Virus record (IMG/VR): IMGVR_UViG_3300037319_000032
Location: 1 to 24,925 of that record
Reading direction: 5' to 3' (one strand)
Source: a virus
Length of the DNA stretch: 24,925 nucleotides
How positions within the stretch are numbered: position 1 is the first letter of the stretch; every line of letters begins with the position of its first letter. The notes under the pieces were generated by a model. The model had not been told where the DNA came from. It was given only the letters and a program-made list of their open reading frames with translations, and did no database searches. A program made the translations under genes and the position numbers. Of this stretch, positions 1-24,925 are shown piece after piece.

Positions 1-438
1 AAGTTCTTTTTTGCCTATTCGCTTTAAAAGGCGCTTGCGGTATTCGACCACATTACCTGCCAAGAAATTATTGCAATTTTTGCATTGTCCCCAGCAGTTC
101 CATTCCACAAAACGCATATTTACCGCGCTGCCTGTACTCCGAAAATGACCAGCGTCAGTGGTGTTGGGCGCTGGGTCAAACGGCTTGTCACAGCTTATGC
201 AAGGCTTACCGTAGTCTCTAGCCCTGATGAATGCGTTGAAAGCAGTCTGGGCCTTCTTCACCAGTTGCGGCTTGGTCTGCAAAGCGTCCAGTTTCAGCTT
301 AGTTTCTTTTTTGTCAGCCCTGACAGCTTTCGCCGCTATCTTTTTTGATATGTCAATTGCGCAGCGGTAGCTGCACACTACCTGCATGGGTCTGTCTGCC
401 GTAAACGTCTCACGGCAGACTTTGCACTTTTTAGTCAT
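1..438 (-). CDS. ninG: NinG-like recombination protein (partial, C-terminus beyond left edge)
   Basis: This open frame starts at 438 and runs off the left edge after 146 codons. The N-terminus has a CxxC pair (C5, C8) followed by C22 and C26, as in a zinc-binding knuckle. A second region has CISC, then DAGHF, then CxxCNNFLAGN, which is the conserved core of the lambda NinG/Rap family. In lambda that protein acts in recombination, on branched intermediates or by stimulating strand exchange. A Lys/Ala-rich helix joins the two parts. Its start overlaps the end of ninB by 8 bases, and ninB-ninG adjacency is the lambda nin-region order. Identification rests on family motifs read by eye. The gene is incomplete here only because of the window edge. 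Confidence 0.88.
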   Translation of the reverse strand, partial: MTKKCKVCRETFTADRPMQVVCSYRCAIDISKKIAAKAVRADKKETKLKLDALQTKPQLVKKAQTAFNAFIRARDYGKPCISCDKPFDPAPNTTDAGHFRSTGSAVNMRFVEWNCWGQCKNCNNFLAGNVVEYRKRLLKRIGKKEL

Positions 439-838
439 TGATCGTCACTCCGCTTGTAGCAGCCCACGCTAAACAGAATTCTGTAAACTCGCTGGCCTGC
501 AATTTGTTAAATTTACGGGTTTGTTCACCCAACTGGACTATTCCATCGCCAGTTAAGTTTGGCACAACCCGGCCAACACGCTCACCCTTTTCGGAAAAGT
601 AGGCATCAACCAGTAACCGCTTCCAGCTTTCTGCGTCCCATTTGCTTCCAGCGTGTTCAGCCTGCACAGCTATCTGGCTAATAATCGCGTGAAACATAGA
701 ATTCTGCTCAATCGACCTGCTCTCCAGCTTGACATCTACCACTAGAGCAGAGCCACCGTCTAGCGCTACCTTCATCTTGTCCCACAGTTGTCTCATCTGC
801 GACACACCTTGTTTGCTATTGCGCAATGTTATTTTCAT
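431..838 (-). CDS. ninB: NinB-like recombination protein
   Basis: The 135-aa product matches the length and pattern of NinB (lambda Orf), a recombination mediator that binds single-stranded DNA and SSB and replaces RecFOR functions in phage recombination. Recognisable parts are the stretch around RSIEQNSMFHAIISQIA (residues about 42-58), the WKRLLVDAYF segment, and the C-terminal LQASEFTEFCLAWAA region. The ATG at 838 follows GAGG at about 10 bases. It overlaps the upstream 102-aa gene by 23 bases and ninG by 8, so it belongs to the leftward recombination/replication operon. ERF (5523-6131), the probable annealing partner, is on the other strand. Confidence 0.88.
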   Translation of the reverse strand: MKITLRNSKQGVSQMRQLWDKMKVALDGGSALVVDVKLESRSIEQNSMFHAIISQIAVQAEHAGSKWDAESWKRLLVDAYFSEKGERVGRVVPNLTGDGIVQLGEQTRKFNKLQASEFTEFCLAWAATSGVTIND

Positions 839-1124
839 ATTCTGTCAACCTCACCTTTGTCATGCAACTGCGGATTTTCTCCATCTGAGCCGCACCGCTT
901 GTTTTTACAATCTTGAGGAATGCACCTTGAAGCCACTCTCTTTGGATGTCTTTGTTCTTTGAGTGGTAAATCTGAACCAACAGTCTTGCATCAGCCATGT
1001 CGTTGATCTGCCTTTGCTCAACAGCAATGCGCTCGTAGTTTGCTCGTTGCTCATTCGTAAATTTCGGCCAAGTCGCCCGTTGATTTGAGGGCTTCTGAAA
1101 TGACGTATTCGCTGTATTGCTCAC
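816..1124 (-). CDS. hypothetical protein, 102 aa
   Basis: I do not recognise this family. The product is hydrophilic, with a helical middle (EQRANYERIAVEQRQINDM, then ADARLLVQIYHSKNKDIQREW) and no membrane segment. Two starts are possible. An ATG at 1130 has GAGGG directly against it, which is too close. A GTG at 1124 has the same GAGGG at 6 bases, so I prefer the GTG. Its first 74 bases overlap the end of the 40-aa gene at 1051-1173 in another frame, and its end overlaps ninB by 23 bases. The tight packing suggests co-translation with ninB. An internal ATG near 992 is an alternative start that would remove the overlap, but its ribosome site is weaker. Confidence 0.65.
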   Translation of the reverse strand: MSNTANTSFQKPSNQRATWPKFTNEQRANYERIAVEQRQINDMADARLLVQIYHSKNKDIQREWLQGAFLKIVKTSGAAQMEKIRSCMTKVRLTEYENNIAQ

Positions 1125-1173
1125 TACCATCCCTCAGTTGGTTAAGAATCTTGCGTGCAGTTTCTATCGGCAT
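1051..1173 (-). CDS. small conserved phage protein, 40 aa
   Basis: A 40-codon frame starts with MPIETARKILNQLRDG and ends in ALKSTGDLAEIYE. It resembles a class of very short phage proteins of the form '..A..IL..LRDG....Y.V..AL..TGDL'. I recall this class from related phages but know no function for it. The ATG at 1173 shares a base with the stop of the upstream membrane-protein gene (TAATG), so it is probably translated by coupling. It overlaps the start of the 102-aa gene. The predicted structure is two short helices. The coupling and the family resemblance support a real gene despite the size. Confidence 0.6.
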   Translation of the reverse strand: MPIETARKILNQLRDGSEQYSEYVISEALKSTGDLAEIYE

Positions 1174-1337
1174 TACAACCCTTTAAAAGCAAAGCCGTAC
1201 AGCACGCCAGCAACAAAGCTGACTACACCGACCGCACAAGCAAATGCAGTTACAAAATAAAAGTCAATGCTTGACGGGTGATTTAAGTACTTTAAAACCA
1301 AGTTGCCAAACTTGTAAATGCCGCTTTTGTGTGTCAT
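1173..1337 (-). CDS. small membrane protein, 54 aa
   Basis: The product has a polar N-terminal half and one strongly hydrophobic segment, from about FYFVTAFACAVG through FVAGVLYGFAF, ending in KGL. It is therefore probably a single-pass inner-membrane protein. I chose the ATG at 1337 because GGAGA lies about 9 bases upstream; an upstream in-frame ATG at 1370 lacks such a site and would run into the preceding gene's end. No family is recognised. Its stop overlaps the start of the 40-aa gene by one base (TAATG). Confidence 0.6.
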   Translation of the reverse strand: MTHKSGIYKFGNLVLKYLNHPSSIDFYFVTAFACAVGVVSFVAGVLYGFAFKGL

Positions 1338-1366
1338 GAGGTTTGTTCTCCAGAGTGTTATTTGAA

Positions 1367-1687
1367 TCATTTGCCAGCCCTCGCAATTTCCATCTTAATT
1401 TTGTAAGCCCGTCGCCGGTCGTGGGGTGTTCGTTTTGGCTTTGGTTTGTCCATCAAGTCGCCAGCGGCGTAGATCGGCGTATTAAAGCGACCAATGGTGT
1501 CCGCACGCCAGCCACAGATGTGAACCAGCTTGTGGTCGTGAATCGTTCTGACCCACCTGTAAGCCGTCACCATGCCGATTTCCAGCTCATGGGCCAAGTC
1601 GTGGGCGCTCATTTGGCGCTCTGAGAACGTAAACAACTTCCAAGTCTTGGCAAGCAAGTGCTGATTGACTGAAATAACTTTACGCAT
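1367..1687 (-). CDS. winged helix-turn-helix DNA-binding protein
   Basis: The 106-aa product has an apparent winged helix-turn-helix. After a helix (LAKTWKLFTFSERQ), the segment MSAHDLAHELEIGMVTAYRWVRTIHDHKLVHICGW fits helix 2, turn, recognition helix and a wing-proximal strand (residues about 26-60). The basic tail (KPKPKRTPHDRRRAYK) is typical of small phage regulators of this fold. It may bind DNA as a local regulator of the leftward operon or of the repeated early operators; the target is not shown by the sequence. The ATG overlaps the end of the upstream gene by 8 bases (ATGCGTAA). Confidence 0.7.
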   Translation of the reverse strand: MRKVISVNQHLLAKTWKLFTFSERQMSAHDLAHELEIGMVTAYRWVRTIHDHKLVHICGWRADTIGRFNTPIYAAGDLMDKPKPKRTPHDRRRAYKIKMEIARAGK

Positions 1688-2150
1688 CTTGAATTACTTT
1701 CGCCCGCTTTGCTTTTAGTGTGCTGAAGACCAGCTTGATTGCAGTTTCAAGCGAACCAACCGTGGCCACTTCTAGCTGCGCAGTGTGTACTTCAAAACCA
1801 GCTTTTATCAACTCAAACTCGTTGCCTTGGCAAATGAACTTACCCTCTAACGTCAAAGACCTCACGCAAACGTCCTGAAGGGCTTTCAGCGCGATTAAAA
1901 CATCTTGGCGGTACTCACGCCCTACATTCATCATGCAGTACGCCTCACAGACGTTTAGAGCCTCGATGACAACATCAGCCTCTAGCTTGGTCGCAGTGCC
2001 TTTGCCAAAGGAGTCCAGCGCACTCATGTTTTTCAGGTTCAGTGTTGTGTAAAAAGACTTCATGCCCGAAATGGGTGAAATGCTTTCAGTGACAAACTCC
2101 ATCGTGTTTACTCGCACAGGCTTGGGTACGTACTTTGACTTCTTACGCAC
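1680..2150 (-). CDS. conserved phage hypothetical protein, 156 aa
   Basis: The basic N-terminus MRKKSKYVPKPVRVNTMEFV is followed by a helical body. The pattern 'RKKSKY.PK.V..dT..WV' with a later 'LNVCEAY...NVGREYR' belongs to a family I recognise from many phage replication regions, but its function is unknown to me. The start is a GTG at 2150, with AGGAG at 6 bases. That GTG start keeps the conserved basic N-terminus. The gene overlaps the replication-protein gene by 8 bases (GTGCGTAA) and the winged-helix gene by 8 bases. No catalytic motif or membrane segment is seen. Confidence 0.72.
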   Translation of the reverse strand: MRKKSKYVPKPVRVNTMEFVTESISPISGMKSFYTTLNLKNMSALDSFGKGTATKLEADVVIEALNVCEAYCMMNVGREYRQDVLIALKALQDVCVRSLTLEGKFICQGNEFELIKAGFEVHTAQLEVATVGSLETAIKLVFSTLKAKRAKVIQDA

Positions 2151-2877
2151 TTTTTACTCCTAAAATTCCACGCATCATTTCTCTGATGTGTGCCGGTGGC
2201 GGTGCGCCTGTTTTGTGGTCGTCTTCAACCTTGCGGAGCGCTGCGTCTTGACTGTACGGCACAGTGCTGCGAACAACGTCTGAAGCCTGTTGTGCAAACG
2301 ATGCCTTGGCAGCAGTTTGCTTGCGAACCCAATTGCGCCATGTTGCATCCCAGTCTAGCTTGACACCCTTCGAGCCGGGAACTGATGACCAGTAATCCTT
2401 AAACTCTTCAAACACCTTACGCAGTTCCAAGTCTGGTCTTTCGGTCTTTGACCATGCAACCAATTCAGCATTAGGTTTCCAGTCTGCTGGCAACCGCGCC
2501 CCGCGTGTTGCTGTTCTTTTCTTCTTTGTCTCTGTCTCTGTCTCTGTCTCTGTCTCTGTCTCTGGTATAGCATCTTGATAGCGGTCTGCTAGCACGTTGC
2601 TATCATCAATAAAAAACCCTTTATCAATCAATGACTTGAGTCCGGTCTTAATGTCAGACTCAGGCATACGCAGTCGAAACATCAACTCATCAATAGAGGC
2701 ATCAAATGAGCCGTCTTTTGTCTCACTTGCTAGCAACCACAACAAAGGTGCTAGCGCCTTGCTAGCAGTTGGTAGGGTCATAAAAGAACGGTCGTTTAAC
2801 AACTCTTTATGCAATTTAATCCAAGGTGGGCAGCGGTCTTTGTAGTGCTGGAAGTGCGTCCAATTTTTAGGCTTCAT
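2143..2877 (-). CDS. phage replication protein with DnaT-like C-terminal domain
   Basis: The 244-aa product begins MKPKNWTHFQHYKDRCPPW. Its N-terminal region (to about residue 100) looks like a winged-helix replication-initiator domain of the phage O-like type. Residues about 106-117 are six Glu-Thr dipeptides encoded by a perfect hexanucleotide repeat, followed by KKKR. From about residue 128, RLPADWKPN through DWDATWRNWVRK resembles the DnaT/phage primosome C-terminal domain that contacts ssDNA. The likely role is origin binding and helicase loading. No helicase gene is visible here, so it may use a host or off-window helicase. The ATG at 2877 has GAGG at 6 bases; a TTG at 2898 is less likely. 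It overlaps the upstream gene by 11 bases. Confidence 0.75.
   Translation of the reverse strand: MKPKNWTHFQHYKDRCPPWIKLHKELLNDRSFMTLPTASKALAPLLWLLASETKDGSFDASIDELMFRLRMPESDIKTGLKSLIDKGFFIDDSNVLADRYQDAIPETETETETETETKKKRTATRGARLPADWKPNAELVAWSKTERPDLELRKVFEEFKDYWSSVPGSKGVKLDWDATWRNWVRKQTAAKASFAQQASDVVRSTVPYSQDAALRKVEDDHKTGAPPPAHIREMMRGILGVKSA
2527..2562 (-). repeat. hexanucleotide microsatellite, six copies
   Basis: Six perfect tandem copies of TGTCTC (plus strand; GAGACA on the coding strand) lie inside the replication-protein gene. They encode (Glu-Thr)6 in the linker between the N-terminal and DnaT-like domains. Copy-number changes would keep the reading frame and only change linker length. 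Confidence 0.95.
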
Positions 2878-3076
2878 CACTGACCTCACTTGAGGCAAAC
2901 GCCTCCACCCTTAAATCATCAAAGAAGTTTTGGAATTGCTCAAAGCGCTCCCAAGAAATAGTAATTTTGTTGATTGGTACTTCACGATCGTCATCGATGT
3001 ATTCCGCGATAACGATGTTGCCCTGTCCATCGCCGTAAACGCGCAGACGGTTTTCCCTGAAAAATCCAAAGCCCAT
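2867..3076 (-). CDS. hypothetical protein, 69 aa
   Basis: The product begins MGFGFFRENRLRVYGDGQGN and continues with beta-strand-like segments (NIVIAEYIDDD, INKITISWERFEQF), then an acidic tail. No family is recognised. I chose the ATG at 3076 because AAGGA precedes it by 6 bases; a longer frame to 3151 has no such site. Its last 11 bases overlap the start of the replication-protein gene, so expression is probably coupled. About 100 bases separate it from the upstream gene; that gap has no further gene, only a short GC-rich hairpin (GGTTGGG/CCCGACC on the minus strand). Confidence 0.6.
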   Translation of the reverse strand: MGFGFFRENRLRVYGDGQGNIVIAEYIDDDREVPINKITISWERFEQFQNFFDDLRVEAFASSEVSDEA

Positions 3077-3178
3077 GATGCTTCCTTTTTTAACGCCCTT
3101 TGAAAGAAACAACGGCAAGAGAAGGGGTAACTCCTTTCGGTCGGGGAGCAAATCCCAACCTAGCCGCGTCTGTAGAAA

Positions 3179-3466
3179 CTATACCACGAAATCTGGGTCT
3201 GTTATCCACTTTGGTTTTTCCCAATCGTCATCATCAAATGAAGCATGGCCAATTAATTCTGGGTCTGTTTCATCATAGTCATCATCACCATTATGTGTTT
3301 GCAGCAAGCAAGCGCTACCCTGATGCGCGGTTTTGACTTCGACTCTATATGGGTCTACATGGGCATCAACCTGCCAAAACAACTCTCTCATGTTTTGCGC
3401 AAAAGCAAACCCGACCCAACCCACTGGCTCACCGTCTTGCATAACCCTAAAGTGACAAGCAATCAT
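3179..3466 (-). CDS. hypothetical acidic protein, 95 aa
   Basis: The N-terminal half (MIACHFRVMQDGEPVGWVGFAFAQ) has beta-strand character; the C-terminal half is very acidic with Asp runs (GDDDYDETD, DDDDWEKP). The acidic surface could mimic DNA, a feature of some phage inhibitors of host DNA-binding proteins, but nothing in the sequence proves this. The ATG at 3466 has AAGGAG at 6 bases and overlaps the end of the DUF3310 gene by 4 bases (ATGA). No family is recognised. Confidence 0.6.
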   Translation of the reverse strand: MIACHFRVMQDGEPVGWVGFAFAQNMRELFWQVDAHVDPYRVEVKTAHQGSACLLQTHNGDDDYDETDPELIGHASFDDDDWEKPKWITDPDFVV

Positions 3467-3669
3467 TTTTTTCTCCTTTTGATTTCACGTTGTATATACC
3501 AAACTGCCTTTTCCAAATCCTCAACAGCGTTGTCCGACTTCAAGCCTGCACGCCAAATATATTTGATGGCATTACCTAAGCTGAAGCCGAAATGCTCAGT
3601 GATGTCTATGCACTCCACACCGCTTGGATGTCCGGTGTAGTGCGCCGGATGGTTGACTGGGTCATGCAT
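3463..3669 (-). CDS. DUF3310 family protein
   Basis: The 68-aa product shows the DUF3310 pattern throughout: NHPAHY, then SGVECIDITEHF, then LGNAIKYIWRAGLK, then DLEKAVWYI and a basic tail. The family is widespread in phages, and some members have been annotated as nucleotide-kinase-like, but no activity can be inferred from the sequence. The ATG at 3669 has GAGGA at about 8 bases and shares a base with the stop of the upstream gene (TGATG). It sits near the start of the leftward operon. Confidence 0.88.
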   Translation of the reverse strand: MHDPVNHPAHYTGHPSGVECIDITEHFGFSLGNAIKYIWRAGLKSDNAVEDLEKAVWYIQREIKRRKK

Positions 3670-3845
3670 CAATCTGTTCCTCCAAAGTTTTCTTTGTTCA
3701 GGTCTACGCGCTGAATTTCTTCAGCAGCCATCACGCAGTTGAACTGCAAGCTGTTAAGCCACAGGACAGACTCAATATCTCCATGCGGTAGCTGACGCAT
3801 CAGCACATGAAGGTCTTCAATAAAAGTTTGGAAAGTTGTGTTCAT
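3669..3845 (-). CDS. small hypothetical protein, 58 aa, first gene of the leftward operon
   Basis: The frame begins MNTTFQTFIEDLHVLMRQLP and ends in EIQRVDLNKENFGGTD, mainly helical and soluble. It lies between the divergent control region and the DUF3310 gene, whose start it overlaps (TGATG). No Shine-Dalgarno sequence precedes the ATG. The promoter-like boxes upstream would place transcription at or next to the ATG, so a leaderless message is possible. No family is recognised. Confidence 0.55.
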   Translation of the reverse strand: MNTTFQTFIEDLHVLMRQLPHGDIESVLWLNSLQFNCVMAAEEIQRVDLNKENFGGTD

Positions 3846-3850
3846 ATATC

Positions 3851-3880
3851 ATTATTTGTGTGCAAATTTATTTTACACAA
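3851..3880 (-). promoter_or_regulatory. candidate leftward promoter within an imperfect palindrome
   Basis: On the minus strand TTGTGT (3880-3875) and AATAAT (3856-3851) are spaced by 18 bases, close to sigma70 -35 and -10 boxes. The predicted start is near 3844-3845, which is the ATG itself. TTGTGT at 3856-3861 (plus strand) and ACACAA at 3875-3880 also form the ends of an imperfect inverted repeat, so this may be an operator too. Confidence 0.45.
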
Positions 3881-3897
3881 TTAGGGGAAACCCCTAA
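3881..3897. promoter_or_regulatory. perfect palindrome, candidate operator
   Basis: TTAGGGGAAACCCCTAA has 7-bp perfect arms around AAA. It lies between the leftward promoter candidate and the first rightward promoter. It shares a TAGGG.AACC core with elements at 4198-4214 and 6850-6862, which precede the other two rightward promoters. It has no T-tract, so it is not a standard terminator. Confidence 0.55.
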
Positions 3898-3906
3898 ACA
3901 TTGGTG

Positions 3907-3934
3907 TGTGTTTTCTATGTCATAATAAACACAT
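3907..3934 (+). promoter_or_regulatory. early promoter/operator copy 1
   Basis: TGTGTTT (3907-3913) and AAACACA (3927-3933) are inverted arms flanking a -10-like CATAAT (3921-3926), preceded by TGT as in an extended -10. The same design recurs at 4223-4249 and 6895-6921. A GAAGGAG ribosome site (3944-3950) and an ATG (3957) follow. Confidence 0.55.
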
Positions 3935-3956
3935 ACCAACCCAGAAGGAGATTGAA

Positions 3957-4208
3957 ATGAAGCACTACCCAAACCAATATCTTATTCGCGGCTTTATCAG
4001 AGACATGAAGACCTCTAAGTTTAGAGGCCTTTGTTCCGCGCTGTCACACAGCGAGTGCCGTTCGCTGAATACGCAACAAATTCGCAAGGTCAAAGCGTTT
4101 CTTGCTTTCGGCTGGGACTGCCTCGGCAACTGCACTGTTTTGACCAAAACAGGCTGCGTCATGCAGTTGACAAGAGAAGAGTTTTTAAAAATGGAAAAAG
4201 TAGGGTAA
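3957..4208 (+). CDS. hypothetical protein, 83 aa, first early gene
   Basis: The product is basic, begins MKHYPNQYLIRGFIRDMKTS, and contains a segment SHSECRSLNTQQIRKVKAFL that could be a helical DNA-binding region, followed by a strand-rich end (GNCTVLTKTGCVMQLT). I do not recognise the family. The ATG at 3957 has GAAGGAG at 6 bases; an upstream GTG at 3906 lies inside the promoter. Its final codons overlap the AAGTAGGGTAACC block that belongs to the next control element. Confidence 0.6.
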   Translation: MKHYPNQYLIRGFIRDMKTSKFRGLCSALSHSECRSLNTQQIRKVKAFLAFGWDCLGNCTVLTKTGCVMQLTREEFLKMEKVG

Positions 4209-4216
4209 CCCCCTAT
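4198..4216. promoter_or_regulatory. TAGGGTAACC-type element, copy 2
   Basis: AAGTAGGGTAACC (4198-4210) is identical to 6850-6862. Here it continues into CCCTA, forming a TAGGG/CCCTA inverted repeat. It covers the end of the 83-aa gene and its stop; in the other copy the block is read in a different frame, so the conservation is not due to protein coding. Confidence 0.55.
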
Positions 4217-4222
4217 TCAAAC

Positions 4223-4264
4223 GTGTTTATCTTGATGTAAGATAAACACATCGCAACACAACTG
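4223..4264 (+). promoter_or_regulatory. early promoter/operator copy 2 with 11-bp perfect inverted repeat
   Basis: GTGTTTATCTT (4223-4233) and AAGATAAACAC (4239-4249) are perfect inverted arms separated by 5 bases. A -10-like TAAGAT (4238-4243) sits inside. The block AAACACATCGCAACACAAC (4244-4262) is identical to copy 3. There is no T-tract, so an operator is more likely than a terminator. The 103-aa gene follows after a GGAG site. Confidence 0.65.
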
Positions 4265-4274
4265 GAGTTTCCAA

Positions 4275-4586
4275 ATGACACAATACGCAAACCACATCGC
4301 TTACTCAGATGTCAACCCATTTGAGGTTGTCCGCGCCGTCAGTGGCAAGACAATCGAAGTTCGTGAGATGAGCGCAACAAAAGACGACAGCGTGAAAATG
4401 GACTTTCATGTCGGCGGCTTTTCTGCCCACTGCTCAAACCAACGTCAACAAAAATGGTTTATCACTTCAGACGAAACCGCTCAAGTCATTCGCATTCGAC
4501 TTGGCAAAGATGGCTGGAAAGACAAGCATGGTCGCCGCTTCAAGTTAAACGACCAGCCGATCAAGTTTTACGACTACAACTTTTAA
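4275..4586 (+). CDS. conserved phage hypothetical protein, 103 aa
   Basis: The product begins MTQYANHIAYSDVNPFEVVR and contains SGKTIEVREM, GGFSAHCSNQRQQKW, VIRIRLGKDGWKD and ends NDQPIKFYDYNF. I recognise it as a family common in phage and plasmid small-gene regions, but know no function. It is rich in beta strands and has no membrane segment. GGAG lies 8 bases before the ATG. It is the only gene between promoter copy 2 and a GNRA-loop hairpin, the same arrangement as the 199-aa gene after promoter copy 3. Confidence 0.75.
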   Translation: MTQYANHIAYSDVNPFEVVRAVSGKTIEVREMSATKDDSVKMDFHVGGFSAHCSNQRQQKWFITSDETAQVIRIRLGKDGWKDKHGRRFKLNDQPIKFYDYNF

Positions 4587-4606
4587 ACCAACGGGGCGAA
4601 AGCCCC
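4585..4606 (+). other. GNRA-tetraloop hairpin, copy 1
   Basis: GGGGC-GAAA-GCCCC (4593-4606) forms a 5-bp GC stem with a GNRA loop, preceded by AAACCAAC. The same 22-base block, with one loop base changed (GCAA), occurs at 7547-7568. There is no T-run, so it is more likely an mRNA-stabilising or processing hairpin than a terminator. Confidence 0.7.
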
Positions 4607-4622
4607 AACTAAGGAAAACCAA

Positions 4623-4919
4623 ATGAGCAAAATGTTAGAACTCAGTGCCAAGCGCTTGGAAGACATCAGGGCCAAGTGGCGTACAGACACTGGTGACGTT
4701 GAAATGGTTGAGATGTACCTGAGCATGGGTCGCACACCGAAAGGCTACACAGACGATCAAGCAGGGCGCACAGCACGCATCCTTGACTTGAACGGCAGAC
4801 TAACATCAGCACAAGTGGCCAACATTCGCAACGCGCTGCTGACCTTGGCCAAAGAGACACCGCCAACTGACCCGGAAGAAAAAACAAAAAGAAAGTACAC
4901 ACGCCGTCTTGCATCTTGA
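4623..4919 (+). CDS. hypothetical protein, 98 aa
   Basis: The product is helical and charged, begins MSKMLELSAKRLEDIRAKWR, and ends in a basic tail (KTKRKYTRRLAS) that could bind nucleic acid. The central part (DQAGRTARILDLNGRLTSAQVANIRNALLTL) reads as two or three helices. No family is recognised. The ATG follows AAGGA at 8 bases, just downstream of the GNRA hairpin, so it is probably read from promoter copy 2. Confidence 0.62.
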   Translation: MSKMLELSAKRLEDIRAKWRTDTGDVEMVEMYLSMGRTPKGYTDDQAGRTARILDLNGRLTSAQVANIRNALLTLAKETPPTDPEEKTKRKYTRRLAS

Positions 4920-4956
4920 TTTGTGTGTTATATTTAAATCTAATTGGAGAGTAAAA

Positions 4957-5172
4957 ATGACTGAGCATCTAAAAAACGTCTACAGTTTAAACAGCCAAGG
5001 CGAACGCAAACTAGGCCAGCTTCTTGGTCAAAACAAGACCGACTTTTACATTGATTGTCTGTTGGACTTGGAAGCATTAAAAGATCAAAACGATGCAGCA
5101 GTCATCGTTTATGAGGGCGCTACCGTTCATTTTGACGATAGTGATTTTGACGCAATGTTAATTGCAAACTAA
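4957..5172 (+). CDS. hypothetical acidic protein, 71 aa
   Basis: The product begins MTEHLKNVYSLNSQGERKLG and ends in an acidic part (HFDDSDFDAMLIAN). GGAG lies about 9 bases before the ATG at 4957; the longer frame from 4909 has no ribosome site and overlaps the previous gene. The AT-rich 37 bases upstream contain TATATTT and may hold a weak promoter. No family is recognised. Confidence 0.58.
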   Translation: MTEHLKNVYSLNSQGERKLGQLLGQNKTDFYIDCLLDLEALKDQNDAAVIVYEGATVHFDDSDFDAMLIAN

Positions 5173-5187
5173 AAAGGGAACATAGTT

Positions 5188-5526
5188 ATGTCTATACATC
5201 AAATTGCCATTGAGAAAGCCATCAGGATGCTTTCAGCAAGTGGCGCTACCTATCACATCAAGACAGCCGACAAAGAGTGGGGCGCACCCATACAAGCCGT
5301 CAAACTCAAGCGTAATGCGCGATACGGCTACGGCACGTTGACTAACCACTTTGCACCTTTTCTCAAGGACATAAAAGTGGGTGACGTTGCGCTAATCCCA
5401 TTCGGGGAATTCGACAAGGAGTCTATTCGAGGCGCACTGTGCGGCCACCTTAGCCATCATTGGGGCAATGGCTCTTACATGATTCACAGAGCAACCGACA
5501 ACATTGAAGTATTGAGGTTAGCATGA
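5188..5526 (+). CDS. hypothetical protein, 112 aa
   Basis: The product has an N-terminal helix (IAIEKAIRMLSASGATYHIKT) and then a mixed alpha/beta body with VKLKRNARYGYG and VGDVALIPFG. The last 4 bases overlap the ERF start (ATGA), suggesting translational coupling with the annealing protein and perhaps a related role in DNA metabolism. I do not recognise the family. AAAGGGAA precedes the ATG. Confidence 0.62.
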   Translation: MSIHQIAIEKAIRMLSASGATYHIKTADKEWGAPIQAVKLKRNARYGYGTLTNHFAPFLKDIKVGDVALIPFGEFDKESIRGALCGHLSHHWGNGSYMIHRATDNIEVLRLA

Positions 5527-6131
5527 GCGTACACATCAAACTGATGCAAGCCAGAATAGACTTGCAAAGCGCACCTCTTAAAAAAAGTGGCACTAATAAA
5601 TTTGCTGGCTACTCGTATTTTGAACTGCACGACTTTTTGCCAGAGATTCAAAACATTTTCTTTCGCATAGGACTGAGTGGCTACATATCTTTTGGCAAAG
5701 AGTTGGCCACTTTAACTATCACAGATGTGCATGACCAGACTGAAATTGCAATCACCAGCCCGATGGAGCCAGCAAACTTAAAAGGTATGCATCCGGTGCA
5801 AAATTTGGGCGCAGTGATTAGTTATATTCGCCGTTACCTCTGGATGGTAGCCTTGGAAGTTGTGGAGCATGACGTATTGGACGCAGGCAAGCCGCTAGAA
5901 GCCAAGAAAGACCCAATCATCACACCCAACCAAGGCGCACGCGAGTTGGTCACAGATGACGAAATGGCTGAACTGGTAGAACTAGCCGATATGTTGAAAG
6001 AAGCGGTCACAGAAGACCCAGCTAAGGCTAGACAAATTGTCATTAGCGCTAACTTAGAAGAAGCTCAGAAACTCGCACTGTGGACGCTGCTGGACTCTAA
6101 GACACGCGCATCACTCAAGAAGAAAGACTAG
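5523..6131 (+). CDS. erf: ERF family single-strand annealing protein
   Basis: The 202-aa product matches the ERF family (P22 Erf-like ssDNA-annealing recombinases). Typical features are KKSGTNKFAGYSYFELHDFLP (residues about 20-40), the strand-rich core with LTITDVHDQTEIAITSPM, and QNLGAVISYIRRYLWMVALEV (about 91-111), the conserved 'G..iTYarRY' equivalent. The C-terminal third is acidic, variable and probably the oligomer or partner-binding tail. It would anneal ssDNA in recombination and genome circularisation, working with NinB and NinG at 1-838. The start overlaps the previous gene by 4 bases. Confidence 0.88.
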   Translation: MSVHIKLMQARIDLQSAPLKKSGTNKFAGYSYFELHDFLPEIQNIFFRIGLSGYISFGKELATLTITDVHDQTEIAITSPMEPANLKGMHPVQNLGAVISYIRRYLWMVALEVVEHDVLDAGKPLEAKKDPIITPNQGARELVTDDEMAELVELADMLKEAVTEDPAKARQIVISANLEEAQKLALWTLLDSKTRASLKKKD

Positions 6132-6133
6132 CT

Positions 6134-6424
6134 ATGACTGCAAAACAAGAACGCGACCGCGTATTGGCAATGCTAGAGCAAAAGCGAAAAAGGTGGATTA
6201 ATGAGGCTAGAGCCGTTGCTAAAAAAATAGGCAAGGCCAACGGCGAGGTAACAATTAACGACTTGCGCAAGGTTGTAAGCCTGCCAGCGGGTTATCACGT
6301 AAACACTTGGGGCGCAGTCCTGCGCGGAAAACAATTTAAGCCAATTGGCTACACCAATGCGACACATCTTGCATCACACGCCCGTACTGTGCGGGTCTAC
6401 AAAATCATTGACATAAAGGAATAA
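6134..6424 (+). CDS. hypothetical basic protein, 96 aa
   Basis: The product has a long basic N-terminal helix (QERDRVLAMLEQKRKRWINEARAVAKKIGK), then a segment with a possible helix-turn-helix flavour (EVTINDLRKVVSLPAGYHVNTWGAVLRG) and a C-terminal strand (ARTVRVYKIID). It begins two bases after the ERF stop and probably binds nucleic acid in the same pathway. No family is recognised. Confidence 0.62.
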   Translation: MTAKQERDRVLAMLEQKRKRWINEARAVAKKIGKANGEVTINDLRKVVSLPAGYHVNTWGAVLRGKQFKPIGYTNATHLASHARTVRVYKIIDIKE

Positions 6425-6427
6425 ATC

Positions 6428-6697
6428 ATGGCTTTCGAACAACGGGACAATTCAGGTTCTATATTTCGCAATGAAAAGAAAGAAAAAGAAAATCACCCAG
6501 ACTACAAGGGTTCATGCATGGTCGGTGGCGTGGAAATGTGGATGAGTTCATGGCTTAAAGTGGGCGCAAACGGCACGAAATTTATGTCGTTCAGCTTCCA
6601 GCCTAAAGAGCAACAAGCCCAACAGCCAGCCGCTAGGCAAGCCGCCAAGCAAGCGCCTGCGCCTGCGCCTGAGTTCGATGACGATATGCCGTTCTAA
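6428..6697 (+). CDS. conserved phage protein with SSB-like acidic C-terminal tip
   Basis: The 89-aa product begins MAFEQRDNSGSIFRNEKKEK and has a small beta-rich domain (CMVGGVEMWMSSWLKVG, TKFMSFSFQP). A disordered Q/A/P-rich linker follows (residues about 58-80), and the chain ends in EFDDDMPF. That end closely resembles the conserved DFDDDIPF tip of bacterial SSB, which recruits partner proteins. It lies just after ERF. I infer a small ssDNA-associated or SSB-mimicking protein; the N-terminal domain family is familiar from phages but has no known function to me. AAAGGA precedes the ATG. Confidence 0.72.
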   Translation: MAFEQRDNSGSIFRNEKKEKENHPDYKGSCMVGGVEMWMSSWLKVGANGTKFMSFSFQPKEQQAQQPAARQAAKQAPAPAPEFDDDMPF

Positions 6698-6708
6698 AGG
6701 AAAATACT

Positions 6709-6855
6709 ATGGACAAAAAAGACCCCAAAAAATACTGCTCAGTGCGGATGTCGCTCGACCTTTTCAACCGCATCACTGCGCTGGCAGGCAAGGAGCAACG
6801 CTCGTTCACAGGACAGGTGCTGTTCCTACTTGAAAAGGCGCTTGCTGGCAAGTAG
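6709..6855 (+). CDS. ribbon-helix-helix (Arc-like) DNA-binding protein, 48 aa
   Basis: The sequence is too short for most gene calls but has the Arc-type layout. A short strand (KYCSVRMSL) is followed by two helices (LDLFNRITALAGKE, then SFTGQVLFLLEKALAGK). The ATG at 6709 follows AAAGGA and the frame ends TAG at 6855. It lies immediately upstream of promoter/operator copy 3; its stop is inside the AAGTAGGGTAACC block. It is a candidate dimeric repressor or activator of the three repeated early operators, which is inference from fold and position. Confidence 0.72.
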   Translation: MDKKDPKKYCSVRMSLDLFNRITALAGKEQRSFTGQVLFLLEKALAGK

Positions 6856-6862
6856 GGTAACC
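6850..6862. promoter_or_regulatory. TAGGGTAACC-type element, copy 3
   Basis: AAGTAGGGTAACC is identical to 4198-4210 over 13 bases and is followed by ACTT, giving AAGT/ACTT outer arms. It covers the stop of the ribbon-helix-helix gene, in a frame different from copy 2. Confidence 0.55.
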
Positions 6863-6894
6863 ACTTAGAAAATAACTGAAAATTGCTTCCCTTT

Positions 6895-6934
6895 GTGTTG
6901 CTATGTGTGTAGAATAAACACATCGCAACACAAC
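6895..6934 (+). promoter_or_regulatory. early promoter/operator copy 3
   Basis: GTGTT (6895-6899) and AACAC (6917-6921) are inverted arms 22 bp apart, exactly as in copy 2. A -10-like TAGAAT (6910-6915) lies between them. AAACACATCGCAACACAAC (6916-6934) is identical to copy 2. The 199-aa gene follows, with an AGGGGA ribosome site. Confidence 0.65.
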
Positions 6935-6947
6935 AGGGGATAGCAAA

Positions 6948-7547
6948 ATGACAACAGCACAGCGCACATGGTCTACAAACCACATTGAGAATGAGGCGGC
7001 ATACAGCGCCGCCATCAAGCGCAACATCATTGGCAACGCGCAAAAAACTTGGTTGGCCAACACAGCACGCTCTGAAGAAATTTTCACTGCTGTTAACGCT
7101 GGCCGCATTATTGACGAGCAGTACGGTCATATGTGTTACGCAGACAACTTTCTTGGCTCAATGGCTCACTCATTTGACACCTACGGCAAGTTGACAGAAA
7201 AGCAGTCAGCCGCCGTCTTAAAGGGCATCGATGCCCGTCAAGTCAAGCTGGAGCAATGGGCGCAAGAGCGTGCCGCACGTGATGCAGCCAGCAAGTGGAT
7301 TGGTGAAGTGGGCAAGCGCATTGAGTTGACCCTTACTGTCAACCACGTTGTAACGTTGTGCGGCGATTACGGCATGACTTTTATCAACTTGTGCCGTGAT
7401 GACTTTGGCAATGCGGTAGTCTACAAAGGCTCAAATGACCTCAAGTTTCACGGCGACAAGGTAACTGTCAAGGCTACCATCAAAGCGCATGAGACAAGGG
7501 ACGGCGTTAAGCAAACAATTATCGCAAGACCTAAAATTATTGACTAA
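6948..7547 (+). CDS. conserved phage protein, 199 aa, probable OB-like C-terminal domain
   Basis: The N-terminal part is helical (IKRNIIGNAQKTWLANTARSEE and LGSMAHSFDTYGKLTEKQSA). After a linker, the C-terminal part (residues about 120-197) begins KWIGEVGKRIELTLTV. It runs through MTFINLCRDDFGNAVVYKG and VTVKATIKAHETRDGVKQT and ends in an I.RPKI motif. I know this strand-rich domain from many phage and plasmid proteins of unknown function; the pattern would fit an OB-like fold. It is the first gene after promoter copy 3, so probably strongly expressed early. Confidence 0.72.
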   Translation: MTTAQRTWSTNHIENEAAYSAAIKRNIIGNAQKTWLANTARSEEIFTAVNAGRIIDEQYGHMCYADNFLGSMAHSFDTYGKLTEKQSAAVLKGIDARQVKLEQWAQERAARDAASKWIGEVGKRIELTLTVNHVVTLCGDYGMTFINLCRDDFGNAVVYKGSNDLKFHGDKVTVKATIKAHETRDGVKQTIIARPKIID

Positions 7548-7568
7548 AACCAACGGGGCGCAAGCCCC
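7547..7568 (+). other. GNRA-tetraloop hairpin, copy 2
   Basis: GGGGC-GCAA-GCCCC (7555-7568) is preceded by AAACCAAC. It matches the hairpin at 4585-4606 except for one loop base, and both loops keep the GNRA pattern. It lies between the 199-aa gene and the next ribosome site; no T-run follows. Confidence 0.7.
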
Positions 7569-7584
7569 TCAACAGGAGATTCAA

Positions 7585-7797
7585 ATGCGCATAGAAATTT
7601 TTTACATTGGTGGAAAAACAGGCTGGGCAGTGGCCTTTTATGACGCACAAAGAAACCAAATTGGTGATTCCGAATTTTTTTATTACAAGCAGCAGGCAAA
7701 AGCAGATGCCGTAAGCAAAGCGCTCAAAGCATCTATAACTGAGGTTTGCTCATACCGCGCAGATGGTGAGCGCCTTGCAGACATATCAGTAAACTAA
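7585..7797 (+). CDS. hypothetical protein, 70 aa
   Basis: The product begins MRIEIFYIGGKTGWAVAFYD, with two strands, then a helix (KQQAKADAVSKALKAS). The layout is reminiscent of small DUF2188-like proteins, but the match is too loose to name. AGGAG lies 7 bases before the ATG at 7585; the longer frame from 7489 overlaps the preceding gene and the hairpin. Confidence 0.6.
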   Translation: MRIEIFYIGGKTGWAVAFYDAQRNQIGDSEFFYYKQQAKADAVSKALKASITEVCSYRADGERLADISVN

Positions 7798-7811
7798 CAG
7801 GAGATTCCAAA

Positions 7812-8009
7812 ATGACCAAAGAACCCGTATTCGTTCGCCAGCACAAAGATGACTGCGAAATAATTGAAATTTACTCGCTGCGTAAGACCAGCCAAGGCAC
7901 TCAGTTAATCTTGTACGCTAGTGTCCACCTAGACCTTATGTGCAACTTAGGATTTGACTGGGCTACAGATGAACTTGCTGACTTCCAACTGGCGCTGGTT
8001 TCCAAATGA
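7812..8009 (+). CDS. hypothetical protein, 65 aa
   Basis: The product begins MTKEPVFVRQHKDDCEIIEI and looks like a small beta-rich protein with an acidic second half (LGFDWATDELADFQLALVSK). AGGAGATT precedes the ATG, the same leader as the gene before it. Its stop overlaps the next ATG (ATGA). No family is recognised. Confidence 0.58.
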   Translation: MTKEPVFVRQHKDDCEIIEIYSLRKTSQGTQLILYASVHLDLMCNLGFDWATDELADFQLALVSK

Positions 8010-8158
8010 AAGGCTACAACACTGGCAAGGTGGTGATTGGATGCCGCTATGAGCCACCTAGACGGTCGCATATGGACGATTTAAACATTTGGTGGCAGAT
8101 TATGCTACTTGCAAGAAAAAAATCGCTCTGGGCGCGTTTCAAGCTGTTTATGCAATAG
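8006..8158 (+). CDS. small basic protein, 50 aa
   Basis: A 50-codon frame begins MKGYNTGKVVIGCRYEPPRR and ends LLARKKSLWARFKLFMQ. It starts inside the stop of the previous gene (ATGA) and ends 10 bases before the next ATG, fitting the coupled-gene cascade. 'YNTGKV.IG..Y.PP' recurs in short phage proteins I have seen, without known function. The C-terminal half is amphipathic and basic. Confidence 0.6.
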   Translation: MKGYNTGKVVIGCRYEPPRRSHMDDLNIWWQIMLLARKKSLWARFKLFMQ

Positions 8159-8168
8159 GAGAAACAGA

Positions 8169-8489
8169 ATGACACCTGAACAACTAGCAAAAAACCTGCT
8201 GGCTATTATCGACTCTGAGATGTACGTCAACGATTTTGGTGGGCTTCAGGCTGGCCGTGATGCGACTACAGACATACACGCTGCGATGGGCAGGTTAGAG
8301 GCTGCCTTAGCAAAACCTATTACCCAAGACATTCCTCAGATTCCTCAAACGGATTACTCAAATAAGCAATGGGTAGCACTGACTAATGAGGAGCATATTC
8401 AGGTAGCAATGAACGCTGGCTGTATGAGCGCTGACTGGCTGTCTTATGGAGCCGCTGTTGAGTTGGCTTTGAAGGAGAAGAACACATGA
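8169..8489 (+). CDS. hypothetical protein, 106 aa
   Basis: The product begins MTPEQLAKNLLAIIDSEMYV, with a first helical half, a Pro/Gln linker (ITQDIPQIPQTD), and a C-terminal helical part (EEHIQVAMNAGCMSADWLSYGAAVELAL). It ends LKEKNT, and the bases for these residues form the AAGGAG ribosome site of the next gene. The ATG at 8169 has AGGAG at 7 bases. No family is recognised. Confidence 0.6.
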   Translation: MTPEQLAKNLLAIIDSEMYVNDFGGLQAGRDATTDIHAAMGRLEAALAKPITQDIPQIPQTDYSNKQWVALTNEEHIQVAMNAGCMSADWLSYGAAVELALKEKNT

Positions 8490-8791
8490 CACGAGAAGAA
8501 TTGATGGCAGACAGCACGCAGTACTGTTGCTACTGTGGTGGTGAGAAAGTGCGGTTTCAATGCTGCAGCGAGAACCACTTCCAGACCTTTGCTCAAATGT
8601 CTGCCGATGAGCAGGACGAGTTCTTGGACAACGAGGAGTGCGCCCCGCTGTATACATCAACACAACCACACAAGCCTTGGTTTGGGCTGACGCAAATAGA
8701 TGTTGATTCGTGGGGTTTACCATACCGCCCAACTGTTTTTGAGTTTGCACAGTTTATTGAAGAAAAATTAAAGGAGAAGAACAATGGCTAA
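8486..8791 (+). CDS. hypothetical Cys-rich protein, 101 aa
   Basis: Near the N-terminus, YCCYCGGEKVRFQCC offers cysteines in a CxxC plus CC arrangement (residues about 14-27), a possible metal-binding knuckle. A helix (FAQMSADEQDEFL) and an end segment (YRPTVFEFAQFIEEKLKEKNNG) follow. The start overlaps the previous stop by 4 bases and its end overlaps the next start by 8 bases. No family is recognised. Confidence 0.6.
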   Translation: MTREELMADSTQYCCYCGGEKVRFQCCSENHFQTFAQMSADEQDEFLDNEECAPLYTSTQPHKPWFGLTQIDVDSWGLPYRPTVFEFAQFIEEKLKEKNNG

Positions 8792-9023
8792 ATTAATCGA
8801 CTTTCCTATCGGCATAAACGAGGGCGAGACGCGCCTAGACCTTGACCCCGACGCGGTGCTGACTGGTGCAGTAGGACTGTTAAAAGAGGTGGTCATTGTT
8901 GGCTATGAAGCTGACGGCTCGTTTTATTTTGCGTCTACTCGCGCCAATGGGCCTGATGTGCTTTGGCTACTTAAACAAGCCGAGCAGCGTCTGCTGGCTA
9001 TTGAACGGGAGATGAGAACATGA
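8784..9023 (+). CDS. conserved small phage protein, 79 aa
   Basis: The pattern is a strand-rich first half (MAKLIDFPIG, LDLDPDAVLTGAVGLLKEVVIVGYEADGSFYFAST) and a C-terminal helix (DVLWLLKQAEQRLLAIEREM). 'DADAVL.gA.g.l..VvviG...dG.fYfasS..dg...LWLLe.a...Ll' is a familiar phage small-protein family of unknown function. AAAGGAG precedes the ATG within the end of the previous gene. Confidence 0.68.
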   Translation: MAKLIDFPIGINEGETRLDLDPDAVLTGAVGLLKEVVIVGYEADGSFYFASTRANGPDVLWLLKQAEQRLLAIEREMRT

Positions 9024-9223
9024 CCACGACGATTGAGTTTAAAGCTTGGCTAGACAGCCCTCTGACAAAGGCGATGAAGCAAAACCACAAGGAGGCAGTG
9101 TTGGCAGAGCGTGAAGCCTGTGCCAAGTTGTTGGAAGGTGGCAGTTTTTTACATGACCAATCTCCAGCAAAACTGCTGGCAGACGAAGCGGCAAAAGCAA
9201 TCAGAGCAAGGAGTAACACATGA
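9020..9223 (+). CDS. hypothetical helical protein, 67 aa
   Basis: The product begins MTTTIEFKAWLDSPLTKAMK and is almost entirely helical, with HKEAVLAEREACAKLLEGG and LLADEAAKAIRARS. It overlaps both neighbours by 4 bases (ATGA). The 'AEREACA..LE......AA.AIRAR' pattern is common in short phage proteins; no function is known. Confidence 0.58.
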   Translation: MTTTIEFKAWLDSPLTKAMKQNHKEAVLAEREACAKLLEGGSFLHDQSPAKLLADEAAKAIRARSNT

Positions 9224-9411
9224 GCGATAGACAAAAATTCCTAGACGAAATTTCTATTGCACGCAGCATGACATTCAGCAAAATGGATGGCATTTACAAC
9301 GACCCGCCCAAGCCAGCCGTTCGACCGGGCGCTGATGACCATGACAGGTATCCTAGCCGTGTCGGGAACAACCTGCACTTCAAAGACGGCAAGCAGGACA
9401 AGGTCAAATGA
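9220..9411 (+). CDS. hypothetical protein, 63 aa
   Basis: The product begins MSDRQKFLDEISIARSMTFS. A short helix is followed by a Pro-rich, probably extended region (NDPPKPAVRPGADDHDRYPS) and a basic end. It overlaps both neighbours by 4 bases and is preceded by AAGGAG. No family is recognised. Confidence 0.55.
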   Translation: MSDRQKFLDEISIARSMTFSKMDGIYNDPPKPAVRPGADDHDRYPSRVGNNLHFKDGKQDKVK

Positions 9412-9611
9412 TTTGCCCAGAATGCCGCAGTTGGTGCGAGGTCAAGGAAACCAGACAGCGAGCCAACGGGTCTACCTACAGACGGTACGTCTGCGCAAAC
9501 GGCCACCTCTTTTCAACAAAGGAAGTGGTCGTTGCAGGTCGGTTAAAGAACCCCGTTGGAGTATTGAGTGCGCCCATTAACCCGCCGCGCAGTAAGAGTC
9601 TGGCACTTTAG
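9408..9611 (+). CDS. NrdR-like zinc-ribbon small protein, 67 aa
   Basis: Residues 3-35 show CPEC (C3, C6), then VKETRQRANGSTYRRYVCANGH (C29, H33), the layout of the NrdR-type zinc ribbon often seen as a stand-alone phage protein. The usual fourth Cys appears to be replaced by a residue in the CANGH stretch. The final 69 bases, encoding a Pro/Ser tail, overlap the end of the endolysin gene on the other strand. It is the last gene of the rightward early block and probably binds DNA or RNA. Confidence 0.68.
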   Translation: MICPECRSWCEVKETRQRANGSTYRRYVCANGHLFSTKEVVVAGRLKNPVGVLSAPINPPRSKSLAL

Positions 9612-9998
9612 GTCTGCCGCGTCATAGGAGCAATGCACCCAGCCTGAGTCTGGGTCGCCATTGTAAAACTCAAGTATCAGTTGGGTATAAGTTAACGAGT
9701 CTCGGATGTATATAGCTAACTCGCGATTGTCCTTAGCAAGCACCTCAAAATCGGCTGCGTAGCCAAAGCAGTGATGCGAGGTGGTGCTGCCACCGATTGC
9801 TTTATTCACTTCTGGCGAACGGTAGCCGCTTGTAACAATGACTGGGCCAAATTTGTCGCGCAAGGGTTGCAGGATATTGTCAGTCAATGCTTGCAGCTTT
9901 TCAATGACCAGCGCAGATGGGGTGTTAAATATGCCGTTGCGGGTCGCCGTTTCTGATTTAGTGAGTTCGTTCAGCGAGAAGTTTGCCGACAGCTTCAT
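9543..9998 (-). CDS. M15-family D-Ala-D-Ala carboxypeptidase-like endolysin
   Basis: The 151-aa product begins MKLSANFSLNELTKSETA and has the peptidase M15 motifs: TSGYRSPEVNKAIGG (about 56-70), SHHCFGYAAD (74-83, with H76 and D83 as probable zinc ligands) and GWVHCSY (H122). It would cut peptide cross-links or stems of peptidoglycan at the end of infection. There is no signal peptide, so it depends on a holin; the GTA-type holin at 10203-10613 is close by. The ATG overlaps the previous stop (ATGA). It is the last gene of the leftward late block. Confidence 0.9.
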   Translation of the reverse strand: MKLSANFSLNELTKSETATRNGIFNTPSALVIEKLQALTDNILQPLRDKFGPVIVTSGYRSPEVNKAIGGSTTSHHCFGYAADFEVLAKDNRELAIYIRDSLTYTQLILEFYNGDPDSGWVHCSYDAADLKCQTLTARRVNGRTQYSNGVL

Positions 9999-10189
9999 AT
10001 AAATTCGTCTTTCTTTATTTGTATGCAGACAAGTTTAAAACTTGCAACATCCAGTTCTGTGGCCAGCTTATGTCTGACCTCGTAATTCTTCTGTTCACAC
10101 TCGCTGGCCGTTGCCGTTAGTTTGCCGTTAGCAAAGCCGCAGTTGCCACTTGTGAGGCAGATAAAAGCAACAGGTAGCCAGAACGACAT
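9995..10189 (-). CDS. secreted small protein of the lysis cassette, 64 aa
   Basis: The hydrophobic N-terminus (MSFWLPVAFICLTSGNCGFA) looks like a signal peptide. The remainder is hydrophilic with Cys at about 31 and 55, which could form a disulfide around a helix. The SGNC sequence is a poor lipobox, so a lipoprotein spanin is possible but not supported. I chose the ATG at 10189 because GGAG is 6 bases upstream; a GTG at 10192 is too close. Position between holin and endolysin suggests a lysis or envelope role. Confidence 0.6.
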   Translation of the reverse strand: MSFWLPVAFICLTSGNCGFANGKLTATASECEQKNYEVRHKLATELDVASFKLVCIQIKKDEFI

Positions 10190-10202
10190 CACATACTCCA
10201 GA

Positions 10203-10613
10203 TTATTTCTTTGCCTTCATGTCAATAATTTTCTCAAGCGTGCGACCGCCGAAGTAGAACGACATAATTAGCATACCCCACTGGCCGAGAAGCTCAATGT
10301 AGGCCGAATTTGCGTCAAGACCGAATGCTGACATCATAGCGAACGTGAAATAGCCCACCAGAATGGCTAGGAGGGTCATAGGGCGTATATTCTTGGACAG
10401 CCAGCTGTCACTACCCATGTCCGCTTTTAATCGCTCTGTGAGGTTTCCTTGCTCTGTCTTGTACAGGTCAGCTTCATTGGCCATCTTTGCCAGTTCGCCG
10501 CTTTGCTCTAACGCTGCAAGTTCTAACTGCGCCTGCGCTTTGGCTGTTGGGTCTGGAATAAGTTTGTCAATCAGCTTGCCGCCAATTTCAAGTAGCCCAG
10601 CTAGTGCAATCAT
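10203..10613 (-). CDS. holin, GTA-type three-TM family
   Basis: The 136-aa product has the pattern of the phage and gene-transfer-agent 3TM holin family. It begins with an N-terminal segment (IGGKLIDKLIPDPTAKAQAQ) and an Ala/Glu-rich helical stretch. SWLSKNIRPM follows, then hydrophobic spans (LLAILVGYFTFAMMSAFGL and QWGMLIMSFYFGG) and a short basic tail. It would form the membrane lesion that releases or activates the M15 endolysin. AAGGA lies 8 bases before the ATG at 10613; the longer frame to 10676 is not needed. Confidence 0.82.
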   Translation of the reverse strand: MIALAGLLEIGGKLIDKLIPDPTAKAQAQLELAALEQSGELAKMANEADLYKTEQGNLTERLKADMGSDSWLSKNIRPMTLLAILVGYFTFAMMSAFGLDANSAYIELLGQWGMLIMSFYFGGRTLEKIIDMKAKK

Positions 10614-10629
10614 TGTTTGTTTCCTTAAA

Positions 10630-11073
10630 TTAGAACGTGCCACGTTTGACAATGAGCCAGACGAGGCCAAAGACAACGATAGCGCCCGTCAGTACTGCTA
10701 TACCAATCAGTATGCCGTTTACCCAGCCCCAAACCTTCTGCCTGCGCTTGTAAATAGCTAGGGCTTTGTCGCGAACCTCTTGCTCACGCTCACGCTTTTT
10801 CTGACTTTGGTAGAGTAAAAAATCGTCATACAGGCCCGGTCGTCCTGAGTAAATAAGCATCTCTTTTAACTCAGCCTCAGCTTCACGCAAAGATTCCATC
10901 GCCCAAAAAGCATCTGAATCACTGCCCTTGCTTGATGCCTTTTTTGCAATCTCAGCCTTTAAACCAAAATACTCACCTAGTTGTGATGCACATGCAGCTA
11001 ATTCAGAACCATTTTTTAGCGCTGTTTTTACCGCCGCAAAGCACGCATTGGCAACCGCTAATTCAGCCAGCAT
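10630..11073 (-). CDS. hypothetical protein with C-terminal membrane anchor, 147 aa
   Basis: The product starts MLAELAVANACFAAVKTALK, has a long helical, charged middle (EAEAELKEMLIYSG, then QKKREREQEVRDKALAIYKRR), and one strongly hydrophobic span near the end (GILIGIAVLTGAIVVFGLVW). I recall similar proteins beside lysis genes in marine and freshwater podoviruses. A virion or lysis role is possible but unproven. Its ATG overlaps the previous stop (TAATG). Confidence 0.65.
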   Translation of the reverse strand: MLAELAVANACFAAVKTALKNGSELAACASQLGEYFGLKAEIAKKASSKGSDSDAFWAMESLREAEAELKEMLIYSGRPGLYDDFLLYQSQKKREREQEVRDKALAIYKRRQKVWGWVNGILIGIAVLTGAIVVFGLVWLIVKRGTF

Positions 11074-11273
11074 TACCTAAAATGGCCCAAAGCCCAAGTA
11101 AGGCCACCGCCAAGCGCGGACGCGATTGTCATGCCCATCCAAAACCCACCACGCCCTTTATTTGCCAAGGCGAGTAGCTCTTTAATGTCTGTATCCATCG
11201 ACTCGACTTTAGTTGTCAAGTTTTCAACTTGAGCAATCAAACGGCCGTATTGAATCGGGTCTATGTTTTCCAT
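11073..11273 (-). CDS. small coiled-coil membrane protein, holin-like, 66 aa
   Basis: An N-terminal coiled coil (LIAQVENLTTKVESMDTDIK) is followed by one hydrophobic span (FWMGMTIASALGGGLTWAL) and a short HFR end. This layout recalls XhlA/BhlA-type lysis proteins. It may be a second holin or an accessory to the 3TM holin. The ATG at 11273 overlaps the previous stop (TGATG), and its own stop overlaps the next start (TAATG). Confidence 0.66.
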   Translation of the reverse strand: MENIDPIQYGRLIAQVENLTTKVESMDTDIKELLALANKGRGGFWMGMTIASALGGGLTWALGHFR

Positions 11274-11623
11274 CAAATATGGTCTCCGCTGGGGTCGTAA
11301 GGGTCTAACAAAGGTTCAAACCACACTGCTACAGCTTTGCGCCAGCTAGTGCTTGTTGCGTTGTGACGCTTTAAACGAGCAGTTACCGTCATTTCTTTTG
11401 GCCACTCAAGCAATAACAACGTTAAAACCATTGCGTTGATTATAAAGTCAACCAGCCACCCTGCAAGCAAAATCGGGTAACCAAACACCATTGCGGTCTT
11501 GGTCATCAGACCGGCATCCTTGACCCTTTTCAGGTTCATCACTGCAAGGTAGAACACCCAGAGAATGTAAAACCCCAAAGCGCTAGATGCAATGTACCAG
11601 CCGCCAAGTGCTAGATAGGTCAT
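11273..11623 (-). CDS. integral membrane phage protein, 116 aa
   Basis: Two or more hydrophobic spans are visible (WYIASSALGFYILWVFYLAV, and YPILLAGWLVDFIINAMVLT). They are followed by a conserved cytosolic-looking end with WPKEMTVTARLKRH and LLDPYDPSGDHI. I recognise this C-terminal pattern from phage proteins of unknown role near lysis genes. Its start overlaps the stop of the 15-aa minigene (ATGA), and its own stop overlaps the next start. Confidence 0.68.
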   Translation of the reverse strand: MTYLALGGWYIASSALGFYILWVFYLAVMNLKRVKDAGLMTKTAMVFGYPILLAGWLVDFIINAMVLTLLLLEWPKEMTVTARLKRHNATSTSWRKAVAVWFEPLLDPYDPSGDHI

Positions 11624-11667
11624 TTAGGATATTTAGGATATTTAGCCTTTACTACTACTTGGCTCAT
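11620..11667 (-). CDS. 15-aa minigene (MSQVVVKAKYPKYPK)
   Basis: This 16-codon frame fills exactly the space between two genes. Its ATG shares a base with the upstream stop (TAATG at 11667) and its stop overlaps the next ATG (ATGA at 11623-11620). The KYPKYPK end produces a 9-base tandem repeat. Perfect coupling at both ends suggests it is translated. It may serve mainly to pass ribosomes from the 76-aa gene to the membrane-protein gene. Confidence 0.5.
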   Translation of the reverse strand: MSQVVVKAKYPKYPK

Positions 11668-11897
11668 TAAGCCCCCTGTGGCATTGCTGCCTTAATTGCG
11701 TCTGCTGTAGTTGCCGCGTTGATGGCTGTTTGCATGTCGTCATACTTAATGCGAACAACAGCACGGGCTTCTTCGGCTGCTACGGCTTCTGAGGGAATGG
11801 TTGCCTTGATATCAAGCGGAGCAAACTCAACTGAACGAGCAGCGCGGCGTACATCATGTGCAATGTCTTTGGCTTTGCCTATATTCACTGTAATCAT
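11667..11897 (-). CDS. tail-fibre-associated small protein, 76 aa
   Basis: The product starts MITVNIGKAKDIAHDVRRAA and continues PLDIKATIP and a C-terminal helix (YDDMQTAINAATTADAIKAA). 'MITvN..KAKeIa.d..R..R...l..LD' is a familiar pattern in proteins next to phage tail fibres, sometimes called tail assembly proteins. GGAG is 5 bases before the ATG, which overlaps the previous stop (ATGA). Confidence 0.65.
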   Translation of the reverse strand: MITVNIGKAKDIAHDVRRAARSVEFAPLDIKATIPSEAVAAEEARAVVRIKYDDMQTAINAATTADAIKAAMPQGA

Positions 11898-12076
11898 GTC
11901 AGCTCCCATGCGTTGCGGAATGTGCGGTCGGTTGGAATGTCGGCAACGTCCACGATGTTGTAGGCTACACCAGCGGGGACATCTTTAGCTGCAATTTCTT
12001 CAATGGTTAAGCCGCAGTCAGCGGGGACAATGATGGCAACGCCACCTTCGTTATTTGTGTAAATTATTCTTTTCAT
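11894..12076 (-). CDS. small phage protein next to tail fibre, 60 aa
   Basis: The product is MKRIIYTNNEGGVAIIVPAD, then LTIEEIAAKDVPAGVAYNIV and DVADIPTDRTFRNAWELT. This 'kriIYtn..GgvsvivPa...t.eeIA.kDvP.g..y.ivd..diP.DR.fR.AWe' family is common downstream of phage tail fibres; its role is unknown, perhaps in fibre assembly. AAGGA precedes the ATG at 12076. Confidence 0.72.
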   Translation of the reverse strand: MKRIIYTNNEGGVAIIVPADCGLTIEEIAAKDVPAGVAYNIVDVADIPTDRTFRNAWELT

Positions 12077-12086
12077 ATTGTTCCTT

Positions 12087-12893
12087 TTAGCGAAAGACGG
12101 CAACATAAGCGTATACAGGGTCTACCGATACACTAGGAACATAGCAGGCAATTCGTATGCTAGATGTGGTAGGGGGTGTAGCACCAACGTTTGTTATAGA
12201 CACTACATTTGCACCTCCTGACGCACTACTAATCGAACCTTGAACACAATAATTCAAATCCACCATCGCAGTAGAAAAGTTAATCGCATAGTTACCTGTA
12301 CCATTGTCCGTAATACTCGACACATTCCCACTAGCCCTAATAGCCACCGTTCCAGAGCCGTTGAAGTTCACCCAAGCCCTACAAGCATAAATAGGTGCAG
12401 AGCCAGAAGCGTTTAATGCTGTTTTTACATTTGAAGCATTAGCGGATAAGTTTAATTTGGCATCTGTAACAACTGTGTTATCAATTGTAAAAGTAGCGCC
12501 AGAGCCAGAGACGGTAATATCACCTTTATCGCCGTCAGCCAAACCAACAACAATGTTTCCAGACCCAAGCAATGAAGTGCTGTTTATCGTCTTAATGTTT
12601 GTACCAGAAACGAGCGTTGCTTGAGCGGCAATATTTCCAGACCCAAGCAATGAAGTGCTATTGAGCGTTTTAATGTTTGTTCCCGAAACCAACGTCTCCT
12701 GCGAGCCAAGGTTTGTACGCGCTGTGGCCGCGTCTGAACCACCTGTGCCGCCGTTTGCAACAGCAAGGTCGTTAGATGGAAACAATGCACTAATTGCATC
12801 TAAATTTGCGTTGATCTTACCGCCCCATGTGTCGGCACTAGCACCGACCTCAGGTTTTGTAAGACTTAAGTTCGTAGTTGTGGTATCTGCCAT
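12087..12893 (-). CDS. tail fibre protein
   Basis: The 268-aa product is Gly/Ser/Thr/Asn-rich. Its N-terminus ([20 protein letters not shown], then [18 protein letters not shown]) is the usual phage fibre attachment-type start. Next come [19 protein letters not shown] and two 26-residue repeats (each with [21 protein letters not shown]). The C-terminal part ([20 protein letters not shown], then [10 protein letters not shown] and YCVQGS) is a common receptor-binding tip of marine and freshwater phage fibres. It would trimerise and contact the host surface. GAGGA lies upstream of the ATG. Confidence 0.85.
12556..12711 (-). repeat. 78-bp tandem repeat in the tail fibre gene (two copies)
   Basis: Copies at 12556-12633 and 12634-12711 begin with the same TTTCCAGACCCAAGCAATGA and diverge towards their ends. 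Each encodes 26 residues. Recombination between copies could change fibre length in frame. Confidence 0.8.
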
Positions 12894-12904
12894 GTCAGTC
12901 CTCT

Positions 12905-13096
12905 TTAGCGTTCCGCCGCCAATGATCGTTCAAAAATCCGCAAGAAGGCGTTCCGACCAACCTGCATCTGATCCACATTGAAAGTTGCAGAACTTAACTT
13001 GCGAGTCAGGTCTGCAATGTGGCTTGCTAAAACTTTTTGCTCTGGGCTAAGTTCATCAACGTCATACTCAACACCGTCAATTGTAACGTTTCTCAT
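12905..13096 (-). CDS. small phage protein, DUF6447-like, 63 aa
   Basis: The product starts [20 protein letters not shown] and continues with a helical part ([20 protein letters not shown], then [16 protein letters not shown]). A strand-turn-strand N-terminus followed by helices with 'Q..RNA...' near the end resembles DUF6447-type phage proteins next to fibre or capsid genes. The role is unknown. The ATG at 13096 overlaps the previous stop (TGATG). Confidence 0.65.
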
Positions 13097-13380
13097 CAAA
13101 AAGTGCCTTTCCAAACTCGAAATTTGTCAAAGTCACCAGACAACAATTTGCGCTTTATCACGTCCTTCATGGCTGGGTCGCCCCATTTGATTCCAGCTTC
13201 TTTAGCCCACATTTCAACAATGTGTAAAGGTATTTCACCAGCCAGTCTGCTTTCACCAAGAATGCCGCCGTTCAACTCTTTGATTGCCTCGACTCGTTTT
13301 ATGTACGAATCATTGTCAAATTGACTTTGGACAACAAAAGTGCCGTCATGGTTGTTTATAAACTTTTCACCAGTTTTCAT
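13096..13380 (-). CDS. capsid-adjacent hypothetical protein, 94 aa
   Basis: The product begins MKTGEKFINNHDGTFVVQSQ, then has helices with IKRVEAIKELNGG and IPLHIVEMWAKEAGIKWGD. I recognise this 'D....i..nk......g......ia.iPl.vve.W..E.Gi' type of protein from the position directly after the major capsid gene in many podoviruses, where a head-completion or neck role is often suspected. No function is proven. A likely terminator separates it from the capsid gene. Confidence 0.68.
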   Translation of the reverse strand: MKTGEKFINNHDGTFVVQSQFDNDSYIKRVEAIKELNGGILGESRLAGEIPLHIVEMWAKEAGIKWGDPAMKDVIKRKLLSGDFDKFRVWKGTF

Positions 13381-13411
13381 TGCGTCACCCGTTTTTGTTT
13401 TTAGTGATTCA

Positions 13412-13438
13412 ATAAAAGGCAGAGAGCCGTAGCCCTCT
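13412..13438 (-). terminator. candidate intrinsic terminator after major capsid gene
   Basis: On the minus strand AGAGGGC-TACG-GCTCTCT forms a 7-bp stem (one G-T pair) with a UACG tetraloop closed by C-G, an unusually stable loop. GCC and TTTT follow directly. It sits between the capsid stop and the 94-aa gene, and may reduce downstream expression relative to capsid. Confidence 0.6.
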
Positions 13439-13450
13439 ACCGTTTAACAA

Positions 13451-14410
13451 TTAGCCTGTAATTGTGTTGTCAAAGATGCCACCGTTGGCAGCTTCGTTCT
13501 TACAAACCAAGGTCAACTCAGTTGTCACTTGACGCTTGCTTGAGTCACCAGTCTTGGCCAACTCAATGTTCTTTGTAGGACGCAGAACACCAACACACCA
13601 CATATCTTTTTGCATGATGAAGACATCACGTGAACGGTTTTCACGTGTAGGCATGAATTCAACAGTGCCCCAAGGCGTGACATATACGGCCAAAGACTTG
13701 ATAACCTTTTCGTCACCAGCTTGCACTTGTGAACGTTGGTTGTTGTTACCAGTAAAGCCAAGGGCTTTATTCATCTGGTAGGCAGACAAGTACACGGTGT
13801 CAGGACGGCCACCGCTTTCCCAGATTGACTGCATCACTGAGTCAAACTTGGCTTGCGTAAAGGCGGTCAGAGCGGTTGTCTCATCAGTACGTGCGTCAGT
13901 GCCGTCACCAGTTGGGTCAGCACCTTCGTTAGCACCAAATGAGGTGTTGGAAATCAACCATGAAGAAGCGCCAGCCAACTCGCGTGCGGTGGTGCTGTTG
14001 CCAGCGACACGTGCGTTGTTGTCAAAAAGTGCTTTTTCGATGTCCAATTTCTGCTCTTTTGCAACTTTCAAAACGGCAAATGCCATCTCAGCAGCGCGTC
14101 CGGCTTTCTTCAGACCAGAGTCTGTGTCGGCTACGGTTACAGCGTTCTTAAAAATTTGCGTATAGTTGCCCAAACGTGAGGTAGCAGTACGGGCTTCAGC
14201 AACAGTGTCATCGCCTTCAATATGGGCATTTGTTGCGCTTGCGCGTAACGTGCTGGTCTGCCATTCGTGCAGTGTGTTCGTGGCCTTTACTTTAGCAACG
14301 CTAGAGTAAAAAGGTGTTTCAGTTGGGCTAACATCATAAATGATGTCTTCCAAGTCTTCGCGGATGCCGACTGCATCGTAGGAGTCAAATGTGTTGGTAG
14401 GCTGTGCCAT
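13451..14410 (-). CDS. major capsid protein, DUF5309/SU10-like
   Basis: The 319-aa product begins MAQPTNTFDSYDAVGIREDL, then IYDVSPTETPFYSSV and HEWQTSTLR, the N-terminal hallmark of the DUF5309 major capsid family. Further parts are NYTQIFKNAVTVADT, YLSAYQMNKALGFTGN, VYVTPWGTVEFMPTRENR and the end (ELTLVCKNEAANGGIFDN). Length fits an HK97-fold capsid protein. It lies directly after the scaffold gene, as expected. The ribosome site is only AGAAAGA. The stable hairpin after it fits a highly expressed gene. Confidence 0.88.
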   Translation of the reverse strand: MAQPTNTFDSYDAVGIREDLEDIIYDVSPTETPFYSSVAKVKATNTLHEWQTSTLRASATNAHIEGDDTVAEARTATSRLGNYTQIFKNAVTVADTDSGLKKAGRAAEMAFAVLKVAKEQKLDIEKALFDNNARVAGNSTTARELAGASSWLISNTSFGANEGADPTGDGTDARTDETTALTAFTQAKFDSVMQSIWESGGRPDTVYLSAYQMNKALGFTGNNNQRSQVQAGDEKVIKSLAVYVTPWGTVEFMPTRENRSRDVFIMQKDMWCVGVLRPTKNIELAKTGDSSKRQVTTELTLVCKNEAANGGIFDNTITG

Positions 14411-14423
14411 GATAAGTATCTTT

Positions 14424-15425
14424 CTAAGATTTAAGCATTAAACTGAGCGCGTCTTCGATGCGTCCAGAATTCTTTAGGTTGGTCTTCTTTTGCAAAGCGT
14501 CTTTGTTGCTTTTCGTAAGATTCTTTGAGCCTGCTCGTATCGGTGCTGATTTAGGGCGTGCCGACTGTGCTTTCTCATCCGCTTTCTTCTTGCCACTCAT
14601 AATCTCGCGGTACTTCATCGCGTCACGTAAAACGTGTAATGCGCGACTTTCCACCACTTGACTAATCTCCTCTGCTGTGTAGCCATACGCTTGGCCAGCT
14701 ATCAGGATTTGCTCCTTGAACTTGCCAGCCCGTTCTGGGTTGCCAAGCTCAGGGATAACGGTCTTTAGGGTTTCTACCTCACGCATGAGATACGCCTGTC
14801 GAGCCGATTGCTCTGCCTGACTTTGCTGTGCCGACAACTCCTGAAATTTCTCATTCTGTTGTTGGTACTTAGCTACATCCTCATCAAAGTTCATCTTTGC
14901 TTCCATGTACCCTATCGGGTCGGAATCAAACATTTCCCTAGATGGTGCTTTCGGAGGTGTGGCAATTTGTCCACCTTGAATCTCTTGATACAACTTTGCG
15001 ATTTGCTGTCTTTCATTCAACAAGGCTGCGTAGACTTCTTCTGCCTGCTTTCGCTGGCTAGCCGCCTCTTGCATGCCCTTTTGGACAAATTGTTGACCAC
15101 CGTACCCACGCTTGAGTTCGCTCAGAGTAACCTGCTTATCTGTTCCGTCAATCTTGACGGTGAACACAGGGTCTTGCTTGCCAGCACTGTCAGTGTCTTC
15201 TTCTTCGTCCTCCGCATCTTCATCAGATTCGTCTTCGGATTCTTCATCAGATTCTTCAGATTCGTCTTCAGCTTCAGCGCCTGACTCTTCGGTTTCTTCT
15301 TCTTCCGATTCGTCATCTTCGTTAGTGCTGTTGTTTTCGTTTTCAACACCTTCAGGTTCAATCATAGCACTTACTGCACTATTAAGCGAACCATAAATAC
15401 CTACATCCTCAGTCGTTTGTTCCAC
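14424..15425 (-). CDS. scaffolding protein
   Basis: The 333-aa product has an extremely acidic region from about residue 35 to 80 (long Glu/Asp/Ser runs), then VFTVKIDGTDKQVTLSELKR. A long coiled-coil middle follows (QRKQAEEVYAALLNERQQIA and KYQQQNEKFQELSAQQSQAE), and a basic C-terminal tail (KKTNLKNSGRIEDALSLMLK). Acidic N-terminus, coiled coil and basic C-terminus fit a phage scaffold that binds capsid protein by its basic end. It is between portal and capsid genes, the standard place. The start is a GTG at 15425 with AAGGA upstream, and it overlaps the 87-aa gene by 25 bases. Confidence 0.85.
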   Translation of the reverse strand: MEQTTEDVGIYGSLNSAVSAMIEPEGVENENNSTNEDDESEEEETEESGAEAEDESEESDEESEDESDEDAEDEEEDTDSAGKQDPVFTVKIDGTDKQVTLSELKRGYGGQQFVQKGMQEAASQRKQAEEVYAALLNERQQIAKLYQEIQGGQIATPPKAPSREMFDSDPIGYMEAKMNFDEDVAKYQQQNEKFQELSAQQSQAEQSARQAYLMREVETLKTVIPELGNPERAGKFKEQILIAGQAYGYTAEEISQVVESRALHVLRDAMKYREIMSGKKKADEKAQSARPKSAPIRAGSKNLTKSNKDALQKKTNLKNSGRIEDALSLMLKS

Positions 15426-15664
15426 GGTACTGATTCCTTCTGTTGTTTATCAAAAAATGCCTCGTCTGTAAGTACAGTGTTGAAGTAAGTTTCAATGTTG
15501 CCCAACGCACGAATGATGTCGTGCGCATCGACCAAAGCGTCCTGAGACGACTCTGGATTCAAAAACAAGCTCACTTGCTTGTCCCGAATTGCTTGCATCA
15601 CTTCTTGAAATACGCTGTCGTTTTGTAGCTGGCGTATTTTTGATGCTTGATCTTTGACGTTCAA
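15401..15664 (-). CDS. hypothetical head-region protein, 87 aa
   Basis: The product is helical (KDQASKIRQLQNDSVFQEVM, then DALVDAHDIIRALGNIETYF). It starts at a TTG at 15664, right after the portal stop (TAATTG), with GGAAGG at 6 bases; no ATG offers a better site. It overlaps the scaffold start by 25 bases. Small proteins at this place between portal and scaffold occur in related phages and may be virion-associated, but I cannot assign a role. Confidence 0.62.
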   Translation of the reverse strand: MNVKDQASKIRQLQNDSVFQEVMQAIRDKQVSLFLNPESSQDALVDAHDIIRALGNIETYFNTVLTDEAFFDKQQKESVPWNKRLRM

Positions 15665-17764
15665 TTAGAACCTTCCACCTGTGACGGCTTGTGCGGGTGA
15701 CTCTTGCGGATACCTTGGCTGGGCTTGCGCAGCCTTTACACCAGCCACATCGACTGTGGTCTGGTACTGGCCATACAACTTTGCAGCGTCAGTAAGTAAT
15801 TCCTGATCCATTTTATCGCGTGCGCGGTCGTCTTCAGCAATGGCCTTCTGAGCCTCAATCTGCAACTTGAGCGTCTCAACTTTTTCTCTTGCAGCCGCTT
15901 TGATCTGTTCAGCCTGAACGATTGCTTGTGCTTGCTGGTCAACTGGTGGTTGTTGCTGTTGTTGCGCTGCCTGCTGTTGCAGTTGCTGTTCGCGCTCCAT
16001 GTCCATCGGCGAAAAGTAGCGGTCGGCGTTGCGTACACCTTGCACTGCCAGCATATCTGCAACCGTATTGCGAATGTTAGTCATGGTCACTACGCCGTTG
16101 TTTGGGCCATAGCCCTGATACACCTGCATTTGTAGCTGTAGAGCCTGTGCAAGCGCAGCAGAGCGCTGATCTTCACGGCCAGTACCCAAGCCCACGTTTG
16201 CGGCTACATCCATCTTGGCGTTCCAATGGCGCGGGTCAACAGGCTGGTAGTCACCGCCAGCCATGCGCATCATCACAGCCTCATCAACGTTTTCGACCAT
16301 TAGCTTCAGCATCAACTTAAACAGTCGGCGCATACCGCCCTCTGCCAAGTTTCTGGCCATGACCTCGACCTGACCTGCTGCCGCCTGTATGGTGGCGTTT
16401 ACAGCCGCCGCAGTAGTAGACTGCATGGCATCAGGATTTAAGCCGCTGGAGGCCCGTGTAACACCTGTCTTGGACTCAATCTCAGCGTCCATGTACTGGA
16501 TTGCCACCAAGGTCTGGCCAGCCACAAATGGCACGGCCAAGTCGCGAACCATGCCGGGCGCTTTAACCCGGACGATTCCACCAATTTCGTTGTTCAACAA
16601 GTCGTCAATGTTTACCTGCCCGTCAACAATTTCTCGCTGTGGGCTATTGGTCAATGCAACGTTGTCCAACACACCGCGCAGCATCATGGTGCTGGCGTCT
16701 TGCTCATTCATCAGCAAGTCAGCAATTGAGCGGCCAAAGAATGTGTGTGGCTCTGGGTCAATCTCGAAAACAGCAAATGGTATATCACTGCAAGGCTCAA
16801 TCCTTAACAGGTTGTAGTCATCGCCACCCAATAGGCAACGCTGCATCTGGGCTACACCAGTGCCGTCCACATCAATACGCATATAGGCTTCAGTGATGGC
16901 CACTAAGCGCATAGCCGGGTCTTGGACGTTTTCCTGAGCATATGCTGTGTCGTAGCCACGGCGCTCAAATTCTTCTTGGTTTGCGGTTGTGTTGTAGTGG
17001 CTAAAGCCTGACAGCTTTGACACCTCTTCAAACTCAAAGCCCATTGCCACGACATCACTGACGCGCATCTGAGTCCGGTGCGCCACAATGTACGCATCTT
17101 CAATGCGTTTAGCACCACGGTCTACAAAGAATTCCTCTGGCGGTACTGACTGAATGTCCATATCACCACGCTCAGTTGTGCGTGAGATTTTTAGGTAATG
17201 GCGAGGCATCTCGACTTCCATGCCCATTTCATCAATGTCCATTTCCATCGTGACTGAATGCTCAACAACTTCAACGCCGTCATCATTCACAATGACTGAA
17301 TATTCTTGGTCATTGATGTCGTTGTACTCGTAGATTTCTTGATCTTGGTAGGTGTCCCAGAAGGCTTTTACAATGCCGACCTTCTTGACCAGCGCATCGT
17401 GGAATGCGTCATTGATTATTCGGTAGCCGCCAAGTTCACTAAACTTGTATTGCATATACCGCGTGGCTAACTCAGCAAACTTTACGTCTCTTGGCCCCGT
17501 AGGGACGTACTCAACAGCGCGGTCGGTAGACAAGAACACACGCATCAGGCTGGGCTTGATGGCCCGTACTGTGTCGCGCACCTTTGTAGCTACGACTTTG
17601 CTGCGGCCCTCTTCCTCGCCAATGTCCACCTCGCCGTCAAAGTAGCGCTGTGAGCGAATGCGGTCTGGCGCAATCTCGCTTTCCACAAAGTCAACAGCGT
17701 CTGTTAACGCATCGCGAACAATGCCGTTAATCTCTGTTTCGGTCATTGGGGTTGGCTTAGTCAT
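15665..17764 (-). CDS. portal protein
   Basis: The 699-aa product has a typical large podovirus portal pattern. It begins with a helical N-terminus and 'PDRIRSQRYFDGEVDIGEEE', then SKVVATKVRDTVRAIKPSLM and RVFLSTDRAVEYVPTGP. The middle part contains RTTERGDMDIQSVPPEEFFV and AHRTQMRVSDVV, then PHTFFGRSIADLLMNEQDAS and ASSGLNPDAMQSTTAAAVNA. The C-terminus is Gln-rich (QQQAAQQQQQPP) with a coiled coil, like long P22-type portal barrels. It forms the dodecameric DNA entry ring at one capsid vertex. Upstream are ejection-type genes; downstream are scaffold and capsid. Confidence 0.9.
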   Translation of the reverse strand: MTKPTPMTETEINGIVRDALTDAVDFVESEIAPDRIRSQRYFDGEVDIGEEEGRSKVVATKVRDTVRAIKPSLMRVFLSTDRAVEYVPTGPRDVKFAELATRYMQYKFSELGGYRIINDAFHDALVKKVGIVKAFWDTYQDQEIYEYNDINDQEYSVIVNDDGVEVVEHSVTMEMDIDEMGMEVEMPRHYLKISRTTERGDMDIQSVPPEEFFVDRGAKRIEDAYIVAHRTQMRVSDVVAMGFEFEEVSKLSGFSHYNTTANQEEFERRGYDTAYAQENVQDPAMRLVAITEAYMRIDVDGTGVAQMQRCLLGGDDYNLLRIEPCSDIPFAVFEIDPEPHTFFGRSIADLLMNEQDASTMMLRGVLDNVALTNSPQREIVDGQVNIDDLLNNEIGGIVRVKAPGMVRDLAVPFVAGQTLVAIQYMDAEIESKTGVTRASSGLNPDAMQSTTAAAVNATIQAAAGQVEVMARNLAEGGMRRLFKLMLKLMVENVDEAVMMRMAGGDYQPVDPRHWNAKMDVAANVGLGTGREDQRSAALAQALQLQMQVYQGYGPNNGVVTMTNIRNTVADMLAVQGVRNADRYFSPMDMEREQQLQQQAAQQQQQPPVDQQAQAIVQAEQIKAAAREKVETLKLQIEAQKAIAEDDRARDKMDQELLTDAAKLYGQYQTTVDVAGVKAAQAQPRYPQESPAQAVTGGRF

Positions 17765-19693
17765 TTATTTCGCACCTCGTTTGAGTAATTCTTCCAATGA
17801 TCGGTAGGCGTTGTAGTCGTCAATGTTGCGCATACTTCTGAGTACACTTCCGGCTTTTTCAGCCACGCCAGAAACGGTCGCAGCAGTTACACCGCCCTGC
17901 GCGGCCATTGCTCCAAATTTCACAGCACGTTCACCAGCGCCCTCAAAACTTGTCTTAGCAACTGTACCAAATTTATCATCAAGAACGTTAGCGAATCGAG
18001 CCAAATCAACAATGCTGTCGTTGAAGTTAGGAGATGTCATTGACATTGGGCCACCACCGTATGGGCCAAGTTCACGTGAGTCACTGGTTGACGCAAACTT
18101 CTTGGCCAAATCGTCCATTGCCTTTAGCGCTACATCCAAGTCTTGGCGGCTACCGTAGTTTGAGAACAACTTGCGCAGTTCAGTACCCATACCGCGTGAA
18201 TCGTCCAATGTCTTACGAACCGTAATCTTTGATGCGGTTGCGTCATCCAACTGGTCGAACAGTTGCAATGATTGTGAGATGGTGTCATTTACACGTGCGT
18301 AGCTTGGGTCGGCATTGCGTAGCGACTCATTCAAGGCACGCCTAACGTCTCTCAAAACTGCTTGGCCACTAGATGTCATGCCGCGCTGTGGGCTTTTGTG
18401 GTATTCAACTAGCGTGTCAATCTGGCGCTTTAAGTTGTGCGCTTTAAGTGCATCTGGCGCACCATCGTTGGCCATTAAATTGGCCAAGTCTTTTAAGACC
18501 CGTTGTGCAGACCTATCCACCTGAACAGCAGAACCTTTAAATTCAAACTGCGGCTTGCCGTCAACCATCTCAAAGCCAATGTCCAACTCACTTAGCTTGG
18601 ACATGAAAACTTGCTCAATAGGTGATGAGTCAAAGGGCTTGCCCTTCAAGTTGGTTTGGGCAATTTTGTTTAGTTCTTGGCGTGCAGTGTTAGACCGCTG
18701 GGCAATAAACTTCAAGCGCTCTGCCGCCGCGTCACCAACAATGTTTGATGGGCGCTTGGCAATGTCGTTTGCAGAATTGGCAGCGATTGACTCTCTGTCT
18801 CTAACCATTTGCAGCATCTTGGCCTGTGTCGCAGGCGTTGATGACTTCATCATCTGCACATCGCCTTCAGGAAACTGTTGCTTGATAGCTTCTTTGGCCA
18901 AAGCATCAGCAGTAAGGTTTTTACTTGCTGTAGCAGAATATGGAGCCAGTCCACGTTGACGACCGCCGCCTTCTATCTCAGTTACTATCCCGCCCTCAAC
19001 AGCGCGTGAAGTGCCGCTTGTGCCAATCATTGTTCGCGGAGCAACGTCAGGTATGGCTTTTTGAGCCGCTGGCGACAGTTCGCTGTAAACAATACCGTGT
19101 TCGTTTAGCGCGTCCATCAACTCACGTGTTGGCACGTTGTTGCTTTTTAAGGCAGTGCCACCCTTCAGCCTCTTGAATGCTGACAATCCAAACAAGCCGC
19201 CCAATATGTCAGGAGCGATTTGCGCGGTTGTTCCAAGAAAGGGTGAGCCTGTGGCATCTGTGACGTAGTTACCAACTGATTGCTGCGCGTCTGCGATGGC
19301 CTGCATTGGCTTGGAAATCGCGCCCATGATCTGCTTGCCAGCATCTGTTCGTGGCTCATAAGTGGCCGCGCTCTGGATTGCATCAATAATCCCGGTGCTT
19401 CCCTCTGCGCCAACAAATGGCATTGCGGCCAAACCAGCCAAACCAGCAAGTGGCGTTGCAACCGCGCCCGACCCTATTGACAGAGCCGTCTCACCAAGTC
19501 CAAGCATTCCTTGGCCAAAGCCGACCTCTTCTGTTTCAGGTGACTGCGCACGCACAGCAGGTTGCTGGCTCATGGCCGCAGCCTCTTCTGCCTTGGCCTC
19601 CATGTACGCTTGTCTTACGGTTTCAAATTGCTCAGTGCCTTTTTTGTCCTTGTTTGTGACAATCCACTCCGCATATTTATCTGCTGTTGCCAT
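17765..19693 (-). CDS. internal virion / DNA-ejection protein (probable), 642 aa
   Basis: The product begins MATADKYAEWIVTNKDKKGT. An Ala/Gly-rich hydrophobic region follows (LGLGETALSIGSGAVATPLA, then GLAGLAAMPFVGA; residues about 63-95), then a very long helical, Ala/Lys/Asp-rich part (for example DRSAQRVLKDLANLMANDGA and DVALKAMDDLAKKFASTSDS). The Gly/Ala membrane-active-looking segment and the long helical body fit podovirus ejection proteins that leave the capsid with the DNA. No lysozyme or transglycosylase motif is seen. It directly precedes the portal gene. The role is inferred from composition and position. Confidence 0.68.
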   Translation of the reverse strand: MATADKYAEWIVTNKDKKGTEQFETVRQAYMEAKAEEAAAMSQQPAVRAQSPETEEVGFGQGMLGLGETALSIGSGAVATPLAGLAGLAAMPFVGAEGSTGIIDAIQSAATYEPRTDAGKQIMGAISKPMQAIADAQQSVGNYVTDATGSPFLGTTAQIAPDILGGLFGLSAFKRLKGGTALKSNNVPTRELMDALNEHGIVYSELSPAAQKAIPDVAPRTMIGTSGTSRAVEGGIVTEIEGGGRQRGLAPYSATASKNLTADALAKEAIKQQFPEGDVQMMKSSTPATQAKMLQMVRDRESIAANSANDIAKRPSNIVGDAAAERLKFIAQRSNTARQELNKIAQTNLKGKPFDSSPIEQVFMSKLSELDIGFEMVDGKPQFEFKGSAVQVDRSAQRVLKDLANLMANDGAPDALKAHNLKRQIDTLVEYHKSPQRGMTSSGQAVLRDVRRALNESLRNADPSYARVNDTISQSLQLFDQLDDATASKITVRKTLDDSRGMGTELRKLFSNYGSRQDLDVALKAMDDLAKKFASTSDSRELGPYGGGPMSMTSPNFNDSIVDLARFANVLDDKFGTVAKTSFEGAGERAVKFGAMAAQGGVTAATVSGVAEKAGSVLRSMRNIDDYNAYRSLEELLKRGAK

Positions 19694-19708
19694 TTGATGC
19701 CTTATTTA

Positions 19709-20896
19709 TCAACCGCCATTGAGAATTGCGTCCGCAGCTTTGCGAACACTTGTTGCGGCTGGCGCGGGTTGTGAAGCAGGGTTTGCGCTTTTAACTACTG
19801 GGTTAGCCCGATTAAGGCCACCGCCCATCCCACGGCCATAGATTGAAATGTCAAACTGTGGATTTTGCAGCTTCAAAGAGACTAGCATTTTTACGCTGTC
19901 GAGCGCCTGAGACGCTGCCTCTGTTGTCATGCTTCTTGTGGGCAACATCGCTTCAAGCGTCTCTTGGTCTTTGTCTGTGAACACGCCTTCACCAGCACCG
20001 CGAAATACACTTTTCATTATTGGCAGTAACAGCGCCTTGGCGTTATCGGCAATTTGCGCACCAGTTGTTAGACCGGGTATGTTGCCCAAAATTTTGCCAG
20101 TCTGACCAGTACCACCCAGCGCTTGCTCAAGTGCGGAAAAGCCAAACTCAAATTGGTCACGTAGCGGCCCGTTAACCATTGCCGTAGAATTGGCCGCACC
20201 CTCTGCTGCTGCCGCCGCAGTTCCAGCGCCGCTTGAGTATGATCTGTCAAAATATACACTAGTTGGCTGGCCAGCCCGTGGGAGAAGACCAAGTGCAATC
20301 CGGTGTGCCATAAGTTTTTCCTTTTCACTCATGCCCTCAGTCCTCTCCGCAAAAGTCCGCATTTCAGCCGTTGCTTCGACACCATTTTTGGTCTTGAGCA
20401 TAGCCGTAAAGATTGGCACTGCTAGTTCCGGGTTGGCTTCAATTAATCCAGCCTCTTCAAACATACCCATGTTCTTCAACTGTAACGAAACTTGCTCAGT
20501 AGTACGGTTTTGCTTTCGTTCAGCGCCAATGCTTTTTACGCGGTCGTTCAAGACTTGCGCCAAGCCTGCGTCTGGGTTCAGGCGCATGGAATTGAAGCCA
20601 ATGCCAAGTTGCGCTATGGCAGCAGGGTCGTTCATCAGGCGTTTATACCAAGGCTCTTCAACTGGTGCAGGCTTTGCAAAGTTCTGTCCGTTGTACATTT
20701 TGCCATCTTCATTTGACACGAACCGACCACCGCCAGCCCGCATCTCAGGAAATACCATTGGCGCTTGCGGTTGCTCTGGTTGAGCGAATGCTGGCGCAGA
20801 GCGGGTCATTGGCGCGGCTTCTAGCGCAGGCACAATCCTGTCTAATAAACCCGCTCCTGCCTGCTGCACCAGTGGTAACAATCTGCTTGTAGCCAT
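19709..20896 (-). CDS. internal virion protein (probable), 395 aa
   Basis: The product begins MATSRLLPLVQQAGAGLLDR, which is similar to the start of the preceding 49-aa gene (see findings). The middle has a conserved-looking WYKRLMNDPAAIAQLGIGFN, NDRVKSIGAERKQNRTTEQV and a helical region. The rest is Ala/Gly-rich with LTTGAQIADNAKALLLPIMK. Like its 642-aa neighbour it is likely a virion ejection or DNA-transfer protein. Its ATG shares a base with the upstream stop (TAATG). No catalytic motif is seen. Confidence 0.66.
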   Translation of the reverse strand: MATSRLLPLVQQAGAGLLDRIVPALEAAPMTRSAPAFAQPEQPQAPMVFPEMRAGGGRFVSNEDGKMYNGQNFAKPAPVEEPWYKRLMNDPAAIAQLGIGFNSMRLNPDAGLAQVLNDRVKSIGAERKQNRTTEQVSLQLKNMGMFEEAGLIEANPELAVPIFTAMLKTKNGVEATAEMRTFAERTEGMSEKEKLMAHRIALGLLPRAGQPTSVYFDRSYSSGAGTAAAAAEGAANSTAMVNGPLRDQFEFGFSALEQALGGTGQTGKILGNIPGLTTGAQIADNAKALLLPIMKSVFRGAGEGVFTDKDQETLEAMLPTRSMTTEAASQALDSVKMLVSLKLQNPQFDISIYGRGMGGGLNRANPVVKSANPASQPAPAATSVRKAADAILNGG

Positions 20897-21045
20897 TATT
20901 TAACCTCTAAAGTTAGTGCCGCTTGCACCAGTTGCGGCATCTGTGTGGCCTGAATTTCTGCCACACCTTGATTTTGTGCAGGCGAACCCTGCAAAAGGCC
21001 TAACAAGCCATTCTGCAAAGCTGGAAGTAAACGTTGTCTTGCCAT
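20896..21045 (-). CDS. small virion-region protein, 49 aa, with shared N-terminal motif
   Basis: The 49-codon frame begins MARQRLLPALQNGLLGLLQG, has a Gln/Ala-rich middle, and ends QAALTLEVK. Its first 18 residues match the start of the next gene product at 10 positions without gaps. It is preceded by AGGGTTTAAAG upstream of the ATG at 21045, and its stop overlaps the next ATG (TAATG). The position between two virion-type genes suggests a virion or assembly role. Confidence 0.6.
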   Translation of the reverse strand: MARQRLLPALQNGLLGLLQGSPAQNQGVAEIQATQMPQLVQAALTLEVK

Positions 21046-21054
21046 CTTTAAACC

Positions 21055-21987
21055 CTAAGCAAATGCTTTTAAAACCATGTCGTAACGAACCTGTTTAAAG
21101 CCATCGTAATCAATTGATACGGCCTCTGGCAATACGCGCTCAACCTCTTGAGCCAGCACGCCATACTCAGGCGTGTTGATGCCCAGCTTCTTCGCGATGC
21201 TGTTCCACTTCCACTTGTACAGCCCAACTTTGTCGCTAAACTCACCCACTTTTACAATGTCATCTTTTAAGTTCACGTCTGACTTAACTGCGCCATAAGT
21301 CTGCGCACCAAGAGTCAGGTAGTCAAACAAGCCGGGGTTTTTTGTCTCGGTTGTCGTGGTCGGTGTAGGTGTGACACCAAGCGCTGCGTTGTTGTACTGC
21401 AAGGCTTGACCCGGTGCGCCTGCGTAACCTGCGTACTGATTCTTAGCAGCGTCTAGTATCAACTGGTTGATGCCTTGCTCTAATGCGCCCTGTTGCATCG
21501 ACTGCTGTTGCAAAGCCATGCCCTGACCAAAGCCAAGGTTGGACAATTGGCCAAGGTTAGTAGCTGCGTTCTGACGATTAGCTGAACCAGCCAAGCCCGT
21601 TTGGATGTCCTGACCAGCCATTTGCTGCGCGTTCTGGTAACCAGCTTGGCGCATCTGCGCAGACGTATTAGCCATCTGTTGGCCATAGTTGCGGCTTAGT
21701 TCAGACTGCATCAAAGCATCGCGTGAGCCACCGAATGCGCCGCGTGCTGATGCCTGCGCACCTAGTTGGTTTGCTTCGATCTGACGCTGTCTGTCCAAGT
21801 CGCCCATTGTGTTCTGGACTACTTGGTTCTCGTATGGGTTCATGTACTGGCTCATGTCAGTGCCAGCAATGGTAGATGGCTGGTACATGGTTTCCATGCC
21901 TGCCGTTATACCAGCCTGACCCATACCTTGGGCCGATGCGTTAAACACGCTTGGCTGTTGATTTTGTGGGTTACCTGAACCTGCCAT
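21055..21987 (-). CDS. virion protein with C-terminal S74 autochaperone-like domain, 310 aa
   Basis: The N-terminal two thirds is Gln/Ala/Gly/Asn-rich (MNPYENQVVQNTMGDLDRQR, then QLGAQASARGAFGGSRDALM). The final 75 residues begin at about 236 with VKSDVNLKDDIVKVGEF, continue YKWKWNSIAKKL, YGVLAQEVERVLPEAVS and end VRYDMVLKAFA. This is the peptidase S74 / intramolecular chaperone pattern ('SD.rLK..I', '.G..AQEve.v.PeaV', '.vrYd...'), with Ser and Lys available for self-cleavage. S74 domains usually sit on fibres or spikes. AAGGA precedes the ATG. Confidence 0.78.
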   Translation of the reverse strand: MAGSGNPQNQQPSVFNASAQGMGQAGITAGMETMYQPSTIAGTDMSQYMNPYENQVVQNTMGDLDRQRQIEANQLGAQASARGAFGGSRDALMQSELSRNYGQQMANTSAQMRQAGYQNAQQMAGQDIQTGLAGSANRQNAATNLGQLSNLGFGQGMALQQQSMQQGALEQGINQLILDAAKNQYAGYAGAPGQALQYNNAALGVTPTPTTTTETKNPGLFDYLTLGAQTYGAVKSDVNLKDDIVKVGEFSDKVGLYKWKWNSIAKKLGINTPEYGVLAQEVERVLPEAVSIDYDGFKQVRYDMVLKAFA

Positions 21988-22002
21988 GATTTATTCCTTA
22001 CC

Positions 22003-22019
22003 GCGTCTTTAAGAGACGC
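22003..22019. other. short perfect hairpin between virion genes
   Basis: GCGTCT-TTAAG-AGACGC has 6-bp perfect arms and lies in the 35-base gap between the Gly-rich and S74-domain genes. No T-run follows on the minus strand, so it is more likely an mRNA processing or stability element than a terminator. Confidence 0.45.
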
Positions 22020-22022
22020 ACA

Positions 22023-22592
22023 TTACATTGTCGCGCCGTTGTCCATGCCACCGCCGTCTACACCGCCGCCACCGCCAATAGCGCCACCGATACCGCCGCC
22101 ATCAAAGCCGCCAAAGCCGCCAAAGCCACCAAAATCGCCATAGCCGTTATAGCTGCCACCCATTTTGCTCAAGAGGCCTACTGGTACGCGTGGTGGAGGT
22201 GGAGGTGGTGGTCGGACAACTGGAGCCATTGCGCTCGCGTAACGTGCGGCCAACTCAGGGTTGCGCCGTCCCAACTCAGCAACAGCAGCGTCAAATAGAT
22301 TGCCAGAGCCGTAGCCAGATACACCGCCCATCGTGGTCTGTTCTGGTAAGCTGCTTTGGTACTGTGAACCTTGTGGAGCAAGACCATAGGCTGATAGAGC
22401 GTCTTGAGTGCGCTGCATACCTTGTGTTTGCATTGGACTTAGTCCAGCCACTTCAGGCCCATAATACGGCATGAAACCGATTTCACCAGCTAACTTAGCC
22501 TTGGCCAAATTGTCTTGTGCTGGGCCTTGAACCCAGTCTGGGATTGATTGTGCAGATGTATTTGACCCGCCTTTGCCGCCGCCACCACTCAT
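22023..22592 (-). CDS. Gly/Pro-rich virion-region protein, 189 aa
   Basis: The product begins MSGGGGKGGSNTSAQSIPDW, has QDNLAKAKLAGEIGF, then VAGLSPMQTQGMQRTQDAL, a proline run (RPPPPPPPRVP) and a C-terminal half of Gly/Phe/Asp repeats (FGGFGGFGGFDGGG). The N-terminal part resembles proteins paired with the S74-domain gene in related podoviruses; the role is unknown, and a neck, plug or internal virion role is possible. The Gly/Phe repeats are encoded by short tandem DNA repeats near 22100-22135. GGAG precedes the ATG. Confidence 0.66.
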   Translation of the reverse strand: MSGGGGKGGSNTSAQSIPDWVQGPAQDNLAKAKLAGEIGFMPYYGPEVAGLSPMQTQGMQRTQDALSAYGLAPQGSQYQSSLPEQTTMGGVSGYGSGNLFDAAVAELGRRNPELAARYASAMAPVVRPPPPPPPRVPVGLLSKMGGSYNGYGDFGGFGGFGGFDGGGIGGAIGGGGGVDGGGMDNGATM

Positions 22593-22594
22593 AA

Positions 22595-22969
22595 TTAAAT
22601 CTCCACGCTCATAGTTGCGAATTTCTCTTCCCAGCCAAGTTGGGCTAGGGCTTTGACCCAGCCTCTACGTCCGGCTAAGGTCATGGCAGAACACCCGTTG
22701 AGTTTGGCAAAGTAGATTGCCGAATCGCTGAAGTTCCTAATCTGGTCTAGGTCACCGCCTGCAAGAAAGATGTGGAACACCTTCCTTTGAGGGTACTCAA
22801 GTATTTCCGTAACCATACAGCCTTTTGGTGAGTTCCACAACTGCATAGTTCCCAGTTTAACACATTCAACTACATCTTGGAATAGGTGCGTACCCCCCGA
22901 AAGTTTTAACGCAGACTCAATCCAATCTTTGCATTGCTCAAACTCTTCATCAAGAGTAGGTTCTGTCAT
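22595..22969 (-). CDS. GNAT-like acyltransferase-fold phage protein, 124 aa
   Basis: The product has KGCMVTEILEYPQRKVFHIF, then LAGGDLDQIRNFSDSAIYFA and NGCSAMTLAGRRGWVKALAQ, followed by LGWEE. This 'lagG.ld.i......i..wAk..Gc..l.i.GRrGW.kaL...GW' pattern is a phage GNAT-like family found among structural genes. The GRRGW loop could correspond to the pyrophosphate-binding turn, but whether it is an active acetyltransferase is unclear. Its start and the previous stop overlap by 4 bases, so it belongs to the tail-gene operon. Confidence 0.72.
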   Translation of the reverse strand: MTEPTLDEEFEQCKDWIESALKLSGGTHLFQDVVECVKLGTMQLWNSPKGCMVTEILEYPQRKVFHIFLAGGDLDQIRNFSDSAIYFAKLNGCSAMTLAGRRGWVKALAQLGWEEKFATMSVEI

Positions 22970-23619
22970 TGGCGTAGCCTAGTTACAGCCAGCGAACAAG
23001 AAGATGAGGCAGGAGCAAACGCAGTCGCGGCAGAGGCGTGAAGCCACAAGTTTGTGTCATCTACTGCCCACATTGCTTGCAAATGCGAACCAGCCGTCAT
23101 TGGGAAAACAGCCACCCTGCTCATTACGATAAAGTGAGTATTGCTGGACATCGTAATTCTAATGGTTGAACCGCTAACATCAGCTCCGTTTATTCTTGGC
23201 CAAAACCAACCATTTTTTGCGCTTGATGAATTAGACAACAGCTCAACAGCAAAAGAAAGCATATAAATGCCATCTTCCTCAAAGACAATCTTGGTGTTGT
23301 CCGCAGGGTCAAGAGATATGCCGTCATTGAAAGTTGGTGTATCCCAGCCAATTGCGTATGCTGTATTGGTAGAAGCCGCCGTTTGGCTTGTTGCCCTTGC
23401 AAGTGAAGCGTAGCCGTCTGCTAAAACAATCTGACGAAACTCGTTGTTCTTTGATATTACGGGGTAGCCTGCTCTATCCCACAGCACCACGCCATCAACA
23501 GCAGGCGAATCGTAGTCAACCTTTGTGGCCAAGTTCGAGCGGACAGTTGCCAAGTATTGACGCAGCCTTTCACCCCAAGGCTTCCAATCTGGGCCTACTG
23601 GTGGCGGTACTTGGCTCAT
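22966..23619 (-). CDS. virion protein with C-terminal jelly-roll-like (C1q/TNF-like) domain, 217 aa
   Basis: The N-terminus (PDWKPWGERLRQYLATVRSN) is helical and probably anchors the protein to the tail. The C-terminal half begins near WDTPTFNDGISLD and shows strand-rich segments: IVFEEDGIYMLSFAVELLSN, GWFWPRINGADVSGS, HFIVMSRVAVFPMTAGSHLQ and NLWLHASAA. That is the typical order of a C1q/TNF-like trimeric jelly roll in phage receptor-binding or decoration proteins. It is translationally coupled to the tail gene before it (ATGA). Confidence 0.65.
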   Translation of the reverse strand: MSQVPPPVGPDWKPWGERLRQYLATVRSNLATKVDYDSPAVDGVVLWDRAGYPVISKNNEFRQIVLADGYASLARATSQTAASTNTAYAIGWDTPTFNDGISLDPADNTKIVFEEDGIYMLSFAVELLSNSSSAKNGWFWPRINGADVSGSTIRITMSSNTHFIVMSRVAVFPMTAGSHLQAMWAVDDTNLWLHASAATAFAPASSSCSLAVTRLRQ

Positions 23620-24925
23620 CGCTTGCCGCCCTGTACGACATCAACTCGCATTGTGCCAATTCGCCAGTTCTTGTACTCTGTGCCTGTGAACCGAACCTTG
23701 ATCTGTCGGCCAGTCATTCGGACAGAAGTTGGGCTTGACATTGAGTACGGGCCATATGTGCGTTCAGTCGTGTTTGGGTAAAAGCGCGTCTTAAACGTTG
23801 CGGTCACCTCGCCCTGAACCAACTCATCCGGTATCAATTGCGTAACGTGCATCACGTTGTCGCCGCTGCCAATGTTGACTGGGCCGCTCTCCACATATGG
23901 CAAATTGCCATCGTATGCGTTGCCAGTCTCATGGTTGTATGCGGTTGCGCCGTAGTCAAACCAAACTGGGCGCGTGAACACGCCGCTGTCAACACCACAG
24001 GTGCGGTCTAGTACACCAATTGACCAATGCGATTCAGCGTAGTCGTACATAACATACCTGTCATTTTCGACAGATGCGCCTGATGGGTAGAACCACCAAA
24101 TTTCATTAAACCGACCGTTGTGGACGCAGTAGGTCTTAGACATTTGCTCACGGTTAATGTTTGTAAAAACATGATCCATTACCTCACAGGGCAATGCTTG
24201 GACAGATGAGCCGTTAAAAAAGAAGAAGTTTTGCCGACCCATCCAAAACGCGCCGTCACCAATGCTTGCAGCCGCATGGCGTGAGATAACGCCACAGGAC
24301 GTTCCAACGTTCTCAAAGCCCCACACGGTAGGTGGGCCTGAGTATGTGGCCAAGTGCGCGTCACGGGTTGTTAGGAACAGCGTGCGGCCACGTATTTTGA
24401 TTCCCATCATCAGTTCGCCGTCTGACTGTAATTCAAAGTCGCCAGCTTCATTGGTAGCAGCCGGAGTCCACGTTGTATTGTCCTCGCGGTCACTCCATGC
24501 GATCTTTCTTGGGTTGCCGTCAGCAGCAATTGCAAACAAGAACCTTTCAGCCGTTGCAATCAACGATGTGCAGTTTTCTGGTGAGTTGGCTATTTGCGCA
24601 GCCAGACCAGCTAATGGCCACTCGTACAGCTTACCGTCAGCAGTAGAGCAACCAACAAGGTTTTGCCCCCAGTTGTCCAGCGTCCAAGTCGTAACCTCTT
24701 GCAAAACGCCATTAGATGGGCGCTCAACGCCGTATGAACCAGTGCCAAAGGCTTTACCGCCAAAGGATAGGTTTTCGGCGGCTGTATCAACGCCAACAAC
24801 AAGTCCGGTTGGCGTAATGTCTGACGCTGTATTGCTGTATGTAATGGAATACAGCTTGTTGTACGTACCAACAGCTATGTATGGGTCGTGGCTGTTGTCC
24901 AGCCAAGCATGACAGGCGCGAGGCG
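23616..24925 (-). CDS. tail protein (partial, N-terminus beyond right edge)
   Basis: The frame is open to the right edge, so the gene starts outside the window; 436 codons are visible. It resembles a large podovirus tail/stabilisation protein. Recognisable parts are HDPYIAVGTYNKLYSI, TWTLDNWGQNLVGCS, FLFAIAADGNPRKIAWSDRE, GTSCGVISRHAA and FWMGRQNFFFFNG. They continue with WWFYPSGASVENDRYVMYDY, VDSGVFTRPVWFD, and near the end GPYSMSSPTSVRMTGRQIKV plus MRVDVVQGGKR. The repeated W/Y/G segments fit a beta-propeller-like fold, as in P22 gp10-type or tubular tail proteins. An internal TTG near 24704 is not the real start. Confidence 0.82.
   Translation of the reverse strand, partial: PRACHAWLDNSHDPYIAVGTYNKLYSITYSNTASDITPTGLVVGVDTAAENLSFGGKAFGTGSYGVERPSNGVLQEVTTWTLDNWGQNLVGCSTADGKLYEWPLAGLAAQIANSPENCTSLIATAERFLFAIAADGNPRKIAWSDREDNTTWTPAATNEAGDFELQSDGELMMGIKIRGRTLFLTTRDAHLATYSGPPTVWGFENVGTSCGVISRHAAASIGDGAFWMGRQNFFFFNGSSVQALPCEVMDHVFTNINREQMSKTYCVHNGRFNEIWWFYPSGASVENDRYVMYDYAESHWSIGVLDRTCGVDSGVFTRPVWFDYGATAYNHETGNAYDGNLPYVESGPVNIGSGDNVMHVTQLIPDELVQGEVTATFKTRFYPNTTERTYGPYSMSSPTSVRMTGRQIKVRFTGTEYKNWRIGTMRVDVVQGGKR

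Follow-up and report, generated by a model that had tools for sequence, protein, structure and literature searches.

What switches on the early genes of this phage is the question raised by three similar promoter-like segments in the window, that is the whole 24,925-nt stretch of DNA that was analysed. The pattern GTGTT-N15/17-AACAC occurs at 3908-3932, 4223-4249 and 6895-6921 only, each time around a −10-like hexamer (CATAAT 3921-3926, TAAGAT 4238-4243 and TAGAAT 6910-6915 in copies 1, 2 and 3, respectively), exactly as the first-pass annotation had listed them. The three occurrences compare with a shuffle mean of 0.17, and three or more were reached in 0 of 100 shuffles. Together the copies make up one 53-nt repeat family in the window (D2). 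Copies 2 and 3 have AAACACATCGCAACACAAC in common and copy 2 forms a perfect inverted repeat with 11-bp arms (4223-4233 and 4239-4249) that takes in the −10 TAAGAT, both as previously described. Copy 3 displays a longer near-perfect dyad, TTGTGTTGCtATGTGT at 6893-6908 and ACACATCGCAACACAA at 6918-6933, and the relatives L003-L006 have this 16-bp inverted repeat, which surrounds the promoter 3 −10, in perfect form. The arm spacings of 20, 22 and 22 bp given earlier are correct to the letter, but the GTGT arm keeps an identical register in all three copies when these are aligned on the −10, and the difference in spacing is therefore a mere alignment detail. The −10 positions are weight-matrix calls, from which the starts were predicted. 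No recognisable −35 was seen at promoters 1 and 2 when the sequence was inspected, and the earlier suggestion of early promoters with unconserved −35 boxes and apparently dependent on a regulator is supported in that all three copies look like regulator-dependent promoters with a poor −35 ahead of rightward early operons.

A second three-copy family (D11; 3879-3896, 4198-4215 and 6850-6867), overlooked in the first-pass annotation, contains a 15-bp dyad, TAGGGnAAACnCCTA, one ahead of each promoter, and three dyads were likewise reached in 0 of 100 shuffles. Site 1, TAGGGGAAACCCCTA (3882-3896, + strand), has perfect 6-bp arms and is conserved in relatives. Its centre at 3889 lies 32 bp ahead of the −10 of promoter 1 (core 3908-3932, +; predicted start about 3933), or at about −44 from this start, and the CATAAT is directly preceded by TGT, making it an extended −10. 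Promoter 1 is followed by an 83-aa early gene (3957-4208, +) with family members in the relatives, the stop codon of which (4206-4208) is inside site 2, TAGGGTAACCCCCTA (4201-4215, +). Site 2 is centred at 4208, 30 bp ahead of the −10 of promoter 2 (core 4223-4249, +; predicted start about 4250) and at about −42, and the early operon downstream (4275-6855, +) encodes an Erf-type annealing protein (5523-6131, +) and ends with the gene of a 48-aa Arc-like ribbon-helix-helix (RHH) protein (6709-6855, +) that matches a PHROG of Arc-like repressors (phrog_3431, E = 4.8e-4). Site 3, TAGGGTAACCACTTA (6853-6867, +), opens with the TAG stop codon of the RHH gene, has a weaker right half and is centred at 6860, 50 bp ahead of the −10 of promoter 3 (core 6893-6933, +; predicted start about 6922) and at about −62. 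Adjoining site 3 is an A-rich stretch, GAAAATAACT (6868-6877, +), a conserved companion of the dyad at longer spacings and a possible UP-like contact for the alpha subunit. The 199-aa early protein encoded 3′ of promoter 3 (6948-7547, +) belongs to a PHROG of unknown function (phrog_27218, E = 4e-34).

The distribution of the dyad reaches far beyond this phage. Relatives of the window carry it in the same place and orientation, with no other copies in their records. Exact copies were found ahead of promoters in about 90 viral loci having at most one tested gene in common with this phage, and the dyad also precedes promoter-like sequences in unrelated phages; the isolated Limnohabitans phage DC31 carries it, and Xylophilus phage Lumi carries a version with one mismatch. 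In a set of 123 non-redundant sites (21 family and 102 other), the distance from dyad centre to −10 showed peaks at 30-32, 40-42 and 50-51 bp. The sites in phase numbered 85 of 123, against a mean of 21.2 and a maximum of 37 in 500 random resamplings, and 65 of 102 when only non-family loci were counted. Orthologous copy-3 promoters were found two turns apart in spacing, at 30 bp in L011 and about 51 bp in L022. Phasing by 10 bp of this kind is the mark of an activator that makes contact with RNA polymerase from sites near −43, −53 or −63. The pattern TAGGGNAACCNCNTA...ATAAACACAT gave no matches because copies 2 and 3, from which it was derived, are atypical. Among the matches listed for the symmetric ideal TAGGTGTNNACACCTA, most were taken as chance, and no match to the string TAGGGTAAACACCTA was found in the literature searched.

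Dyads with one mismatch also occupy conserved chromosomal positions in Limnohabitans-type bacteria. At boxC promoters the site was present in 18 genomes, 17 of which have a centre-to-−10 distance of 52 bp, and further conserved sites were found at bchC, coxS and transporters. Chromosomal site groups were in phase in 14 of 27 cases versus about 5 expected, and several conserved groups (bchC, enoyl-CoA hydratase and MHS transporter) were out of phase. The idea of an extensive host regulon of exact sites was rejected since exact copies in 301 family genomes amounted to only 34 versus 18 for the reversed control, an excess of only about twofold. Copies with one mismatch showed no overall excess over control. 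Two named candidates for the host regulator were also rejected. The published ACTU sites of the acetate regulator CrbR/ErdR, TACTACCATCGTCGAAT and TACGACTAAAGTCTAAA, are unlike TAGGGnAAACnCCTA (PMC5715377). A FixJ-like regulator (fixL-fixJ pair divergent from aceE) was considered on account of a site seen in two genomes, but this site is not conserved in the family: among 29 aceE-fixL intergenic regions, the site was found with one mismatch in one, that of the query genome, with 2 mismatches in two and with 3 to 5 in the rest. For AccR of Azoarcus, a consensus for comparison was not found in the open literature.

The reading we prefer, with a probability of roughly 0.6, is that these are class I/II activator-dependent promoters served by a host-encoded activator through the upstream 15-bp dyad. 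The computations show the element itself, a fixed orientation with respect to the transcript, the helical phasing, the occurrence in unrelated phages and the conserved places on chromosomes; activation rather than repression, a host origin of the protein and contact with RNA polymerase are inferred. The three copies would be early promoters of the sigma70 type in which the −35 box is poor or missing, and an activator that sits on the TAGGGnAAACnCCTA dyad, on the same helix face as RNA polymerase, would turn each of them on. At sites 1 and 2, with the dyad centre at about −43, the arrangement would be class II-like, and at site 3, as with dyads at about −53 or −63 generally, class I-like, usually with an A-rich GAAAATAA just after the dyad, and the gap between activator and core promoter could there be occupied by the alpha subunit. 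A 15-base palindrome upstream of promoters, at fixed helical-turn positions in many unrelated phages, is the likely control switch, and these phages probably share it to borrow the activator of the host bacterium. This activator would most likely be a carbon/energy regulator of Limnohabitans-type Comamonadaceae, presumed hosts of this phage also, and one site would serve numerous unrelated phages of such hosts for expression right after infection. A more specific version, in which an undescribed global activator of freshwater Comamonadaceae acts at boxC and perhaps at bchC, coxS and transporters and is used by scores of unrelated phages, each having acquired the 15-bp site at −43, −53 or −63 and so tied its expression to the carbon/energy state of the host, has in our estimate an even chance of being correct.

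Class I/II sigma70 promoters of the CRP/FNR type (about −41.5 and −61.5) are similar in having a dyad upstream of a poor −35 at positions one or two turns apart, and the −63 sites leave room for the alpha-subunit contact. Discrete positions on one helix face and a poor −35 in the −43 class were both found here, whereas the −53 position, in contrast to CRP/FNR-type promoters, is about as frequent as −43 and −63. Neither the CRP consensus TGTGA-N6-TCACA nor the FNR consensus TTGAT-N4-ATCAA is matched by TAGGGnAAACnCCTA. Phage-encoded proteins that activate promoters in the absence of a −35 box, among them lambda CI/CII, Mu Mor/C and T4 MotA, likewise replace a weak −35 by an upstream activator, but their sites belong to one phage group and here one site is common to unrelated phages. 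Among betaproteobacteria, the class I/II type is exemplified by AcpR of the FNR/CRP family, centred at −41.5 in the Azoarcus bzd PN promoter (PMC6678401). There is a further resemblance to the LuxR-type CrbR/ErdR of the CrbS/R system, which switches on carbon-use genes through a required inverted repeat just upstream of an RpoD promoter, at −52 to −36 in the case of acs (PMC5715377), with the published TACGACTAAAGTCTAAA differing from TAGGGnAAACnCCTA.

It is unlikely that the dyad is instead bound by a phage-encoded regulator, here the 48-aa RHH protein as activator or in feedback and elsewhere diverged small proteins of the same specificity. In those relatives whose sequence extends to the third promoter, an RHH homologue is encoded immediately ahead of it, with the stop codon within site 3, and the Arc-like PHROG match points the same way. 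Arc and Mnt of phage P22 are RHH repressors, small early-region proteins with dyad operators of TAG-containing half-sites, and the window phage also has a small RHH protein in its early region and TAG-containing dyad half-sites. A pair of RHH dimers would fit well on two TAGG/CCTA half-sites at a distance of 11 bp, and this is the geometry of the dyad. Unlike the Arc/Mnt operators, however, TAGGGnAAACnCCTA is present in phages that yielded no RHH homologue, at activator and not core-promoter positions, and has chromosomal counterparts outside phages. No RHH homologue was detected by a family HMM in the complete genomes of DC31 and Lumi, and homologues were confined to a minority of carriers, the window family and a few others, most other loci being fragments; the RHH protein was rejected as a general dyad binder on these grounds. 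Unrelated carriers have different genes at the site, and no gene family or regulator common to the dyad-carrying phages was found in loci that are mostly fragments, where a distant gene could be missed; a single phage regulator for all carriers was rejected within the same limits. As activator of its own operon, moreover, the RHH protein could not start the first transcripts. The idea of a phage regulon with its own protein is not supported, since TAGGGnAAACnCCTA is common to phages without a common detectable regulator gene and has conserved chromosomal copies in bacteria.

Less probable still is that the dyad is a repressor operator, of phage or host, overlapping the −35 region of promoters that are constitutive unless repressed. 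A protein at −43 could also repress, the dyad at about −43 overlaps the −35 region, and TTGACA stands directly beside the dyad in a few promoters (L053 group). One third to a half of the dyad sites, however, are at −53 or −63, beyond the usual reach of steric repression and with the phase kept, and promoters of the −43 class, mostly without a −35 (at least 4 of 6 −35 matches in 9 of 31 sites), would be weak alone. Least probable of all is the first proposal, in which a phage regulator acts at the −10 through an operator made of the GTGTT/AACAC arms two turns apart, for although the window has more of these arms than expected by chance and a family-specific operator is possible at the 16-bp dyad of promoter 3, the AACAC half is part of a −10/leader block also present, without the GTGTT arm, at canonical TTGACA-17-TATAAT promoters of unrelated large phages, the left arm is absent from the first-copy promoters of relatives L011/L026, L015, L039 and L105, and the lack of arm conservation in related phages, named beforehand as a refutation, is what was observed for the arms, both being present at 9 of the 21 sites in the family and at 0 of the 102 elsewhere.

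The experimental focus is thereby moved from the arms to 3882-3896, 4201-4215 and 6853-6867. If a host activator does act here, one short DNA word would couple gene expression in many unrelated freshwater phages to one regulator of the host, and would serve as a sequence marker by which promoters of phages, and possibly their host range, can be recognised in a bacterial group that is abundant and little studied. The system would also provide a clear example from nature of class I and class II positions being used repeatedly, and the dyad would give a direct handle on the host activator. On the opposite strand, a weak candidate −10 of a divergent leftward promoter, TAAAAT (3870-3875, −), can be read from the sequence, and site 1 would overlap the spacer of this putative promoter.

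The three early promoters of this phage record (24,925 bp, taken from a collection of viral metagenomes) have their -10 hexamers CATAAT, TAAGAT and TAGAAT at 3921-3926, 4238-4243 and 6910-6915. The rightward early region starts at promoter 1, which is followed by an 83-aa gene. Downstream of promoter 2 comes the operon 4275-6855; its products include an Erf-type annealing protein (phrog_155, E=7.5e-18) and an Arc-like ribbon-helix-helix (RHH) protein of 48 aa (6709-6855; phrog_3431, E=4.8e-4). The gene of a 199-aa protein lies downstream of promoter 3. No close phage was found in the annotated phage collection; the portal protein shares 46.5% identity with its counterpart in Octadecabacter Antarctic DB virus 2. 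The first-pass annotation took GTGTT and AACAC arms around the -10 hexamers for the operator of a possible phage regulon. Its letters were all correct, GTGTT-N15/17-AACAC occurring exactly three times in the window and in 0/100 shuffles as often, and the repeat search of the window groups the three copies in one 53-nt family, D2. The same search gave a second three-copy family that had been overlooked, D11, a 15-bp palindrome (the TAGGG dyad) found upstream of each promoter at 3882-3896 (TAGGGGAAACCCCTA), 4201-4215 (TAGGGTAACCCCCTA) and 6853-6867 (TAGGGTAACCACTTA). These three copies (up to two mismatches) exceed chance, the shuffle mean being 0.24 and none of 100 shuffles holding three, with a pattern fixed after relatives had been inspected. 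From dyad centre to first base of the -10 there are 32, 30 and 50 bp at promoters 1, 2 and 3, which puts the centres at about -44, -42 and -62 relative to the predicted starts.

In relatives, retrieved via the Erf protein and via the leader pattern, nearly every promoter copy carries the dyad or a degenerate form (such as TAAAGAAATTACTTA in copy 3 of L003/L004) at a fixed position, and whole-record scans gave one to three dyads per phage, throughout in a single orientation relative to the transcript. The GTGTT arm is missing at the first-copy promoters of the relatives L011/L026, L015, L039 and L105. Both arms occur together at 9/21 family sites and 0/102 other sites, so that the arms were wrongly assigned as the regulator's site. 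Large unrelated phages (L014/L029, L013/L027, L020) also match the leader pattern, with ...TATAATAAACACATCGCAACACA... at promoters of which several are canonical TTGACA-17-TATAAT and have neither dyad nor GTGTT arm; the AACAC 'arm' is therefore part of a general -10/leader block. L014, L029, L013/L027 and L020 have a block in common, AAACACAT(CG)CAACACA, directly 3' of the -10 and in most cases ahead of a ribosome-binding site; it recurs as a -10/leader block in its own right.

The dyad extends to unrelated phages, 75 viral loci being matched by TAGGGNAAACNCCTA...AACACA and at least 120 by TAGGGNAAACNCCTAGAAAATAA. Among 109 non-redundant loci, 81 shared none of the twenty window proteins tested and 11 shared one. 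At most unrelated loci inspected the dyad stands shortly 5' of promoter-like sequence, a ribosome-binding site and a start codon; a few matches lie inside genes and are chance-like. The isolated Limnohabitans phage DC31 has a 28-bp exact consensus match (20004-20031), and Xylophilus phage Lumi has a copy with one mismatch; the two hosts belong to the Comamonadaceae. The DC31 dyad points into the 930-bp stretch without annotated genes in which it lies (L229, 19820-20750); the flanking genes are on the other strand, and the stretch possibly yields a non-coding transcript.

Helical phasing was assessed at 123 non-redundant sites, taking the best -10 hexamer by a simple weight matrix that excluded -35 information. 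Distances from dyad centre to -10 cluster at 30-32, 40-42 and 50-51 bp, corresponding to dyad centres near -43, -53 and -63. With windows picked after the histogram was seen, 85/123 sites were in phase, whereas 500 first-order Markov resamplings averaged 21.2 and never exceeded 37; the figure for non-family loci by themselves was 65/102. Relative class sizes are biased by what the scans needed, AACACA 20-50 bp downstream in one and GAAAATAA in the other; neither condition is able to produce a 10-bp period. At the orthologous copy-3 promoter L011 has a distance of 30 bp and L022 one of about 51 bp, which amounts to a move of two turns. Sites of the -43 class seldom have a -35 (at least 4/6 matches in 9/31 sites) or GAAAATAA (4/31), and GAAAATAATT stands directly 3' of the dyad in 24/28 sites of the -53 class and 26/28 of the -63 class, partly a selection effect. 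The repeated, regulator-dependent early promoters of the first-pass annotation are borne out. Class II and class I activator positioning is established for CRP/FNR-type promoters, and the dyad shows the same positional behaviour in its phased positions and two-turn move. Among betaproteobacteria, AcpR, positioned at -41.5, is an example of such an activator (PMC6678401).

Exact dyad copies in 301 host-family genomes numbered 34 versus 18 for the reversed control, only about twice, and no overall excess of one-mismatch copies over control was found in host-family genomes. Particular one-mismatch variants recur, across 60 genomes from the genus of the Limnohabitans MAG, at orthologous intergenic places: at boxC in 18 genomes, the -10 lying 52 bp from the centre in 17/18, and at bchC, enoyl-CoA hydratase, coxS, an MHS transporter and TRAP transporters, names read from translated sequences. 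Chromosomal site groups were in phase in 14/27 cases versus about 5 expected by position alone, and several conserved groups are out of phase; their motif letters are conserved through match selection, and common position was not selected for. CrbR/ErdR was rejected as binder for motif mismatch. Likewise rejected was a FixJ-like regulator encoded divergently from aceE, with an NCBIfam FixJ score of 232 bits (under the cut-off of 255): two genomes have an adjoining site, and the other members of the family do not. Locus L445 (5310-8509) holds a FixL/FixJ-like gene pair oriented divergently to the pyruvate dehydrogenase operon, and relatives of this kinase occur in 45/46 family genomes scanned.

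The computations show the site itself, its polarity and phasing, its occurrence in unrelated phages and its chromosomal counterparts, and we infer an activator dimer of host origin that would sit on the dyad and recruit RNA polymerase, giving early expression. At -43 it would probably reach the polymerase via sigma/alpha contacts, and at -53/-63 the alpha subunit would probably lie on the A-rich stretch. Repression through the dyad could take the place of activation. Activator-dependent promoters are an already known kind; in the open-access literature searched, where the consensus string was not found, there appears to be no earlier description of the motif, of its phasing or of its sharing among scores of unrelated phages.

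A regulon run by the phage's own protein, as first proposed, keeps its regulator-dependence and probably loses its own regulator. RHH genes do stand directly upstream of copy-3 promoters within the window family; carriers outside it have other genes there, and no RHH homologue was found in DC31 or Lumi, DC31 having three weak protein matches only to the family. All-against-all ORF comparison of 109 loci gave no family in more than 25, the largest looking like the terminase large subunit from its sequence. A host protein is therefore favoured as binder of the dyad. The RHH protein's real target might be a long inverted repeat around the promoter 3 -10 (6893-6933; TTGTGTTGC.ATGTGT / ACACATCGCAACACAA), possibly a second, family-specific operator; in the relatives L003, L004, L005 and L006 the arms of this repeat match perfectly over 16 bp.

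Leftward genes begin at 3845, the first with no clear ribosome-binding site (minus strand, 3846-3881) and with an upstream AAAATAA-TTT stretch, in the same interval, kept in relatives; site 1 may control a putative leftward promoter. Promoter copies mark places where genes have been gained or lost, the breakpoints lying at the repeats: the gene between promoters 1 and 2 is missing from L005 (around 8462-8772), and the 199-aa gene after promoter 3 from L004 (around 11371-11438). A 45-nt repeat (D8) at 4585-4629 and 7547-7591, between two gene pairs, holds a GGGGCG(A/C)AAGCCCC hairpin and has a ribosome-binding site after it.
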